From positions 30,983-94,982 of the forward strand of contig CACZIV010000009.1 of the NCBI GenBank assembly GCA_902781305.1: a stretch of 64,000 bases of DNA. The letters run 5' to 3'. Source of the DNA: Pseudoselenomonas ruminantium. GTDB lineage: Bacteria; Bacillota; Negativicutes; Selenomonadales; Selenomonadaceae. The notes under the pieces are model-generated. The model searched no databases and was not told the origin of the DNA. It saw nothing but the letters and a program-made list of their open reading frames with translations. Below are positions 1 to 64,000 of this stretch, piece after piece. Positions within the stretch are counted from its first letter, which is position 1. The number at the start of each line of letters is the position of its first letter. Made by a program: the position numbers and the translations under genes.

Positions 1-216
1 GAACTGGCTGCTGACGTTATGGATCACGGCATTATGATGACGGGCGGCGGTGCACTCCTTACGAATCTCGACAAGCTCCTCTCCCATGAGACGGGCATGC
101 CGGTGCTCGTCTCGGAAGATGCGCTTTCCTGCGTAGGTGAAGGCACGGGGCGTTCGTTGGAGAACATCGAGCTCTTGAAGCGCGTGGTTATGATCAGCAA
201 GAAGCTGAGAAGTTAA
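1..216 (+). CDS. mreB: MreB, actin-like rod-shape protein (C-terminal end only)
   Basis: Only the last 71 codons are present; the gene starts before the window. The reading frame is open from base 1, and the visible part contains the actin-fold nucleotide-binding segment [16 protein letters not shown] and the usual MreB ending ENIELLKR. MreB polymerises under the membrane and positions the elongation machinery for side-wall peptidoglycan. It is followed after 11 bases by mreC, the standard mreBCD order, so the three genes are almost certainly co-transcribed. Identification is by family recall and gene order; confidence is high. Confidence 0.95.
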
Positions 217-227
217 GAAGCTGAAAA

Positions 228-1172
228 ATGAGTAATCATGTAAGAAAAGATAAGGAAGGCGGGCGCAAGGGCTGGGCCATGGCGTTTGTCGTGGTCAGTC
301 TCTTTTGCATCATCTTTTTTGCCGCCCGGGGGCGCTTTCAGGCTCCCGTGAGCAGTCAGGCCGTTTCCTTGGTGCTTTCACCCTTTCAACAGGCGACGGC
401 CTGGGTGGCCAATGAGATTCATTATGCCACCAGTGCGGTTTGGGAAGTCGCTACGCTTTATGAGCAGAACAAAATGCTCCGCAATGAAGTGGAGCAGCTG
501 CGGGGCATAAACCTGCAGGCGAATGAAGCCTTGGCGGAAAATGAACGGCTCAGGAAGATGATTGGCTATCAGCAGGCGGCCCGTCAGTTTGATTTGGTGG
601 CTGCCCGGGTCATTGGCAGGGAATCGGATACCTGGTCACGCATGATTGTCATTGACCGGGGAACGATGAACGGCATCGCCAACGATATGCCGGTCGTAAC
701 TCCGCAGGGGCTGGTAGGCCGTGTCGTGGAAGCCGGTCTGAACTCTTCCAAAGTGCAGTTGATACTCGACCCGCGTTCTTCCGTGGGAACGATTGTGCAG
801 CGGGCGCAGTCTCGTGTTACCGGCATCGTGCAGGGGGATATGGACAATCCCACCATGCCGCAGATGGTTAACATTCCCAAAAATGCGGATGTGGTGGAGG
901 GCGATGTCATTGTCACCTCCGGATTTGGCGGTGTTTATCCTAAGGGCATTATCGTCGGGTTGGTCAGCAGCTTGAAAAATGATGATGGTGGCCTCCTGAA
1001 AATTGGTGTGTTGGAAGCGGCCGTGGACTTCCAGAAACTCGAGGATGTCATGGTGATTACGGCCTCCCGTGAGGCGCCGCCGGAACCCATCAAACCGCCA
1101 ACGCAGACGCCGGGAACGGAAACCGACCCCGTGACCGGGGAGAAGCTGGATAAAGCGGAGGGGCAGAAATGA
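228..1172 (+). CDS. mreC: MreC, rod-shape determining protein
   Basis: A 314-residue protein with a short basic N-terminus, one membrane helix around residues 17-37, a coiled coil (about residues 75-110) and then the beta-barrel MreC core containing VVTPQGLVGRV and VITSGFGGVYPKGI, both typical of the family. The C-terminal 30 residues are Pro/Thr/Glu rich and probably disordered. MreC links cytoplasmic MreB to the periplasmic penicillin-binding proteins of the elongasome. It overlaps mreD by four bases (ATGA-type), implying translational coupling. Confidence 0.95.
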   Translation: MSNHVRKDKEGGRKGWAMAFVVVSLFCIIFFAARGRFQAPVSSQAVSLVLSPFQQATAWVANEIHYATSAVWEVATLYEQNKMLRNEVEQLRGINLQANEALAENERLRKMIGYQQAARQFDLVAARVIGRESDTWSRMIVIDRGTMNGIANDMPVVTPQGLVGRVVEAGLNSSKVQLILDPRSSVGTIVQRAQSRVTGIVQGDMDNPTMPQMVNIPKNADVVEGDVIVTSGFGGVYPKGIIVGLVSSLKNDDGGLLKIGVLEAAVDFQKLEDVMVITASREAPPEPIKPPTQTPGTETDPVTGEKLDKAEGQK

Positions 1173-1669
1173 ATAATTTTGCTAAGCTGGCTGCTTTTGT
1201 AATAGCGCTCTATGTTTTGCAGACTTCATTTTTTCCCTTGATGGCCTATCATGGCATCAGCCCCAATTTCATGCTGCTGCTCACCGTATCCTTTGCTTTT
1301 TTGCGTGGGATGGAGCAGGGGACGTTTATGGGACTTCTGACCGGGCTGCTTACGGATTTGGCCACAGGCACTTTTTTTGGTATTCATGCGTTTACTTATT
1401 TACTGATGGGAAACTTATGCGGACGCTTTGCCAATCGTGTCTACAAAGACCAGTTCTTTTGGCCGGTGTTTGCCTCCCTGGGGGTAACTGCGCTAAACTA
1501 TTTTATTTTGGCGTTACTTATGGTATTATTAGGTTATCGCTTTAATCCAATCAGCAATGTGCAGGTAACTTTGCTGCCCATGCTGATTTACCAGCTGGCG
1601 TTTGCCTATCCGGTGCATTATTTGACCTATAAATTGGATAAGAACATCAGCACGAATGAAACAAATTGA
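1169..1669 (+). CDS. mreD: MreD, rod-shape determining membrane protein
   Basis: A 166-residue, very hydrophobic protein with about five membrane segments and the family feature LLTGLLTDLATGTFFG near residue 60. It acts in the elongasome with MreB, MreC, PBP2 and RodA. The start overlaps the mreC stop. A terminator-like hairpin follows its stop at once, so mreBCD may be partly separated from mrdA. Confidence 0.93.
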   Translation: MNNFAKLAAFVIALYVLQTSFFPLMAYHGISPNFMLLLTVSFAFLRGMEQGTFMGLLTGLLTDLATGTFFGIHAFTYLLMGNLCGRFANRVYKDQFFWPVFASLGVTALNYFILALLMVLLGYRFNPISNVQVTLLPMLIYQLAFAYPVHYLTYKLDKNISTNETN

Positions 1670-1671
1670 TT

Positions 1672-1697
1672 AAGGCACCGTGAGGTGCCTTATTTTA
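1672..1697 (+). terminator. Terminator-like hairpin between mreD and mrdA
   Basis: An 8-bp perfect stem, AAGGCACC / GGTGCCTT, with a GTGA loop, followed by ATTTTAT. It lies between the mreD stop and the most likely mrdA start. The U-rich tail is short and interrupted, so this may be a partial terminator or attenuator lowering expression of the downstream block. Its GTG would be the first codon of the longest mrdA frame, one reason not to use that start. Confidence 0.6.
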
Positions 1698-1712
1698 TGG
1701 GAGAGATACTTT

Positions 1713-3509
1713 TTGGTCGAAAATGACGAATTTGGTGGCAGACTGAAAGTTCTGGGCTGGCTGTCGGTGCTGGTGATTGCAGTGCTTATTGGCCGGGCTG
1801 GCTACTTGCAGATTTATGAGGGTGACTATTATGCCCGCTTGGCGGAAGGCAACCGCATCCGCATTATTCCCACCATGGCACCACGAGGGACATTCTTTGA
1901 CCGCAATGGTGAATTGCTGGTGCAGAATCGTCCGGGGTTTGCGGTGTCGCTTATGCCGGTAATGACCAAAATTGATCCGGTGGTGATTACCCGTCTGTCG
2001 GAGCTGTTGAAGGTGCCGGTGGAGGAAATCGACAAGAAAATCGAAGCCCACACGGGCTTTGACCCCATTCGGATTAAGGCGGATGTTACCCCCGATATTG
2101 TCACGATTATTGAGGAACAAAAAAATAATTATCCCGGTGTCATCATCGAGGTACAGCCCATCCGCGACTACATGAACAAGGAAGAAGCGGCACACACCTA
2201 TGGCTATGTCAGCGAGATAAATGACATGGAACTTGAAAAGAAAAAGGATGAGGGCTACAAGAGCGGCGATATCATTGGTAAGTTTGGTCTGGAAAAGATT
2301 TACGATAAGGAACTGCGCGGTGAAAATGGCGGCCAGCAGGTCGAAGTGGATGTGACGGGCAAGCCAGTACAGATTATTGGCAATAAACCGCCGACACCCG
2401 GCGATGACCTTTATCTGACCATTGATAAGAACCTGCAGACGGCGGCCGAGAAGGCCGTGGACGAGCAGTTAAAGCAGATTCATGCCAATGCGGCGGCCGT
2501 GGTGGCCATGAACCCGCAGACCGGTGAAATCCTCGCGATGGTCAGCCGTCCGGCTTTTGACCCGAATTTGTTTGCCCATGGGATTTCGTCGAAGGATTGG
2601 AACAAACTCAACAACAATCCCTATCATCCGATGGATAATAAGGCCATAACGGGTGAGTACCCGCCAGGTTCTACCTTTAAGATCATCACGGGTACGGCGG
2701 CTCTGACCGAAGGTGTGGTCAGCCCCTCCGAACTCATCATGGACAGCGGCCATCACTGGATTATTCCCAAGGGAAATGCTGAGGGCGAAGCCCTGGGCCT
2801 GATCAACTTCCAGCAGGCCATGGCCCATTCCGATAACGTGTATTTCTATGAAATGGGCAATCGTCTGGGCATTGACCGTCTGGAAAAATATGCCCGGATG
2901 TTTGGTCTGGGCAAGATTACCGGCATTGACCTGCCGTATGAGTCCGATGGTCTGGTAGCCAACCGCCGTTACAAGGAGAAAAACTTTGAAGATGGCGACT
3001 GGTATCTGTCGGAAACCTTCGACGCGGCTATCGGTCAGGGCTTCAATCTGGTGACGCCGCTGCAGGCGGCAATGGTCATGGGCGAAATCGCTGCCGATGG
3101 CAAGCGTTATAAGCCGCATTTGGTCAATCGCATTGTCGCGCCGGATGGCAGCACGGTGAAGGAATTCAAACCGGAACTTTTGGGCACGCTCGATGTGCGG
3201 CCGGAAGTGATTTCGCTGGTACAGGCGGGTCTCCATGACGTTACTAAATACGGTACGGCGGCTAGTATTTTCCGTGGGTTCCCCATTGAGATTGCCGGTA
3301 AGACCGGTACAGCCGAGAATCCGCATGGCCGTGACCACGGCTGGTTTGTGGCCTATGGCCCCTTTGCCAATCCCGATATCGTCGTGGCGGTAATCGTGGA
3401 GCAGGGCGGTTTTGGTTCGCAGTCGGCTGTGCCGATTGGCCGCAAGGTTCTGGAAGCCTGGTTTGGCTTAAACAAGCCGGAGCCGGCCGCAGAAGCCAAA
3501 AAACAATGA
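1713..3509 (+). CDS. mrdA: Penicillin-binding protein 2 (elongation transpeptidase)
   Basis: A class B PBP of 598 residues from the chosen TTG start at 1713. One membrane helix lies near the N-terminus, then the dimerisation domain (RGTFFDRNGELLV) and the transpeptidase domain with all three active-site motifs: STFK, SDN and KTGTAE. It cross-links peptidoglycan in the periplasm with RodA. The frame extends upstream to a GTG at 1680, but that codon sits in the loop of a hairpin and has no ribosome binding site. TTG 1713 has GGGAGAG at 1699-1705 with a 7-base spacer. The gene sits between mreD and min genes. Confidence 0.93.
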   Translation: MVENDEFGGRLKVLGWLSVLVIAVLIGRAGYLQIYEGDYYARLAEGNRIRIIPTMAPRGTFFDRNGELLVQNRPGFAVSLMPVMTKIDPVVITRLSELLKVPVEEIDKKIEAHTGFDPIRIKADVTPDIVTIIEEQKNNYPGVIIEVQPIRDYMNKEEAAHTYGYVSEINDMELEKKKDEGYKSGDIIGKFGLEKIYDKELRGENGGQQVEVDVTGKPVQIIGNKPPTPGDDLYLTIDKNLQTAAEKAVDEQLKQIHANAAAVVAMNPQTGEILAMVSRPAFDPNLFAHGISSKDWNKLNNNPYHPMDNKAITGEYPPGSTFKIITGTAALTEGVVSPSELIMDSGHHWIIPKGNAEGEALGLINFQQAMAHSDNVYFYEMGNRLGIDRLEKYARMFGLGKITGIDLPYESDGLVANRRYKEKNFEDGDWYLSETFDAAIGQGFNLVTPLQAAMVMGEIAADGKRYKPHLVNRIVAPDGSTVKEFKPELLGTLDVRPEVISLVQAGLHDVTKYGTAASIFRGFPIEIAGKTGTAENPHGRDHGWFVAYGPFANPDIVVAVIVEQGGFGSQSAVPIGRKVLEAWFGLNKPEPAAEAKKQ

Positions 3510-3547
3510 TGTAAGCAAGACTATATTATATAGAAACGAGGGCAGCC

Positions 3548-4219
3548 ATGAGTGAAGATATTGTAAAAATCAAGGGAACATCCCTTGGCTTACAGCTGAG
3601 CTTTGCTCCAGAGGCATCCTTTGAAGAAGTACGGGAGAATCTGCAGAAAAAGTTAGAATCCGGTACGACCTTCTTTTTGCGGGGCACGCTGGTGCTCATC
3701 CCGCGGGATGTTTTCATGGGCAGTGAGCGCGATGAACTTCAACGGCTTTTCCATGATTATGGCCTGATCTGCCGTACGCAGAAACCGGAATCCAAGCCGG
3801 AGGAAAAGCGTGAGATGCAGCCAGCAGCGCAGCCGGAGCCTGTTCAGCCCAGCAGCCAGCCTGAGGAATTAAAGCCGCAGGAAATGGTGGTCATCAACAA
3901 AACTTTGCGCGGAGGGCAGGAAATCCGCACCAAATCATCGGTGCTGGTCTGCGGCAATGTGAATCCCGGTGCGCAGATTATCGCCGGGGGCAGCATTGAT
4001 ATCCGTGGTACCTGCAGAGGCTTGGTACATGCCGGAGCTTATGGAGACAGTACGGCATTTATTATTGCCGACCACTTAATGCCTACACAAATCAGAATAG
4101 CTAATTTAATTGCGCGTTCACCGGATGAAATGGAAAAAAATGACCGTGCGGAACGCGCATCCATCAAGGATGGTCAAATCGTAATCGAACCAATAGAAAG
4201 GCAGGATAAGACAATATGA
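3548..4219 (+). CDS. minC: MinC, septum-site determining protein
   Basis: A 223-residue protein. The N-terminal half has the MinC-N fold (KIKGTSLGLQLSF). A Pro/Gln/Glu-rich linker (about residues 80-112) joins it to the C-terminal beta-helix domain with the glycine-rich pattern GNVNPGAQIIAGGSIDIRG. MinC blocks FtsZ ring assembly away from midcell when recruited to the membrane by MinD. Its stop overlaps the minD start by four bases. Confidence 0.94.
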   Translation: MSEDIVKIKGTSLGLQLSFAPEASFEEVRENLQKKLESGTTFFLRGTLVLIPRDVFMGSERDELQRLFHDYGLICRTQKPESKPEEKREMQPAAQPEPVQPSSQPEELKPQEMVVINKTLRGGQEIRTKSSVLVCGNVNPGAQIIAGGSIDIRGTCRGLVHAGAYGDSTAFIIADHLMPTQIRIANLIARSPDEMEKNDRAERASIKDGQIVIEPIERQDKTI

Positions 4220-5007
4220 GCGAAATCTACGTAATTACCTCTGGCAAAGGCGGTGTTGGCAAGACTACGACCACAGCTAACCTGGGTATGGGACTTGCAA
4301 TGCGGGGCAAGAAGGTTGTACTGGTGGATACCGATACGGGTCTGCGCAATCTCGACCTTCTGTTAGGTCTGGAAAACCGAATCATGTATGACCTCATTGA
4401 TGTAACGGAAGGCCGGGTGGCCTACAAGAAGGCCTTGGTGCGTCATAAGAAATACGACAATCTTTTCCTGCTGCCGACTTCGCAGGTCAAGGACAAGATG
4501 GCGGTAAATCCGGAACAGCTTGTAAAGCTTTGCAGTGATTTGCGTCAGGAATTTGACTATATTCTCATTGACTGCCCGGCAGGTATTGAACAGGGCTTCA
4601 AGACGGCTATCGCTGCTGCTGATACGGCACTCGTGGTTACGATGCCGGAGATTTCCGCTGTGCGTGATGCCGATAAGATTATCGGTGAACTCGGCCGCGC
4701 TGACAAGGACAATATCAAGCTCATCGTCAATCGTATTCGTCCGCAGATGGTTGAAGATGGTGATATGCTCGATATGGAAGCCATTAACGATATCCTCTCG
4801 CTGGACTGCATCGGTCAGGTACCCGATGATTTGAAGGTTGTTACCAGCACCAACAAGGGTGAGCCTTGTGTGACCATGAGTGATAGTGAAGCTGGCCAGG
4901 CTTACCGCAATATCGTAGGCCGTATGCTCGGCGAGGATATTCCGTTTATGGAATTCCACAAAGATGGCGGCTGGTGGAAACGCCTTAAACGTATGTTCAG
5001 ACGATGA
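4216..5007 (+). CDS. minD: MinD, membrane ATPase positioning MinC
   Basis: A 263-residue ParA/MinD-type ATPase. The deviant Walker A motif GKGGVGKTTTTANLG is at residues 10-24, the Walker B-like segment is FDYILIDCPAGIE, and the C-terminus is a basic amphipathic helix (WWKRLKRMFRR) that would bind the membrane. It recruits MinC and is regulated by MinE, which follows after 13 bases. Confidence 0.96.
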   Translation: MSEIYVITSGKGGVGKTTTTANLGMGLAMRGKKVVLVDTDTGLRNLDLLLGLENRIMYDLIDVTEGRVAYKKALVRHKKYDNLFLLPTSQVKDKMAVNPEQLVKLCSDLRQEFDYILIDCPAGIEQGFKTAIAAADTALVVTMPEISAVRDADKIIGELGRADKDNIKLIVNRIRPQMVEDGDMLDMEAINDILSLDCIGQVPDDLKVVTSTNKGEPCVTMSDSEAGQAYRNIVGRMLGEDIPFMEFHKDGGWWKRLKRMFRR

Positions 5008-5020
5008 GAGGAGGGGTTAT

Positions 5021-5293
5021 ATGTTGGAGGCATTGATGAAAATTTTTGGCAAGAAAGAAGAAACCGGCAAAATTGCCCGGGATCGCTTAAAGGTAGTGCT
5101 TATCCATGACCGCGCCAATATCTCTCCCGAAGTTATGGACAACCTGAAAAACGACATCATCAAGGTGATTTCCAATTATATGGAAATCAATCAGCAGGAT
5201 ATGGATATTTCCTTGGCCAATGATGATGATTCTGTAGCACTGGTGGCCAATATCCCCGTCAGCCGCATGAAGCATGACAAGGGCGAGCACTGA
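5021..5293 (+). CDS. minE: MinE, topological specificity factor
   Basis: A 90-residue protein, the usual size for MinE, with the anti-MinCD segment (ARDRLKVVLIHDRANISPE) and the dimerisation part (VISNYMEINQQDMDI). ATG 5021 was chosen because it follows GAGGAGGGG with good spacing and gives the normal family N-terminus; the same frame extends to 4964 inside minD. MinE stimulates MinD ATPase and keeps the Min system away from midcell. Confidence 0.93.
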   Translation: MLEALMKIFGKKEETGKIARDRLKVVLIHDRANISPEVMDNLKNDIIKVISNYMEINQQDMDISLANDDDSVALVANIPVSRMKHDKGEH

Positions 5294-5309
5294 GAGAAGA
5301 TAGATTGGC

Positions 5310-6413
5310 ATGACAAAATCAATTTTACGCCGTACGGATATCACCTTGCTGGCGGCCACAGCGGGCATTCTGGTTATGAGTATCATCATTATCGGCAGTG
5401 CCACGCATATCAATACGCCCGGTGAAGAGCGATATTGGTTCGTTGCCCGGCAGGGTCTCTTTGCGGCGGTAAACATCGCTATGGCGGCTTTTTTGATGAA
5501 TTTTGACTACAAGATGCTGCAGGGCTATGGCAACAAGCTCTACATCTTCAATCTCATCATGCTGATAGCGGTTATGTTGGTGGGGCAGTCGGCCTTAGGC
5601 GCCCAGCGTTGGATTTCCATTGGTCCCATCAGTATCCAGCCCTCGGAGTTTTCCAAAATCATCATGATTGTTTCACTGGCGACCATGCTGGAGGAACGAG
5701 TGGGAAAACTTAACAATATCCATGATTTGCTGCCCGTGGCGGCCTATGTGGGGGTACCGTTCCTGTTAGTCCTGAAGCAGCCGGATTTAGGTACATCGCT
5801 GGTCTTTATGGCGATTTTCTTTGGCATGGTCTTCATCTGTGGCATAAATCTGCGCTTGTTGGGCGGAATATTTGCCACAGGCATTGCGATGATGCCCTTG
5901 CTTTGGCATTTTTTGAAGGACTATCAGAAAATGCGCATTATGGTCTTTATGGACCCGAATGTTGACCCATTGGGCTCAGGCTATCATATCATCCAGTCCA
6001 AGATTGCCATTGGTTCGGGGATGCTCTTTGGCAAAGGCCTTTTCGAGGGCACGCAGAGCCAGCTGGACTTTTTGCCGGAAAACCACACGGACTTTATCTT
6101 TGCCGTGGTGGGTGAGGAACTGGGCTTTATCGGTGTCGTGGTTCTGCTGCTCCTGTATCTCGTGGTCCTATGGCGCGGCGTGCAGATAGCCCAGGATGCC
6201 AGCGATATGTTTGGCCGGCTTTTGGCCGTGGGCATTACGTCTATGCTGGCCTTCCATGTGCTGGTTAATGTAGGCATGACCTTAGGCATTATGCCGGTTA
6301 CGGGCATTCCCTTGCCACTCATGAGTTACGGCGTCAGCTCGCTGACCACCAATATCATGGCGATAGCGATATTACTAAATATACAACTTAGAAAAAAGAA
6401 ATTAGAATTCTAG
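5310..6413 (+). CDS. rodA: RodA, SEDS-family peptidoglycan polymerase
   Basis: A 367-residue membrane protein with about ten helices. It shows the SEDS features ALGAQRWISIGPISIQPSE, KQPDLGTSL, LPENHTDFIF and the C-terminal GIPLPLMSYGVSS. RodA polymerises glycan strands with PBP2 (mrdA, upstream). It ends the shape/division block and is followed by a clear terminator. A second SEDS gene, FtsW-like but damaged, is at about 50.6-51.7 kb. Confidence 0.94.
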   Translation: MTKSILRRTDITLLAATAGILVMSIIIIGSATHINTPGEERYWFVARQGLFAAVNIAMAAFLMNFDYKMLQGYGNKLYIFNLIMLIAVMLVGQSALGAQRWISIGPISIQPSEFSKIIMIVSLATMLEERVGKLNNIHDLLPVAAYVGVPFLLVLKQPDLGTSLVFMAIFFGMVFICGINLRLLGGIFATGIAMMPLLWHFLKDYQKMRIMVFMDPNVDPLGSGYHIIQSKIAIGSGMLFGKGLFEGTQSQLDFLPENHTDFIFAVVGEELGFIGVVVLLLLYLVVLWRGVQIAQDASDMFGRLLAVGITSMLAFHVLVNVGMTLGIMPVTGIPLPLMSYGVSSLTTNIMAIAILLNIQLRKKKLEF

Positions 6414-6414
6414 G

Positions 6415-6440
6415 GAAGGCTCCTTACGGAGCCTTCTCTT
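6415..6440 (+). terminator. Terminator after rodA
   Basis: A 9-bp perfect stem, GAAGGCTCC / GGAGCCTTC, with a TTAC loop, followed by TCTT. It begins two bases after the rodA stop and ends the mre-mrd-min-rodA block. Confidence 0.8.
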
Positions 6441-6492
6441 AAATCTTATTAGGAACTGAATGTGTAAAAGATGTATGGAGGAATTTAACGAA

Positions 6493-9105
6493 ATGGTACA
6501 ACTCAATCATGAGGTGCTCCAGTCGGTGCTGAAGCCGTCCCGCTATACGGGGGGCGAATGGAATGCAGTGGTTAAGGATTGGGATAAGGTAGACTGCACC
6601 TTCGCACTGGCCCTGCCCGATGTGTATGAAGTGGGCATGAGCAATCTGGGACTGGCGATTCTCTACGAAATTCTGAATCGGGAAACGGACATTGCCGCCG
6701 AGCGGGTTTATGCGCCTTGGACGGATATGGAGGCGGAGATGCGGGCGCGCAATATCCCGCTGTTTTCGCTGGAAACGAAGCATGAGCTTTCGCAGTTTGA
6801 TTTTTTCGGCTTTTCCCTGCAGTATGAGATGATTTACTCCAACGTGCTCAATATGCTGGATTTAGCCGGGATTCCCCTTTGGAGCAAAGACCGTGGCGAA
6901 GATATGCCCTTTATCGTGGGCGGCGGCCCCTGCGTCTACAACGTAGAGCCGATTGCCGACTTCTTTGACTTCTTTATCGTCGGCGAAGGTGAAGAAGTGA
7001 TTGTCGAGGTGTCCAAGGCCTTTATCGAATGGAAGAAGGCAGGACGAACTGGCGGGCGCAGAGGTTTCCTCGAACGCCTGCTGACTATTGATGGCATCTA
7101 TGTGCCGTCCTTCTACGAGCCGAAATATACGGCAGATGGCGGCTATGAAAAGCTCGAACCACTGCATGAAAACGCGAAGACCCTTATCTATAAGCGTGTC
7201 TGCAAGAATATGGATGAGGCCATGAGCGTAGAGCATCCTTTGGTGCCGTCCATGGATATCGTTCATAACCGCGCCATGCTCGAACTGTTCCGTGGCTGTT
7301 CCCGCGGCTGTCGTTTCTGTCAGGCGGGCATCTGCTATCGTCCGGCACGTGAACGCACCGAAGAAAAGCTCAAAAAGATGGCGAGAAACTTAGTGGACAG
7401 CACGGGCTACAATGAAATGAGCCTGACCTCCTTGTCCTCGGCGGATTATTCCTGCCTGGGCCGCCTGGTGGATGATTTGATGCTCGGCTTTAAGGACGAG
7501 GAAGTGAGCTTCTCGCTGCCGTCCCTGCGCATTGACAGCTTCTCGATTGATTTGGCGCATAAGATGCAGCAGGTGCGTAAGTCCGGCCTGACCTTTGCGC
7601 CCGAAGCGGGCACGCAGCGTCTGCGTGACGTCATCAACAAGGGCGTTACGGAAGAAAACCTTATGAATGCCTGCGCTTCGGCCTTCAAGCAGGGGTGGAA
7701 ACAGGTTAAGCTTTACTTTATGATGGGCCTGCCGACGGAAACTGATGAAGATGTTATCGGCATTGCCAAACTCGCGAAAAAAGTCGTTGACCTCTATACG
7801 GAAATCAAGGGCAAGCGGGGCGTCAAAGTCACGGTATCCGTTTCCTGCTTTGTGCCGAAACCCTATACGCCGTTCCAGTGGTTTGGCCAGCTGCCCATTG
7901 AAGAATTCCAGCGCCGTCAGGAACTTCTAAAGGAGCATATCACCGACCGGGCGATTACCTTTAACTATCACGATGCCCGTCTGTCCGTTATCGAAGGTGT
8001 CTTTGCCCGCGGCGACCGCCGTCTTTCGCAGGTTCTCTATCAGGCCTGGCAGGATGGGGCCAAATTCGACGGTTGGACGGATTTGTACCAGCATGAAACG
8101 TGGCTTAAAGCGATGGAAAAATGCGGCATTGATGGGAGGTTCTACAGCCAGCGCACCCGCAATTTTGGCGAGGCTCTGCCCTGGGCGATTACCTCGCCGG
8201 GCGTCAATACGGAATTCCTGCTGCGTGAGTGGCATAAGGCCATGCAGGCGGCCCTCACCGAAGACTGCCGCCGGGGCAAGTGCTCGGCTTGCGGTATCTG
8301 TCCGAACTTAGGCGTGCATGTGATGGATTATGCCAAGGAAGAAGCAGAACGCGGCTATCAGTCGCCGGAACTGCCCGCAAAAGTCCATCGTGACCCCAAG
8401 GATTCCGGTCGTCCGCGCACGCTCTATAAATACCGCGCGGAAATCACCAAGGGTGAAGATTTGCGCTATGTGTCCCATCTGGATTATGCCAATATCTTCA
8501 TTCGTGCCTTCAAGCGTTCCGGTTTGCCGATGGCGTATTCCGAGGGCTTCAATCACCATATGAAGGTCGCCTTTGCGTCAGCTTTGTCCTTGGGCGTAAC
8601 GAGTCAGGCGGAATACATGGAGTTTGAACTCTTAAAGCCGGTCTGTCAGCCGGAGGTCTTTGATAAATTAAAAGCCCAGCTGCCGCCAGGCATTGAACTC
8701 AAGGAACTGCGGGAAGTAAAGACCAAGCAGAAAGCCATGATGGCGCAGGCTACGGAAGCACGGTATCGTGCCGTAATGCCCTTGCAGGGAGAATTGGCGC
8801 TTGCGCGCATGGCGGTGAAGAAGTACAATGAAGCTGATGAAGTTCAGTTTCAGCGTGTTACGCCGAAGAAGAAACGGGATATTGAACTCAAGGCTTATAT
8901 GAAAAAGCCGGTGGAAGTTTCTGTCGAAGGCGATATGTTGGTTCTGGATATCGATATTGCGATTACGGACAGCGGCAGCGTGAAGCCGATTGAGGTAATC
9001 GGGGCGCTCATTGAGCAGTTCGGCTTGCCGGCAAAGGCGGCGGAGGCTAAGATTTGCCGGACGGCTATGCTCTCGAATGGGAAAAGGCTCGTGGAACTTG
9101 TATAG
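6493..9105 (+). CDS. Fused radical SAM (TIGR03960-type) / DUF2344 protein
   Basis: An 870-residue two-part protein. Residues 1 to about 620 form a radical SAM protein with an N-terminal B12-binding-like region and the cluster motif CSRGCRFC (Cys 269, 273, 276). From about residue 640 a DUF2344 domain begins (TKGEDLRYVSHLDY, YSEGFNHHMKV). This fusion is common upstream of rng in Firmicutes. Its substrate is not known to me. ATG 6493 was chosen over 6460 because GGAGG lies at 6477-6481 and the resulting N-terminus matches the family. A cysteine group CRRGKCSACGIC near residue 600 could bind another cluster. Confidence 0.88.
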   Translation: MVQLNHEVLQSVLKPSRYTGGEWNAVVKDWDKVDCTFALALPDVYEVGMSNLGLAILYEILNRETDIAAERVYAPWTDMEAEMRARNIPLFSLETKHELSQFDFFGFSLQYEMIYSNVLNMLDLAGIPLWSKDRGEDMPFIVGGGPCVYNVEPIADFFDFFIVGEGEEVIVEVSKAFIEWKKAGRTGGRRGFLERLLTIDGIYVPSFYEPKYTADGGYEKLEPLHENAKTLIYKRVCKNMDEAMSVEHPLVPSMDIVHNRAMLELFRGCSRGCRFCQAGICYRPARERTEEKLKKMARNLVDSTGYNEMSLTSLSSADYSCLGRLVDDLMLGFKDEEVSFSLPSLRIDSFSIDLAHKMQQVRKSGLTFAPEAGTQRLRDVINKGVTEENLMNACASAFKQGWKQVKLYFMMGLPTETDEDVIGIAKLAKKVVDLYTEIKGKRGVKVTVSVSCFVPKPYTPFQWFGQLPIEEFQRRQELLKEHITDRAITFNYHDARLSVIEGVFARGDRRLSQVLYQAWQDGAKFDGWTDLYQHETWLKAMEKCGIDGRFYSQRTRNFGEALPWAITSPGVNTEFLLREWHKAMQAALTEDCRRGKCSACGICPNLGVHVMDYAKEEAERGYQSPELPAKVHRDPKDSGRPRTLYKYRAEITKGEDLRYVSHLDYANIFIRAFKRSGLPMAYSEGFNHHMKVAFASALSLGVTSQAEYMEFELLKPVCQPEVFDKLKAQLPPGIELKELREVKTKQKAMMAQATEARYRAVMPLQGELALARMAVKKYNEADEVQFQRVTPKKKRDIELKAYMKKPVEVSVEGDMLVLDIDIAITDSGSVKPIEVIGALIEQFGLPAKAAEAKICRTAMLSNGKRLVELV

Positions 9106-9114
9106 TTAGTGCGC

Positions 9115-9230
9115 GGTACTTTTCTTTGGCGCAAAGAAAAGTACCCAAATACCCATTCGGGCACAGGCGAAAACGTGGCCTGAAATCCCGTCCGGGGATT
9201 TACGGCCACCTGCGCTCGTCCTTGAGCGCT
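9115..9230. repeat. Cluster of three palindromes between the radical SAM gene and rng
   Basis: Three hairpins follow one another. First, a 14-bp perfect inverted repeat at 9115-9128 / 9132-9145 (GGTACTTTTCTTTG and its complement) with a 3-base loop. Second, 9175-9209, with arms GTGGCC / GGCCAC and inner AAATCCC / GGGATTT. Third, 9213-9230, GCGCTC / GAGCGC. No good coding frame or U-tract accompanies them. The first palindrome resembles REP-like repeats seen in many bacteria, but this is recall only. It could act in mRNA processing of the downstream RNase gene. Confidence 0.6.
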
Positions 9231-9285
9231 GGGCAACGATATAGCGTTATCTTTTCGATATTATAAAAATGGGGGAGGTGAATGG

Positions 9286-10731
9286 ATGAAATCTATTTTA
9301 GTAACTGTGGTGCCTGAAGAAACCAAATTGGCGATTCTTGAAGATGGAAAGTTGTCTTCTATCGAGGTGGAGCGTGCTACGCATTCGCATCTTGTAGGTA
9401 ATATCTACAAGGGGCAGGTGCAGAATGTCCTGCCGGGGATGCAGGCGGCGTTTGTGGATATTGGCACGGGTAAGAATGCCTTTATGTATATTGGCGATGG
9501 CTTGCCCGCAGATGTTAAGCAGACGCTGCCCAAGCCGCAGAAGATTCATATCGGTCAGCAGCTGCCGGTGCAGATAATCAAGGATGCCACAGGTTCGAAA
9601 GGGCCGCGGGCTACGACCCATATCACCCTGCCAGGGCGCAATGTGGTGCTTTTGCCGACAGCAGCTTATATCGGTATGTCCCGGCGGATTGAGGATGAGG
9701 CGGAGCGAAACCGCCTCCATGAAATCGCCGCGAAAATCTGTCCGGAGGGTATGGGCCTGATTATCCGCACGGTGGCGGCAGGTGTTTCCGAAGAAGCCCT
9801 GCGGGAAGATGTGGAATATCTCGCTAAGCTCTGGCACTCGTTGATGGCGCGTTTTAAGATGAAAAGCAAGGGGGCTAACCTCCTGTACCGCGATGCGGAT
9901 TTGATTATCCGCACGGTGCGGGACAACTTAACCCGTGATGTGGATTCCATGCTGATTGACAATCGGGCGGTTTGTCAGCGGGTGCAGGAGTTTGTGCAGC
10001 TGCTGTCGCCTGAACTCACGGAAAAAATCCGTTATTACGACAGCCGGGAACCGCTCTTTAAACATTATGGTATCGAAGAAGAACTGGATAATCTGGGCGG
10101 TCGAATCGTAGAATTGAAATCCGGCGGCTTTTTGGTTATCGATAAGACCGAGGCGTTGACCGTAATTGATGTGAACACGGGCAAGTATACGGGCACAACC
10201 AATTTGGGCGAAACGGTCTATGCTGCCAATCAGGAGGCAGCTGAGGAAATCATGCGGCAGCTGCGCCTGCGGGATATTGGCGGCATCATCATCGTGGATT
10301 TCATCGACATGGAAAAGGACGAGCAAAAGGAACAACTGCTGGAACATCTGCGGGAGCTGGCAAAACATGACCCCACAAAGACCAATATCGTGGATATTAC
10401 CAGTCTGGGGCTCGTGGAAATCACGCGCAAAAAATCCCGGCAGAATTTAGACAGCATCATCTATAGTGAATGTCCCATCTGCCACGGACGCGGGCGGGTG
10501 GAGTCGCCGGAAACGGTGAGCATCCGCATCGCCGCTGATATCCGCCGCATGGAGCATAAATCCCATGCCGAAGACGGCTATGAAATCGAGGTTCATGAGA
10601 CGGTGGCCGAGGAACTCCGGCACAATCAGCTTTTGATGAATCTGGCGGCTGAATTTGCCATGGATATAAAAGTAAATGCCACACCGGGAATGCATCCGGA
10701 AAATTATGCCATCAATATGATGCGCATTTGA
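9286..10731 (+). CDS. rng: Ribonuclease G/E family endoribonuclease
   Basis: A 481-residue protein of RNase G length. The N-terminus carries an S1-like domain (HLVGNIYKGQVQNVLPGMQAAFVDIG). The catalytic region includes VIDVNTGKYTG and IIIVDFIDM, with the metal-binding Asp residues, and the zinc-link CPICHGRG near residue 395. It cleaves single-stranded RNA, including rRNA precursors and mRNA. A strong ribosome binding site (GGGGGAGG) precedes the ATG. The gene following it is a secreted hydrolase, not the ribosomal protein genes rplU/rpmA sometimes found here. Confidence 0.93.
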   Translation: MKSILVTVVPEETKLAILEDGKLSSIEVERATHSHLVGNIYKGQVQNVLPGMQAAFVDIGTGKNAFMYIGDGLPADVKQTLPKPQKIHIGQQLPVQIIKDATGSKGPRATTHITLPGRNVVLLPTAAYIGMSRRIEDEAERNRLHEIAAKICPEGMGLIIRTVAAGVSEEALREDVEYLAKLWHSLMARFKMKSKGANLLYRDADLIIRTVRDNLTRDVDSMLIDNRAVCQRVQEFVQLLSPELTEKIRYYDSREPLFKHYGIEEELDNLGGRIVELKSGGFLVIDKTEALTVIDVNTGKYTGTTNLGETVYAANQEAAEEIMRQLRLRDIGGIIIVDFIDMEKDEQKEQLLEHLRELAKHDPTKTNIVDITSLGLVEITRKKSRQNLDSIIYSECPICHGRGRVESPETVSIRIAADIRRMEHKSHAEDGYEIEVHETVAEELRHNQLLMNLAAEFAMDIKVNATPGMHPENYAINMMRI

Positions 10732-10747
10732 CCGAGGGGGTTATTTG

Positions 10748-12115
10748 GTGACAGTGAAGAAAACACGCCTGCTGGCTGGCGTAATGGCTTTGATGACCGC
10801 AGTGACAATCCATATGGGCAGTGTGCAGGCTGCTGATGGCAGCGGGGCTGTGCGGATAAAATTTGGTCAGACGGCGGTACAAACGCAGCCTGTGCCATCT
10901 GAAAGCAAAGGTCAGGAAGCTATGCCGATAAAAAATGTTCAATTGGTCTGGAAGGAAATTCCCAGCGCTGTGCGCTATCAGGTTGTTATCCTGAAGTCTG
11001 CTGAGGATACAGCAGCCAATATTGTCTTGACCTACAATCAGGTATATACCAATGGGGTAACGGTGGATTTGAGTTCTTTCGGCGCTGAGGCTGCCGGTTT
11101 TTATTGGAAGGTCTGCCCGCTGGACTATAACGGAAATCCCGTGGGTAATCGTCATTTTTCCAAGCCGAAACCCATTACCGAGGGCGGGACGGTGAATGTG
11201 ACAGCGCCTCGTCCGACCACCCAGTTTGAACGCATGGATTATATGCCGCTCTATCCGGTTTTTTCCTGGATTCCTTACGGCAAGGCCAAACAGCATGAAG
11301 TAAAGGTCTATCAGGTAACGGACCAGGGGGATAAACTCATCCGCACCCTGCAGGGGGGCGAATACGACGTTTATGAGGATGGCGGCTACACCCTGCCGGG
11401 AAAATATTACTGGCAGGTGCGCTCGTTAGCTGCTGATGGCGGTCCGCTTAGCGGTTGGTCAGAAAAAAGCTATTTCACCGTGGAAAGCGGGAAAGCACCG
11501 ATTGCCGCGCTCGGGGACAGCATCACGCATGGCGGCGGTGCTATGTCCGTATCGCCGGGGTATCTGCTCTACGATTGGGAGTCGTATAGTCAGGTACCGG
11601 TAAAGAACCTGGGGGTTAGCGGCAATACCACAGAAGCGATGCTCGAACGCTTTGAACGCGATGTACTGCCGGTTTCGCCGCGCGTGTTGGTGGTGATGGG
11701 CGGAGTAAATGACTATCGTGCTGGTGTTTTTGGTTCCCAGACGGTAGCGAATTTGCAGGCCATCAAGGAAAAATGCGATGCTTATGGCATAATTGTCGTA
11801 TTTTTGACACCGACGCCCATCAATCCCACACTGATGGTCAGCCGGGCACATATTGAACAGCCCCCCTATGACTGGCAGGTACATCAGCAGTATGTCAACG
11901 ATTGGATAAAACGCCAGCAGTATCATGTGGATGTAGCGACGGCGCTGACGGACAGCCTGGGCAATCTGCGCTCGAATTATACGACCGATGGCCTGCATCC
12001 GGATTACTATGGGAAGAAATATATTGGGGAACAGGTAGGCCGGTATTTACAGCTGCATTTTGCCTGGATTACCAATACATTGACCAAAAAGCCGATACCG
12101 ACTTATAGCTACTGA
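10748..12115 (+). CDS. Secreted SGNH/GDSL-family hydrolase with N-terminal fibronectin-like region
   Basis: A 455-residue protein with a signal peptide (residues 1-28, cleavage likely after VQA). Residues 30-240 contain two repeats resembling fibronectin type III modules (both with YYWQVR or FYWKVCPL-like strands). The C-terminal half is an SGNH hydrolase: GDSITHGGG (nucleophile Ser), SGNTTE, GGVNDY and DGLHPDYYG (Asp/His). It probably removes acyl groups from an envelope or extracellular glycan; the substrate is unknown. GTG 10748 was preferred (GAGGGGG at 10734-10740, spacer 7) over TTG 10745. Confidence 0.82.
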   Translation: MTVKKTRLLAGVMALMTAVTIHMGSVQAADGSGAVRIKFGQTAVQTQPVPSESKGQEAMPIKNVQLVWKEIPSAVRYQVVILKSAEDTAANIVLTYNQVYTNGVTVDLSSFGAEAAGFYWKVCPLDYNGNPVGNRHFSKPKPITEGGTVNVTAPRPTTQFERMDYMPLYPVFSWIPYGKAKQHEVKVYQVTDQGDKLIRTLQGGEYDVYEDGGYTLPGKYYWQVRSLAADGGPLSGWSEKSYFTVESGKAPIAALGDSITHGGGAMSVSPGYLLYDWESYSQVPVKNLGVSGNTTEAMLERFERDVLPVSPRVLVVMGGVNDYRAGVFGSQTVANLQAIKEKCDAYGIIVVFLTPTPINPTLMVSRAHIEQPPYDWQVHQQYVNDWIKRQQYHVDVATALTDSLGNLRSNYTTDGLHPDYYGKKYIGEQVGRYLQLHFAWITNTLTKKPIPTYSY

Positions 12116-12117
12116 TG

Positions 12118-12140
12118 AAAAGGCGCGTGAGCGCCTTTTT
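12118..12140 (+). terminator. Terminator after the SGNH hydrolase gene
   Basis: Stem AAAAGGCGC / GCGCCTTTTT with a GTGA loop and a run of five T. It starts directly after the stop codon. Confidence 0.88.
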
Positions 12141-12260
12141 GTCGTATTGTATAGGATTTTTAATCGAAATTTAATGACTTTGTCAAGAATATTGCTTAAA
12201 ATAAGTAGTATAATATACGATATAAATAATAGAAAACAATCATCGGGGAGTGTGAAGGCC

Positions 12261-13277
12261 ATGTGGAGAATAATATGGGGATTGGGGCTGGTGCTTTCGT
12301 TTTTTTGGATCAATGTGTGCTCAGCAGCCCCGCAGATGATAACGGCCAGCGGCGTATATGTGATGGGGGAAAACGATTCGCCCAAAATTGCGAAAGATGC
12401 TGCGCGGCAGGAAGCGATGCGGGCGGCTACAGAAAAAGCGGGGGTATATGTGGAGAGCTATTCCCGCACGCAGAATATGGAGCTGAGTGCCGATGAAGTG
12501 AAGGTTATTTCTGGTGCTGTGCTGAAGGTCCTGCAGGAAAAAGCCGAGCCGGAATTAAAAGACGGGGTCTGGAAGTACAGCGTAACCCTGACCTGTGAAG
12601 TGGATACGGATAATATTGACCTGAAAAATTTGCTGGAAAACCGCAATAAGCTGGAAAAATTGCAACAGGAACGTGACGCCCTGAAAAAGCAGAATCAGGA
12701 GCTTTTGGAAAAGTACAAGCAGGCTAAGGGGCAGGAAAAGGAAAAAATTGGCACGGAACTCGAATCCCAGTACTCGCTGCAGGATGTCTTTGACCGTTGT
12801 GCGCGCTTTATTCAGCAGGGAGAACAGCGGCGGGCCATCTTTGAACTGAACAAGGTCATAAACGATCGCAAGGTAACGGATAGCCCATTAGCTTATGCAT
12901 ATTATCTGCGGGGGCGTGCCTATTATGAACGCAATATGGACAATGAGGCCCTGACGGACTTTGCTGCGGCAGAAACAACGCCGCATAATGACAAAATCTA
13001 TCCCGTTTGGCGCACCCATTACTATCAGGGACTGATTTATTCGGATAGAGAACAGTGGGAACGGGCTTATCGGGAACTGCAGGTGGCATGGGATGCCTGC
13101 GGGCATCAGGACGAGGAAATTGAGGAGGCTGTGTTGCGGGCAAAACGTCACCTGCAGAGAGGAAATCCAGAGCCGCGCAGGCGGACACCGCATCAGAAAA
13201 CCAAGGAAACAGACTGGGAAAAAGTCGTTTCGGATGTGCTCATAGGCATTCTTCAAAAAGAAGCGGCAAATTGGTAG
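12261..13277 (+). CDS. Secreted protein with FlgT/LPP20-like domain, coiled coil and TPR region
   Basis: A 338-residue protein with a signal peptide (about residues 1-22, ending CSAAP). Residues 25-120 resemble the small alpha/beta domain found in FlgT and LPP20-type lipoproteins (ASGVYVMGENDSPKIAKDAA). There follow a coiled coil (about 125-170) and TPR-like helices (YYLRGRAYYERNMDNEAL). It is probably periplasmic or attached to the envelope; function is unknown. ATG 12261 has GGGGAG upstream and gives a proper signal peptide, whereas the frame's upstream extension to 12147 does not. Confidence 0.65.
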   Translation: MWRIIWGLGLVLSFFWINVCSAAPQMITASGVYVMGENDSPKIAKDAARQEAMRAATEKAGVYVESYSRTQNMELSADEVKVISGAVLKVLQEKAEPELKDGVWKYSVTLTCEVDTDNIDLKNLLENRNKLEKLQQERDALKKQNQELLEKYKQAKGQEKEKIGTELESQYSLQDVFDRCARFIQQGEQRRAIFELNKVINDRKVTDSPLAYAYYLRGRAYYERNMDNEALTDFAAAETTPHNDKIYPVWRTHYYQGLIYSDREQWERAYRELQVAWDACGHQDEEIEEAVLRAKRHLQRGNPEPRRRTPHQKTKETDWEKVVSDVLIGILQKEAANW

Positions 13278-13367
13278 GAAATTTATTTGCAGACGCTTGA
13301 TTTTTTCGGAAAAACAAGGCAAAATATATAGCAGAGTTTTTTTAGGTATACAAGGACGAATGAGTGT

Positions 13368-14408
13368 ATGCAAATATACCAGATGATGCAGACTGCAGTG
13401 CTGGTGGTGGACGGCCGTGACGGCGACCGGATGCGGCTGCAACAGATACTTGAACCTCGTGTGCAGTTTAACGGGGTTCAAACCGGTGCTGAAGCACTGG
13501 ATTATGCGAAAAAAAACGATATTGATTTGCTGCTGTTGGCGGTAAAGCTTCCCGATATGGATGGTTTTGAGCTTATGCGCACTTTGCGCAGGCAGCCGAA
13601 GTTCAAAGATTTGCCGATTATCATGCTGACTAGTGACCAGACGCAGAAGGCGGAAGCCGCTGTGGCTATGGCAGGTGGTACGGATATTATTCGCAAGCCG
13701 TTTATTCCGATTATTGTAGTCAAAAAGGTGGAGCAGGTATTGGAGATGGAATACCTGCACCGCAATTTAAAGCAGGAAGTTCATCGGCAGACGCAGCTGG
13801 CAGAGGAGCGTCTGGCGGCCAGTGAGCGGCTCTTTGAAGAAACCGTGATGACTTTAGCAAAGACCATCGATGCGAAGGATGCCTATACGCGTGGTCACTC
13901 ACAGCGGGTGGCAGCGTATGCCCGGCAGATAGCAGAAAAATTAGGCTGGCTTGAGGATGAGCAGCGCAAAATTTATTTTATGGGATTGTTGCATGACATC
14001 GGCAAAATCGGTGTTCCAGAGGCGATTATCAATAAGACTACCCGTTTGACGGATGTTGAGTATGGTCAGATAAAGCAGCATACGGTGATTGGCTCGGAGA
14101 TTTTGGAATTAATTGCCGAGTTCCCCGAACTGGCTGTGGGCGCTCGTTCCCATCATGAGCGTTATGATGGCAAGGGGTATCCGGATGGGTTTGCCGGCAG
14201 TCAGATTCCTGTGTATGCCCGGGTTATTGCCGTGGCTGATGCCTATGATGCCATGACATCACGCCGCAGTTATCGTGATGTACTGCCACAGGATGTAGTG
14301 CGTGGTGAAATTGCCAAGGGACGCGGTACGCAGTTTGACCCGCAGTTTGCGGATATCATGCTGCAGATTATCGATGAAGATAGTGAGTATCTGCTGCATG
14401 AGCGGTGA
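13368..14408 (+). CDS. HD-GYP domain protein with a pseudo-receiver domain
   Basis: A 346-residue protein. Residues 8-125 have the response-regulator receiver fold, and Thr (MLTSD) and Lys (RKPF) are kept. The phospho-acceptor position is Ala58 (LLLLAVKLPDMDG) instead of Asp, and the acidic pocket is reduced to VVDGRDGD. Residues 150-340 form an HD-GYP phosphodiesterase domain with HDIGKIG and HHERYDGKGYPDG, expected to degrade cyclic-di-GMP. Control by phosphorylation is unlikely; protein binding may replace it. The upstream region shares the 13-mer TTTAGGTATACAA with the PAS-GGDEF-EAL gene at 25.5 kb. Confidence 0.86.
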   Translation: MQIYQMMQTAVLVVDGRDGDRMRLQQILEPRVQFNGVQTGAEALDYAKKNDIDLLLLAVKLPDMDGFELMRTLRRQPKFKDLPIIMLTSDQTQKAEAAVAMAGGTDIIRKPFIPIIVVKKVEQVLEMEYLHRNLKQEVHRQTQLAEERLAASERLFEETVMTLAKTIDAKDAYTRGHSQRVAAYARQIAEKLGWLEDEQRKIYFMGLLHDIGKIGVPEAIINKTTRLTDVEYGQIKQHTVIGSEILELIAEFPELAVGARSHHERYDGKGYPDGFAGSQIPVYARVIAVADAYDAMTSRRSYRDVLPQDVVRGEIAKGRGTQFDPQFADIMLQIIDEDSEYLLHER

Positions 14409-14417
14409 AAATAAGAC

Positions 14418-14450
14418 GAAACTGGCCGGTCAGCGGTCAGTTTCTTTTTT
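14418..14450 (+). terminator. Terminator after the HD-GYP gene
   Basis: Stem GAAACTGGCCG / CGGTCAGTTTC (one G-U pair), 5-base loop, followed by six T. Confidence 0.87.
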
Positions 14451-14547
14451 ATCTGTTGTTCCTAATTTTGCTCCTGCACATAGGAGGATTATGGGATTTA
14501 TTGTGGAATAATAACAAAGAGTTAAATTTAGAAGGGGTGTTTCTTTT

Positions 14548-15117
14548 ATGAATCGTTGGGCAAAATTTTTTGCATGTGCATTGTTGGCTGCAGTAGTGAC
14601 GGGAACTGGAGTTTCTGCCAGCGCGATGAATATTACAGGAGTCAGTCAGGCTATGACCGTTGGAAGCAAGACGGTTACTGCCAGTGATGAAAAAGGAGAC
14701 AAGGTAAAATTTGTTTCCGATGGGAAGATTCTGCGCTTGATGAGTGCAGACGGCACGAAGGACTTCCTGTCGTTTAACAGTTTTGATGGCATTTACAGCG
14801 GTGTGGATTACAGCGTAAGAGCCATTGAAACTACTGACCCGACCATGCGCTTGTTTGAAATTTCCGCTACCCGTGAGGGCAAGAGCTGCGGTTATTGGCT
14901 GGTGGGCAACCACATTGGCGGGGCCTGGACGACTTATGTGTCCTGGAACAGCTTTGCCAACCTGGGATTCCGTACCGACCGTTGGCATGACCTCAAGGCC
15001 ACGATTGAAAATCAGCAGCTTGTGATTACCAGTTACAATGGCTATGGCAAAATGGACTGGCGTGCACAGGTATTCTGGAATGAACAGGATGGCTGGTTTG
15101 GTCTGAAAAGATTTTAA
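14548..15117 (+). CDS. Small secreted protein of unknown function
   Basis: A 189-residue protein with a clear signal peptide (residues 1-27, cleavage likely at SASA). The mature part has no domain I recognise and looks like a small beta-rich domain with many aromatic residues (SCGYWLVGNHIGGAWTTYV). GAAGGGGTG precedes the ATG. About 60 bases upstream, CTCCT and AGGAG can pair around a six-codon open frame at 14491, which may be chance. Flanked by a terminator and the tRNA-Thr promoter, so probably monocistronic. Confidence 0.6.
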   Translation: MNRWAKFFACALLAAVVTGTGVSASAMNITGVSQAMTVGSKTVTASDEKGDKVKFVSDGKILRLMSADGTKDFLSFNSFDGIYSGVDYSVRAIETTDPTMRLFEISATREGKSCGYWLVGNHIGGAWTTYVSWNSFANLGFRTDRWHDLKATIENQQLVITSYNGYGKMDWRAQVFWNEQDGWFGLKRF

Positions 15118-15125
15118 AAAAGCTA

Positions 15126-15180
15126 TTGACAAGGAGGGCCACTCTCGTCTATAATATAGTCTGTCAGTCACGAGAGTGGC
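15126..15180 (+). promoter_or_regulatory. tRNA-Thr promoter with an inverted repeat around the -10 box
   Basis: -35 TTGACA at 15126-15131 and -10 TATAAT at 15150-15155, spacer 18. A perfect 10-bp inverted repeat, GCCACTCTCG (15138-15147) and CGAGAGTGGC (15171-15180), brackets the -10 box and the likely start site. It could be an operator or form a hairpin in the template or transcript. Confidence 0.8.
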
Positions 15181-15187
15181 AGATGTT

Positions 15188-15263
15188 GCTGATTTAGCTC
15201 AGTTGGTAGAGCAGCTCATTCGTAATGAGCAGGTCGTAGGTTCGAATCCTATAATCAGCTCCA
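15188..15263 (+). tRNA. tRNA-Thr (anticodon CGT), copy 1
   Basis: A cloverleaf can be drawn: acceptor GCTGATT / AATCAGC, D arm GCTC / GAGC, anticodon arm GCTCA-TTCGTAA-TGAGC giving anticodon CGT (codon ACG), and T arm GTAGG-TTCGAAT-CCTAT. Discriminator T, with CCA encoded. Nearly consensus promoter upstream. Confidence 0.95.
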
Positions 15264-15271
15264 TAAATATT

Positions 15272-15347
15272 GCTGATTTAGCTCAGTTGGTAGAGCAGCT
15301 CATTCGTAATGAGCAGGTCGTAGGTTCGAATCCTATAATCAGCTCCA
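15272..15347 (+). tRNA. tRNA-Thr (anticodon CGT), copy 2
   Basis: Identical in sequence to the copy at 15188, separated by 8 bases, evidently a recent tandem duplication. Both are transcribed from the same promoter, and a terminator follows. Confidence 0.95.
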
Positions 15348-15358
15348 TTGAGATTCAG

Positions 15359-15384
15359 AGCTCCGCAGTTTGCGGGGCTTTTTT
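15359..15384 (+). terminator. Terminator after the tRNA-Thr pair
   Basis: Stem AGCTCCGCA / TGCGGGGCT, loop GTT, followed by a T run. Confidence 0.8.
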
Positions 15385-15398
15385 GCTGTGTTTACATC

Positions 15399-15497
15399 GA
15401 TATGCTAAGACGCCCGCAAGACTGGTAATATTTTTCCTTCGCCATAGACAGGCTTGTCAAAAGCTGCGGAAAAACATCACCAGCCCCGCGGGCTTAG
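15399..15497. repeat. Structured repeat element A (GACAGGCTTGTC-core family)
   Basis: An imperfect long hairpin beginning GATATGCTAAG and ending GGGCTTAG. The outer arms (CGCCCGC / GCGGG, ACTGGT / ACCAG, ATTTTTCC / GGAAAAA) pair with each other. The apical core reads TAGACAGGCTTGTCAAAAGC. The same layout is found at 51753, 51865 and 51977, and the core in reverse orientation at 29246 and 52131. It lies between the tRNA-Thr and tRNA-Ser units, in no gene. Confidence 0.8.
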
Positions 15498-15518
15498 TGT
15501 TTGTGTGGGACAAAAAAA

Positions 15519-15541
15519 GAGCCGCAGGATTTGCGGCTCTG
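15519..15541 (-). terminator. Terminator of the tRNA-Ser pair (minus strand)
   Basis: On the minus strand, AGAGCCGCAA / TGCGGCTCT form a stem followed by seven T. It lies just beyond the 3' end of tRNA-Ser(GCT). Confidence 0.82.
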
Positions 15542-15552
15542 TAAATGCAAAG

Positions 15553-15643
15553 TGGCGGAGTGGGAGGGATTCGAACCCTCGCACCAGTTACCCGGCCTAA
15601 CGATTTAGCAAACCGTCCTCTTCAGCCTCTTGAGTACCACTCC
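15553..15643 (-). tRNA. tRNA-Ser (anticodon GCT)
   Basis: Read on the minus strand: acceptor GGAGTGG / CCACTCC, anticodon loop TTGCTAA with anticodon GCT (codons AGC/AGT), a long variable arm as expected for Ser, T arm GAGGG-TTCGAAT-CCCTC, and encoded CCA. Co-transcribed with the next tRNA-Ser. Confidence 0.94.
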
Positions 15644-15646
15644 ATA

Positions 15647-15735
15647 TGGCGGAGAGGGTGGGATTCGAACCCACGCACCCCGAGGGGCCTACCGGTTTTC
15701 AAGACCGGACTCTTCAACCACTTGAGTACCTCTCC
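15647..15735 (-). tRNA. tRNA-Ser (anticodon TGA)
   Basis: Read on the minus strand: acceptor GGAGAGG / CCTCTCC, anticodon stem CCGGT / ACCGG with loop CTTGAAA, anticodon TGA (codon TCA), long variable arm, and encoded CCA. First gene of the minus-strand tRNA-Ser unit. Confidence 0.94.
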
Positions 15736-15750
15736 GTAATTAACAGTAAC

Positions 15751-15780
15751 ATTATAGCAGGTTATCCGTAAACTTGTCAA
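15751..15780 (-). promoter_or_regulatory. Promoter of the tRNA-Ser pair
   Basis: On the minus strand, -35 TTGACA (15780-15775) and -10 TATAAT (15756-15751), spacer 18. Both boxes match the sigma-70/A consensus perfectly. Confidence 0.88.
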
Positions 15781-15857
15781 ATGGCGGGGATTGCGCTATA
15801 CTATCATACGTTGCTAAATATTAAAGTAAGAATTTGCAAGTGCAGGAGTTGAGGGCG

Positions 15858-16637
15858 TTGAAAATTGCCTTTTTTGATTCCGGTATGGGGGGACTTTCGG
15901 TTCTGCATCATGCCATGAAGGTTCTGCCCCATGAGGAGTTTATATTCTATGCCGATGAGGATAATGTTCCTTATGGCACGAAAAGCACCACGCAGGTGCA
16001 AAAATTTGTGGGGGATGCCTTTGATTTCCTGCTCAAGCAGGATGTGAAGGCGATTGTGGTGGCCTGCAATACGGCAACCTCGGTGGCGGTGGCGGAGATG
16101 CGCCGCCGTTATGATTTGCCCATTATCGGCATGGAGCCGGCGGCCAAGAAAGCGCTGGACATGGACGGCACGAAACGCGTGCTGGTGACGGCGACGCCGA
16201 TTACGGTCAAAGGCCGCAAGATGGAACTTTTGATTGAAAAGGTGGATAAGGACCATCTGGTGGACCGCCTGGCCTTGCCGGAGTTGGTGACCTTTGCTGA
16301 GCGCATGGAGTTTAACTCGCAGGCCGTGACGGATTATCTGCAGGAGCAGCTTGAGCCATTTGACTTGTCGAAGTATTCTTCATTGGTGCTGGGCTGTACG
16401 CATTTTAATTATTTCAAGGATACTCTGCGGAAGATTTTGCCGGAGAATGTGCAGTTCGTGGACGGCAATGAGGGCACGGTGCGGGAACTTATCCGCCGCC
16501 TCAAAGAACGCAATCAGTTGGAGCATAATGCGCAGTCGATAACGTATTTTTATTCCGGCCGTCAGGTGACTGACCCGATGGAATTGGAACGACTGCAAAA
16601 ATGCCTTGCGCGGCTGGAAAAGATGTACCGGATTTAA
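15858..16637 (+). CDS. murI: Glutamate racemase
   Basis: A 259-residue protein of the Asp/Glu racemase family that makes D-glutamate for peptidoglycan. The N-terminus KIAFFDSGMGGLSVL and the two catalytic cysteine motifs VACNTATS and LGCTHF are present. TTG 15858 was chosen: AGGAG lies at 15844-15848 and the protein then starts like other MurI. Further in-frame TTG/GTG codons at 15834-15849 have no better signal. Confidence 0.92.
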   Translation: MKIAFFDSGMGGLSVLHHAMKVLPHEEFIFYADEDNVPYGTKSTTQVQKFVGDAFDFLLKQDVKAIVVACNTATSVAVAEMRRRYDLPIIGMEPAAKKALDMDGTKRVLVTATPITVKGRKMELLIEKVDKDHLVDRLALPELVTFAERMEFNSQAVTDYLQEQLEPFDLSKYSSLVLGCTHFNYFKDTLRKILPENVQFVDGNEGTVRELIRRLKERNQLEHNAQSITYFYSGRQVTDPMELERLQKCLARLEKMYRI

Positions 16638-16701
16638 CTTGACTTTACCGGGCTTTTGTTCTAGTCTATACAATGTGCGTAAAGTGTTAAGGAGGGTTTT
16701 T

Positions 16702-17148
16702 ATGCCAGTAAATATTGAACATCATGTAAACTTCTACGACACGGACGCTATGGCAGTGGTACACCATGCCAATTATATCCGCTGGTTTGAAATCGGGCGG
16801 GTAGCTTATTTGCGCTCCATCGGCATCACCCTTACGGAAATGATGGACGATGGCTATGTGTTCCCCATTACGGATATCAGTGCCAAGTATGTTTCGCCGG
16901 GGAAATTTGATGATGATTTGATTATCGAAACCACGGCAACGGCGCTGACGAAGGTGAAGATGTGCTTTAAGTATCGCATTTTGCGCAAGGATACCGGGGA
17001 ACTGCTCGTTACGGGAAAATCGCAAAACGTCTATACGAACAAAGAGACGGGCCATATCACCCGCCTGCCGGAAAAGTATCTTACGCGTTTGCAGGCTGCT
17101 ATGGAACAGGAAAAAGCAGCGGCAGAGGCGCAAAATAAAGAAAAATAA
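16702..17148 (+). CDS. YbgC/FcbC-type acyl-CoA thioesterase (hotdog fold)
   Basis: A 148-residue hotdog-fold protein with the YbgC-type active-site segment YDTDAMAVVHHANYIRWFE (catalytic Asp, and His in HHANY). Enzymes of this group hydrolyse short-chain acyl-CoA or related thioesters; the exact substrate is not visible. ATG 16702 follows AAGGAGGG. The last 20 residues are Ala/Glu/Lys rich. It precedes an unknown membrane protein by 26 bases. Confidence 0.85.
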   Translation: MPVNIEHHVNFYDTDAMAVVHHANYIRWFEIGRVAYLRSIGITLTEMMDDGYVFPITDISAKYVSPGKFDDDLIIETTATALTKVKMCFKYRILRKDTGELLVTGKSQNVYTNKETGHITRLPEKYLTRLQAAMEQEKAAAEAQNKEK

Positions 17149-17174
17149 TCAGGGAATTTTAGGGAGGAATTATA

Positions 17175-17726
17175 GTGGATTGTTTAACCTTAGTGTTATT
17201 AGTTATCCTGATTGTCATTTGCCTGACGAAATTATTCTTGGCCTATCTGGGAATTGAGGATATCCGGGTAGATACAAGCAGCCCGGTGGAACTGGAGTCC
17301 AAGGACGAGAACAGCCTCGTGCTCTCCAAGAAACTGCGTTTCTATAATGAGGGCAAGCAGTGTGCTACCATTATGGATGCCATCTGCCGCAGCCAGCTGC
17401 CCTATGAGCAGTACGACGGCATTGAAGTGCGTCCCAAGGCTGAACGCGAAGGCGAAGTGCGCGAGGACGATTACTTCGAGGCCGTAATCATTCAGAAGAA
17501 GGGTTACAAGGGCGGCGAAGACAGCCTGAACATCTTTGCCAAGATTAAGCTCACGCCGCGCAAGGGCATGAGCCTTGAAGAAGCACTGTCCCATATGGTT
17601 GACCTGCCGGTGGACTTCATTTGGCAGGAAACGGGCCGTACGGTTCAGCATTACAAGAAACTGCGTATTGAAATCACGGCTGATGAAATCGCCAAACTCG
17701 CTGGCGTTCAGCTGGTAAAGGATTAA
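17175..17726 (+). CDS. Membrane-anchored protein of unknown function
   Basis: A 183-residue protein with one N-terminal membrane helix (about residues 4-24) and a soluble remainder without motifs I recognise. GTG start after GGGAGGAATTATA. It is 13 bases upstream of the CofE-like gene, and codon use (many CGC, AAG, GAA) resembles that gene, so the two probably work together or at least share an mRNA. Confidence 0.55.
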
Positions 17727-17739
17727 GGAGGGCATAGAT

Positions 17740-18399
17740 ATGGCTGAAGAAATGAAACTTATCCCGGTGCCCACGCGCATCCTGACGGAAAAAGACGATA
17801 TTGTGGATGCCATCGAGCATTACACGAAAGATAAAATCGGGGAAAATGACCTGCTCTGCTGCGCTGAATCCGTAGTAGCCATCACGCAGGGACGTTTCGT
17901 ACGTCCGGAAGACCTCGAAATCTCTGACCTGGCGAAATTCTGCTGCCGCTTTATCCCGGATTATGGTTCCTTGGCTTCGCCGCATGGCATGCAGTCCCTG
18001 ATGGACGTGGAAGGCAAATGGCGGGTAGCCTTTGCTCTGTTCGCCGGCTTCATTGCCAAAATCTTTGGCAAGTCCGGTATGTTCTACGTTTGGGGCGGCA
18101 AGGAAACGGCCATGATTGATGACGTTACGGGCACGATGCCTCCGTTTGATAAATGCATCGTTTATGGACCGGGCGAACCGTACGAGGTCGTAAAACGCAT
18201 TAAAGAGCGCCTGGGCTGCTTCGGTGCGATGATTGCTGACGTTAATGACCTCAAGCGCAGCCGCGTGGTTGGCATTACCGATGGCGTAGACGGCGAGATT
18301 GCCCGCAACCTGCTCATTGATAATCCGTTCGGCAACGCTTCGCAGAAGACGCCAATCTGCATTATCAAGAATTATAAGCAGTATCAGGAAAGCAAATAA
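17740..18399 (+). CDS. CofE-like (F420-0:gamma-glutamyl ligase family) protein
   Basis: A 219-residue protein resembling the coenzyme F420:L-glutamate ligase family: [18 protein letters not shown] at the start, a middle segment [21 protein letters not shown], and the C-terminal [20 protein letters not shown]. Negativicutes are not known to make F420, so the real substrate is probably another carboxylate acceptor; this is inference. The upstream partner is a membrane-anchored unknown protein, and a terminator follows. Confidence 0.68.
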
Positions 18400-18411
18400 G
18401 TGATTGTAAGG

Positions 18412-18441
18412 AGAGCTGTGCTAGTTCACGGCTCTTTTTTA
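18412..18441 (+). terminator. Terminator after the CofE-like gene
   Basis: Stem AGAGCTGTG / CACGGCTCT, 6-base loop, followed by six T. Confidence 0.85.
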
Positions 18442-18452
18442 GGAGTGATGAT

Positions 18453-19199
18453 ATGGAGCGTTTCAGGCATCGCGCTGCCGACGAGCTGCGCCCCTGCAAA
18501 ATTCACCGCAAGTTTCAAAAATACCCTGCGGGGTCGGTGCTCATAGAGATGGGCAATACTAAGGTCATTTGCGCCGCGACGGTGGAAGAACGTGTACCTT
18601 TCTTTTTGAAGGGCACAGGCGAAGGCTGGATTACCGCAGAGTATTCGCTGCTGCCAAGTGCCACCGGTACACGCACCCAGCGGGAAGCAGTCAAGGGCAA
18701 ACAGTCCGGCCGCACCCAGGAAATCGAACGGCTGATTGGCCGCTCGCTGCGCTCTGTGGTGGATACCAAGGCTTTAGGCGAACGCACCATTATGATTGAC
18801 TGCGATGTGATTCAGGCTGACGGCGGTACGCGGACGGCTTCTATCACCGGTGCGTTTGTGGCACTGGTGGAGGCGTGTTCGACCTTCTATCAGAAGGGAA
18901 ATATCTTTCCCGTGAAGGATTTTCTTGCTGCTATCAGTGTGGGGATAAACAAGGATAATGAACCAATCCTTGACCTCTGCTATGAGGAAGATTCCACGGC
19001 TATGGTGGATATGAATGTCGTGATGACGGGTTTTGGCAAGTTCGTGGAAGTTCAGGGCACGGGCGAAGGCCGCCCCTTTGACCATCAGGAACTGACCAGT
19101 CTGCTGGCTTTAGGGGAGAAGGGCTGCCGCGAGCTCATTTCCTACGAGAAGGATATATTGGGCGGTCAGCTGGTATGGCTGGTGGGCCGCGAGGGGTAA
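18453..19199 (+). CDS. rph: Ribonuclease PH
   Basis: A 248-residue phosphorolytic 3'-exoribonuclease that trims tRNA 3' ends. Family features are [11 protein letters not shown] at the start, [16 protein letters not shown] and [17 protein letters not shown] (phosphate and RNA binding), and [18 protein letters not shown]. Length is normal. AGGAG precedes the ATG. rdgB follows 20 bases later, a common pairing. Confidence 0.95.
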
Positions 19200-19219
19200 T
19201 TATTTTAGGGGAGTTTTAC

Positions 19220-19819
19220 ATGAAAAAAATTGTTATTGCCACGAAAAATGCAGGCAAAGTCAGGGAAATGAAGGATGCTTTTGCGCATCTGCCTGTGGAA
19301 GTTGTGGCGCTTTCGGACTTCGGTCAGCTGCCTAACGCCATTGAAGATGGAGAAACATTTGCTGAAAATGCTGCCATAAAGGCTAAATTTTATATGGAAA
19401 AAACAGGCTGTGCCTGCCTGGCAGATGATTCCGGGCTGGAAGTGGCGGTGTTGGGTGGTCGTCCCGGTGTGTATTCCTCCCGCTATGCCGGTTATAATGC
19501 GGAAGACTGGGCAAACAATCAGAAAATGCTCGAAGAACTCTGCATTGCGGATGTGGAAGAATCGCCGGCAAATTATCGCTGCAGCCTGTGTTTTGTCGAT
19601 ACGGATGGCACACTCCTGACTTCAGATGGCCGCTGCGATGGTGTGGTCAAAAAGATTCCCCGCGGCAAGAATGGCTTTGGCTATGACCCGTATTTCTATA
19701 CCAATGAATATGCAGGGCGTACGATGGCTGAACTGACGCTGGAGGAGAAGACACGTATCAGCCATCGGGGACGTGCGCTGCGCAAGCTGACCCAGAAATT
19801 AGAGGAGCACTTGGCATGA
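19220..19819 (+). CDS. rdgB: XTP/dITP pyrophosphatase (RdgB/HAM1 family)
   Basis: A 199-residue protein that hydrolyses non-canonical purine triphosphates. Motifs: IATKNAGKVREMKDAF at the N-terminus (Thr/Asn, substrate), DDSGLEV (metal-binding Asp), FGYDPYF and SHRGRAL near the end. ATG 19220 follows GGGGAG and gives the standard N-terminus. Its stop overlaps the next start by four bases. Confidence 0.95.
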   Translation: MKKIVIATKNAGKVREMKDAFAHLPVEVVALSDFGQLPNAIEDGETFAENAAIKAKFYMEKTGCACLADDSGLEVAVLGGRPGVYSSRYAGYNAEDWANNQKMLEELCIADVEESPANYRCSLCFVDTDGTLLTSDGRCDGVVKKIPRGKNGFGYDPYFYTNEYAGRTMAELTLEEKTRISHRGRALRKLTQKLEEHLA

Positions 19820-20301
19820 AGATAGGTATTGTCAGTGACAGCCATGGCAGCTATTCACATCTGGATTTGATGCTATCGCATAAGGATGCGGAGCAGGCAG
19901 AACTGTGGCTTTTTGCCGGCGATATTGCCATGGATGCTGATTATCTGGCCATGGTAACGGATAAGGAAGTAATCCGCGTGGCCGGTAATAACGACTGGCC
20001 GGGCGGGCGTTTGCCCGACTACGAAACCGTTGATATTGCCGGGCATACGATTTTGCTTACGCATGGGCACTTGTTTGGTGTGAATTTTGGCTTAAAGAAT
20101 TTGCAGCAGGCGGCATTGGATGTTGGTGCAGATATTGCGGTCTATGGCCATACGCATGTGGCTGTAGAGGAGAATATAGGCGGTGTGCTTATCGTGAATC
20201 CCGGCAGTATTGCCCGCCCACGTGATGCGGCCAATGGTTCGTTCATGGTGATGGATTTGCAGACGGATAAATCTCCCGTTGTAAAACGGATAAGAATATG
20301 A
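19816..20301 (+). CDS. YfcE/MJ0936-type metallophosphoesterase
   Basis: A 161-residue calcineurin-like phosphoesterase. The metal ligands appear in the usual order: SDSHGSY, FAGDIAMD, VAGNNDW, LTHGH and YGHTHV, with NPGSIARPR at the end. It is the normal partner of rdgB (rph-rdgB-yfcE order). Substrate is likely a phosphodiester; not determinable here. Confidence 0.9.
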   Translation: MKIGIVSDSHGSYSHLDLMLSHKDAEQAELWLFAGDIAMDADYLAMVTDKEVIRVAGNNDWPGGRLPDYETVDIAGHTILLTHGHLFGVNFGLKNLQQAALDVGADIAVYGHTHVAVEENIGGVLIVNPGSIARPRDAANGSFMVMDLQTDKSPVVKRIRI

Positions 20302-20354
20302 ATAAATTAAATTTTATAATCATTATCAAATAGAAAAGTTTAATATTTTTTTCC

Positions 20355-20386
20355 AAAAAAGTCCTGCTTTTAGCAGGATTTTTTTT
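20355..20386 (+). terminator. Terminator after the phosphoesterase gene
   Basis: Stem GTCCTGC / GCAGGAT with a TTTTA loop and an eight-T tail (20361-20386), preceded by an A run that can extend the stem. Confidence 0.85.
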
Positions 20387-20410
20387 ACGAATATCTAATA
20401 TAAATATTGA

Positions 20411-20529
20411 TGTGATAGAAGTCACTCTTAGTGGCAGCTAGAATCCATAAAAGTGAATTCGATTCACTATTTATGCGGTCCCAGCACATTTTCCGCAAAC
20501 TTGAAAATCAATAGGAAATGTGTTATTAT
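20411..20529 (+). promoter_or_regulatory. Promoter region of the fum-frd operon with CRP-like site and palindrome
   Basis: Promoter boxes TTGAAA (20501-20506) and TATTAT (20524-20529), spacer 17. Upstream, TGTGA-N6-TCACT (20411-20426) matches nine of the ten defined bases of the CRP consensus. A perfect palindrome, AGTGAAT-TCG-ATTCACT (20452-20468), lies between the two. Both are good candidates for regulator binding by redox or carbon signals. The CRP-type reading is inference from consensus only. Confidence 0.6.
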
Positions 20530-20574
20530 GGGCCTGCTGATGTGTGATAAAGTGTATTTATGGGAGGGATTACT

Positions 20575-21367
20575 TTGCGAGAAATTGACGCAAAACAAAT
20601 CACGGAAACCGTGGCACAGATGTGCAAAGAAGCGGCCTATTACCTTCCGGATGACGTGTATAACGCCATGAAGAAGGCAAGAGAAACGGAAAATCGCCAA
20701 GGCTGAAGACCGTCCTTACTGCCAGGATACGGGCATGACCATCGTATTCCTGGAAGTCGGTCAGGACCTGCACATTACGGGCGGCCTCTTGGAAGACGCG
20801 GTAAATGCAGGTATTTCCAAAGGTTACACCGAAGGCTATCTGCGTAAATCCGTGGTCGGCGAACCGCTCTTTAACCGTGTGAACACCAAGGACAACACAC
20901 CGGGTGTCATCTACACGAAGATTGTCGCTGGTGACAAACTCAAAATCACCGTGGCACCGAAGGGCTTTGGTTCCGAGAACAAGTCTGGCGTTAAGATGCT
21001 GGTACCGGCTGATGGCGTAGAAGGCGTCAAGAAAGCCGTTATGGACATCATTCTCCATGCCAGCATGAATCCGTGCCCGCCGATGGTTGTCGGTGTTGGT
21101 ATCGGCGGTACCATGGACAGAGCAGCCCTCCTTTCCAAACTGGCGCTCACGCGTTCTGTTGACGAGCGCAATCCGATGCCGGAATACGCCAAACTGGAAG
21201 GCGAACTCCTCGAACTCATCAATCAGACGGGCATTGGCCCCCAGTTGGGCGGCAATACCTCAGCACTGGCTGTAAACGTAGAATGGGGCCCCACGCATAT
21301 TGCAGGCCTGCCGGTAGCGGTAACGATTTGCTGCCACGCTATGCGTCATAAACAGCGTGTACTTTGA
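20575..21367 (+). pseudogene. Fumarate hydratase alpha subunit, frame-disrupted by an internal deletion
   Basis: The gene should encode the class I (iron-sulfur) fumarase alpha subunit. TTG 20575 has TGGGAGGG upstream and encodes MREIDAKQITETVAQMCKEA and on to residue 43, then stops at 20704-20706. The rest of the protein continues in another frame from about 20690 (IAKAEDRPYCQDTGMTIVF, with the cluster-binding Cys) to 21367. By recall of the family, about 18 residues that normally lie between ARETE and IAKAEDRP are missing and the frame is shifted. The beta subunit is intact. Either a real mutation or an assembly error. Confidence 0.8.
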
Positions 21368-21389
21368 TGGAAGACGGGAGGAAATATAA

Positions 21390-21956
21390 ATGGCTGAACA
21401 GATTCGGATTCAGACTCCGTTTACGGAAGAAATGAGCCGCAAACTTAAAGCAGGCGATGCGGTACTGATCTCGGGCGAAATCATCGCAGCCCGTGACGCT
21501 GCCCACAAGGCAATGACGGAAGCCCTTGCCCGTGGCGAAAAACTGCCGGTTGACTGGCAGAATCAGATGGTTTATTACCTCGGCCCGACGCCGGCAAAAC
21601 CGGGTGACCCCATCGGCTCCTGCGGCCCGACGACTTCCGGCCGTATGGATGCTTATACGCCGACCATGCTCGAACAGGGCATCAAGGGCATGATTGGTAA
21701 AGGCTCCCGCTCCAAAGAAGTGGTCGAGTCCATGAAGAAGAACGGCGTAACTTATTTTGCAGCCGTTGGCGGTGCAGCAGCGCTGATTGCTAAATCCGTC
21801 AAGAAATATGAAGTTCTGGCTTACCCGGAACTGGGCCCTGAGGCTGTGGCTCGTCTTACGGTAGAGGATTTCCCGGCTATCGTTGTTATTGACTGTGAGG
21901 GCAACAACCTTTACGAAACGAATCAGGCTAAGTATCGTACGCTGAAAGGCTACTGA
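21390..21956 (+). CDS. Fumarate hydratase beta subunit
   Basis: A 188-residue protein matching the beta subunit of class I fumarases / tartrate dehydratases: LKAGDAVLISGEIIAARDAAHK, GPTPAKPGDPIGSCGPTTSGRM, and KGMIGKGSRSKEVVESMKKN. With the alpha subunit it converts malate to fumarate in the succinate branch. It starts 23 bases after the alpha frame ends, with GGGAGG upstream. Confidence 0.92.
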   Translation: MAEQIRIQTPFTEEMSRKLKAGDAVLISGEIIAARDAAHKAMTEALARGEKLPVDWQNQMVYYLGPTPAKPGDPIGSCGPTTSGRMDAYTPTMLEQGIKGMIGKGSRSKEVVESMKKNGVTYFAAVGGAAALIAKSVKKYEVLAYPELGPEAVARLTVEDFPAIVVIDCEGNNLYETNQAKYRTLKGY

Positions 21957-21971
21957 TAATTAAAGTATGGT

Positions 21972-22007
21972 GGAACAAGGCGGGCACGAGATTCTGCCCG
22001 CTATTCC
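21972..22007 (+). other. Intercistronic hairpin between fumarase beta and frdC
   Basis: GCGGGCA / TGCCCGC form a 7-bp stem with an 8-base loop, and outer GGAA / TTCC can extend it. No T run follows, so it is more likely a processing or stability hairpin than a terminator. Confidence 0.5.
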
Positions 22008-22031
22008 AGGAATTATTTTAGGAGGTATAGA

Positions 22032-22658
22032 ATGTTTCACACAACTTTTTACGTGCGTCGTCTGCATTCATTAGTAGGCCTCTTGGCGCTTGGTATGGTG
22101 CTCTTTGAGCATATCTTCACCAACTCCATGGCCCTGGGCGGCGCTCCTGCACTTAACGGAGCCCTCGCAATGATGGAGCTCATCCCCAAACCGATTTTCC
22201 TCGGTCTGGAAATTGGTGCAATCGCTGCACCGCTTCTCTTCCATGCCATCTATGGCATCTACATCTGCCTGCAGGCTAAGAACAACCCGGGCCGCTATGG
22301 CTATGTCCGCAACTGGCAGTTTGCTCTGCAGCGCTGGACGGCATGGTTCCTCGTTGTGTTCCTCGTATGGCACATCTTCTATCTGCGTATCTTCACGAAA
22401 GGTATCGCTGGTACGCCGATTTCCTATGAACTCCTGCAGAGCTATTTCGTGGCAAATCCCGTATATGCCCTGCTCTACATCCTTGGCATGTTCGCTGCCA
22501 TCTTCCATTTCTGCAATGGTATCACCACCTTCTGCATGACCTGGGGTATTGCGAAAGGTCCCCGCATCCAGAACGTAATCAGCCTCATGAGCATGGGCCT
22601 TTGTGCTGTGCTGTGCCTGGTGACGCTGGCATTTATGGGCAGCTACTTTGTGATGTAA
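22032..22658 (+). CDS. frdC: Fumarate reductase / succinate dehydrogenase cytochrome b subunit
   Basis: A 208-residue membrane protein with five helices and conserved His residues placed for two haems (RRLHSLVG, FEHIFTN, FHAIYGI, WHIFYLR, FHFCNG). This is the B-type (diheme) cytochrome b558 of Firmicute/Wolinella-like enzymes. It anchors FrdAB to the inner membrane and exchanges electrons with menaquinone. Strong ribosome binding site (AGGAGG). frdA follows after 35 bases. Confidence 0.92.
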   Translation: MFHTTFYVRRLHSLVGLLALGMVLFEHIFTNSMALGGAPALNGALAMMELIPKPIFLGLEIGAIAAPLLFHAIYGIYICLQAKNNPGRYGYVRNWQFALQRWTAWFLVVFLVWHIFYLRIFTKGIAGTPISYELLQSYFVANPVYALLYILGMFAAIFHFCNGITTFCMTWGIAKGPRIQNVISLMSMGLCAVLCLVTLAFMGSYFVM

Positions 22659-22693
22659 TTGCCTTGTGTATGGCAAAGTAAAGGAGAATTTCA

Positions 22694-24601
22694 ATGGCTA
22701 ATAAACCTGAAAAAAAGATTATTGTCGTAGGCGGCGGCCTTTCCGGCCTCATGGCTACGCTGAAAATCTGCGAAGACGGTGGTAAGGTTGACCTGTTCTC
22801 TTACTGCCCGGTAAAACGTTCCCATTCCCTGTGCGCACAGGGCGGCATGAACGCCTGCATGGACACCAAGGGTGAGCATGACTCCATCTATGAACATTTC
22901 GATGATACCGTATACGGCGGTGACTTCCTGGCTGACCAGCTGGCTGTTAAAGGCATGGTTGAAGCAGCTCCGAAGCTCGTACATATGTTCGACCGCATGG
23001 GCGTGCCCTTCACGCGTACGCCGGAAGGTGTGCTTGACCTCCGCAACTTCGGCGGTCAGAAGAACAAACGTACGGTATTTGCTGGTTCCACGACGGGCCA
23101 GCAGCTCCTCTACGCTCTCGACGAGCAGGTTCGCCGTTGGGAAGTTAAGGGCGGCGTAAAGAAATATGAATTCTGGGAATTCATCAAGATCATCAAGAAC
23201 AAAGACGGTGTTTGCCGCGGTATCGTTGCGCAGAACATGAACTCCAACGAAATTCAGGCATTCCCCGCTGATGTCGTAATCCTTGCTACTGGTGGCCCTG
23301 GCCAGGTATATGGCCGCTGCACGGCATCCACCATCTGCAATGGTTCCGCTGTATCCGCTGTTTACCAGCAGGGCGCAGAAATCGGCAACCCCGAATTCCT
23401 GCAGATTCATCCGACGGCTATTCCGGGTTCCGACAAGAACCGTCTGATGTCCGAAGCCTGCCGTGGTGAAGGCGGCCGTGTCTGGGTATATCGCAAGAAC
23501 CCCCAGACGGGCGAAAAAGAACGCTGGTACTTCCTCGAAGATATGTATCCGGCATACGGCAACCTCGTACCGCGTGACGTTGCATCCCGCGCAATCTACA
23601 AGGTTGTTGTGCACATGGGCCTCGGCATGACCAACCCGAACCGCGTATATCTGGATCTGTCCCATATTCCGGCTGATTATCTGGAACACAAACTGGGTGG
23701 CATCCTCGAAATGTACGATGATTTCGTAGGTCAGGACCCGCGTAAAGTGCCGATGGAAATCTTCCCGTCCATCCATTATTCCATGGGTGGTATCTGGGTA
23801 GACAGAGAACATCACACCAACATTCCGGGGCTGATGGCTTCCGGCGAATGCGATTACCAGTACCATGGTGCAAACCGTCTGGGTGCAAACTCCCTGCTGT
23901 CTGCAACGTACTCCGGCACCATCTCCGGTCCGGAAGCTCTGCGTCTTGCCCGCAGCGGCAAGCTCGGTGACGCGCTTACCAGCGAAGAACTGGAAGCAGC
24001 CCGCAAAGAGTGCGTAGAAGAATTCGATAAGATTCGCAACATGAACGGTGCGGAAAATGCACATCAGATGCACCATGAACTCGGTGACATCATGTACAAA
24101 TACGTATCCATCGAACGCGATAACAACGGCCTCAAACAGTGCATGAAAGAACTCCATGCCCTCCTGAAACGTTGGGATAACATCGGTGTTACGGACCATG
24201 GCAACTGGGCTAACCAGGAAGCAATGTTCGTTCGTCAGCTCCGCAACATGATTATCTACGCTATGGCCATCACGAAGTCCGCTCTGCAGCGTGACGAAAG
24301 CCGCGGCGCTCATGCTAAGATTGTCCTCAAATCCGACTACGACAGCTGGGATGCAGCTAAGCAGAAGGCTTTTGATGAGAAAAATGGCAAGTACCATTTC
24401 GATGCCGAAACCGGCCGCGCGATGACCGATGATGGCAACGATGATCTGCTGTTCTTTGGCCGTGATGATGAGAAATTCATGCGTACCACGGTAGTATCCT
24501 TTGACGCTGCCAACAGTGAACCGGAAGTTACCTATCGCGAATTTGAACACTCTCTCATTAAGCCGCGTCTGCGTAACTACGCTGTAGCTAAGAAAGAGTA
24601 A
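22694..24601 (+). CDS. frdA: Fumarate reductase / succinate dehydrogenase flavoprotein
   Basis: A 635-residue flavoprotein. The FAD-binding start is KIIVVGGGLSGLMATLKICE; HSLCAQGGMNA contains the His that carries covalent FAD; the active-site segments are HPTAIPGSDKNRLMSEACRGEGG and SIHYSMGGIWVD. Codon use is strongly biased (CGT/CGC Arg, AAC, TTC), pointing to high expression. It catalyses fumarate/succinate interconversion, here most likely fumarate reduction for succinate-propionate fermentation. Confidence 0.96.
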   Translation: MANKPEKKIIVVGGGLSGLMATLKICEDGGKVDLFSYCPVKRSHSLCAQGGMNACMDTKGEHDSIYEHFDDTVYGGDFLADQLAVKGMVEAAPKLVHMFDRMGVPFTRTPEGVLDLRNFGGQKNKRTVFAGSTTGQQLLYALDEQVRRWEVKGGVKKYEFWEFIKIIKNKDGVCRGIVAQNMNSNEIQAFPADVVILATGGPGQVYGRCTASTICNGSAVSAVYQQGAEIGNPEFLQIHPTAIPGSDKNRLMSEACRGEGGRVWVYRKNPQTGEKERWYFLEDMYPAYGNLVPRDVASRAIYKVVVHMGLGMTNPNRVYLDLSHIPADYLEHKLGGILEMYDDFVGQDPRKVPMEIFPSIHYSMGGIWVDREHHTNIPGLMASGECDYQYHGANRLGANSLLSATYSGTISGPEALRLARSGKLGDALTSEELEAARKECVEEFDKIRNMNGAENAHQMHHELGDIMYKYVSIERDNNGLKQCMKELHALLKRWDNIGVTDHGNWANQEAMFVRQLRNMIIYAMAITKSALQRDESRGAHAKIVLKSDYDSWDAAKQKAFDEKNGKYHFDAETGRAMTDDGNDDLLFFGRDDEKFMRTTVVSFDAANSEPEVTYREFEHSLIKPRLRNYAVAKKE

Positions 24602-24618
24602 GAGGGAGGACAAACAAA

Positions 24619-25356
24619 ATGGCAGAACAGAAAAAAGAGCGTCAGGATGGCCCTGATTCGGCCCCCTATACGCAAGAATTCGATGTAGATTACCGTCCGG
24701 GCCTGAACGTTGTTGCCGCCCTGATGGAAATTCAGAAGAACCCCGTCACCGTTGACGGCAAGAAAGTTGCTCCTGTTGTTTGGGAATGCAACTGCCTTGA
24801 AAAAGTTTGCGGTGCCTGCATGATGGTGATTAACGGTAAAGCCCGTCAGGCTTGCTGCTCCCTGGTTGACAACCTGGAACAGCCCATCCGCCTGCAGCCG
24901 GCTCGTACGTTCCCGGTTATCCGTGACCTCTTAATCGACCGCTCGGTTATGTTTGAAAGCCTCAAACGCATTCAGGGCTGGGTTGAAGTTGACGGCTCCT
25001 GGGATGTTAAGGATGCGCCGATTCAGAACCCGTACACGGCCGAGACGGCTTATGAGATTTCGCACTGCATGACCTGCGGCTGCTGCATGGAAGCATGCCC
25101 GAACGTTGGCCCGCAGTCCGACTTCATCGGCCCGTCCCCGACGGTTCAGGCATATCTCTTCAACCTGCATCCGCTGGGAAAATTCGACGCTCCGAAGCGC
25201 CTGAATGCCCTGATGGAAAAAGGCGGCATCACCAGCTGCGGCAACAGCCAGAACTGCGTACAGGCTTGCCCGAAAAACATCAAGCTCACGACTTATCTCG
25301 CACAGCTTAACCGCGATGTGAATAAGCAGGCTTTGAAGAATATCTTCAACCATTAA
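24619..25356 (+). CDS. frdB: Fumarate reductase / succinate dehydrogenase iron-sulfur subunit
   Basis: A 245-residue protein with an N-terminal [2Fe-2S] ferredoxin domain (ECNCLEKVCGACMMVINGK) and a C-terminal domain with two clusters (CMTCGCCMEACPN and CGNSQNCVQACPK). It passes electrons between FrdC haems and FrdA FAD. It is the last gene of the operon; a terminator follows. Confidence 0.95.
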   Translation: MAEQKKERQDGPDSAPYTQEFDVDYRPGLNVVAALMEIQKNPVTVDGKKVAPVVWECNCLEKVCGACMMVINGKARQACCSLVDNLEQPIRLQPARTFPVIRDLLIDRSVMFESLKRIQGWVEVDGSWDVKDAPIQNPYTAETAYEISHCMTCGCCMEACPNVGPQSDFIGPSPTVQAYLFNLHPLGKFDAPKRLNALMEKGGITSCGNSQNCVQACPKNIKLTTYLAQLNRDVNKQALKNIFNH

Positions 25357-25375
25357 TTGCATAGGCAATAAGACG

Positions 25376-25400
25376 GCCCCCGCCAATGGCGGGGGCTTTT
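25376..25400 (+). terminator. Terminator after frdB
   Basis: A 9-bp GC-rich stem, GCCCCCGCC / GGCGGGGGC, with loop AAT, followed by four T. Confidence 0.88.
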
Positions 25401-25502
25401 GTCCGCTCTTTTTCTTGTTTTCACTTGCTTATTGCCTATGTTTAGGTATACAATATTGATAGGTGGGTATGTTGCCCAAATGAGAAAAATCGGCAATATA
25501 GG

Positions 25503-27203
25503 ATGATAATTATGAGAAAAAATAATCGTATTCCCTTAAGCCCTTGTCTGCGCCGTTTCCGGTTCTATTTTGATTTGCTGGGCAAGACGGCTAAAGACTA
25601 TTTATTTTTTACCGATTTACAGGAAAACCTGGTGATGGTTTCGCCGAATCTGGTCAATGATTTTGATTTGCCCGGTGAAATCATGCATGATTTTGACCAG
25701 TACTGGGTACCGCTGGTACACCCTGAGGAACGAGGAGAGTACCAGTCCTCCATCAGCAAGGTTTTGGCCTCGCAAGTGCCCTGTGAGCACAGTCTGGAGT
25801 ATCGGGTTAAGAACCGCAAAGGTGAGTATGTATGGATTTGCTGCCGCGGCAGGGTAGGGCTTGACCGGGATGGTAATCCCTATATGTTTGTGGGCACGAT
25901 GTCCCGTATGGCCCAGCGCAATCAGGCAGACGAAGTGACAGGACTCTTAAATAAATATCAGTTCGAACACGCTGTAAAAATGGCCCTGGCCCGGTATCGG
26001 GCCACCGGGGAAGGTGGAGCCATTATGGTTTTCGGACTGGATAACTTCAAGATTGTCAATGAAACCTACAATCGCATGACCGGCGACATAGTCCTGAAAC
26101 GGGTGGCTGATGTGATAGGCAATGTCATTCCTCCGGAACTTACGCTGTTCAAGCTGGATGGGGATGAGTATGCCCTGATTTATCCGAATGCCAAAACGGA
26201 GGATGTCGCGGAGATTTTTGCCAGTGTGCAAAGTGCATTGTCCCGCCCACAGGATATTGACGGCCATCAGTATTTCTGTACAGCCTCCTGTGGTACCGTA
26301 TTTTATCCGGAGGCCGGAAAGGATTATCTGGTACTGCATAAACACGCAGAAGCAGCTATGGACATTGCCAAGCGGGAAGGTAAAAACCGCAATACCATTT
26401 TCAGTAAGGAGCAGTACAACCGCTGGGTACGTTCCATTTCCATGCGTGACAGCATTTGGGAGAGTGTGGAAAATGGCTGCGTAGGCTTCAGTCTGTTCTT
26501 CCAGCCGCAGGTGAGCGCATTAGACCAGCGGCTTATCGGAGCTGAGGCGCTGCTGCGTTGGAAAAATCCCAAGGGCCGTATGGTAGCCCCCATGGAATTT
26601 ATCCCCATTTTGGAGGAAACCAAGCTCATCATTCCCGTGGGGAAGTGGATTGCCGAGGAAGCCATCAAAGTTTGCAAGCGTTGGCGGCGCTTTGTGCCGG
26701 ATTTCCGCGTCAGCATCAATATGAGCTATGAGCAAATCAAGGATTTGTCCTTTAAGAACTTTGTGGAGGATTGTCTGGAGCGCTACGATATGCCGCCGGA
26801 TTCGATTGTTCTGGAACTGACCGAAAGCAAAATCGTGGCCGACTGGAGCTTTATCAACAAGCAGTTTGATTCCTTCCGTCATTTGGGCATAGCCGTGGCC
26901 ATGGACGATTTTGGTACAGGGTATTCCTCGCTGGCCTCCTTGAAGAACCTCTCCTGCGATATCGTAAAGATTGACCGGGAGTTTGTGAAAAAGATTTTGG
27001 AAAATGACTTTGACCGCCGTCTGGTACAGTATGTGGTAGACCTTTGCCATAGCATCGGTATTTCCTGCTGCATTGAAGGCGTGGAGGAAGAAGCCGAGTA
27101 TGAGCTTTTGACCAAGGAATGCAAGGCGGATTCGATTCAGGGATATTTGTTCGGACATCCGGAAAGCGTGACGGATTTCGAAGAAAAATTCCTGCAGGGT
27201 TAA
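25503..27203 (+). CDS. PAS-GGDEF-EAL cyclic-di-GMP protein, probably a phosphodiesterase
   Basis: A 566-residue cytoplasmic protein. A PAS-like domain (about residues 25-140) with PAC-type ending ([23 protein letters not shown] is its signature region, shown in part) is followed by GGDEF (about 145-310) and EAL (about 320-560). The GGDEF motif is DGDEY, so cyclase activity is doubtful. The EAL domain keeps its key residues: [44 protein letters not shown]. It probably hydrolyses cyclic-di-GMP in response to a signal sensed by PAS. An ATG nine bases downstream (25512) is an alternative start. Confidence 0.85.
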
Positions 27204-27228
27204 TATTTGGATTGGAGAAAGAAACATT

Positions 27229-27723
27229 ATGTCAAGAGATAAGGAACAGGAAGATATTTCATTACTGGGGAACAAGAAGGTTAAGTACCATTATGATTAC
27301 TGTCCTGAGATATTGGAAACCTTCCAGAATAAACATCCGGAAAATGATTACTGGGTAAAGTTCAACTGCCCGGAATTCACGGCCCTTTGCCCGATTACGG
27401 GGCAGCCGGACTACGCCACTATCTATATCAGCTATGTGCCGAATGAAAAGATGGTGGAGAGCAAGTCGTTGAAGCTTTATTTGGTGAGTTTCCGCAATCA
27501 TGGTGATTTTCATGAGGATGTGGTGAATGTCATCATGAAGGATCTCGTCAAGCTGATGGAGCCTAAATACATTGAGGTCTGGGGCAAGTTCCTGCCCCGT
27601 GGCGGTATTTCCATCGACCCTTATGCCAACTACGGCCAGCCGGGCACGAAGTTCGAGGAACTGGCATGGCGCCGTTTTGCAGAGCATGATATGGTCGCGA
27701 TGGATAAGGTGGATAACCGCTAA
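27229..27723 (+). CDS. queF: 7-cyano-7-deazaguanine (preQ0) reductase
   Basis: A 164-residue short-type QueF. The catalytic Cys is in [14 protein letters not shown], and the NADPH/substrate segment is [20 protein letters not shown]. It reduces preQ0 to preQ1 in queuosine synthesis. No other que genes or preQ1 riboswitch-like structure were seen nearby. It appears to be co-transcribed with the following pyridoxal kinase gene (23-base gap). Confidence 0.94.
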
Positions 27724-27745
27724 TAGTATTCCGGGAGGAGATTCC

Positions 27746-28573
27746 TTGCTAAGACGTCAAAAACGCATTGCCCTAATCAACGATATAACGGGTTTTGGCC
27801 GTTGTTCCGTGGCGGTGGAATTGCCGCTGATTTCGGCCATGAAGATTCAGGCCTGCCCAATGCCTACGGCGATACTGTCGGTACATACAGGCTTTGAACA
27901 CCACTATCTGGACGACTATACAGCGCGGATGAAGCCCTATATGGACAGCTGGGAGAAAAACCAGCTGTCCTTTGATGGTATTTGCACAGGCTTCTTGGGC
28001 TCTGTACAGCAGATTGCCATTGTGGAAGATTTTATCCGCCGCTTTAAGCAGCCTTCGACACGGGTGATGGTTGACCCTGTGATGGGGGATAACGGCAAAC
28101 TCTATAGTTCCTATACCATGGAAATGTGTGCGGAAATGCGGCGTCTGCTGGCCCATGCGGATTTGGTGACACCAAATCTTACCGAGGCCTGTATTCTACT
28201 GGATATTCCCTATCCGAAGGATGGACTGGTCAGCGATGCGGATTTGGAATACATGGCCAGCGAATTGTCTGCACAAGGTCCGTCGCAGGTAATCATCACC
28301 GGGCTGCATGGAGAGGATTCCCTGCGCAACTTCATCTACGAAGCCGGACGGGGCAAGGTGCTGACGGTGGAAAAAATCGGCGGCGACCGCTCGGGAACAG
28401 GCGATGCCTTTGCCGCCATTGTGGCCGGGAGTCTCATCAACGGCGAAACCTTGGAACAGGCGGCAGTCAAAGCCGCCGAGTTTATCAATAAATGCCTGCA
28501 ATATGCGGAAAAACTGGATTTGCCATGGAACTATGGCATGCCATTTGAAGAATATCTTAGGGAGCTGAAATAA
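27746..28573 (+). CDS. Pyridoxal/pyridoxamine kinase
   Basis: A 275-residue ribokinase-fold protein of the PdxY/PdxK type: ALINDITGFGRCSVAV (substrate site), MPTAILSVHTGFEH, VMVDPVMGDNGKLY, TPNLTEA and GGDRSGTGDAFAA (ATP site with catalytic Asp). It phosphorylates B6 vitamers. TTG 27746 with GGGAGGAG at 27733-27740 gives the usual N-terminus. The same frame is open back to 27572 inside queF. The next gene starts at the very next base. Confidence 0.9.
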   Translation: MLRRQKRIALINDITGFGRCSVAVELPLISAMKIQACPMPTAILSVHTGFEHHYLDDYTARMKPYMDSWEKNQLSFDGICTGFLGSVQQIAIVEDFIRRFKQPSTRVMVDPVMGDNGKLYSSYTMEMCAEMRRLLAHADLVTPNLTEACILLDIPYPKDGLVSDADLEYMASELSAQGPSQVIITGLHGEDSLRNFIYEAGRGKVLTVEKIGGDRSGTGDAFAAIVAGSLINGETLEQAAVKAAEFINKCLQYAEKLDLPWNYGMPFEEYLRELK

Positions 28574-29233
28574 ATGTTAGTCTATGCAACCCATAAGGGG
28601 GGCAGATACTTGCCTATTGCCGAAAGCCTGCAGGAGCAGCCAGAGGGCAAGCGGAATCTTTATGTGAACATCACCAACGAGTGTAACTGCGCCTGTACCT
28701 TCTGCCTGCGCAATATGAAAAAGATGGCCGAAGAATCCAGTCTGTGGTTGAAAAAGCGGCCCACCGTAGAAGAACTCAAAGCCGCGCTGGATGATGTTCC
28801 CTGGGAATACATCAAAGAAGTTGTCTTTTGCGGCTTTGGCGAACCGACCATGCAGCTGGCTGTGCTTACGGAACTTCTCCATTATGTAAAGGAAAAGCAC
28901 CCGGAAATGCCCACGCGTCTCAACACCAACGGCTTGGGCGAACTGGAATACGGACGGGAGATTGCGGAGGATTTCCAGGGCGTTCTCGATACCATCTCCA
29001 TCAGCCTCAACGCCTCCAATGCAGAGCGTTATTACGAGCTGACCAGAGCCAAATACGGGCTGAAATCCTATGAAGCTATGCTCGACTTTGCCGAACACAG
29101 CAAGAAGTATGTGCCTAATGTGGTACTGACCATTGTGGACAAAGTGGAAGGACCTGAGGAAATTGCTAAATGTCAGGCCATCTGCGATGCCCGGGGACTG
29201 ACCTTGCGGGTGCGTCCTTACGAAGACAGCTGA
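28574..29233 (+). CDS. TatD-linked radical SAM protein (TIGR04038-type)
   Basis: A 219-residue radical SAM protein. The cluster motif is CNCACTFC (C-x3-C-x2-C), within NLYVNITNECNCACTFCLRN; GFGEPTMQL and TRLNTNGLGEL are the typical GGE-like and beta-strand segments. The family is usually encoded near tatD nuclease genes, but no tatD is visible here. Function of the family is unknown to me. The start abuts the stop of the kinase gene, so translation is probably coupled. Confidence 0.82.
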   Translation: MLVYATHKGGRYLPIAESLQEQPEGKRNLYVNITNECNCACTFCLRNMKKMAEESSLWLKKRPTVEELKAALDDVPWEYIKEVVFCGFGEPTMQLAVLTELLHYVKEKHPEMPTRLNTNGLGELEYGREIAEDFQGVLDTISISLNASNAERYYELTRAKYGLKSYEAMLDFAEHSKKYVPNVVLTIVDKVEGPEEIAKCQAICDARGLTLRVRPYEDS

Positions 29234-29245
29234 TATGGTACAATT

Positions 29246-29320
29246 AAAGGAGCGGTATAACCTTTTCTGCAGCGTTTGACAAGCCTGTCAAAGCGAAAGA
29301 AAAGGTTATACCGCTCCTTT
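29246..29320. repeat. Structured repeat element F with a 23-bp perfect stem
   Basis: Arms at 29246-29268 and 29298-29320 are perfectly complementary over 23 bp (beginning AAAGGAGCGG). Between them is the family core TTTGACA-AGCC-TGTCAAA, itself a hairpin, flanked by GCAGCG and GCG. It sits between two convergent genes and probably also terminates transcription from both sides. Its arms are unrelated to those of elements A-D; only the core is shared. Confidence 0.82.
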
Positions 29321-29343
29321 TGTGTATGCGTTACCGTATTTTA

Positions 29344-30066
29344 TCAGTCGTCACCCATATTGCTGATGGTCAACAGCAGGTCAATGCAGCGTACATAGAG
29401 CCAGACGAGCGTAATCAGCAGGGAGAAGGCACAGTACCATTCATAATCCTTGGGCAGCCCCTGCGCAACAGCTTCCTGAATCTGATGGTAGTCGATAAAG
29501 AGGCAGGCTGTAGCAATGCCGATAATCAGCAGGTTGATGCCAATGCCAATCAGGCCACCTTCCATAAAGCCGAAATCCACGCTGAAGAAGTAGGACATCA
29601 CAAAGCGCAGCAGATAGGCCAGCAGCAGCCCCATTAAGGCAATGGTAACACCCTTGATGAACTTGCCATCTACCGTAATCCAGCCCTGGCTGAATACCAG
29701 CGCAGCTGCAATGGCGATGGTAAAGGTGAGCAGAACGGCCTGAATGACGACACCGGGCAGGAACGCCTCGGCAATCATGGAAAGCATGGCAATGGAGGCC
29801 CCTTCAAAGATGGCAAAAAGCGGTGAGATAAAACCGGCGGTCTGCGGCTTGAAGCTGACAATAAAGGTCATAATCAGACAGCCTACACAGGCAACGCCCG
29901 TAGTGACCATCGTGGCATAGCCGCTGACGATGGTGGCCAGCGCTGAACCGGCAACCAAAAGCACCATCAGAATTTCCTTCATGGCAATGCCGGAATAACT
30001 GGCCGCTTCCGACATAAACGCCCCACGGCTGAGGTCTTGTACTTTACCGAGCATAGGATTTTCCAT
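29344..30066 (-). CDS. Bax inhibitor-1-like membrane protein (BaxI_1/YccA type)
   Basis: A 240-residue protein with seven membrane helices and the BaxI_1 style N-terminus ENPMLGKVQDLSRG, then SYSGIAMKEILMVL. Related proteins are putative calcium or stress-linked channels; function here is not shown. ATG 30066 was chosen: AGGGG at 30079-30075 with an 8-base spacer; an in-frame ATG at 30084 lacks a site. A -10 box TATAAT on the minus strand lies at 30095-30090. Confidence 0.78.
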   Translation of the reverse strand: MENPMLGKVQDLSRGAFMSEAASYSGIAMKEILMVLLVAGSALATIVSGYATMVTTGVACVGCLIMTFIVSFKPQTAGFISPLFAIFEGASIAMLSMIAEAFLPGVVIQAVLLTFTIAIAAALVFSQGWITVDGKFIKGVTIALMGLLLAYLLRFVMSYFFSVDFGFMEGGLIGIGINLLIIGIATACLFIDYHQIQEAVAQGLPKDYEWYCAFSLLITLVWLYVRCIDLLLTISNMGDD

Positions 30067-30156
30067 AATAACATCCCCTATCATAAAGAATTATAACTAT
30101 ACCTTTATTTTAACATAAATCTGAAAAATTTACTAATTGTTTAGCGACAATAAAGC

Positions 30157-30190
30157 AAGCCGGCACGCATCGCGTACCGGCTTTATTTAT
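30157..30190. terminator. Terminator-like hairpin upstream of the Bax-inhibitor gene
   Basis: Stem AAGCCGGCACGC / GCGTACCGGCTT (one mismatch), 3-base loop, followed by TATTTAT on the plus strand and TTGCTTTATT on the minus strand. It could stop transcription in either direction, including leftward transcripts from the gene-poor stretch at 30.2-30.7 kb. Confidence 0.6.
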
Positions 30191-30199
30191 GGATATTCA

Positions 30200-30660
30200 T
30201 AGATATTAACTTATCCTTCTCATATTCATTTGTCGGCGTGGACTTCCTCTCGAGCAGAAATCCAGGCGCAGTGTTCCATAATATATGGATGCTTAGCTAA
30301 ACACTTTTGAATACACAGAGTCATTCATTCGTTGTGCGCACGTAATCTCTCATTCGATAACAATAGGTTTTCTACGGTTTCGATGCTCATAGAGATCTGT
30401 AAAGATTTACCCGGGGCAGCAGTTGTCTTCTGTAAATACCTAGCGATGTGCTCCAAACTTCCAACTTCTTCTGAGTACGTCTGGCGGCATAGCCATCATC
30501 ACGTCTCTTTCTCGACTGTTGGATATTCTTGTACTTCACCAATGCACTTGCTAGCTAGGTTTTGCCAGAACCGCTGCTTAGTGATTTCTTCAATAAACAC
30601 TCACATCCTTTCGCAAAAACAAGTATGTAAGGTTTTGAAGAGAGCCTGTTTCGGCTAGAT
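30200..30660. other. Gene-poor stretch, possible decayed minus-strand gene
   Basis: There is no convincing intact gene here. On the minus strand a GTG at 30600, with AAGGATGTGA upstream, opens a 92-codon frame ending at 30325. It is interrupted by two consecutive TGA codons (30501-30496), and the second half reads sensibly (TYSEEVGSLEHIARYLQKTT). Adjacent frames are also open for 50-60 codons. It may be a remnant or simply chance. No match to any family I know. The stretch 30660-30880 is AT rich with a TATAAT at 30830-30835 before the next gene. Confidence 0.3.
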
Positions 30661-30882
30661 ACCACCTGCCAAAATTTCAAACGACTGAATTACTTTTCTG
30701 GTGGTTTGAATACCTATCTCTTCTTTACAACTACATAATAACATACTTATCAGATAATTGCAATGCTTTTGAATAATAATTTTTAATTTTTGAGAGAAAT
30801 TATCGTAAAACAAGCCGAGAAATATATAGTATAATAGATATAATGTGATATTCGTATAGAATAAGGATAAGGAGCATAGGCA

Positions 30883-31725
30883 ATGAAACATTTGGTTATT
30901 GTGCGGGGCGGCGGCGAACTGGCTAGCGGCACGATTCATGCATTATACCGGGCGGGGTTCCGCGTATTGGTGCTGGAGCAGAAAGAGCCTTCGGCAACCC
31001 GGCGGCGCGTGGCTTTTTCTGAGGCCATGTATCGCGGTGAGGCCAAGGTAGAACGAATCGTCTGCCACAAGGCTAAAAACCTTATTGAAGCAAAGGACAG
31101 GCTGAAAAAAGGTGAGCTGGTGATGCTTGAAGATCCGGAAGCCCGTTGTGTGAAAGAATTGAAACCACAGGTGTTGGTGGATGCGATTCTTTCCCATACA
31201 ACTAACGGCACAACCAAGGATATGGCAGAACATACCATTGCTTTAGGACCTGGATTTTGCGCTGGACGGGATGTGGATGTGGTGGTGGAAACCATGCGCG
31301 GCCATAATCTGGGACGCTTAATCTATGAAGGGTACTCTGCCCGCAGTCAGGATATTTCCAGCAGCACGGTAGGTGTCAGTGCCAATATGGAGCATTTGAT
31401 TTTTGCTCCGGAGGAAGGTACCGTGGATATTTTGAGTACCATCTCCCTGATGGTCAAAAAAGATGAACCGTTGGCCCGCCTGCATACGCCGGATGGCCGT
31501 ACCATTGAAATAAAGGCTACCATTGATGGCGTCCTGCGTGGCGCGCTCCATCGTGGCAGCAAGGTGAAAAAGGAACAGAAGATAGCCGATATCCATCCCA
31601 CCATGGGACAGGAGGAATGTTTTACCATTTCGGATAAGGCGCGCTGTGTGGCCGGTTCCGTACTGGAAGCGGTCATGGTCTGGGAACACAAACGCCCCAA
31701 ACGGAGGTTCTTTGGACGTGGTTAA
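30883..31725 (+). CDS. yqeB: YqeB-type selenium-dependent molybdenum hydroxylase maturation protein
   Basis: A 280-residue protein of the EF2563/YqeB family: VIVRGGGELASGTIHALYRAGF (Rossmann-like start), DAILSHTTNGTTKDMAEHTIALGPGF, and a C-terminal biotinyl-like fold (IDGVLRGALHRGSKVKKEQKIADI). By family knowledge these genes accompany selenium-dependent molybdenum hydroxylases, but none is in this window, so the role is inferred. AAGGAG precedes the ATG. comF overlaps its end. Confidence 0.8.
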   Translation: MKHLVIVRGGGELASGTIHALYRAGFRVLVLEQKEPSATRRRVAFSEAMYRGEAKVERIVCHKAKNLIEAKDRLKKGELVMLEDPEARCVKELKPQVLVDAILSHTTNGTTKDMAEHTIALGPGFCAGRDVDVVVETMRGHNLGRLIYEGYSARSQDISSSTVGVSANMEHLIFAPEEGTVDILSTISLMVKKDEPLARLHTPDGRTIEIKATIDGVLRGALHRGSKVKKEQKIADIHPTMGQEECFTISDKARCVAGSVLEAVMVWEHKRPKRRFFGRG

Positions 31726-32389
31726 TTTATGGGAAATGCTGTTGGATTTTTTGTTTCCGCCGCATTGTCCATTATGTCATGCTTATGTGGAAACGCGTGG
31801 CGCTTGGTGTCCCAAATGTCTGGCTGAGGCGTTGCAGCCTCATCAATTGTCTCTTTCTGTGCCCATGCAGGCCGTTTTGGCCGATGCATGGGCTTTTGGT
31901 GTATACAAAGACAGCCTGCGGGATTTAATCCGTCATTTAAAGTATCAGGGAAAGCGCAGCAATCAATTTTATATAGAAACTTTGTTGTCAGCAGCCGGAA
32001 AGATGCCACAGGTGCAAAAACTGCTTTTTGGTATTGATTTTGCTGTGCCTGTGCCGCTATATCCGGACAAAGAAAAACAGCGTGGCTTTAATCAGGCTGA
32101 ACTCATATTTAGCGGCTTTCTGGCCAGTCAACATATTCCCTTGCGACGGCTGTTGCTGCGGACGCGGGCTACACGGCCAATGTATGAGCTCAGCGGCAGT
32201 GAGCGGGAGAAGAATTTAAAAAATGCTTTTGCCGTAACCGGGATAGAGGCGTTAACGGGAAAGAATATTTTGCTGATTGATGATATTTTTACTACAGGGG
32301 CGACTATGACGGAATGTGCCAGAGTCCTGCGGTCCGCAGGGGCGGGCGCTGTCTATGCTGTAGTGCTGGCTAGTGACCACCGAATATAA
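31718..32389 (+). CDS. comF: ComF family protein (phosphoribosyltransferase fold)
   Basis: A 223-residue protein with an N-terminal zinc finger (CPLCH and CPKC) and a C-terminal phosphoribosyltransferase domain (AVPVPLYPDKEKQRGFNQAE; ILLIDDIFTTGATM with the PRPP loop). ComF takes part in DNA uptake in naturally competent bacteria, but homologues are widespread. Start is uncertain: GTG 31718 is 10 bases after GGAGG (31703-31707), TTG 31712 only 4 bases. It overlaps the yqeB end. Confidence 0.88.
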   Translation: MVNLWEMLLDFLFPPHCPLCHAYVETRGAWCPKCLAEALQPHQLSLSVPMQAVLADAWAFGVYKDSLRDLIRHLKYQGKRSNQFYIETLLSAAGKMPQVQKLLFGIDFAVPVPLYPDKEKQRGFNQAELIFSGFLASQHIPLRRLLLRTRATRPMYELSGSEREKNLKNAFAVTGIEALTGKNILLIDDIFTTGATMTECARVLRSAGAGAVYAVVLASDHRI

Positions 32390-32409
32390 GGTGAGAAAAC
32401 GATTTTTCT

Positions 32410-32464
32410 TTGCTATTTTCTGACGGATGTGCTATAATTTGCTTAATAAATGAATAATTGTTCA
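32410..32464 (+). promoter_or_regulatory. Promoter and ArsR/SmtB-like operator of the metal ATPase
   Basis: -35 TTGCTA (32410-32415), -10 TATAAT (32433-32438), spacer 17. Just downstream, TGAATA-AT-TGTTCA (32451-32464) is an imperfect palindrome over the likely start site, set in AT-rich sequence. It resembles the TGAAyA-N2-TrTTCA core bound by ArsR/SmtB metal sensors (CzrA, CadC, SmtB). No such regulator gene is in the window. Confidence 0.6.
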
Positions 32465-32501
32465 TATGTTATTTTAACACAGCGAAGTCAGGAGGGTGTT
32501 T

Positions 32502-34436
32502 ATGAATGCGAAGCAGAAGAAAAATCTGATACGAATTATCATAACGGCGGTTTTGATGCTGGTATTGGCGTATATGCCGCTGTCCGGTTGGCCCAGATTT
32601 TTTGCCTATTTAGTGCCGTATTTCTTGGTCGGCTATGATATTTTATACAAGGCGGGCAAGGGCATTAAGAACCGGCGGACATTTGATGAAAGCCTTTTGA
32701 TGGCGATTGCGACACTCGGTGCCATGGCTTTGGCGGTTTATGAGGATGGCGATTATACCGAAGCGATTGCGGTTATGCTGTTTTATCAGGTGGGTGAGTG
32801 GTTTCAGGCTTATGCCGTGGGACGCAGCCGCCGGGATATTAGTGCGTTGATGGATATACGCCCTGATTATGCCAATATTGAACAGGAAGATGGTACGCTT
32901 ACGCAGGTTGACCCGGATGAAGTAGAGATTGGCAGCGTTATCGTGGTCAAACCGGGGGAAAAGATTCCTTTGGATGGTGTGGTAGAGGAAGGCACTTCCA
33001 GTCTCAATACTGTTGCCTTGACGGGGGAGGCCCTGCCGCGCGATGCCAAAGAAGGCGACGAGGTATTAAGCGGTTGTATAAATATCAACGGCCTGTTGAA
33101 AATCCGGACAACCAAAGAGTTTGATGAATCCACGGCTTCCAAGATTTTGGAAATGGTGGAAGAGGCCAGCTCCCGCAAGTCGAAATCCGAGAACTTTATC
33201 GCTCGCTTTGCCCGCGTCTATACGCCGATTGTCGTGTATGCGGCGTTAGCTTTGGCTGTATTGCCGCCGCTGGTGCGTATCCTGGGGATGGGGCTTGCCC
33301 CGGAGTGGGGGACATGGATTTATCGTGCCCTGACCTTCCTGGTTATCAGCTGTCCTTGTGCGCTCGTGGTCAGTGTGCCGCTCAGTTTCTTTGCCGGGAT
33401 TGGCGGTGCCAGCCGCCAGGGGGTGCTGGTAAAGGGCTCGAACTATTTAGAAGCGTTGTCGGAAGTAAAAACGGTGGTCTTTGATAAGACCGGTACACTT
33501 ACCAAGGGAATTTTTGCGGTCAGTGCCATCCATACGGATAAACTGAATGAACAGCAGTTGCTGCATTTAGCGGCACATGTGGAGCGTTATTCTACGCACC
33601 CCATTGCAGAATCCTTGCGTAATGCCTTTGGTCATGAGGCAGACGGCTGCAGCGTGGAAAGTGTGGAAGAAATAGCCGGGCATGGCGTTCGGGCACAGGT
33701 CAATGGCAAGACGGTCTGCGTGGGCAATGCCAAGATGATGGAAAGCATTGGCGCCAACTGGCATGAGTGTGATGCCATGGGTACGATGATTCATGTGGCT
33801 GTGGATGGCGAGTATGCAGGTCATATCGTTATTTCTGATGTGGTGAAGGAAAATGCCGCAGCGGCGATAAAGGCGCTGAAAAAAGCTGGCATTAAGCAGA
33901 CGGTCATGCTGACCGGGGACAGCGCCCGGATTGCGGATAGGGTAGCAGCCAGCCTGCAGCTGGATACGGTTTACAGCCAGCTTTTGCCACAGGACAAGGT
34001 GGCAAAGGTGGAAGAACTTTTGCAGCAGCCTGCCACGGGCAAATTGGCTTTTGTCGGTGATGGAATCAACGATGCACCGGTGCTATCCAGAGCTGATGTG
34101 GGGATTGCCATGGGTGCAATGGGTTCGGATGCGGCCATTGAAGCTGCAGATATCGTTTTGATGGATGATGATCCGCTAAAGATTTCTGTGGCGCGGCGGA
34201 TTGCGCGCAAGACGCTGCGCATCGTGAAACAGAATATTTATTTCTCTATCGGTATAAAGGTGCTTGTCCTGCTCTTGGGCGCGTTAGGCTTTGCTAATAT
34301 GTGGGCGGCTATCTTTGCCGATGTCGGGGTTATGGTGCTGGCTGTGCTTAACGCAGTACGGGCAATGTTTGTCCCGCAATGCGCTGATATAAAAGAAAGA
34401 ACGGTCCAAGTCGGTTCAGATGTGACGGTTGCCTGA
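32502..34436 (+). CDS. P1B-type heavy-metal-exporting ATPase (Zn/Cd/Pb-like)
   Basis: A 644-residue P-type ATPase: phosphatase loop TGEALP, metal-binding SCPCALVVS, phosphorylation site DKTGTLTKG, SERF-like STHPIAES (HP motif), and GDGINDAPVLSRADVGIAMG. The CPC motif and C-terminal membrane end fit the ZntA/CadA zinc-cadmium-lead group; metal identity is inferred. There is no N-terminal HMA domain; instead a separate HMA protein follows. ATG 32502 with AGGAGG six bases upstream was preferred to GTG 32496. Confidence 0.9.
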   Translation: MNAKQKKNLIRIIITAVLMLVLAYMPLSGWPRFFAYLVPYFLVGYDILYKAGKGIKNRRTFDESLLMAIATLGAMALAVYEDGDYTEAIAVMLFYQVGEWFQAYAVGRSRRDISALMDIRPDYANIEQEDGTLTQVDPDEVEIGSVIVVKPGEKIPLDGVVEEGTSSLNTVALTGEALPRDAKEGDEVLSGCININGLLKIRTTKEFDESTASKILEMVEEASSRKSKSENFIARFARVYTPIVVYAALALAVLPPLVRILGMGLAPEWGTWIYRALTFLVISCPCALVVSVPLSFFAGIGGASRQGVLVKGSNYLEALSEVKTVVFDKTGTLTKGIFAVSAIHTDKLNEQQLLHLAAHVERYSTHPIAESLRNAFGHEADGCSVESVEEIAGHGVRAQVNGKTVCVGNAKMMESIGANWHECDAMGTMIHVAVDGEYAGHIVISDVVKENAAAAIKALKKAGIKQTVMLTGDSARIADRVAASLQLDTVYSQLLPQDKVAKVEELLQQPATGKLAFVGDGINDAPVLSRADVGIAMGAMGSDAAIEAADIVLMDDDPLKISVARRIARKTLRIVKQNIYFSIGIKVLVLLLGALGFANMWAAIFADVGVMVLAVLNAVRAMFVPQCADIKERTVQVGSDVTVA

Positions 34437-34473
34437 GATGAAATGTCTGTTAAGTGGAAAGGATTGATTTACT

Positions 34474-34692
34474 GTGAAGAAAACGTATAAGATTGATGTG
34501 GATTGTGCCAACTGTGCTAATCTGATGGAAGAAGCTGCCAAGAACACACCGGGAGTCAAGGACGCTGCGGTGAATTTCATGGCTTTGAAGATGAAGGTGG
34601 AATTTGAAGACGGTCAGGATGTAAAGACCGTGATGGAAAATGTCCGTCAAAATTGCAAACGTGTTGAAGATGATTGTGAAGTCTTTATCTGA
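34474..34692 (+). CDS. Stand-alone heavy-metal-associated (HMA) domain protein
   Basis: A 72-residue ferredoxin-like HMA domain with the motif DCANCAN in place of the usual MxCxxC, and a second CxxxxxDDC group at the C-terminus (NCKRVEDDCEVFI). It most likely delivers metal to, or replaces the missing N-terminal domain of, the P1B-ATPase encoded 37 bases upstream. GTG start, GGAAAGGA upstream. A strong terminator follows. Confidence 0.85.
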   Translation: MKKTYKIDVDCANCANLMEEAAKNTPGVKDAAVNFMALKMKVEFEDGQDVKTVMENVRQNCKRVEDDCEVFI

Positions 34693-34700
34693 TTTTTGGG

Positions 34701-34729
34701 GTCGGCAGATTCGTCTGCCGGCTTTTTTT
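34701..34729 (+). terminator. Terminator after the HMA gene
   Basis: Stem GTCGGCAGA / TCTGCCGGC, loop TTCG, followed by seven T. Confidence 0.92.
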
Positions 34730-34880
34730 GCGTCTGAATACAAGATGTGTTTTCTTTATGGGTGTTAATTTCAAAAAATGGCTGGAGTGACGCCGTTGGG
34801 GCAGGAAATCAGCATAAGCAAGGAGAATTTTTCCTAAATAAGTTAAATGTGGATAGAAATGTGAAGGGAGAATATCGAGC

Positions 34881-37109
34881 GTGAAAGGGATAAAGAGCTG
34901 GCTTCGACGGATAGCAGCCCACAGCCGGGGCGGCATTCGTCGGCAAGTGCTGTTCTTGGTGCTGGTTTGTGGCCTTAGCACCTTTCTGGCGACGCTTATG
35001 CTGTTTGGTTATTCTCTATATGGCCTGCAGGAAGTGTTGGAAATGGAAGGCCGGGATATAGAGGAAGTGGTGGCAGAGTCCGTGAGTGACTCGGTGGGGA
35101 AACATACCCGGGCATGGCTGCGGACCACGGCAGAAAATGAGGCTGCTCACATGGGCAGGGAACTGGCAGTCAATAGTGATGATGTGGAGTTTTTGGCTGG
35201 CAGTATGACCATGCTGATGCAGTCACGGGACAAATACGGAATGCGGCAGATTGTCAATGCTAGAGACATGGAAGATATTGCCGCTGGTACGCCTTATCTC
35301 CATTACAGTCCTCAGTTGGCTGCTGAGGGAGTTGATGGAGAATTGGCGGCAGAGATTGGTCAGGCAGCTAATTTCGTGGATGTGCTGATACCCCTGAGTA
35401 AAACCTATTGGGGCTATCGCAGTGTTTTTGTTGTCGCATCTCGGAAGGGATATTCCATTTGTGTGGACAACATTCCGGGCGAACCCGGGCAGAGCATCTA
35501 TCCTTCACCGGAGGCCAGGACGGCGTTTTTGGAAAGATACGACGCCAGGCAGCGTCCCTGGTACCAGATGGCTCAAGCCAAGGGAACGTGTACGTATACG
35601 GATGTCTTCCTGGCGGAAGAGGGCTATCTGGGAATGGGGTGTGCTGCTCCTTACTATGATGAAAATGGGTTTGCCGGGGTGGTAGGCATCAACGGCAGCA
35701 TTGAGGATTGGCAGCACCAGGTCAGTCAGGTTTCCATTGGCAGGACGGGCATCAGCTTCTGTCTGGATGGCAATGGGCGAGTAGTGCTGTCCTCCGTGGG
35801 CGAAGGAGTGCTGGCTCCCGGACTTCAGGGGGCAGATTTGAGGGAGAATCCTGAACCTACTCTGGCAGAAGCCGCCCGTCGCATGACTGCCGGAGAGAAT
35901 GATGTGGTGAAGGTGTTGGTGGATGGGCAGGAATACTATTTGGCCTTTGCGCCCCTGCAAAATGCAGGCTGGAGCTTCGGAACGCTCATTGGTCAGGACG
36001 AGGTCCTGGCGCCGGCCCAGGAGGTGGCCTCCCTGGTTCAGGAGGAGATGAAGGATTTCTATGAAATTTTGGGGCAGACCTTTGCGGGGGGGGCGGGAAA
36101 GGCCCTGTTGCTGCTGCTGCCCTTGGCACTGGCGGCCTTTTTCACCAGCGGCGTCCTGGCTGACCGCCTGGTTCGTCCTATCCGTGCGCTGACGAAAGGA
36201 GTACAGGAGATAGCGGCAGGCAATCTGGACAAGAAGCTGGAAATCCACACTGGCAACGAGGTGGAGGAGCTGGCCGCTTGTTTCAATGAGATGACAGAAG
36301 AACTGAAGGAGCATGTTCAAAGACTCTCCCAGGCGGCGGCCAAGGAGGAGCGAGTCAGGACGGAACTGGAGGTGGCGGCCAGGATTCAGGCGGGGCTGCT
36401 GCCTGCACCTTTGACGCCAGCTGTCCAAGCCGGGAAATTCAGCCTCAGCGCCTTCATGCAGCCGGCTAAGGAAGTAGGAGGAGACCTTTATGATTTCTAC
36501 TTCCTGGATGAGGACCTTTTGGTCGTCACCGTGGCTGATGTATCGGACAAGGGCGTGCCTGCGGCCCTCTTTATGGTCATGACCAAGACGTTGTTGAAGG
36601 ATCAGGTGTTGCGGCGGCGCAATGAAAAGGATTTGGCTCAGGCAGTGGCAGAGGCCAATGATGCCCTGGTACAGAGCAATACCACGTTCATGTTTGTAAC
36701 GGCCTTTATCGGCATATTGAACCTGTCCACAGGGAAGTTTATCTATGTCAATGCAGGACATAATCCGCCCCTGCTTTGCAGGCGGGACAGAGCGGAGTAC
36801 CTGCCCAAGGCACAAAACCCGATACTGGGGGTACGAGGGGGAATGGCCTTTGCAGCCGAAACGCTGGTCTTGCAGCCGGGGGATTCGCTCTTTCTGTACA
36901 CCGACGGGGTGACGGAGGCCAGGGATGAAGCAAAGGAATTTTTCGGTGAGCAACGGTTGCAGGAGATTCTGTCGGCAACGGCCGGACAGGGAGCCGAAAA
37001 GCAGATGGAGACGGTTTTGGAAAAGTTGTTTGCTTTTGTAGGGGAGGCCAATCAATCAGATGATATCACGATGTTGGCGCTGGCCTATGGCAAAAAGGAT
37101 GAGAATTAG
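34881..37109 (+). CDS. Membrane dCache-HAMP-PP2C serine phosphatase (SpoIIE/RsbU-like)
   Basis: A 742-residue sensor phosphatase. Helix 1 spans about residues 22-46. A large extracytoplasmic dCache-like region (about 46-400) includes the Cache motif RQRPWYQMA. Helix 2 is about 406-428, HAMP about 429-482, and the PP2C/SpoIIE domain about 505-740 with metal-binding residues intact: VGGDLYDF, ADVSDKGVPAALFM, TDGVTEARD, SDDITML. Such enzymes dephosphorylate STAS proteins in partner switching. The STAS gene starts 8 bases downstream, so it is the likely substrate, and the signal is presumably an external small molecule. Confidence 0.9.
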   Translation: MKGIKSWLRRIAAHSRGGIRRQVLFLVLVCGLSTFLATLMLFGYSLYGLQEVLEMEGRDIEEVVAESVSDSVGKHTRAWLRTTAENEAAHMGRELAVNSDDVEFLAGSMTMLMQSRDKYGMRQIVNARDMEDIAAGTPYLHYSPQLAAEGVDGELAAEIGQAANFVDVLIPLSKTYWGYRSVFVVASRKGYSICVDNIPGEPGQSIYPSPEARTAFLERYDARQRPWYQMAQAKGTCTYTDVFLAEEGYLGMGCAAPYYDENGFAGVVGINGSIEDWQHQVSQVSIGRTGISFCLDGNGRVVLSSVGEGVLAPGLQGADLRENPEPTLAEAARRMTAGENDVVKVLVDGQEYYLAFAPLQNAGWSFGTLIGQDEVLAPAQEVASLVQEEMKDFYEILGQTFAGGAGKALLLLLPLALAAFFTSGVLADRLVRPIRALTKGVQEIAAGNLDKKLEIHTGNEVEELAACFNEMTEELKEHVQRLSQAAAKEERVRTELEVAARIQAGLLPAPLTPAVQAGKFSLSAFMQPAKEVGGDLYDFYFLDEDLLVVTVADVSDKGVPAALFMVMTKTLLKDQVLRRRNEKDLAQAVAEANDALVQSNTTFMFVTAFIGILNLSTGKFIYVNAGHNPPLLCRRDRAEYLPKAQNPILGVRGGMAFAAETLVLQPGDSLFLYTDGVTEARDEAKEFFGEQRLQEILSATAGQGAEKQMETVLEKLFAFVGEANQSDDITMLALAYGKKDEN

Positions 37110-37117
37110 GAGGAAAT

Positions 37118-37459
37118 ATGTCTGATTTACCAATCCGTTACAATAGCGAAGAAATAAACGGCTGGCGGGTTTGGCAGCTGTGGGGACGACTGGATCGTAC
37201 CACTGCGGAGGAAGCGGCAGAAGAAGGGGAAAAGCAACTCGCTGTTTGCCGGAAACTGGCCCTTGACTTGTCAGGCCTGTCCTATGTTTCCAGCGCTGGC
37301 CTTAGGACTATCCTGAAGCTGGCTGGTGGGGCAGAACAGGCGGGAAAGTCCATTGTGATTATATCTTCTGAGGGGATGGTGAGGGAGATTTTAGAAATGG
37401 CCAGGCTGGATTTGTTTGTCACTATCCATGCTTCAGTGGATGATTTGAAAAGCGTATAA
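37118..37459 (+). CDS. STAS-domain anti-anti-sigma factor-like protein
   Basis: A 113-residue single STAS domain (RsbV/SpoIIAA type). The phosphorylation region is intact: DLSGLSYVSSAGLRTILK, with the target Ser in SSAG. By family knowledge, the unphosphorylated form binds an RsbW-type kinase. The likely kinase here is the ATPase domain fused to the MATE exporter at the end of the operon, and the phosphatase is the gene just upstream. The stop is followed directly by the STAS-condensation gene. Confidence 0.9.
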   Translation: MSDLPIRYNSEEINGWRVWQLWGRLDRTTAEEAAEEGEKQLAVCRKLALDLSGLSYVSSAGLRTILKLAGGAEQAGKSIVIISSEGMVREILEMARLDLFVTIHASVDDLKSV

Positions 37460-37474
37460 ATGGAGGGAATCATC

Positions 37475-39067
37475 ATGAATTTCGCAATCAGACAGGAGCG
37501 TCAGGGGGATAAGCTGACCATGTTTTTGACCGGGGAGTTTAACAAGCTGGCTATGGACGCCTTTGACAAGGAATTTTTGCTGGCGGCAGAGGGGGTGAAG
37601 GAACTTTTATTGGATTTTTCCGGGGTTACCTATCTTTCTTCGGCAGGGCTGCGCTCCTTGCTGCAGGCAGCCAAGCTTATGGAAAGCCAGGGGGGCAGTT
37701 TTACCGTGCTCTATCCGCAGGAGGTGGTGATGGATGTCTTTGAGATGACGCATTTTGACCGCTTCATTCATATCGTCCGTGAGGGGGAGGAGCAAGTTCC
37801 AATCAATAGCGCTTACTACCCTTTGCGTCCCATCCAGCGGTGGCTGACAGACACGCATTTTCGGCGGGCCAAGTCTACCATGATGAATACAGGCGCCCTG
37901 GTACGCCTGGAACCTGCCGTGGATTTGGAGCGGCTGGCGGCAGCAGTAAATGGCCTTTTGGAGTCTTATGATATCTTCCGCTGCCGTTTGGTGTTCCGTC
38001 CCGATACCGGGGAATTTTGCCAGCGCTTTGACGGGAAGGTGGCAAAAGTCTATGTGGAAAGCCTGTCGGAGGAGGGACTGGAGGCGCGCAAGCAGGAGCT
38101 GAAGCAGCCCTATGACCTCATTGACCGGCCGCTGTATCGGGTCAATATCATAAAGACCCCGGAGTCCAAGTATATCTATATGGACTTTTACCATGCCATC
38201 ATGGACGGGGCGGCCATCGCCCTGCTTTTCTGGCGGGAACTGGAGAAACGTTATACCCACGGCAATGAGGCCGTGGCAGCCAAGCGCCAGCCTGCCAGCT
38301 ATGCGGAATATGTCAGGGAAGAGGCAGCCTTGCCTGAGGATGAGCTGGCCAAGGGCAGGGCTTACTGGGAGACCATGCTGGCCGGGTTTGACAAAAATAC
38401 GCACCTGCCCCCTATGGATGGAGGAAATGTGGATGAGGGACCGGAGCATGAGATGGAAACACCCCTCGAGGGCATAGAGAAGGGCTTCTTCAAGGGGAAG
38501 AATTTCGGTGAGAACACCTTCTTCATGGCGGCCGCCATGCTGGCTATCGCCAAGGCGTCCGGACGCAGGGAGGCCATCATCAGCTGGGTGCACAACGGCC
38601 GGGTCACTTCGGCTGAACGTCGTCTCATGGGCCTGATGCTGGATCAGTTCCCCCTGCGCTGGGACTTTGAGAGGGATATGACCGTAGGGCAGTTCCTGCC
38701 TAAGCTGGAGGCCCGGATAAATGAGGGCATCCAGTACAGGAAGGGTATGGACAAAATCTATGAGGAAGGCTTGGAGGCAGGCTGCGCCTGCTTCATCCTG
38801 CAGAAGGGAACCCTGGGACGCCGGGGAAGTGTGAAGCTGGGAGACACCCAGGCCGTCATTGAGGAAATGCCAGCCAACGAAATATCGGCGGCAGAAAATA
38901 CGCTGGATATCGAGCTGAATGCTCATGATGATGGCACCTATTCTCTGGTATTGGACTATGACCCTCACTGCTACTCGCGTAAGGCCATGGAGGCGTTCAC
39001 TGAGCAGGTGGAAAAGATGGCTGTTGCCCTGCAGGATGGTGGGCGGAAGCTGGCAGAACTGTTGTGA
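37475..39067 (+). CDS. STAS domain fused to an NRPS condensation domain
   Basis: A 530-residue protein. Residues 1 to about 100 are a second STAS domain with an intact phospho-site region (LDFSGVTYLSSAGLRSLLQ). From about residue 110 it is a condensation (C) domain: PLRPIQRWL at the start, then FYHAIMDG at about 237-244, the HHxxxDG motif with the first His replaced by Tyr and the catalytic second His kept. C domains form peptide bonds between carrier-bound acyl groups. The fusion suggests that peptide synthesis is switched by phosphorylation of STAS. ATG 37475 follows GGAGGG (37462-37467) by 7 bases. Confidence 0.85.
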   Translation: MNFAIRQERQGDKLTMFLTGEFNKLAMDAFDKEFLLAAEGVKELLLDFSGVTYLSSAGLRSLLQAAKLMESQGGSFTVLYPQEVVMDVFEMTHFDRFIHIVREGEEQVPINSAYYPLRPIQRWLTDTHFRRAKSTMMNTGALVRLEPAVDLERLAAAVNGLLESYDIFRCRLVFRPDTGEFCQRFDGKVAKVYVESLSEEGLEARKQELKQPYDLIDRPLYRVNIIKTPESKYIYMDFYHAIMDGAAIALLFWRELEKRYTHGNEAVAAKRQPASYAEYVREEAALPEDELAKGRAYWETMLAGFDKNTHLPPMDGGNVDEGPEHEMETPLEGIEKGFFKGKNFGENTFFMAAAMLAIAKASGRREAIISWVHNGRVTSAERRLMGLMLDQFPLRWDFERDMTVGQFLPKLEARINEGIQYRKGMDKIYEEGLEAGCACFILQKGTLGRRGSVKLGDTQAVIEEMPANEISAAENTLDIELNAHDDGTYSLVLDYDPHCYSRKAMEAFTEQVEKMAVALQDGGRKLAELL

Positions 39068-39082
39068 AGAAGGGATGGGAAC

Positions 39083-42000
39083 ATGGATAAAGAAACATGG
39101 TGCACCAGATATCTGTCTGAGGAAAGTCCCGAGTGCCTGCCCCTGCCTGATGGTCGGGAGTCGGGCAGCTGGGGGCGGCAAGCTCTGAGGCAGACTGTAA
39201 AGGTGAATGCTGCGGAATTGTCGGCAAGCTTGCTGCTCCTGCTGGGACTTTACGGCGGTCTGCAGGAAAGCGCCTTTCTCCTGCAGCAGGGAGAGTGCCT
39301 AAGGCCGGTGCGGCTCAGCTGGCAGGGAGAGGAGTCTCCTGAGGATTTCATTGTACGGGTGCAGGGCTGGCTGGAAGAAACAGGGAATTTTACCTGGCAG
39401 GAGGAGGAAATAGCGGAACTTTTGGGCTGGGAACCGGGCCGGGGGCTGATTCTCTGTCTTGATGCGGAGCGTGGCTGGATGCCGGGGGACAGATATGCCC
39501 TGGGATTCTGCACTGGCGGAGGCGAGGCCTCCATCTGCTATGATGAGGGCAGGTACAGTCCGGCCTTCATCAGGGAACTGCTCCTGGCCTGGGGGCAAAT
39601 CCTCCAAAGTCTGCGGACAGCTCCGTCGCTGGACAAGGTGCGGGTGACTTCGGCAGAAACCGAGCAGCGGCTGAATTCCTTCAACGACAATGCCCATGCC
39701 TACGACCGCCAGACTACGGTGGTGGAGCTTTTCCGCCAGCGGGCGGCAGAGTTTCCGGAGAATACGGCGGTCATTTACGAGGAGCGGGCCTATACCTATG
39801 CCCAGGTGGAGGATATGTCTGACCGGCTGGCCGCCTGCCTTGCCCGGCAGGGGCTGGGCAGGGGCGACCGGGTGGCGGTGTTCATCCCCCGCTCCGAGTA
39901 CATGGTTATCGCTTCCCTGGGCGTGTTGAAGGCAGGCTGTGCCTATGAGCCGCTGGACCCCAACTATCCGGATGAGCGACTGTCCTTCATGGCCAAGGAT
40001 GCAGATGTGAAGGTCATCATCGTGGCTGATGAACTGAAACCAAGGCTGGCGAATTTCCCTGACTACAAGGGATTGGTGCTGACCATTTCCGAGGTGACCA
40101 GCCTGCCCCAGGTCACGGAGAAAGAAATTAAGGGGCTGGAGGGGCCTGAGCCTGAGGACCTATTCATCCTCATCTACACTTCCGGTACCACCGGTGTGCC
40201 CAAAGGCGTGCGCCTTCTGCACAGCAATCTTATGTGCTATGCTGCCTGGTACCGCAGGTACTTTGCGCCTACGCCGGAGACCAAGGTCAGCTGCTACAAC
40301 AGCTATGGCTTTGACGGCTCCTTGGGAGATATGTATCCCATCCTGACGGTGGGGGGGACCGTGGTGGTGGTTCCCGAGGAAAAGAAGCTGGATCTGCCTG
40401 CCTTGGCAGAGCTTATCCGGCGTCACGGCATTTCTATCTCCGATATGCCCAGCCAGGTGGGGCGGCAGTTTGCCTTGACCATGGACTGCCCCAGTCTCCG
40501 CTATATCGTGGGGGGCGGGGAGAAGCTGGTGTCCTTTGAACCGGTCTATCCCTATATCATGGCCAATGAATACGGCCCCACAGAGGCCACCGTGTCCGTC
40601 ACCTGCTATGATGTGACGAAATATGAGCCGGATATACCCATTGGCACGCCCAATGACAATACGGACATCTACATCGTGGATGTTTATGGCCGCCGGGTGC
40701 CGCCGGGGGCTTTGGGCGAGCTTTGGATAGCCGGGCCCCAGGTGGCGGGAGGTTACCTGAACCGCCCAGAAAAGACCAAAGAGGTCTTTGTTGCAAATCC
40801 GTTTTCTACTGACCCTGACTATGCCACCGCCTATCGTACCGGAGACATCGTGCGCTACCTGCCCGATGGCAATATCCAGTTTGTGGGGCGTCGGGATGGA
40901 CTGGTGAAGATAAGGGGCTTTCGGGTGGAACTCTCGGAGGTCGAAGGGGTCATCCATGACTTCCCGCAGGTGGAAAATGCCGCTGTGGCGGCCTGGGATA
41001 ATCCCGCCGGGGGCAAATTCATCGCCGCTTATGTGGTCTCCAAGGACCCAATCGACCGGGACGCTTTGGCTGAGTTTATTCGGGAGCGCAAGCCCCCTTA
41101 TATGGTGCCAGCGGCCATCGTACAGTTGGAAGCCATCCCCCGGAACCAAAACGGCAAGCTGAACAAAAAAGCCCTGCCGGTGCCGGAACTGCGGGGGAGC
41201 TTAGAGGAGTATGTGGCGCCTAAGAATGACATAGAGACAGAGCTTTGCAGGGGCTTTGCTGCTGCGTTGGGAATGGAGCGGGCCAGTGCAGAGGAAGATT
41301 TCTTCCAGGCCGGTGGAGACAGCTTAAGCATCGTGCGTCTGCTGTCTGAGTGCCGTGACCTGAAGCTGAATTTCAATCTGATTTATGAGGGCAAGACTCC
41401 TGCGGGCATTGCCGCCCTGCTGGCAAAGCGCAGCCGGCAGGCAGCCGGGGAGAAGAAGGAAAGCCATTTCTTCGGCCCTTTGCAGGAACTGCACTACGAC
41501 TGGGGCAACTCTTTGGAGGAGGGCTACGGCCTTCACTGCGATGCCTATATCACGTTAGACGTTGCTACTGACCTGGAACGGCTGGCGGTGGCGATTGAAA
41601 CGGTGCTTTTGGCACATCCGGCGATGGATGCCAGGCTGACGATGGTAGAAGGAGAGCTGCGCTGGAAGCAGGGGGATTTGCAGGGATTGCGCCCTGTCGT
41701 GGAGGAAATGACCCGGGCCGAGTATGAGGAATTGAAACCCAAACTGCGGCAGAGCCTGAACAAGCCTGATACCCGCATGTTCTCCATGCGTCTCTTTGCC
41801 ATCCGGGAGAAAGAGGGAAGCCTTAGCAAGGTGTTTTACTTTGACATCATGCATCCCATCATCGACGGGGATTCTATAGACATTTTCCTGCAGGATGTGG
41901 ATGCCGCCTACCGGGGTGAGAAGGTTCATCCTGAGGAGTACAGCATCTTTGACTATTATGATGAAATAGAGGCGAAGCTGGGTACTGAGGCCTATCGGCA

Positions 42001-42715
42001 GGAACAGCAGTGGAATCGAGATTTTGTCCGCTCCTTTACCAACCTTCTCAGTGAGATGCCCGGAGATCTTGAGGACAAGGGGGAAAATGATACCAAGGAT
42101 ATCTTTGTGCCCATCCATGTGGACTTGGCGGCAGTGGACGCTTTCACCAAGGCACAGGGCATCACGGACGGCACCTTGACTGCAGCCGCCTTTGGCCTCT
42201 TGCAGGGCCGCAACAATGGGGAACAGGCGGGAGTGGCGCTCACCATCTATAATGGCCGTGACGACATCCGCTTTGAGCGCACTGTAGGAGCCATTTATCG
42301 TCACTATCCCCTTTGCGTGAGATGGGAAGAAAACATGGGGGCGGGGGATTTTGTCCGCCAGACCCAGGAAAATGTCCTGCTTTGCCGCCGTCATGCGCTC
42401 TATGAAGGTGATCCGGTGCCGCTTATCGTGGCTTTCTCCTATCAGGGGGAGGATATGGACACGGGTTTTGACTTCTGCGGGGGACGGGCGGAATATGAGG
42501 AAATCGAGGATTTTGAGGAGGAGCATTTCGACTTCTTCGTCCATCGCCGCAGCGACGATTTCTATGTGAACCTGACTTATAATACCAAGGAGTACAGTGA
42601 GAAATTTGTAGAGACCTTCCTGCAGAATTACGCCCGGGTCATTCAGGCGCTGGTGGCAGGAAAGAAACCTGCAGATATCATAAGGGAACTGGCTGACAAG
42701 GAGGTTGTCCCTTGA
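39083..42715 (+). CDS. Non-ribosomal peptide synthetase (partial C, A, T, C)
   Basis: A 1210-residue synthetase. Residues 1-190 look like only the C-terminal lobe of a C domain, without HHxxxDG. The adenylation domain (about 195-690) has LIYTSGTTGVPKGV (362), GFDGSLGDMY (specificity region with the amino-acid-contacting Asp), NEYGPTEATVS, YRTGDIVRY, GRRDGLVKIRGFRVE and NQNGKLNKKAL. The carrier domain has FFQAGGDSLSIVRLL (Ser about 747). A second C domain (about 790-1205) has MHPIIDGDS. No thioesterase or reductase is present. The activated amino acid cannot be told reliably. It is encoded between STAS-C and the exporter. Confidence 0.9.
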   Translation: MDKETWCTRYLSEESPECLPLPDGRESGSWGRQALRQTVKVNAAELSASLLLLLGLYGGLQESAFLLQQGECLRPVRLSWQGEESPEDFIVRVQGWLEETGNFTWQEEEIAELLGWEPGRGLILCLDAERGWMPGDRYALGFCTGGGEASICYDEGRYSPAFIRELLLAWGQILQSLRTAPSLDKVRVTSAETEQRLNSFNDNAHAYDRQTTVVELFRQRAAEFPENTAVIYEERAYTYAQVEDMSDRLAACLARQGLGRGDRVAVFIPRSEYMVIASLGVLKAGCAYEPLDPNYPDERLSFMAKDADVKVIIVADELKPRLANFPDYKGLVLTISEVTSLPQVTEKEIKGLEGPEPEDLFILIYTSGTTGVPKGVRLLHSNLMCYAAWYRRYFAPTPETKVSCYNSYGFDGSLGDMYPILTVGGTVVVVPEEKKLDLPALAELIRRHGISISDMPSQVGRQFALTMDCPSLRYIVGGGEKLVSFEPVYPYIMANEYGPTEATVSVTCYDVTKYEPDIPIGTPNDNTDIYIVDVYGRRVPPGALGELWIAGPQVAGGYLNRPEKTKEVFVANPFSTDPDYATAYRTGDIVRYLPDGNIQFVGRRDGLVKIRGFRVELSEVEGVIHDFPQVENAAVAAWDNPAGGKFIAAYVVSKDPIDRDALAEFIRERKPPYMVPAAIVQLEAIPRNQNGKLNKKALPVPELRGSLEEYVAPKNDIETELCRGFAAALGMERASAEEDFFQAGGDSLSIVRLLSECRDLKLNFNLIYEGKTPAGIAALLAKRSRQAAGEKKESHFFGPLQELHYDWGNSLEEGYGLHCDAYITLDVATDLERLAVAIETVLLAHPAMDARLTMVEGELRWKQGDLQGLRPVVEEMTRAEYEELKPKLRQSLNKPDTRMFSMRLFAIREKEGSLSKVFYFDIMHPIIDGDSIDIFLQDVDAAYRGEKVHPEEYSIFDYYDEIEAKLGTEAYRQEQQWNRDFVRSFTNLLSEMPGDLEDKGENDTKDIFVPIHVDLAAVDAFTKAQGITDGTLTAAAFGLLQGRNNGEQAGVALTIYNGRDDIRFERTVGAIYRHYPLCVRWEENMGAGDFVRQTQENVLLCRRHALYEGDPVPLIVAFSYQGEDMDTGFDFCGGRAEYEEIEDFEEEHFDFFVHRRSDDFYVNLTYNTKEYSEKFVETFLQNYARVIQALVAGKKPADIIRELADKEVVP

Positions 42716-44472
42716 GTTTGCAAGATAAAGTAGATCATGCTTATTTTACCCGCAAGATGTTTATGGGGGCAGTGTTGCCTGCCCCTTTGGCCGGGATTGG
42801 CCTGGCCTTGGCGGAAATGGGACATACAATTTTGGTGGGGCATGCTATCGGCACGGAGGGGCTGGCTGCTGTGGGCTTTGTCTCGCCGCTCTTCCTGCTG
42901 GCGGCTTTCTTTGTTTTTGGTCTTTCTATGGGCGGGGCAGTGATTTATGCCAATCTCATGAATGAGGGAAAACAGGAGGAGGCTCTTGCCATCTTCCGAT
43001 TCTTCCTGCGACTGGCTGCCGTTATCGGCTTTGGCATGGCAGTCGGGGGCTTGCTGATGGAGGATGGGGTGCTGACGCTATTGGGCACATCTCCGGAGGA
43101 TGGCGAAGTCTACCAGCTGACCAAAAGCTATATCACGTTTATCCTGCTCGGGATTCCTTTTGAGATTCTTATGGAGCTGGTGACCGCCTACTTGCGGAAT
43201 GACAATGCCGATACGTTGGCCATCACCCTGCAGACTATCAGCGGTTTGGCCAATCTGGCTGTCAGCGCCATGCTGCTCTTATTCTTTGACTGGGGCATTA
43301 CCGGTTGCAGTTTTGGCTTTTTCATGGCCAATGCGGGAACCTTTGCCATTGCCATGGGCTACCTTTGTCTGGGCAGAGGGCAGCTGCGGGTGTTGGGCAG
43401 GGCAGCTTCCTTCCGGGAGGCCTTCAAGGCCCTTCGCTTGGGTTTTGCTACATCATCGGAGTATATCTTTGATGCCATCTTTACCTTGGCAGCTATCCAC
43501 CTCATGATGGATTTGGCAGGCACCGAAGGGGTAGCGGTGTTCAATATCATTGAAAATCTTTCCCTGCTGTTCATCTTTATCTATGAGTTTATCGGCAAGA
43601 CGGCCCAGCCGCTTTTTTCAACCTTCTTTGCCGAGTGCAATTTCACCGAGCTGCACCGTGTCTTCCGCTATTGCCTGCTATATTCTCTCCTGTTGGGCCT
43701 CCTGGCTACGGTCGGGGTTATGCTCTGGCCTCAGGTACTGGATTTGCTCTTTGGCATGGAGGATATCGGTGAGGTGGGCAAGGCCTACTATGCGGCTAGG
43801 GTCTTCTGCATCGGCACCATCTTCATGGGGGTGTGCCTGCTGCTGCAGAATTATCTCCAGTCTGAGGAGGATGAAAAAGGGGCTTTTCTGGTGGTCTTTA
43901 TGCGGCGCGTTGGCGCCGGCCTGCCGCTGCTGTTCCTGCTGGCAGAGGGGGGCTTTTACGTCTTCTGGTTTGTTTATCCCTTGGGGGAACTGGTGACTTT
44001 GGCGGTAATCTGGTTTTACCAGCGGCGCCGGGGAGAGCGCAAATCCATCCCTGCCGAGCGGGTCTACAGTGTTTCCTTCCTGGGCTATGGGGAGGCATTA
44101 ACCCAGCAATTGGAGGCCATAGAGGACTTCGCTGTCCGCTGGGGGGCTGATGAAAGGAAACGCTACCTCCTGCGGCTGGCTTTGGAGGAAATCTGCGAGG
44201 AGGAAAGCTTCCGCTTCAAGAGGGAAGCCGTGCTGGTGCAGCTTACTTTGATTGCCCGGGAAGATGGGATTTTTGAGCTTCATTTTCGGGATGATGGAGA
44301 GGAGTTTGACCCCTTCCAGCTGGCCAAGGAAGCGCTGGCCCATCAGCCGAAAGGAATGGCAGAAGCTGCCCGGAATACCCGCGGTATTGGTCTGCATATG
44401 GTCAAAAGCCATGCGGTCAATTTTTTTTATCGCAGCTATCAGGGATTCAATACATTGACGCTGTCTATCTGA
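42712..44472 (+). CDS. MATE-family exporter fused to an RsbW-like ATPase (anti-sigma kinase) domain
   Basis: A 586-residue protein. Residues 1 to about 445 form a 12-helix MATE transporter. Residues about 450-586 are a cytosolic HATPase_c_2 domain: DDGEEFDP (G1-like) and RGIGLHMV (G2). At the N box the sequence is LALEEICEEE, where the family has Asn (EEALTN), so kinase activity is uncertain. TTG 42712 overlaps the NRPS stop by four bases, with AAGGAGG at 42698-42704. The likely role is to export the peptide and to bind or phosphorylate the operon's STAS domains. Confidence 0.85.
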   Translation: MSLQDKVDHAYFTRKMFMGAVLPAPLAGIGLALAEMGHTILVGHAIGTEGLAAVGFVSPLFLLAAFFVFGLSMGGAVIYANLMNEGKQEEALAIFRFFLRLAAVIGFGMAVGGLLMEDGVLTLLGTSPEDGEVYQLTKSYITFILLGIPFEILMELVTAYLRNDNADTLAITLQTISGLANLAVSAMLLLFFDWGITGCSFGFFMANAGTFAIAMGYLCLGRGQLRVLGRAASFREAFKALRLGFATSSEYIFDAIFTLAAIHLMMDLAGTEGVAVFNIIENLSLLFIFIYEFIGKTAQPLFSTFFAECNFTELHRVFRYCLLYSLLLGLLATVGVMLWPQVLDLLFGMEDIGEVGKAYYAARVFCIGTIFMGVCLLLQNYLQSEEDEKGAFLVVFMRRVGAGLPLLFLLAEGGFYVFWFVYPLGELVTLAVIWFYQRRRGERKSIPAERVYSVSFLGYGEALTQQLEAIEDFAVRWGADERKRYLLRLALEEICEEESFRFKREAVLVQLTLIAREDGIFELHFRDDGEEFDPFQLAKEALAHQPKGMAEAARNTRGIGLHMVKSHAVNFFYRSYQGFNTLTLSI

Positions 44473-44480
44473 AGATAGAC

Positions 44481-44513
44481 AAAATGGGCTGTTGCATAGC
44501 AACAGCCCATTTT
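44481..44513. terminator. Bidirectional terminator between the NRPS operon and lldP
   Basis: A 15-bp perfect stem, AAAATGGGCTGTTGC / GCAACAGCCCATTTT, with loop ATA and A/T runs on both sides, between convergent genes. Confidence 0.93.
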
Positions 44514-44528
44514 ATGATGAAATTTTAT

Positions 44529-46064
44529 TTAGCCCACCAATGTCTGGCCAAGGTAAACGATAAGTCCCATGGCGATAATGAAGGGCAGGTAAACTTTTGC
44601 GGCGAAAGCCAGCAGTTTGCCGTCTGCACCGGACGTCTTGATGGCGGCGACCGCGATAGCAATACTCTGAATGGAAATCATCTTGCCGGCGCAGGCGCCC
44701 GTAGCGTTTGCGGCAGCAATCCAGGCTTGAGCGGCAGGTGTAGCACCGATAGCCTGAGCGGCTTCAGTCTGCAGCTTACCAAAGAGTACGCAGCTCGACG
44801 TTGCCGAACCGGTGATAAAGGTACCAATGGAACCGATAAAGGCGGCAATCAAAGGATAGGCCGTGCCCGTAGCGGCAACAGCAGCTTCAGCAATCTCATG
44901 CGTCATGCCGGCATAGCCCATGACCTTTGCGGTAGCGATAACGGAGATAATCGTTAAAATGGTGAAGCGCAGGCCGTATACGGTCTTTTGGAGTACGCCG
45001 AGCATTTCGCCAAAGCCAGCGCCCTGCTTGGCACCGCCGATAAAGGCAGCCAGGAAAATCAGAACGCCCGGGGTAGCAACCCAGGTAAAGGTGTAAGGTG
45101 CGCCGCCTTCGCCGTCATAAATCAGTACGGAGGACTTAATGAGGTTTAGCGGGTCATGGATAGCCGGAATCAGCTTGGACGTAGCCAGCAGGAAAACGAA
45201 GATGAGGATGAACGGCAGCCAGGCGGTGATGGCTTTGCCGGCGGTCAGCTTTTCGCCATCATCTTCATGGGCGGGCATAGCATAAGCCGGGTCATTGACC
45301 GGGAACATTTTAGCACAGGCAACGATTGCGCCCATAGCACCGATAGAACCGGCAACAACAGCCAGTTCCGGGCCCATGGTAGCAGCTACGGCAAGTTCCG
45401 GAATGAGGAAACCGAAGGAAGCACCAAGGCAGGTAGCAACCATGCCTTTAAGAGCTTTCAGAGAGCCGCCGGCAACCAACGTCATGATGAACGGGCAAAG
45501 GATAGTCAGCGGTGCCAGCTGCAGGCAGGTGTAGGTGGCAAGGGTGGTAGCATCGGTGCCTGTAACATTGCCCAGCGTAACCAAAGGGATGCCGATGGAG
45601 CCATAAGCCGTCGGGACGGAGTTGGCGACCAGGCAGACGCTGGCGGCAAGGAGGGGATTGACGCCGATACCAACGAGCATGCTGGCGGGAATGGCGATAG
45701 CCGTACCGAAACCGGCCATACCTTCCATGAAGCCGCCGAAGCCCCAACCAATGAGCAGAATCAGCACGCGGCGGTCATTGCTGACGGAGGTCAGCATCTT
45801 CTTGATGCCGTCCATACCCTTGGTATGTTCGGACAGGTTGTAAGTAAAGATAGCAGCAATGATAACCAAAAGGATTGGCCAGCAGGCCAGAGCCACACCT
45901 TCCAGGAAGGCCTGGAAGGCATGAATGGTGGTCATGTCGTAAAGACCAATGCCGACGACCACTGAAAGCAGGAGGGCCAGCAGGCAGGCTTTGTGAGGCT
46001 GCATGTGCAGTACGCACAGCGCTACAGCCAGCCAAAGGATTGGTGAAAGCGCAATCAGAAACAA
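44529..46064 (-). CDS. lldP: L-lactate permease (LldP/LctP family)
   Basis: A 511-residue membrane protein with about 12-13 helices and typical family segments: GWGFGGFMEGMAGFGTAIAIPASMLVGIG, shown in part as GGFMEGMAGFGTA; VANSVPTAYGSIGIPL; FITGSATSSCVLFGKLQ; and NATGACAGKMISIQSIAIA. It imports or exchanges lactate across the inner membrane; Selenomonas species are known lactate users. TTG start at 46064 after GAAAGGA. Its own promoter lies at 46121-46150, and the NiaP-like gene is upstream on the same strand, separated by a long hairpin. Confidence 0.93.
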   Translation of the reverse strand: MFLIALSPILWLAVALCVLHMQPHKACLLALLLSVVVGIGLYDMTTIHAFQAFLEGVALACWPILLVIIAAIFTYNLSEHTKGMDGIKKMLTSVSNDRRVLILLIGWGFGGFMEGMAGFGTAIAIPASMLVGIGVNPLLAASVCLVANSVPTAYGSIGIPLVTLGNVTGTDATTLATYTCLQLAPLTILCPFIMTLVAGGSLKALKGMVATCLGASFGFLIPELAVAATMGPELAVVAGSIGAMGAIVACAKMFPVNDPAYAMPAHEDDGEKLTAGKAITAWLPFILIFVFLLATSKLIPAIHDPLNLIKSSVLIYDGEGGAPYTFTWVATPGVLIFLAAFIGGAKQGAGFGEMLGVLQKTVYGLRFTILTIISVIATAKVMGYAGMTHEIAEAAVAATGTAYPLIAAFIGSIGTFITGSATSSCVLFGKLQTEAAQAIGATPAAQAWIAAANATGACAGKMISIQSIAIAVAAIKTSGADGKLLAFAAKVYLPFIIAMGLIVYLGQTLVG

Positions 46065-46120
46065 AAAATCAAGTCCTTTCTTAATATAAGACCATGAAAA
46101 TAATATGAATAAGATACTTC

Positions 46121-46150
46121 ATTATATAAGCAGGTACTAAAAATTGTCAA
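46121..46150 (-). promoter_or_regulatory. Promoter of lldP
   Basis: Minus strand -35 TTGACA (46150-46145) and -10 TATAAT (46126-46121), spacer 18; both boxes perfect. The likely start site is about 50 bases before the lldP start codon. Confidence 0.85.
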
Positions 46151-46203
46151 TGGGATAATAAAAGGTTCTATCTTAAAAAAAGTGTGGAAAATCTAACAAC
46201 TAT

Positions 46204-46239
46204 CATAAATAAGTCATAAAACATAAATAAGTCATAAAA
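46204..46239. repeat. Perfect 18-bp tandem repeat upstream of lldP
   Basis: CATAAATAAGTCATAAAA occurs twice head to tail (46204-46221 and 46222-46239). It lies about 55-90 bases upstream of the lldP -35 box, where an activator could bind two adjacent sites. Confidence 0.75.
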
Positions 46240-46245
46240 GTGGCA

Positions 46246-46323
46246 CCAGCCCATGAGGACTTATTCCTGCGCTAGTACGCGCGGGGCGCGTAAATCGCTT
46301 AGGAACAAGTCCTCATGGGCTGG
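46246..46323. other. Long inverted repeat between the NiaP-like gene and lldP
   Basis: Arms CCAGCCCATGAGGACTT (46246-46262) and its exact complement (46307-46323), 17 bp, with an imperfect inner stem (GTACGCGC / GCGCGTA). It lies 50 bases downstream of the NiaP-like stop on the minus strand, so it may end that transcript, though there is no T run. It lacks the core of the A-F repeat family. Confidence 0.65.
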
Positions 46324-46373
46324 TGGAGTTCATACTTATCTATTGTTTACTGTTCGATTTTTGCGGAGAATGG

Positions 46374-47720
46374 TCAGCCTTCCATGGCGACTTCGAGTTC
46401 TTCGAGTGTTTTCTGCTTGCTTTCTTTGCCGAGCAGGATAACGACAGCCGAGATAATGACAAATACCGAAGCGAACATCAGGAAGATGGTGTTCATGCCG
46501 AAGGCATTGCCGAGCATTACACCGACCAGCATGGGGGCCAGCATACCGCCGATACGCCCAAAGCCGGCGGCCCAGCCGCTGCCCAGGGCGCGGATAGCGG
46601 TGGGGTACTGTTCCGGGGTGTAGGTGTAGATAACGCCCCAGGCGCCGAGGTTGAAGAAGCTCATAGCGGAACCCCAGGCTAAAAGGGAAGTGGAGGTTTC
46701 GGCGTTGCCGAAGAAGAAGGAGCAGACACCGGAGAGCAGGAGGAACAGGGACAGGGTGTATTTGCGGCCAATCACATCCACGAGCCAGGCAGCGGCATAA
46801 TAACCGGGCAGCTGGGCAAGGGTCATGATGAGGACATATTCAAAGGTCTTGACCACGGCAAAGCCCTGTGCGTAAACGATGGAGGGCAGCCACATGAAAA
46901 TGCCGTAGTAGCTGAAGACGATGCCGAACCAGGCGAGCCAAAGCATAGCTGTACGGGTGCGGAAAGGCGCACTCCAGAGCGCCGTGAATTTTGGCTGAGC
47001 AGATTTTTCCTGATGGGTCAGTTCAGACAGGTCAATTTCCCCCGTAAACGGCTGGCTCTGAACGCCAAGTTTTTTCTCGAGCATCAGGATAACGTCCTGC
47101 GCTTCTTTGACGCGGTTTTTCGTCAGCAGGTAACGGATGGATTCCGGCATATGCAGGCGGATCAGGAAGACATAAAGGGCAGGCAGGGTACCAATGACGA
47201 AGGCAATCTGCCAGCCAAAGGCGGGGATTAAGAGATAGGAGATGCAGGCAGCTACCAGCCAGCCTACGCCCCAGAAGCTTTCGAGCAGGACGATGAAACG
47301 GCCGCGCAGATGTGCCGGAGCGTATTCGCTCATGAGCGTTGCAGCAACCGGCAGCTCACCGCCAAGGCCAAAGCCCACGAGGAAACGGAACACGAGCAGG
47401 GATTCATAGCTCCAGGACAGGGCGCACATCCCCGTGGACAGGCTGTAGAGCAGAACAGTCAAGGAAAATACCCGCTTGCGGCCAATGCGGTCAGCCAGGG
47501 TTCCGGCGAGCACTGCACCCAGTGCCATGCCGATAAGGCCGATGGAGCCAATCCAGCCCACCTGTGCAGGCGTAAGTGCCCACTCTTTGGCCAGCACAGG
47601 CAGGACAAAGGCGATAAGCCCAGTGTCCATGGAGTCAAAAAGCCAGCCAAGGCCGGTCAGTAACAATAGCTTGTAATGGAATGTACCCACGGGCAGGGAT
47701 TCCAAGCGCTGTAAAATCAT
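46374..47720 (-). CDS. MFS transporter, NiaP (nicotinate)-like
   Basis: A 448-residue major facilitator with 12 helices. GLGWLFDSMDTGLIAFVLP at helix 1, GTLADRIGRKRVF and RFLVGFGLGGELPVA are typical of the sugar-porter/SV2-like group that includes NiaP/YceI niacin transporters. The substrate is inferred, supported by TGTC/GACA palindromes in the promoter that recall niacin-regulated (NiaR) operators. ATG 47720 follows GAAAGAGG; an upstream in-frame TTG at 47750 lacks a site. Confidence 0.75.
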   Translation of the reverse strand: MILQRLESLPVGTFHYKLLLLTGLGWLFDSMDTGLIAFVLPVLAKEWALTPAQVGWIGSIGLIGMALGAVLAGTLADRIGRKRVFSLTVLLYSLSTGMCALSWSYESLLVFRFLVGFGLGGELPVAATLMSEYAPAHLRGRFIVLLESFWGVGWLVAACISYLLIPAFGWQIAFVIGTLPALYVFLIRLHMPESIRYLLTKNRVKEAQDVILMLEKKLGVQSQPFTGEIDLSELTHQEKSAQPKFTALWSAPFRTRTAMLWLAWFGIVFSYYGIFMWLPSIVYAQGFAVVKTFEYVLIMTLAQLPGYYAAAWLVDVIGRKYTLSLFLLLSGVCSFFFGNAETSTSLLAWGSAMSFFNLGAWGVIYTYTPEQYPTAIRALGSGWAAGFGRIGGMLAPMLVGVMLGNAFGMNTIFLMFASVFVIISAVVILLGKESKQKTLEELEVAMEG

Positions 47721-47751
47721 AATGAATACCTCTTTCCTAAAATACGACAAC

Positions 47752-47809
47752 TGTCATGACAATGAAAAATAACAATATGCATTATACACTGTCTTGACAC
47801 CTGTCGCAA
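47752..47809 (-). promoter_or_regulatory. Promoter and palindromic operators of the NiaP-like gene
   Basis: Minus strand -35 TTGCGA (47809-47804) and -10 TATAAT (47786-47781), spacer 17. The spacer is largely ACTGTCTTGACACCTGTCG on the plus strand (47788-47806), which contains the near-palindrome TGTCTTGACA. A perfect palindrome, TGTCATGACA (47752-47761), lies just after the start site. This layout suits a repressor. Similarity to NiaR sites is from memory and unverified. Confidence 0.55.
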
Positions 47810-48002
47810 GGGTGTTTTACTGATGTTTACGAATTTACGCGTTTTTTTTCAAAAAATGTAAACTTTTTTGGGGAAAGCAGTTGCAGGAAGTATGCAGGCT
47901 TGTTAAAATGTAAGGTACGAAACTTATTGACCGGAAATAATAGCGGTTAAAGATGCCGCAGGAAATGGTAGATAAAATAAGGATTTTTAGGGAGGACAAA
48001 CT

Positions 48003-49922
48003 ATGATTAGAGAGCATCGGAGCCGTGCTAAGCTCGAAGCTTATTATGAAAAATTTTCCCAGGATGGTGTACTGGACCCTAACGTACATCCATGGGTGGC
48101 GGATTCCTGGCAGCAGAGTAAAAAACATGGCGTGGGAACGGAAAAAATGGCCATTCATCATCTGCTGTCGAAAGAGGCGTTTCACGAACTGCAGTTAAAG
48201 CATGCGGATGCCATTGACTATTTAAGTGACCTCAGTGATGGGATTAAGGAATTCTTCCAGGAATACAATCTGAGCCTGCTGCTGATTGATGCGGATTGTA
48301 CGGTGCTCAAGAGCTATTCTCTGCCCTTCTATCAGATGACCCCAGGAGAAATCGAAGGGGCTAATGTGGGCATTGACCAGGTCGGGACATCTTCCATCAG
48401 TGTGGCCTTGGAGCATAAGGCGCCGTTCTGGATGTTTGGTCCGGAGATGTGGGTCAAAGAGTGTCAGTTAGGGGATGCCTGCTCTGCGCCGGTTATGGTC
48501 AGTGGCGAACTTACCTATATTATTACGCTGGTTTCCATGGAACAGGTGGCTATGCCGCAGGATGCGGTCATTTCCCTGCTGTTCACCATGCGCAAGGCCT
48601 TGGAACGTCATCTGAGTGAATCGGTTCGCATTAAGGCGGAAGAAGCGATTTTGGACGCGACGCCCTTTGCGGTATATCATGTACTGCCCGGTGGTGAGGT
48701 GGCTTATGCCAACCGCCTTGGCCATACGCGTCTGGAAGGTATCGGCGCCAAGCGTGACCCTGGCACGCGCCGCAGTGCGTCCAACCTCAATGATGTGATT
48801 ATGAACTATCAGCATACGCCGATTTATAAAGGGTTCCGGGGAATTCCTTCCTATAATAAAGAAGTGACCTGGATTACGCCGGCTAAAACGTATGAGGATA
48901 TTACGACAGTCGTGCCGCTGGAACGTGATGAGGACCAGGCTGTGCAGAGCGTGGTTGTCGTTTCTATGCCTATCGAAGATTTGCGCACGCTGGTAGCGCA
49001 TGCGGCCGGTTATACGGCGAAGTACAGTCTTGGCTCCATGGTGGGCGAGGGCACGACCTTTGCCAGCGTCCGCAACAAGGCAGCGCGCGTGGCAAAGAAC
49101 AAGCATCATGTATTGATTCAGGGCGAGGCCGGCACTGGCAAACAGCGCATGGCGCATGGCATTCATCAGGGCAGTCCGCGGGCTGCCGGGCCGCTGATTA
49201 CCCTGCGCTGCGGTGATACGACACCGGAACTTCTGGAGCAGGAACTCTTCGGTGTGGTGCTGAATTCCGAGGTCAGCCATCAGGGGCGTCTCGAACTGGC
49301 CTCGGGTGGTACGTTGTTCCTCGATGAAATCGAAAAAATGCCGAAAAGTATCGCTAAAGAACTGGCAGCAGCTTTGAATAAGGGCAAGGCCTGCCGCGTA
49401 GGCGAGCAGGTGGAGCGCAGTATTGATGTGCGCATTATTGCCGCCTGCGACAGCGATTTGAAGCGCCTGACGGAACGCGGCCTGTTTGACCGTGACCTCT
49501 ATGATGCCCTGTCCAAGAGCATTGTGCGCGTGCCGGCTCTTCGCAGCCGCCGGGAGGATATTCCCAAACTGGCGGCCCATATCATCAGCGAACTGGCGGA
49601 GCAGCATCAGATGCAGCCGAAGAAAATCCTGCCGGAAACGGAAGAGGTGCTGCGCAATTACGATTGGCCGGGCAATATCAAGCAGTTACAGAGTGTGCTG
49701 GAATATGCCTTCTTTAACACGACGGAGACGGAGATCAATCCGCATGACATCAGCCTGATGGGGGATGTCAAGCCCGATAACAAGTGGAAAGAGGACAAGG
49801 AAGTCTTCGTAAAGGCCTGGCAGGCTGCGGGCGGCAATGTAAGCCGTCTGGCCAACCTCTTAAATGTCAGCCGTGTGACCTTGTACCGTTATTTGAAGAA
49901 GTATGGATTGGAAAAGAAGTAA
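48003..49922 (+). CDS. AcoR/DhaR-like AAA+ transcription regulator without GAFTGA
   Basis: A 639-residue regulator. Residues 1-320 hold GAF/PAS-like sensor regions (VHPWVADSWQQSKKHG at the start is typical of AcoR-like proteins). The AAA+ domain has Walker A GEAGTGKQ and Walker B GGTLFLDEIEK. After ELFG the sequence is VVLNSEVSHQG, so the sigma-54-contacting GAFTGA loop is missing. The C-terminus is a Fis-type helix-turn-helix (NVSRLANLLNVSRVTLYRYLKK). It therefore probably does not drive sigma-54 promoters. It is divergent from the NiaP-like and lldP genes, possible targets. Confidence 0.85.
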   Translation: MIREHRSRAKLEAYYEKFSQDGVLDPNVHPWVADSWQQSKKHGVGTEKMAIHHLLSKEAFHELQLKHADAIDYLSDLSDGIKEFFQEYNLSLLLIDADCTVLKSYSLPFYQMTPGEIEGANVGIDQVGTSSISVALEHKAPFWMFGPEMWVKECQLGDACSAPVMVSGELTYIITLVSMEQVAMPQDAVISLLFTMRKALERHLSESVRIKAEEAILDATPFAVYHVLPGGEVAYANRLGHTRLEGIGAKRDPGTRRSASNLNDVIMNYQHTPIYKGFRGIPSYNKEVTWITPAKTYEDITTVVPLERDEDQAVQSVVVVSMPIEDLRTLVAHAAGYTAKYSLGSMVGEGTTFASVRNKAARVAKNKHHVLIQGEAGTGKQRMAHGIHQGSPRAAGPLITLRCGDTTPELLEQELFGVVLNSEVSHQGRLELASGGTLFLDEIEKMPKSIAKELAAALNKGKACRVGEQVERSIDVRIIAACDSDLKRLTERGLFDRDLYDALSKSIVRVPALRSRREDIPKLAAHIISELAEQHQMQPKKILPETEEVLRNYDWPGNIKQLQSVLEYAFFNTTETEINPHDISLMGDVKPDNKWKEDKEVFVKAWQAAGGNVSRLANLLNVSRVTLYRYLKKYGLEKK

Positions 49923-49933
49923 GGAGAAAGATT

Positions 49934-50584
49934 GTGCGTTTACGTAGAAAGCCTTGGGTAGATGAAGCTATCCATGAATTTGATGCCTTTGTCATCAGCA
50001 AGGACCAGGAGATTGGCGAGGAGAAAAAAGGCCAGTGGAGTGAAATCTTTGGCCGTCAGGCGCCGCTGCATGTAGAACTGGGCACTGGCAAGGGGGATTT
50101 TATCACGCAGCTGGCTGAACGCAATCCGGATATTAATTATATCGGGATTGAGGCTCAGCAGGACGTGCTCTATTCTGCGGCTAAGAAAGTCGCGGAAAAG
50201 GGGCTTACCAATATCCGGTTGCTGGTATTTGATATCAACAACATCGAAAACATCTTTGACGAGGCAGAAGTGGACCGCTTCTATGTGAACTTCTGCGACC
50301 CTTGGCCGAAGAAGCGTCATGCCAAGCGTCGTCTGACCCATGTGGGCTTTTTGGAAAAATACCGCAAGCTCCTGAAAAAGCCGGGTGAACTGCATTTCAA
50401 GACGGATAACCGCCCGCTGTTTGATTTTTCCCTGGAACAGTTCGAGGAAGCTGGTCTTAAAGTTCAGGATGTTTCCTTTGACCTGCATGCGGAGAACCGT
50501 CCGGATAATATTATGACGGAGTATGAACGCAAGTTCAGCGGCTTTGGCGAGAAAATCAACCGCTGTGAGGTTATATTCGCGTAA
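49934..50584 (+). CDS. trmB: tRNA (guanine-N7)-methyltransferase
   Basis: A 216-residue SAM-dependent enzyme that makes m7G46 in tRNA. Motifs: VELGTGKGDFI (SAM site), NYIGIEAQQDVL, and the family signature FYVNFCDPWPKKRHAKRRL, with TDNRPLFDFSL near the end. GTG 49934 with AAGGAG upstream gives the normal N-terminus RLRRKPW; the same frame is open further upstream inside the regulator gene. The SEDS gene follows after 24 bases. Confidence 0.95.
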   Translation: MRLRRKPWVDEAIHEFDAFVISKDQEIGEEKKGQWSEIFGRQAPLHVELGTGKGDFITQLAERNPDINYIGIEAQQDVLYSAAKKVAEKGLTNIRLLVFDINNIENIFDEAEVDRFYVNFCDPWPKKRHAKRRLTHVGFLEKYRKLLKKPGELHFKTDNRPLFDFSLEQFEEAGLKVQDVSFDLHAENRPDNIMTEYERKFSGFGEKINRCEVIFA

Positions 50585-50608
50585 ACGAAGGCACAAGGAG
50601 GCTTTTTT

Positions 50609-51744
50609 GTGCGGATTCGGAAGAAGATTTGGAATAACGATGCATTTTCAGTTCCAGCTTTGTGTTGGGGACTACAGATTATGAGGACCCTTACCATTTT
50701 TTGCGTCGCCATGCTATGGTTATGGTCGCTGCCCTAATGTTGTTTTTTGCCTTTCGGAAGATAAACTATCGGCGTTGGCGGCCCTTGAATGGGCCGCTGA
50801 TGATGGCGGGGATTGTCACCACCTTTCTGGCGTTGGTGGCCGTATTGGTGGTCGGTACGGAGGTTAATGGTTCCAAGCGCTGGCTTTTTGGTGCCCAGCC
50901 GGCAGAACTGGCCAAACTGGTGTCTTTGATGTTGGCGGCTTCGACATTGGCGGCCCGGATAAGGAAGGGAAAGGCAAATTCGATTTTCAATATCGTTAAT
51001 CCCCAATATTTGGCCATCTTTTTTATGTCGGTATTGATTGAATTGGAACCGGATATGGGAACGGCGCTTATTGTATTGGGCGTTCCTGTGATTATGGCTA
51101 TGGTTGCCGGTATGTCGATGAAGTATGTTTTAATACTTTTGGGACTGTCGCCCCTTGGGTTGCTTGTTGTGGCGAGTATTCAGCCCTACCGCATGGCCCG
51201 GATGAAAGTCTGGCTTGACCCTTGGGCTGATGCGCAGGGCATGGGCTATCAGACTGTGCAATCTCTGTCCACTATCGGTTCAGGCGGCTTTTGGGGCATG
51301 GGCCTTGGAGAAGGTGTCAGCAAGTATGAATATCTGCCCGAAGCCCATACAGACTTTGCCTTTGCCATCTTCAGTCAGGAGCATGGCTATATGGGCGCAT
51401 TCATGGTGTTCCTGCTGTTGACCTTATTGGTGCTGTTATGTGTGCGCATTGCCAACCGTGCTCCGGATGAGTTCGGACAGATGCTGGCTACGGGCATTAT
51501 GGTGCTCATTGCCGGACAGGCCATAGCCAACATCATGATGGTGGGCGGCCTGCTGCCGGTTGTCGGTGTACCTCTGCCGTTTATCAGCTATGGTGGCTCG
51601 TCACTTATCGTCACCATGATAGCGATGGGCATACTCTTAAATATCTGCGACCATGGGCGGTCGCTGGAGAAGCATTATGATGGGCCGGAAAAAGCCGAAA
51701 AAGAAGCTAGAGATAATAAAGCGCATTTGCGGTTGGTGAAATAA
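50609..51744 (+). pseudogene. FtsW/SpoVE-type SEDS gene lacking TM1 and out of frame
   Basis: GTG 50609 has AAGGAGG at 50595-50601 and opens as MRIRKKIWNN, the expected short cytoplasmic start. This frame ends at 50737 after 42 residues. The body of the protein lies in another frame, recognisable from about 50641 (CIFSSSFVLGTTDYEDPYHF) through VNGSKRWLFGAQPAELAKL, LEPDMGTALI, LPEAHTDFAFA and PLPFISYGGSS to 51744. The first membrane helix, normally just before IFSSSFV, is missing along with the correct frame: a deletion of roughly 60 bases. A start at GTG 50662 has no ribosome binding site. Real mutation or assembly error. Confidence 0.75.
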
Positions 51745-51752
51745 GTTTCATT

Positions 51753-51849
51753 GATATGCTAAGACGCGCGGTGACTGGTAATACCTTTCCTTCGCCATAG
51801 ACAGGCTTGTCAAAAGCTGCGGAAAGGCATTACCGGTCAGCGCGCTTAG
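51753..51849. repeat. Structured repeat element B (first of three in tandem)
   Basis: Starts GATATGCTAAG and ends GCGCTTAG. The arms pair almost completely (GGTAATACCTTTCC against GGAAAGGCATTACC, CGCGC / GCGCG), with the family core TAGACAGGCTTGTCAAAAGC at the tip. It begins 9 bases after the SEDS gene and could end its transcript. Confidence 0.82.
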
Positions 51850-51864
51850 TGCGTACATTACAAA

Positions 51865-51961
51865 GATATGCAAAGGACGCTCGGTGGCTGATAATCCTTT
51901 TCCTCTGCTTATGCAGGCTTGCCTAACGCGACGGAAAAGCATTATCAGCCACTGGGCTTAG
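51865..51961. repeat. Structured repeat element C (second in tandem)
   Basis: Starts GATATGCAAAG, exactly 112 bases after element B, and ends GGGCTTAG. The arms pair (TGGCTGATAATCCTTTTCC against GGAAAAGCATTATCAGCCA). The core has diverged to TGCAGGCTTGCCTAACGC, but the changes keep the central hairpin (GGCAAGCCTGC on the other strand). Confidence 0.8.
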
Positions 51962-51976
51962 TGCGTACGTCACAAG

Positions 51977-52074
51977 GATATGTTAAGGCGCCCGTGGGAA
52001 CTGGTAATATTTTCCTTCGCCATAGAGAAGCTTGTCAAAAGCTGCGGAAAACATCACCAGCTTTCGCGGGCTTA
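51977..52074. repeat. Structured repeat element D (third in tandem)
   Basis: Starts GATATGTTAAG, exactly 112 bases after element C, and ends GCGGGCTTA. Arms CTGGTAATATTTTCC / GGAAAACATCACCAG; core TAGAGAAGCTTGTCAAAAGC. It is closest in sequence to element A at 15.4 kb. Confidence 0.8.
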
Positions 52075-52130
52075 CTTCATATATCGTTGTATGGGTTGCA
52101 GCGAAGTGCTAATCTTAGGCCTGGCAGTGA

Positions 52131-52213
52131 GGAGGGAGGGGGCGGGGATGGCTTTTGGCAGCGTTTGGCAAGCCTGTCTAAGCAGCCGAAAGTTATCCCC
52201 GCCCCCTCCCTCC
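52131..52213. repeat. Structured repeat element E (inverted core, G-rich arm)
   Basis: The core is in the opposite orientation to A-D (CAGCGTTTGGCAAGCCTGTC). The arms at 52131-52158 and 52186-52213 are complementary; the outer 19 bp, starting GGAGGGAGGGGGCGGGGAT, are perfect. The arm sequence is unlike any other member. It lies about 130 bases upstream of the LysR gene. Confidence 0.8.
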
Positions 52214-52340
52214 GCCTTTATGCATATAACTATATAACTTTTTTGCAAAATACATTGCTCTATTTTAACAAAAAAAGTATAATAAACCTAAATAGTTATA
52301 GAAACTATGAGTTTTTCATATAGTAAGAAAGAGGCAGGAA

Positions 52341-53231
52341 ATGGATATCAAGGATATGCGGGCGTTTTACGCCATTGTGGAGGAAGGAAATATCAGTCAC
52401 GCGGCGCAGCGGCTGGATATTGCCCAGCCCGCTTTATCTAGGCAGATGAAGCGTCTGGAGACGTCTTTGGGGGTGCAGCTTTTTGAACGGGGCAGCCGCC
52501 GGATTCGTCTGACGGATGCAGGACGGGTCATGTATACCCGTGTGGAGCATATATTGGGCATGGTGGATGGCACTGTGCGGGAGATTACGGAAATTGGTTC
52601 GGGCATTGCCGGCTCCATTCGTCTGGGAACGATTACGACTTCGGGGGCGCTTTTGCTGCCGGAACTCATCTCGGAATTTCATTCCCGTTATCCCAATGTC
52701 ACCTATCAGATTTGGGAAGCCGAAGGAGCCCGGATTTTGGAGCTTCTCGACAATCGGGTGATTGAAATCGGCATTACGCGCACGCAGGTGGATTCTAAGG
52801 TCTATGAGTCCATTGTCCTGCCCAATGAGCCACTGGTGCTCATCATGAATAAGGAGCAGGAAATCGGTGCCGCCGGTGACAAGGTGGAGCTCAAGGAACT
52901 CAAAGACCAGCCGATTATCATTCCGCTGCGCTGGCAGTCGGTCTTTATTGCGAACTGCCGGAAGCTGGGCTTCGAGCCGAATATCGTCTGTGTCAGTGAC
53001 AGTATTGTGCAGGATTTGCTGCTGGCTAAAATGGGCATGGGCATGGCACTTTTGCCGGTGTCGTCCAAGACCCTCTTAACCGATGGCAATTTGATTTATA
53101 AAAAACTGATTGAGCCGGAGATGAGTACGCATACGGTAATCGCCTGGCTGAAAAACCGTACGCTTTCTTCCTCCAGTGAGCATTTGATTCGTCTGTTCCG
53201 GGAAATGTTCCTCGGAGAGAAAGGAGTTTAA
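52341..53231 (+). CDS. LysR-family transcription regulator
   Basis: A 296-residue regulator: N-terminal winged helix (MRAFYAIVEEGNISHAAQRL and QPALSRQMKRLE) and a LysR substrate-binding domain (about residues 90-290). It resembles the CynR/CbbR-like group in length; the ligand is unknown. AAGAGGCAGG precedes the ATG. A thioesterase-like gene begins one base after its stop and is probably co-transcribed and possibly functionally linked. Confidence 0.9.
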   Translation: MDIKDMRAFYAIVEEGNISHAAQRLDIAQPALSRQMKRLETSLGVQLFERGSRRIRLTDAGRVMYTRVEHILGMVDGTVREITEIGSGIAGSIRLGTITTSGALLLPELISEFHSRYPNVTYQIWEAEGARILELLDNRVIEIGITRTQVDSKVYESIVLPNEPLVLIMNKEQEIGAAGDKVELKELKDQPIIIPLRWQSVFIANCRKLGFEPNIVCVSDSIVQDLLLAKMGMGMALLPVSSKTLLTDGNLIYKKLIEPEMSTHTVIAWLKNRTLSSSSEHLIRLFREMFLGEKGV

Positions 53232-53232
53232 A

Positions 53233-53634
53233 ATGGAGCTTACACAGGTAAAAGCAGGATTGAAAAATACCGTCAGCGAAGAGGTAACGGAAGCAAATAC
53301 AGCATTGGCTATGGGCAGCGGCAGCCTGCCGGTCTATGCTACGCCAGCCATGACCTGTCTGATGGAAAAGGCGGCAACGGAGGCGGTGGAGCGTTTCATG
53401 CCGGAGGGCTGGACAACTGTGGGCATCAGCCTGCACGCTGCGCATACAGCGGCAACACCTGTGGGGCTTACGGTACGGGCCGAGGCAGAGGTTACAGCGG
53501 TAGAGGGGCGCAAGCTTGTCTTTACGGTGCGGGCCTTTGATGATAAAGAAGAAATTGGCGTGGGCACCCACGAGCGTTTTGCCGTAGCCAAGGAGAAATT
53601 TTTGGTCAAAGCGGCAGGTAAGGTACAACATTAA
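53233..53634 (+). CDS. FlK-like hotdog thioesterase
   Basis: A 133-residue hotdog-fold protein of the fluoroacetyl-CoA thioesterase-like group: GSGSLPVYATPAMTCLMEKAA, then TTVGISLHAAHTAATPVG (conserved His/Thr), and GVGTHERFAV. Substrate unknown; homologues are common beside fermentation or regulator genes. Its ribosome binding site (AAGGAG) lies within the end of the LysR gene. Confidence 0.82.
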   Translation: MELTQVKAGLKNTVSEEVTEANTALAMGSGSLPVYATPAMTCLMEKAATEAVERFMPEGWTTVGISLHAAHTAATPVGLTVRAEAEVTAVEGRKLVFTVRAFDDKEEIGVGTHERFAVAKEKFLVKAAGKVQH

Positions 53635-53653
53635 ATTTCCATTATAAATGCGT

Positions 53654-53676
53654 GGCAAGGCTTTTCAAACCTTGCC
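53654..53676 (+). terminator. Possible terminator after the thioesterase gene
   Basis: A 7-bp stem, GGCAAGG / CCTTGCC, with a 9-base loop. The tail (CTTCGTTATATT) is only weakly U rich. Confidence 0.4.
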
Positions 53677-53726
53677 CTTCGTTATATTATATAAACAGAC
53701 CGTTTTATTAATAGGAGGGAATTTGC

Positions 53727-54419
53727 ATGGCGAACCCGAAGATTTTTATTGTGGAAGATGAACACCGTATTGCCCGTTTTTTACAGATTGAATTAGAACA
53801 CGAAGGTTATGACACGGCTCTTGAGGATAACGGCCGTCATGCTTTGGATAGAATCTTAAAAGGTGGCTTTGACCTCGTACTTTTAGATGTAATGCTGCCG
53901 GAAATGGACGGCATGGAAATCTGTCGCAAGGTGCGGGAAACCTCGGATGTGCCCATCATTATGCTGACGGCACGGGATGATGTATCGGATATGGTATCGG
54001 GGCTGGATTTGGGCGCTGATGATTATATCACGAAGCCCTTTGATATGCAGGAACTTCTGGCGCGTATTCGCCGTGCGCTGCGCAGTCATTACAAGGAAAG
54101 CACTACTGAGGATGATGATAATGAACGTCTGACCATCAAAGACCTCATCATGATTCCCAGCCGCTATGAAGTGCGGGTTAAGGGCGAATTCGTGCAGCTG
54201 ACCAAGAAGGAATATACTCTGCTTGAGTTCCTTCTGCGCAATAAGCGCAATGTTCTTTCCCGTGAGCAGATTTTGCAGGCGGTATGGGGTTATGACTACA
54301 GCGGGGATACCAATGTGGTGGATGTGTATATCCGTTATCTGCGCTCGAAGATTGATGAACGTTTTCAGGAGAAATATATTTATACGGTACGGGGCATAGG
54401 TTATGCAGTTCGGGATTAA
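53727..54419 (+). CDS. OmpR/PhoB-family response regulator
   Basis: A 230-residue regulator with an intact receiver (VEDEHRI, phospho-acceptor LLDVMLPEMDG, Thr in MLTARD, Lys in TKPFD) and a C-terminal winged helix (QLTKKEYTLLEFLLRNKRNV and RYLRSKIDE). It resembles ArlR/CzcR-like regulators. GGAGGG precedes the ATG. The histidine kinase gene overlaps its end by 17 bases, so the two form a two-component system. Confidence 0.94.
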   Translation: MANPKIFIVEDEHRIARFLQIELEHEGYDTALEDNGRHALDRILKGGFDLVLLDVMLPEMDGMEICRKVRETSDVPIIMLTARDDVSDMVSGLDLGADDYITKPFDMQELLARIRRALRSHYKESTTEDDDNERLTIKDLIMIPSRYEVRVKGEFVQLTKKEYTLLEFLLRNKRNVLSREQILQAVWGYDYSGDTNVVDVYIRYLRSKIDERFQEKYIYTVRGIGYAVRD

Positions 54420-55857
54420 GGCCTGGCTGCGGCATCCCAAGATGATGCTGAACCGCCTGCGCTATGCCCAAATCTCCACGAAGATTACCTGCTTTTATGC
54501 ATCCGTACTCCTGTTGGTTCTGCTTTTGACCAGCGGGCTGACCGGACTAGGTGTGTTTTTTTCCTTTTACCATCAGGCCGAAGTGGAACTGGAAATCAGC
54601 ATGAACCATGTGCTGAAGGTCATGGAGCAGGGACGCGCGATTGATATGGATTTTGGCCGTGATGATGTTGTCCTGCCCGGCGTGGTGCTGCGCATTGTAG
54701 ACAGCCGGGGAAAAATCATCTATGAAAATGATGCGCATTATCCGCCGATTAAGCGGATTGAAGAAAATACGGTAAAGAATCCGCCCTTCTGGGCCAATAA
54801 GAATATGCAGGTGGCCCAGCTGCGCAATGCGACGCTCTATCATGCCCGCATGGACGTGGAATATCGTGGGCAGGTTTACCAGATGCATTTTTTCAAGACC
54901 ATTACGGCGGAAAAGCATTTTTTGGAAACGCTGCAAAAGATTTTGTTCCTGATGACCATTTTGGGCTTCCTTTTGGCACTCGTGGCAGGTTACTTTGTGA
55001 GCCGCCGTATTCTGCAGCCCATTCGGGAGATGACGGCGACCGCCCGCAAAATCGAAGTGGAGAAGATGGACAGGCGCATTGCTGTTCCGCCGGCACGGGA
55101 TGAACTGGCCGAGCTGGCCGAAACCTTCAATCATATGCTGGATAGATTGGAGGGCGGCTTTGAACAGCAAAAACGTTTTGTCTCCGATGCCTCGCATGAG
55201 CTGCGCACACCGGTAACGGTTATCCTGGGCTATTCGGATCTGCTTTCCCGTTGGGGGCGTTCGGACGAAGCTGTGTTGGATGAAGGCATAGCGTCCATTC
55301 GTTCGGAAGCGGAAAATATGCAGCAGCTTATCGAAAAGCTCCTGTTCCTGGCACGCGCTGACCAGAATCGTCAGGTTCTGCACAAGGAAAATATTGAACT
55401 CAGCGAACTATTGGCCGATATCATCAAGAAGATGAAGCTCGTGACCAAAGACCATACGGTGGAACTGCTGCAAAATGATGATGGCATGATTTATGGCGAT
55501 TTGGTCACCGTGCGGCAGATGTTCCGGATATTTTTGGATAACAGCACGAAATACACGCCCAAAGGGGGGCGTATTATCGTGGCTTCCCAAAAAGTGATTA
55601 ATGCGGAAGGCTCCTTTATGGAGGTCGATTTGTCGGATAACGGCATCGGCATTGCCAAGGAAGACCAGCAGAAGGTCTTTGAACGCTTCTACCGTGTGGA
55701 TACTTCCCGCACCAAGGTACAGGGGGGCGTCAGCGGTACGGGACTGGGGCTTTCCATAGCCAGCTGGATTGCTGAGCAGCATGGTATAGAAATTTCGCTC
55801 ACGAGTGAACTGGGCGAGGGCACGACCATTCATTTACGGATACCGCTTTGTTCATAA
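54403..55857 (+). CDS. Sensor histidine kinase (partner of the OmpR-type regulator)
   Basis: A 484-residue membrane kinase: helix 1 about residues 28-52, an extracytoplasmic sensor region of about 130 residues, helix 2 about 185-207, HAMP, then HisKA (SDASHELRTPVTVILGYSD, with the phospho-His) and HATPase_c (DNSTKYTPKGGR N box, DNGIGIAKEDQQKVFERFYR, GTGLGLSIASWI). All catalytic boxes are intact. The signal cannot be read from the sequence. It resembles ArlS in length and layout. Confidence 0.94.
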   Translation: MQFGIKAWLRHPKMMLNRLRYAQISTKITCFYASVLLLVLLLTSGLTGLGVFFSFYHQAEVELEISMNHVLKVMEQGRAIDMDFGRDDVVLPGVVLRIVDSRGKIIYENDAHYPPIKRIEENTVKNPPFWANKNMQVAQLRNATLYHARMDVEYRGQVYQMHFFKTITAEKHFLETLQKILFLMTILGFLLALVAGYFVSRRILQPIREMTATARKIEVEKMDRRIAVPPARDELAELAETFNHMLDRLEGGFEQQKRFVSDASHELRTPVTVILGYSDLLSRWGRSDEAVLDEGIASIRSEAENMQQLIEKLLFLARADQNRQVLHKENIELSELLADIIKKMKLVTKDHTVELLQNDDGMIYGDLVTVRQMFRIFLDNSTKYTPKGGRIIVASQKVINAEGSFMEVDLSDNGIGIAKEDQQKVFERFYRVDTSRTKVQGGVSGTGLGLSIASWIAEQHGIEISLTSELGEGTTIHLRIPLCS

Positions 55858-55894
55858 GGATTGTAATCTGGGCCGTTGTTTCACGAATAGGCTC

Positions 55895-55923
55895 TTTACA
55901 TTCATTATGATATATGCTAAAAT
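55895..55923 (+). promoter_or_regulatory. Promoter in front of the antiterminator leader
   Basis: -35 TTTACA (55895-55900) and -10 TAAAAT (55918-55923), spacer 17. The predicted start near 55930 is about 25 bases before the first RAT-like site, so the leader RNA would carry the complete switch. Confidence 0.65.
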
Positions 55924-55955
55924 TGCTTATAGTTTAGTAGTGTTCGATATTATTT

Positions 55956-55982
55956 GGATGGTGACATTTAGTTGGCCAAACC
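55956..55982 (+). promoter_or_regulatory. RAT-like RNA antiterminator site 1
   Basis: 27 bases beginning GGATGGTGAC and ending GGCCAAACC. Compared with the classical RAT (GGATTGTTAC...GGCAAAACC), the outer GG/CC stem and the A versus AA internal loop are kept, and the second stem changes from UUG:CAA to UGG:CCA with pairing preserved. A near-identical copy (one base different) lies at 57092 in front of the porin gene. The first downstream intact gene encodes a LicT/BglG-type RNA-binding protein, so the site is probably its own target. Confidence 0.72.
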
Positions 55983-56010
55983 TTCAAGACGCATATATGC
56001 TTTTTGGAGG
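55981..56010 (+). promoter_or_regulatory. Hairpin hiding the leader-peptide Shine-Dalgarno, overlapping RAT 1
   Basis: CCTTCAAGACGCA pairs with TGCTTTTTGGAGG (one mismatch, two G-U pairs), burying the GGAGG at 56006-56010. Its first two bases are the last two of RAT 1, so the two structures exclude each other. The equivalent hairpin at 57117-57152 has different inner sequence but the same design. Confidence 0.68.
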
Positions 56011-56017
56011 GATAGTT

Positions 56018-56050
56018 ATGTTTAGAGAGATGAAGGCAAAATTTACTTGA
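56018..56050 (+). CDS. Ten-residue leader peptide before the antiterminator gene
   Basis: ATG 56018 lies 7 bases after GGAGG and encodes MFREMKAKFT, then TGA at 56048-56050. The stop codon lies inside the following terminator hairpin, so a ribosome translating it would cover the 5' arm. The presence of a good site, the short length and the position suggest a regulatory leader, but translation is not proven. Confidence 0.5.
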   Translation: MFREMKAKFT

Positions 56051-56087
56051 CAGGGTGTACTGTCAGGTTGTTTTGCCTTTTTATTTT
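56033..56087 (+). terminator. Leader terminator before the antiterminator gene
   Basis: Outer stem AAGGCAAAA / TTTTGCCTT (9 bp), inner hairpin CTTGACAG / CTGTCAGG around GGTGTA, followed by TTTATTTT. It precedes the antiterminator start (56128) and overlaps the leader peptide frame, as expected for conditional termination. Confidence 0.72.
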
Positions 56088-56127
56088 GCCGTATTTAGGA
56101 TTCCAAAGTAGTTCAGGGGGAAAAATC

Positions 56128-56979
56128 GTGCAGATAAAAAAGATATTGAATAATAACGTAATCGTAACGGAAGATGAAAACGGCTGCGAAGTTGTGGCCA
56201 TGGGTCGAGGACTGGCCTTTGGCAAAAAGAATGGCGACAGCGTGGAGGATGGCAAGGTCGATAAGGTTTACCGGTTAAGCGACCATGAAATGCTGGAAAA
56301 ATTCAAGGAATTGCTTTCCGGATTACGCGTTGATTATCTGGACGCCAGCACGGCCATCATTGAACTGGCAGAAAAAGAATTGGGCGTAAAACTCAATGAA
56401 ACGGTGTATATCTCCCTGACCGACCATATCCATATGGCCATTCACCGTCTGCGGGAGGGCATCAATATCCGCAATATGATGTTATGGGAAACCCGGCGCT
56501 TTTATCCCAAGGAATTTGCCATTGCCGAAAAGGCGGTGCTGATGCTCGAAGCCCAATTTGATATTGATATTCCCGAAGACGAAGCCGGCTTTATCGCCAT
56601 GCATATCATCGACGGCCAGCTGGATATGAAACAGCCTATGGCCGATAAAATCGTAACCCTGATTGATGAAATAACAAGTATCGTCCGCCGCTTCTGCGGT
56701 ATTGAATTTGACCGCGAATCGCTGGCATACTATCGCTTTGTCACCCATTTGAAATTCTTTGCCCAGCGCATGTTCAGCGGTGCGACGCCTAACGGTGAAG
56801 AAATCGACGAAGAGATGGAAGCCATGGTGCAGAAAAAATATAAGCTGGCTCATGAATGCGTTGACCGAATTGTGGCCTTTTTGGCAAAAAAATATCGCTA
56901 TGCGGTCAGCGGGGAAGAACAGTTTTACTTGATGATTCATGTGGCCAAGGTTATCCGTAAGTGTCAGGAGCAGGCGTAA
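56128..56979 (+). CDS. LicT/BglG-family transcription antiterminator
   Basis: A 283-residue protein: CAT RNA-binding domain (residues 1-58: QIKKILNNNVIVTEDENG, MGRGLAFGKKNGD) followed by two PRD domains, with the usual His residues in LTDHIHMAIHRLREG, GFIAMHIIDG, FVTHLKFFAQRM and MIHVAKVI. Such proteins bind RAT hairpins in mRNA leaders and are regulated through PTS-dependent His phosphorylation. No PTS transporter gene is in the window. GTG 56128 with AGGGGG at 56115-56120 gives the standard start. It controls, by inference, itself and the porin-GH3-esterase genes downstream. Confidence 0.92.
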   Translation: MQIKKILNNNVIVTEDENGCEVVAMGRGLAFGKKNGDSVEDGKVDKVYRLSDHEMLEKFKELLSGLRVDYLDASTAIIELAEKELGVKLNETVYISLTDHIHMAIHRLREGINIRNMMLWETRRFYPKEFAIAEKAVLMLEAQFDIDIPEDEAGFIAMHIIDGQLDMKQPMADKIVTLIDEITSIVRRFCGIEFDRESLAYYRFVTHLKFFAQRMFSGATPNGEEIDEEMEAMVQKKYKLAHECVDRIVAFLAKKYRYAVSGEEQFYLMIHVAKVIRKCQEQA

Positions 56980-57004
56980 GCCTGTCCATATAAATGTAGA
57001 GTAA

Positions 57005-57054
57005 CGAAAATCAGGGTGTGTACCTTCGGGGGAGGGGCAGCCCTCTGATTTTCG
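57005..57054 (+). other. Hairpin between the antiterminator and porin genes
   Basis: CGAAAATCAGGG (57005-57016) pairs with CCCTCTGATTTTCG (57041-57054) with one bulge and a 24-base loop. No T run follows. It may be a weak or factor-dependent terminator or an mRNA stabilising element upstream of RAT site 2. Confidence 0.5.
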
Positions 57055-57091
57055 GGAAAGTGAGTTGATGAAGCAGGAACGAACCCCGGTT

Positions 57092-57118
57092 GGATGGTGA
57101 CATTAAGTTGGCCAAACC
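57092..57118 (+). promoter_or_regulatory. RAT-like RNA antiterminator site 2
   Basis: Same 27-base element as at 55956 except for one loop base, again starting GGATGGTGAC and ending GGCCAAACC. It ends 41 bases before the porin start codon and overlaps the hairpin that hides the porin Shine-Dalgarno. Confidence 0.72.
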
Positions 57119-57152
57119 TTCAAGAATTTACTAGAAAGTATTTTTTTGGAGG
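57117..57152 (+). promoter_or_regulatory. Hairpin hiding the porin Shine-Dalgarno, overlapping RAT 2
   Basis: CCTTCAAGAATTTACT pairs with AGTATTTTTTTGGAGG over 16 positions with only two U-U mismatches and an AGAA loop. The GGAGG at 57148-57152 is paired; ATG 57160 follows 7 bases later. The first two bases are shared with RAT 2. The T run is inside the stem, so this does not look like a classical terminator. Confidence 0.68.
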
Positions 57153-57159
57153 AATTGAA

Positions 57160-58584
57160 ATGAAGACTTGGAATTTGCTGAATGCAGGAAAAATCGGTAC
57201 GGCAGCGGTTATGACGGCGGCTGTTATGAGCTGTGGAGCCAGCGCAGAAGCGGCAGGCGGCTTTTTGACAGAGGTACCGGCAGGTGATTGGTCGTACACT
57301 GCGGTGAATGAGCTGATTGCCGCCAAGGTGGTGCCGGATTATGCGGTAACGATTCCAGAGGGCAGGGTGCTCAGCCGTCTGGAAATGGCCATGATTGTGG
57401 ATAGTGCCATGAAAAATCAGGCCAATATGACCGAGGTGCAGCAGGAGAAACTAAACCGGCTGAACAGTGAGTATTATTACGACATAAAAAAACTCACCCT
57501 GTTGAATCGTCTGGATAATCTGGACAATGCGCAGATGGATAAGTTAAACAGCAATCAAGGCGGCGAAACCTTTACGGCTGAAGAAAAGGCCGGACTGAAG
57601 AAGGCGGCGGCTTTGGCCGACAAATTGTCCATCAACGGCTATGCCCGTATCCGTAATGACCACTATCTGAAAAATGCCAAAGATGGTACAGGGACGAAGC
57701 GCTCCACTCGCGCCAATATGGTGCATATTCAAGTGGATACGGCTTATAAGATTAATGATAACTGGGCGGCTCATGCCGATATCGGCTATCGCAATTCCTT
57801 CAGCGGTTTTGATGAGCGGAAAAGTTTGGCACCCAGTGAAAATGAAACCGGTCTAACCATGGATGGCTATGTAACGGGGAAATTCCCCAAGCTGGGACTC
57901 GAAGCTAAGGTCGGTAAATGGAACGAATGGAACATTTACGGCTGGGGCATGGATATCGACTGTGATTTCAGCGGTATTCAGCTGGTGCAGGGCAAGAAGA
58001 AGTTTAAGACCTTCTTTACTGCCGGGCAGATGGATCTCTGGGATGATGCTATGGGCGGTACCCGCAAAGATGAAAAAGTCACCAGCCTGCGGTTCTTCTA
58101 TCCCTTTGACGCTAAGAACGATATCAACTTCGGTGTATCCTACAGTTCGGCTATGGCCAGCCGGTATCAGGACCCCGACCAGGGCAGAGTGTTCTACTAT
58201 TACACCCATGCGCATCACAAATTCGACAACAACTGGGCCGTGCGTGCCGGTATCATCAACAGCAACGCCAAGCGCGACCCGAATAATACTGTGGCCGGAA
58301 CAAAAACCAAGAAAACGGGGCATTGGCTGCAGGTTAATTACAAAGGTACTCAGCTCGATAAACCCAACAGCTATGGCGTTACCCTCACTTACCGTTATGA
58401 GCCGGCACTTACCTGGCCAACCGTTACCGACTGGTGCGGTCTGAACGAAAAATTCATCCGTCTGGGCTTCAGCTATGTTCCGTATAAGAACATTCTCCTG
58501 GATACCTTCTACACCTGGGGCCGTGAAATTGACACCGGTGCCAGAAGTGACCTCTACCGTTTCCAGGCACAGTTATTCTTCTAA
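57160..58584 (+). CDS. SLH-domain outer-membrane porin (OmpM-like)
   Basis: A 474-residue secreted protein: signal peptide (about residues 1-31, ending AEAAG), SLH domain (GDWSYTAVNELIAAKVVPDY, then VLSRLEMAMIV) that would bind pyruvylated or polyamine-modified peptidoglycan, a coiled-coil spacer (about 85-150) and a C-terminal beta-barrel ending in Phe (LYRFQAQLFF). This architecture is characteristic of Negativicutes. Placed before a secreted GH3 enzyme under RAT control, it may admit glycoside products; this is inference. Confidence 0.88.
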   Translation: MKTWNLLNAGKIGTAAVMTAAVMSCGASAEAAGGFLTEVPAGDWSYTAVNELIAAKVVPDYAVTIPEGRVLSRLEMAMIVDSAMKNQANMTEVQQEKLNRLNSEYYYDIKKLTLLNRLDNLDNAQMDKLNSNQGGETFTAEEKAGLKKAAALADKLSINGYARIRNDHYLKNAKDGTGTKRSTRANMVHIQVDTAYKINDNWAAHADIGYRNSFSGFDERKSLAPSENETGLTMDGYVTGKFPKLGLEAKVGKWNEWNIYGWGMDIDCDFSGIQLVQGKKKFKTFFTAGQMDLWDDAMGGTRKDEKVTSLRFFYPFDAKNDINFGVSYSSAMASRYQDPDQGRVFYYYTHAHHKFDNNWAVRAGIINSNAKRDPNNTVAGTKTKKTGHWLQVNYKGTQLDKPNSYGVTLTYRYEPALTWPTVTDWCGLNEKFIRLGFSYVPYKNILLDTFYTWGREIDTGARSDLYRFQAQLFF

Positions 58585-58626
58585 ACAGCAATAAAGATAA
58601 GTTGAAATATATTGGGAGGCAGCAAG

Positions 58627-61002
58627 ATGAAAAAACAGGCATTATCTTTGGCGATTGGCTTGACTTTACTGGGGGCACAGGTGCAGGCGGCAGTCGTTAC
58701 GGAAAAGGCTACGGCAGATGGCTATACGCTGGTGGAGCAAAACGGTGCAGAACTGGCGTACAGCCCCGAATCCGGCGTGAAACTTCTCCATGTTGACGGC
58801 AAGGTATTCAAGGATATGAACCGCAATGGCAAGCTGGATGTCTATGAAGATTGGCGGCTTACCCCGCAGAAGCGGGCGGAGGACTTGGCCAAGCAATTGA
58901 GCACGGAGGATATCGCAGGACTTATGCTCTACAGTATGCATCAGCGCAATCTCAAACCGCAATTGACGGACGATCAGAAAAAGATGCTCTCCGCTGACCA
59001 TGTGCGCACGGTACTCAACGCCGACAGCACGGCGAGCAACAAAGTGACGGCGCAGTGGAACAATGCCCTGCAGGCCTATGCCGAAAGCCTGCCATTTGCC
59101 ATTCCGGCCAATACCAGTTCCGACCCTAGAAGCGATGCCCGCGGCAACGGCGTGTATCTTAAGGATGTTACGGGAGGCGTATCCCGCTGGCCGAGCAATT
59201 TGGGTATAGCGGCTACCTTTGACCCGGAGATTGCCAGACAGTTCGGCGAGATTTCCTCCAAGGAATACCGCCTGCTGGGTATTGGTACCGGCCTTTCGCC
59301 GCAGATTGATTTGGGCACCGACCCACGCTGGACGCGTTACTACGGCACCTTTGGTGAGGACCCGGCGCTGGCCCGTGATATGGCCAAGGCCAATATGGAC
59401 GGCGTGCAGTCTACAATCGAAAAAGGCAAGGATATGGGCTGGGGCAAGTACAGCGTCAACGCCATGATGAAACATTGGCCCGGTGACGGCGTGGGCGAAG
59501 GCGGCCGTGAAGCGCATTCCAAATACGGCAAGTATGCCGTCTATCCCGGCGGCCAGTTCAATACACAGTTGATTCCCTTTGTCGATGGCGGCCTCAAACT
59601 CACGGGCAAGACGAAAATGCCCAGCGCCGTGATGTCGTCCTATTCCATTGCCTGGAGTGAAGACGGCTCCCTGGGCGAAAAGGTCGGCAGTGCGTTCTCC
59701 CGTTACAAGATTGGCCTGCTGCGCGACAAGTACAAATACGATGGCGTTATCTGCACCGACTGGTGCGTGACCCATGATGTGCCGAAAAAACTGGGCGAAG
59801 GCAATATTTCCACCGCCTGGGGCGTGGAGAACGATACGGAAGTAATCCGTCACTATAAAGCCCTGATGGCCGGCGTTGACCAGTTCGGCGGCAACAACGA
59901 TATCAAGCCGGTACTCGCCGCCTATGAAATGGGCGTCAAGGAACACGGTAAGGATTATATGGACAAGCGCTTCCGGCAGTCGGCTGTGCGCCTTTTGCGC
60001 AATATCTTCCAGATTGGCCTTTTTGAAAATCCCTATCTCGATGTGCAAAAGACCGTCGCTGAAGTCGGCAATCCTGCTGACAAGGCCAAGGGCTATCAGG
60101 CACAGTTGAAATCCATTGTCATGCTGAAAAACAAGGGCAATGTGATTCACAAAGCCGAAGCACAGAGCACGAAGCCTGTGGTCTATATCCCGATGATTTA
60201 CCGTCCGGAGCAGGAAAACAAGACCTTCCATACGTATAGCCCGGCGCATTGGGCACTGCCGGTTGACCTCAAGACCGCCAGTGAATACTTCACGGTTGTT
60301 ACCGATAAGGTCAAAGACCTCACGTTAAAAGACCGGGACGGCAAGCCAATGGCAGCGGTAACGGATATTGAGCGTCTGAATCCGGCAGAAGTTGCCAAGG
60401 CCGATATGGTGCTGGCGGTTATCGACAATCCCACCGATGCGGGCAATCAGTTTGATGGTATCGGTTGTGATGAACAGGGCGGCTTTATCCCCCTGTCCCT
60501 GCAGTATAAGCCCTATACGGCTGATTCGCAGTATGTGCGCAAGCAGTCCATTGCCCATGATGAAGGCGAAAACCGCAGCTACTTCGGCAAGACGGCACGC
60601 ATCATCAATGCTACTGACCTCGACAGCGTGGCTTATGGCCGTGAATGTGCAGCCAAATCCGGCAAGAATATGCCGGTAATCACGATGGTTCATGCCTTGA
60701 AGCCGATGATTTTCAGCGAGGTTGAACCCTTGTCCGATGCCATCCTCGTCGGTTATGGTGTCAGCGATGCGGCGTACTTCGATATCCTCACGGGCAAATT
60801 TGAGCCGCAGGGCCTCCTGCCCATGCAGCAGCCCAAGGACATGGAAGCTGTGGAACGCCAGCTGGAAGACACGCCCCGCGATATGGAATGCTATAAAGAC
60901 AGCGAAGGCCATACCTATGACTTTGCCTATGGCCTTGATTGGAAAGGTCAGATTAAAGATGCCCGTACCGCAAAATACGCTGTACCGGTGTTGAAGAAAT
61001 AA
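58627..61002 (+). CDS. Secreted glycoside hydrolase family 3 (beta-glucosidase-like)
   Basis: A 791-residue protein with signal peptide (about residues 1-23). An EF-hand-like segment, DMNRNGKLDVYEDW, comes near residue 60. The GH3 N-terminal barrel has IDLGTDPRWTRYYGTFGEDP, KHWPGDGVGEGGR and ICTDWCVTHDV (likely nucleophile Asp). The C-terminal alpha/beta sandwich and the ending PRDMECYKDSEGHTYDFAYG follow. It probably hydrolyses beta-glucosides in the periplasm or at the surface, which fits control by a BglG/LicT-type protein. ATG 58627 follows GGGAGG. Confidence 0.88.
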   Translation: MKKQALSLAIGLTLLGAQVQAAVVTEKATADGYTLVEQNGAELAYSPESGVKLLHVDGKVFKDMNRNGKLDVYEDWRLTPQKRAEDLAKQLSTEDIAGLMLYSMHQRNLKPQLTDDQKKMLSADHVRTVLNADSTASNKVTAQWNNALQAYAESLPFAIPANTSSDPRSDARGNGVYLKDVTGGVSRWPSNLGIAATFDPEIARQFGEISSKEYRLLGIGTGLSPQIDLGTDPRWTRYYGTFGEDPALARDMAKANMDGVQSTIEKGKDMGWGKYSVNAMMKHWPGDGVGEGGREAHSKYGKYAVYPGGQFNTQLIPFVDGGLKLTGKTKMPSAVMSSYSIAWSEDGSLGEKVGSAFSRYKIGLLRDKYKYDGVICTDWCVTHDVPKKLGEGNISTAWGVENDTEVIRHYKALMAGVDQFGGNNDIKPVLAAYEMGVKEHGKDYMDKRFRQSAVRLLRNIFQIGLFENPYLDVQKTVAEVGNPADKAKGYQAQLKSIVMLKNKGNVIHKAEAQSTKPVVYIPMIYRPEQENKTFHTYSPAHWALPVDLKTASEYFTVVTDKVKDLTLKDRDGKPMAAVTDIERLNPAEVAKADMVLAVIDNPTDAGNQFDGIGCDEQGGFIPLSLQYKPYTADSQYVRKQSIAHDEGENRSYFGKTARIINATDLDSVAYGRECAAKSGKNMPVITMVHALKPMIFSEVEPLSDAILVGYGVSDAAYFDILTGKFEPQGLLPMQQPKDMEAVERQLEDTPRDMECYKDSEGHTYDFAYGLDWKGQIKDARTAKYAVPVLKK

Positions 61003-61014
61003 GAGGAGTGACAG

Positions 61015-62376
61015 ATGATGATCAGTAAAAAATTAAAACGAGCAGTTCGCTTAGGTCTTTGCGGCGTAATGCTGGCAGGTTTTATGATGGCAGGCGATAT
61101 CGCCTCTGCCGCTGTAGCCCAGCAGCCGTCCTATAAAACCGTAACGGAAACCTTTGACTGGGGCCCGTCCGTGTCCAAGGTCATTGTCAACTTGGGCAGT
61201 ACGGTCAAGAGTAGCGAACTCAATACCGGCATGTTCAAGGTGCATGTGCGCCGCGAGTTGGCGGAAGGGGCAATCACGCCTGCTGAAGCCATGCGGGAGA
61301 AAAAGGATGCCTTTATTTCCCTGGGAGCAGAATCGACTTCCAACAAGGATATCGAAGGTGACCGGCAGGTAACGAAAGCCTATGTATCGGATGCGCAGGG
61401 CAATCCCGTGGACAGCGGCGAATACGTGACGTTGGAAATGGCGGTAAGCCCCACGGATACGTTGGGCGCAGCCTTGAACTTCGATTTGCATACGTTGTTC
61501 AACAATTGGGTTAAACCCCATTACACCATCACCGATGGCAATCGTCTGGTGGTGGACAACAATCAGGGGGATATCCGCCCGCAGGCCGATAAGTTCAAGT
61601 ACAATCACAAACTGATTGGCATTCACGATTCCTTCCCCTATGCAAGCTTCGAGCCGGAACAGGCAAGCGCACAGAACAAAAAACCGCTGATCATCTGGCT
61701 CCATGGCATGGGCGAGGGCGGCAACTCCCCCTCTCTGCCCATCATGGGCAACAAGGCCACGCAGTTTGCCGATGCGTCCATCCAAAAATACTTTGACGGA
61801 GCTTATGTGCTGGCACCGCAGGCACGCACCTATTGGATGCATGGCTATAACGGCTTTGCCGATGGCACGAGCATCTATTCCAAGACCTTGATGGAAATGA
61901 TTAAGGCCTATGTAGCCGAACATCCGGGCGTGGATGAAAACCGCATTTATGTGGGCGGTGATTCCAATGGCGGCTATATGACCATGCTGCTGGTGCGGGA
62001 TAATCCCGGCTTCTTTGCCGCAGCCTTCCCGACCTGCGAAGGCTTAAAAGACAGTCTTATAAGCAAAAAAGATTTGGCCAATATTGCCAAGACACCGATA
62101 TGGTTTACGGCTGCCAAGACCGATACGGTGCTGCCGCCGAAGGACTATGCCGTACCGACGGTGGAACGGCTCAAAAAAGCCGGTGCTGATGTGCATTTCA
62201 GCTACTTTGACAATGTCGTGGACACCAGCGGCAAATATAAAAAAGCCGATGGCACGCCCTACGAATACATGGGGCATTGGTCCTGGATTTATGTCTACAA
62301 TGACCAGTGCGAAGACACGATTAACGGCAAGAGTGTAAAACTCTTCCAGTGGATGGCAGAGCAGAAACGGAAATAA
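61015..62376 (+). CDS. Secreted alpha/beta-hydrolase esterase (Ig-like N-terminal domain)
   Basis: A 453-residue protein: signal peptide (about residues 1-32), an N-terminal beta domain (about 40-190), then an alpha/beta-hydrolase domain with IIWLHGMGEGGNSP (oxyanion region), YVGGDSNGGYMTM (nucleophile Ser in GDSNG), Asp near AAKTDTVLPP and His in MGHWSWIYV. It resembles PHB-depolymerase/feruloyl-esterase-like enzymes. Beside a GH3 enzyme it may deacylate plant glycosides. GAGGAG lies just before ATG 61015; ATG 61018 is an equal alternative. It ends the operon. Confidence 0.8.
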   Translation: MMISKKLKRAVRLGLCGVMLAGFMMAGDIASAAVAQQPSYKTVTETFDWGPSVSKVIVNLGSTVKSSELNTGMFKVHVRRELAEGAITPAEAMREKKDAFISLGAESTSNKDIEGDRQVTKAYVSDAQGNPVDSGEYVTLEMAVSPTDTLGAALNFDLHTLFNNWVKPHYTITDGNRLVVDNNQGDIRPQADKFKYNHKLIGIHDSFPYASFEPEQASAQNKKPLIIWLHGMGEGGNSPSLPIMGNKATQFADASIQKYFDGAYVLAPQARTYWMHGYNGFADGTSIYSKTLMEMIKAYVAEHPGVDENRIYVGGDSNGGYMTMLLVRDNPGFFAAAFPTCEGLKDSLISKKDLANIAKTPIWFTAAKTDTVLPPKDYAVPTVERLKKAGADVHFSYFDNVVDTSGKYKKADGTPYEYMGHWSWIYVYNDQCEDTINGKSVKLFQWMAEQKRK

Positions 62377-62394
62377 AGCCTTGTTTTTACCATA

Positions 62395-62442
62395 AAAGGC
62401 GGACCGCTGACTGGAAATAGTCGGCGGTCCGCCTTTGTTATT
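62395..62442. terminator. Terminator between the esterase and the LuxR-type gene
   Basis: An 18-bp stem with one G-U pair (AAAGGCGGACCGC / GCGGTCCGCCTTT plus inner TGACT / AGTCG) and a 6-base loop, followed by GTTATTG. It lies between convergent genes. Confidence 0.85.
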
Positions 62443-62473
62443 GGGGCGTGTTGATTCACGCCCCTTTTGCCGT

Positions 62474-63961
62474 TTACTTTTTGCACAGCGGCAGGAACAG
62501 TTTCAGTTCTGCACTGTGGGTAAGACCGGTTTTCTTGAGAATATTGGAGATGTGGAAACGGACTGTGCGTTCCTTGATGCCCAGTTCCTCGGCAATGGTG
62601 ATGGCGGTTTTGGCTTCCAGAATTCCCGTGAGTACATCCAGTTCCCGTCGGGTGAAGTCAAATTTCTGCTGGTAATAGGCAAGGTCATGGGTGACAGCAG
62701 AAAGGCTGTCACCGCTGGCGGTGATTGTCTCCGGCAGCGGGATGGCAGCCGCCGGAATGGGGGCACCTGTAGGTTCTACAGGTATGACAGGGGCGGGGAC
62801 TTCGGCGGCATTTCGTTCATAGGCGGGAATTTCCAGCCAGTCACGGAAGGCGGCATGGTAGAAAAAGAGATTTAAGAGTGCCAGTATCAGCACATAGGCC
62901 GCCATAAAGCCAGGTAAGGAAAAATTATCGAGAATCAGAGCAAAGACATTGGCCGATAACGCCGAAATGGGCAGAGCAAGCGTGCGTCCCATGCCCGCCC
63001 ATAAAGATGGTTTGTCCGATAGTGGCGCAATATCCATAAAGTAGAGCGTATAGCTCATGATGCAAAAGGAATCAATAAAGTATTCGGTGCTTTGGGCGAG
63101 GAAAAACATATCCTGCGTGTTTGTCGTAAGCAGGCTGATTATGCGGAGCAGCAGGGCAAGGGCTGTAACACTGAGAAGATATTTCCGCTGGGCATAATCT
63201 GCTACACAGCCCGCAGCTATGATGCCTGCGGGAAAAAACAGACGCGCCGTATCATGAAAAAGGGATTCGTCAAACTGCGCATAGTGTTTCAGTGCCATGA
63301 TGTCACCGCAACCGTGCAGTGCTGCCAGGCAGGAAACCATGACGATCAGCATGGCGATAAACCGTGGCGAAGGAGGAACATTGCGCTCGTCCATAGAGGA
63401 CTGGTCATTTGCGGCAGCTTGCAGGCGGGCATCAAGCGCTGTAAATGAGCGGAAGGCAAGAAAAGACAGACAAAGCAGCACCAGCATGAGCAGATACCCT
63501 GATACGTCCTTGCCGCCGGATGAGAGCAGATACTGAATCAAAACGGTCAGCGTGATGGCACCGCCCAGAAACCTTCCACGGAAAGGGGCGGGGATGGTCA
63601 TGGCACTGACATAATGGGCGCCGCCGGCAAAATAACCTGCTGTCAGCATGAGCAGACCGAGGGCGGGCAGCGAAGCAGTTGTTCCCATACTGCCGAAAAT
63701 GGCCAGAGTACCGGCAGCAGTCACAAGTAAGAGGTGCTTACGCGCCCAGGAAAAAACACCGACTCCCCCGCGGTGGACAGCAAATAGCAAAAAGCCACCG
63801 GCGACCAGAGAATTGGTGTAGAGCCACAGCCGTACACTGCGTTCCGCCGCATCAGTGCCGAACCATAGCGGCGGTGTCTGCGACTGGGACAGGGCATAAG
63901 TCATATATATGTAGAGCATGGAAGCCGCATAATAAAGTAACGGGGGCAGCCAAGCAGGCAT
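62474..63961 (-). CDS. Membrane-bound LuxR-family regulator with MFS-like 12-helix domain
   Basis: A 495-residue protein. Residues 1 to about 385 form about 12 membrane helices resembling a major facilitator without obvious transport motifs. A Pro/Ala-rich linker follows, then a LuxR/NarL-type helix-turn-helix at the C-terminus (FTRRELDVLTGILEAKTA, IAEELGIKERTVRFHISNI). It probably senses a ligand in the membrane domain and regulates nearby genes, perhaps the glycoside operon, though that is inference. ATG 63961 has AGGAG at 63975-63971 with a 9-base spacer; upstream ATGs at 63967 and 63970 are too close to the site. Confidence 0.83.
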   Translation of the reverse strand: MPAWLPPLLYYAASMLYIYMTYALSQSQTPPLWFGTDAAERSVRLWLYTNSLVAGGFLLFAVHRGGVGVFSWARKHLLLVTAAGTLAIFGSMGTTASLPALGLLMLTAGYFAGGAHYVSAMTIPAPFRGRFLGGAITLTVLIQYLLSSGGKDVSGYLLMLVLLCLSFLAFRSFTALDARLQAAANDQSSMDERNVPPSPRFIAMLIVMVSCLAALHGCGDIMALKHYAQFDESLFHDTARLFFPAGIIAAGCVADYAQRKYLLSVTALALLLRIISLLTTNTQDMFFLAQSTEYFIDSFCIMSYTLYFMDIAPLSDKPSLWAGMGRTLALPISALSANVFALILDNFSLPGFMAAYVLILALLNLFFYHAAFRDWLEIPAYERNAAEVPAPVIPVEPTGAPIPAAAIPLPETITASGDSLSAVTHDLAYYQQKFDFTRRELDVLTGILEAKTAITIAEELGIKERTVRFHISNILKKTGLTHSAELKLFLPLCKK

Positions 63962-64000
63962 ATGCATCATCTCCTATCGTATATGGTTTAGTATAGCAAA

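Follow-up and report, generated by a model that had tools for sequence, protein, structure and literature searches.

Partner switching is known mainly as a means of sigma factor control, and in SpoIIAB the N-box asparagine binds Mg. RsbW2 of M. smegmatis phosphorylated RsfB, and RsbW1 and RsbW3 did not (PMC7693655); in sigma-SsdA, the fused STAS domain is where an RsbW-like domain binds (PMC10733313). The output of the SiaABCD partner switch in Pseudomonas is the diguanylate cyclase SiaD (PMC8457831), and BtrUVW of Bordetella has partner-switch parts with another output (PMC8256260). STAS domains also work with transporters, as in MlaB/Mla (PMC7367683) and SLC26/SulP (PMC8256260). Neither a STAS-condensation fusion nor an RsbW-tailed MATE transporter was found described in the literature searched, mostly outside subscription papers, in agreement with the sequence-only reading, which knew of no described system of this type.

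Five open reading frames were located on the + strand of the window (the whole 64,000-nucleotide stretch analysed), where the sequence-only reading had placed five closely packed genes with the same domains, and all of their Pfam domain matches are above the curated cut-offs. The first gene (34881..37109) encodes a sensor phosphatase with dCache_1, HAMP and SpoIIE-type PP2C domains, and the second (37118..37459) a free STAS protein, recognised by Pfam and alignment. The third encodes a STAS-condensation fusion (STAS-C), identified by Pfam, alignments and predicted fold. Its frame spans 37460-39067; the most likely translation start is 37475, since 6/12 aligned relatives start there and GGAGGG lies upstream, giving a likely gene at 37475..39067. 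The NRPS gene (39083..42715), matched by AMP-binding, AMP-binding_C, PP-binding and Condensation, comes next, and the last gene (42712-44472), with MatE and HATPase_c_2 matches, encodes a MATE transporter part (42712..44031) and an RsbW/SpoIIAB-like tail (44032..44469). With the start at 37475, the spacing is 8, 15 and 15 bases followed by a 4-base overlap, which fits the gaps of 8-16 bases or overlaps described earlier. The numbers of sites in promoter and terminator scans were about equal to those in shuffled sequence and so carry no information about the transcript structure.

Eight neighbouring genes in the window were scanned with Pfam, and no sigma factor was found among them (one of the eight had no match at all), as had been claimed. 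One of these neighbours, 3.5 kb downstream, is a sigma-54 activator-type regulator. The impression that AGG and CGG are commoner here than in neighbouring genes was confirmed by counting: they make up 101/193 Arg codons in the operon vs 39/152 in nine neighbours (Fisher p 5.8e-7, with codons treated as independent). The NRPS ortholog is patchily present in genus g1 (4/22 genomes), and S. ruminantium S137 (L009) lies apart from the window and L001/L002 in the tree. Together, the Arg codons, patchy presence and tree suggest horizontal transfer of the operon.

The catalytic motifs of the PP2C phosphatase are conserved across the alignment. Its best NCBIfam match is SiaA, at 99.9 bits vs a cut-off of 700. 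Ser59 in the YVSSAGLR motif of the free STAS protein is presumably the phospho-acceptor, by analogy to SpoIIAA Ser58, and the serine is kept in this protein and five aligned relatives. In STAS-C (numbering of the 535-aa ORF), Ser61, His245, Asp249 and Gly250 are invariant in 11 and 13 sequences, the last three belonging to the H..DG motif of the condensation domain at 245-250; the residue before the invariant serine is Ala in L008, L010 and L015. The PP2C residues, STAS serines, A/T motifs and H..DG of both condensation domains that had been read from the window are thus present in the alignments. Altogether 37 distinct sequences have the STAS-condensation fusion, and they make up a single clade in the tree. 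As to spread outside the class, full-length matches of STAS-C among the 398 phylum genomes drawn came only from family f1; in G394 and G511 (f50) and at a second place in G257, it is matched solely by parts of large NRPS proteins. The STAS domain may have been gained once or lost once, both being compatible with the tree.

The NRPS contains A, T (GGDS) and terminal C (H..DG) domains with core motifs; no thioesterase match was found, and the N-terminal ~200 aa have no Pfam match. We identified an ortholog in 22/380 class genomes, with adenylation pocket regions that are alike, yet not identical. No ortholog was found in three complete relatives (G238, G232, G263) or in the 82% complete G227, all of which retain STAS-C and the tailed MATE, or beside type III loci. 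Because the ortholog is missing in these four relatives and at type III loci, the NRPS was rejected as a constant target, and the earlier view of it as the target gives way to a better description, the transporter together with the condensation protein.

The MatE domain of the last gene scored 86.9 bits (Pfam cut-off 24.9), and its match to TIGR00797, at 97.4 bits, is under the cut-off of 147.4. The MATE transporter has an A2 match in 26/380 class genomes. The HATPase_c_2 match of the tail is barely above its cut-off (30 bits vs 27.4). The predicted tail model (mean pLDDT 84) gave SpoIIAB from SpoIIAA complexes as its top PDB matches in Foldseek (1tid, E 5.9e-7, TM 0.70), followed by RsbW with RsbV and UsfX with RsfB. 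On this model, the tail is predicted to be a GHKL fold of the anti-sigma, SpoIIAB/RsbW-like type. The N-box Asn is absent in 26/26 type I/II tail rows (24 distinct genes) and present in 14/14 short standalone RsbW-like proteins. These 14 come from 17 rows without MATE, leaving out L023 (478 aa, Asn present), L024 (541 aa, Arg) and L154:8795 (208 aa, weak match, Met). Asn stands at the N-box column in 3/13 type III tail rows. An intact kinase in the MATE fusion was rejected, given the absent Asn and degenerate kinase motifs, and the earlier reading of this part as an intact RsbW does not hold. No gene in the window operon was found to encode an RsbW-type kinase that has the N, G1 and G2 boxes.

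A standalone RsbW-like frame of 141-189 aa was found in 19/19 genomes searched, and its N-box Asn is present in all 10 of these genomes inspected. The genome of the window has an intact RsbW elsewhere (G000:C15:36890-37270), the candidate kinase; its pairing with the window's STAS is a guess. L134 has an intact RsbW between STAS and STAS-C, the sole such case among the loci seen. In 4/7 genomes of genus g47 (L008, L015, L143, L162), STAS-RsbW-PP2C genes lie 3' of the MATE gene. Genus g47 is that of Succiniclasticum ruminis.

Clusters related to this one are found repeatedly in Selenomonadaceae and Acidaminococcaceae, and a chance neighbourhood was rejected, since orthologous clusters are seen in many genomes. 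The five-gene set proposed earlier was found in its exact order in only 5/18 NRPS-adjacent loci, with the free STAS gene in the same place; this gene is optional. Among 32 tabulated STAS-bearing condensation loci, 22 have PP2C within 4.5 kb on the same strand, and in 30 a MATE whose tail can be recognised is no more than 5.5 kb away. In L133 and L134, the NRPS frame or contig ends before the MATE, and MATE genes that match are present on separate contigs. The tabulation leaves aside L004, L005, L013, L014 and G222 (contig edges), the short type III loci G114, G244, G250, G252 and G253, G181, and eight g11 genomes. G217 has a duplicated MATE gene, one copy beside STAS-C and the other after the NRPS. 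A same-strand PP2C is nearby in 21/23 type I/II loci (missing in G057 and G263) and in 1/9 type III loci, which keep STAS and tail; another limit is that one of these nine, L069, has just 0.3 kb of upstream sequence.

Almost none of the condensation proteins of genus g11 has a STAS domain. No PP2C was found near these STAS-less loci (0/43), and the tail is mostly unrecognisable: of 20 loci with a nearby MATE, 7 have tails above 15 bits. The tail profile was built from type I tails, and low type III/IV scores are partly expected. The lost STAS, the missing PP2C and the decayed tail of g11 all lie on one side of one tree branch and would therefore count as about one event. The sequence-only reading had named homologous loci without the STAS or ATPase parts as evidence against it; the g11 loci are in part evidence of this kind.

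Tailed MATEs are also found in other Bacillota, several adjoining PP2C, RsbW and STAS genes. L206 is a cassette of PP2C, RsbW, STAS and tailed MATE without NRPS, and in L203 two enzymes, one of LPG-synthase type and one of formyltransferase type, take the place of the NRPS. Among tailed MATEs unpaired with STAS-C, Asn is kept in 1/8 beside a separate kinase domain and in 7/7 otherwise (p 0.0014; kinase adjacency was judged within the stretches retrieved and with the N-boxes already known). The one exception is L144, with a separate kinase in the cassette, yet Asn kept in the tail. On rechecking, the seven Asn-keeping loci had no other kinase frames of at least 60 aa. The comparison of these 15 tails leaves out L208 (a near-copy of L209, with no separate kinase frame found) and L204 (tail not recognisable). 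The contigs of L198 and L199 are short, and the L199 kinase domain is fused to PP2C. Next to the STAS/tailed MATE/PP2C cassettes of L208 and L209 (genus g117) lies a gene for an ECF-like sigma factor, which is encoded on the other strand.

The explanation we prefer, which we rate at just short of an even chance, is a partner-switching circuit with the membrane transporter and its feeding enzyme as output. The STAS serine would receive its phosphate from a standalone RsbW kinase, in this genome probably the one at G000:C15:36890-37270, and an outside signal read by dCache would lead the PP2C to strip the phosphate. We infer that unphosphorylated STAS-C would then dock on the kinase-dead MATE tail, which could bring the condensation enzyme and the NRPS to the exporter, open the exporter, or both. 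The product would be made and exported on signal only, and the free STAS might set the threshold by competing for the kinase or the tail. In favour of this circuit are the tail fold, the invariant STAS serine with its variable neighbour, the missing tail Asn set against the Asn of standalone RsbW-like proteins, the RsbW genes in L134 and the four g47 loci, the Asn pattern of tailed MATEs with and without a kinase beside them, the g11 loci, the duplicated MATE gene of G217, and the M. smegmatis and sigma-SsdA precedents. Against it count the kinase being outside the operon, the single tree branch behind the g11 pattern, the scarcity of PP2C and the occasional Asn at type III loci, the two type I/II loci with no PP2C nearby, the Asn of L144 and the sigma gene of L208 and L209. 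The earlier claim that the switch controls synthesis and export thus stands in part: the switch parts are fused to enzyme and exporter and conserved, but the operon has no intact kinase.

In one alternative, STAS and tail serve for static assembly and hold enzyme and exporter together with no phospho-switch, somewhat like MlaB with the Mla transporter (PMC7367683). The eroded kinase motifs of the tail and the type III pairs, which retain both domains mostly without a nearby PP2C, are consistent with it; the invariance of the presumed phospho-acceptor Ser while its neighbour varies, and the same-strand PP2C of most type I/II loci, make it unlikely. It is quite unlikely that the switch gates the exporter only, the STAS fusion making the enzyme follow the transporter while synthesis itself is unregulated: STAS is covalently part of the enzyme throughout the clade of 37 sequences, even though cassettes without the NRPS (L206, and L203 with other enzymes) speak for it.

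The tail could also still be a kinase, a membrane-tethered RsbW phosphorylating STAS-C and free STAS with Mg held otherwise. Across 14 sequences E492 and E493 do not vary, most tails retain the G1 Asp, the G2 box of S. ruminantium group tails is still RGIGL, and 8/15 related tails outside the STAS-C-paired family keep Asn. We nevertheless regard this as distinctly unlikely, given the missing Asn in every type I/II row, the L012-L014 tails with Asn in place of the G1 Asp and no recognisable G2, and the separate RsbW-like frame in all genomes searched. Finally, the circuit might feed a sigma factor elsewhere, with the tail as a membrane sink for STAS. This would be the classic use of PP2C/STAS/RsbW (PMC8256260), and the sigma gene next to the L208 and L209 cassettes favours it, but the scanned window neighbours include no sigma factor, and we consider it very unlikely. 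The sigma gene beside the L208/L209 cassettes led us to raise it slightly, and to lower the preferred circuit slightly from an even chance.

A broader reading, which is possible if somewhat doubtful, is that RsbW-tailed MATEs form a wider Bacillota class, in which PP2C/RsbW/STAS would gate membrane export directly, often beside acyl-/aminoacyl-transferase-type enzymes. In the Selenomonadaceae STAS-condensation fusion, phosphorylation would control a synthesis-export complex on a kinase-dead tail, with no transcription step. Partner-switch parts are here covalently joined to an exporter and a biosynthetic enzyme; exporters with such a tail are seen again in other families of Bacillota. Should docking take place as proposed, the switch would act on proteins to control both export and synthesis, and partner switching would serve as a docking code for a metabolon. 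The tail also provides a sequence marker by which exporters controlled in this way can be sought.

In common with RsbU/RsbV/RsbW and SpoIIE/SpoIIAA/SpoIIAB, the locus has a PP2C phosphatase, a STAS protein with a serine and an RsbW-fold domain. Unlike in those systems, the RsbW fold forms the tail of a transporter and lacks the Asn, a STAS is fused to a condensation domain, and the scanned neighbours contain no sigma factor. M. smegmatis RsbW1/RsbW2/RsfB is alike in having kinase-inactive RsbW homologs while another phosphorylates the STAS protein, but the target there is SigF, not a transporter (PMC7693655). Sigma-SsdA/SipA of Actinoplanes is likewise an output protein with its own STAS, bound by an RsbW-like domain, whereas that output is a sigma factor (PMC10733313). 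SiaABCD and BtrUVW resemble the locus in their partner-switch parts with other outputs, and the parts of those papers covered report no transporter or NRPS fusion. In MlaB/Mla and SLC26/SulP, a STAS domain works with a transporter; in those systems the STAS belongs to the transporter, whereas in this locus the transporter has the RsbW fold and the enzyme has the STAS.

We confirmed all five ORFs of the operon at 34881-44472 of the window (forward strand), and Pfam agreed with the domain calls of the sequence-only reading: dCache_1/HAMP/SpoIIE in gene 1 (the PP2C sensor), STAS in gene 2, STAS-Condensation in gene 3 (STAS-C), an A-T-C NRPS in gene 4, and MatE-HATPase_c_2 in gene 5, a MATE protein with an RsbW-like tail. 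The best start of the STAS-C gene is 37475, not 37460, and therefore the gaps are as short as that reading described. Its impression of frequent AGG and CGG arginine codons also held on counting (101/193 in the operon vs 39/152 in nine neighbours). The host is near Selenomonas ruminantium, the MATE protein being 97% identical to the ATCC 12561 protein. Structure comparison bore out the condensation fold of STAS-C; its best matches include starter condensation domains, which might suit acylation of an amino acid. The NRPS begins with about 200 residues before the A domain (39083-39690) for which Pfam gives no match and whose conservation is lower than that of the remaining protein, possibly what is left of a condensation domain.

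At the sequence level, the parts of the operon and their conservation are established. A contig scan with the MATE protein as query found 17 loci. The order PP2C, STAS-C, NRPS, MATE is kept in loci with enough flank, except L010, where PP2C is absent from its 4.5 kb upstream. Only NRPS and MATE are visible in L004, L005, L013 and L014, and L017 has a separate PP2C and an RsbW-like protein. The STAS-C profile had matches in 86 of 380 class genomes, from 10 genera, and the STAS part (read by eye from the match table) is present in 35 of the 86. The match in genome G222 is a fragment without the STAS part, and the other 50 genomes belong to genus g11, with matches that cover the condensation domain in whole or in part. 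Within g11, G181 has a condensation fragment adjoining a type I/II MATE, and G179 has the STAS part. The NRPS ortholog (at least 61% identity) was found in 22/380 genomes and the MATE profile (E 1e-100) in 26/380; 21 of the 22 are shared, the exception being G222. A single branch of the tree (99/97) has all 37 STAS-bearing sequences on the same side. The NRPS at L004:561-4268 (G266), on a short contig without STAS-C, does not match over its first ~85 residues, which are replaced by sequence that, as an impression, resembles an AraC-type N-terminus; rearrangement or misassembly may lie behind this.

We sorted 32 STAS-bearing and 43 STAS-less loci by architecture. Type I (18 loci; STAS-C, NRPS, tailed MATE) has PP2C nearby in 17, with the MATE on a different contig in L133 and L134. 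Type II (5 loci; PP2C nearby in 4) pairs STAS-C with a tailed MATE and no adjacent NRPS; no NRPS ortholog was found in the type II genomes G238, G232, G263 and G227 (the last 82% complete), and in G217 the NRPS is separated from the locus by ~5 kb and precedes another tailed MATE. The G217 MATE gene is duplicated (L131/L161): the copy beside STAS-C has a shortened membrane part, and the copy after the NRPS is full-length. In type III, STAS-C overlaps a divergent MATE by 4 bases (9/9), the tail scores 22-45 bits, and PP2C is near in 1/9. The window's genome also holds a type III locus (G000:C101, 0.3 kb upstream only). The type III MATE at L069:5671-7395 matched the MurJ lipid II flippase family (3.9e-7). 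Type IV, from g11, comprises condensation proteins without STAS, with PP2C near in 0/43, a MATE within 5.5 kb in 20/43, and tails above 15 bits in 7 of these 20. L072:2197-7964 and other g11 loci carry two or three tandem condensation-only genes adjoining a MATE. In L070, L072, L087, L088 and L131, nearby genes encode membrane-type proteins that begin with a DDYSYAFIWDGA-like sequence. Since the H..DG motif is conserved in 26/26 aligned sequences, the condensation enzyme looks active even in loci without NRPS. An adenylation domain over the TIGR01733 cut-off was absent in 5/23 genomes searched (G241, G255, G106, G172, G186), the first three of which carry type III.

The sequence-only reading had called the tail of the MATE fusion an RsbW, and in this it did not hold, as the tail lacks a kinase motif. 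Modelled alone (mean pLDDT 84), the tail matches SpoIIAB from SpoIIAA complexes, RsbW with RsbV, and UsfX, and SiaB more weakly. The N, G1 and G2 boxes are kinase motifs according to PMC7693655. The N-box Asn is kept in 0/26 type I/II tail rows (24 distinct genes), 3/13 type III rows (L070, L071, L126) and 14/14 short standalone RsbW-like proteins. With its kinase motifs decayed, the tail probably does not phosphorylate; it may bind STAS.

The STAS-C serine never varies, although three sequences have Ala in place of the Ser before it, and the PP2C catalytic motifs are intact, so a kinase is expected outside the tail. A standalone RsbW-like frame (141-189 aa) was found in 19/19 genomes searched, with the N-box Asn in all 10 inspected. 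In the window's genome it lies at C15:36890-37270, with two PP2C genes and one more tailed MATE as neighbours. This second partner-switch cluster (L034:7924-15283) contains the tailed MATE, a 275-aa protein, two dCache PP2C and the intact RsbW. The 275-aa protein has no Pfam match and looks like a DapF/histidine-racemase relative. In L134 (G283), RsbW sits inside the operon between STAS and STAS-C, and 4/7 genomes of genus g47 (L008, L015, L143, L162) carry a STAS-RsbW-PP2C set downstream of the MATE gene; L006, L007 and L010 lack this set.

MATEs matched via the tail occur in 3/298 other phylum genomes (E 1e-25), 4/53 of family f50 and 7/52 of family f115, counts that overlap. PP2C and a separate RsbW stand beside the tailed MATE in L203, L205, L206, L209, L144, L153 and L034, joined by STAS in L203, L206, L209 and L144. 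L199 has STAS and a PP2C-HATPase fusion, L208 PP2C and STAS, and L207 PP2C alone; neither PP2C nor STAS was seen in the neighbourhoods of L198, L200, L201, L202, L204, L035 and L147. Transferase-type genes adjoin several of these MATEs, including LPG_synthase_C (L203, L205), a formyltransferase-type gene (L203), GNAT (L153), an NRPS (L202) and a condensation-domain protein (L144). In L202:2-6915 (G811, another Bacillota family), this NRPS, with C, A and T and ending in a reductase-like domain, stops 2 bases short of a tailed MATE that keeps the Asn. L144:5505-12755 (G246) encodes on one strand a tailed MATE, PP2C, RsbW, a 635-aa condensation-domain protein, STAS and a 207-aa frame weakly resembling RsbW. 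The 635-aa protein, between RsbW and STAS, gives another example of a condensation-type enzyme within a cassette of this kind; L203 has a STAS and 209-aa pair similar to the STAS and 207-aa pair of L144. The Asn is kept in 1/8 tails beside a separate kinase domain vs 7/7 others (Fisher p 0.0014), in a small sample that ignores kinship and with classes set once the N-boxes were known. This pattern is expected if the tail began as a kinase and became a docking site given a separate kinase.

We propose that a signal would be read at dCache, PP2C would remove phosphate from STAS-C, and STAS-C would dock on the MATE tail, joining enzyme and exporter, with a separate RsbW reversing the docking; this kinase pairing, the docking and an effect on export are inferred. 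Several points count against it. The correlation of STAS-less loci is carried by one clade, nearby PP2C is mostly missing from type III and from G057 and G263, and the L144 tail breaks the Asn rule. The divergent NRPS start on the short L004 contig, which has no STAS-C, is a further point. In addition, an ECF-like sigma-70 gene adjoins the STAS/tailed MATE/PP2C cassette on the opposite strand in L208 (1441-1962) and L209 (11734-12255). The earlier interpretation, a partner switch controlling peptide synthesis and export, stands in part and widens beyond this operon: what recurs is the RsbW-tailed transporter, often with partner-switch genes.
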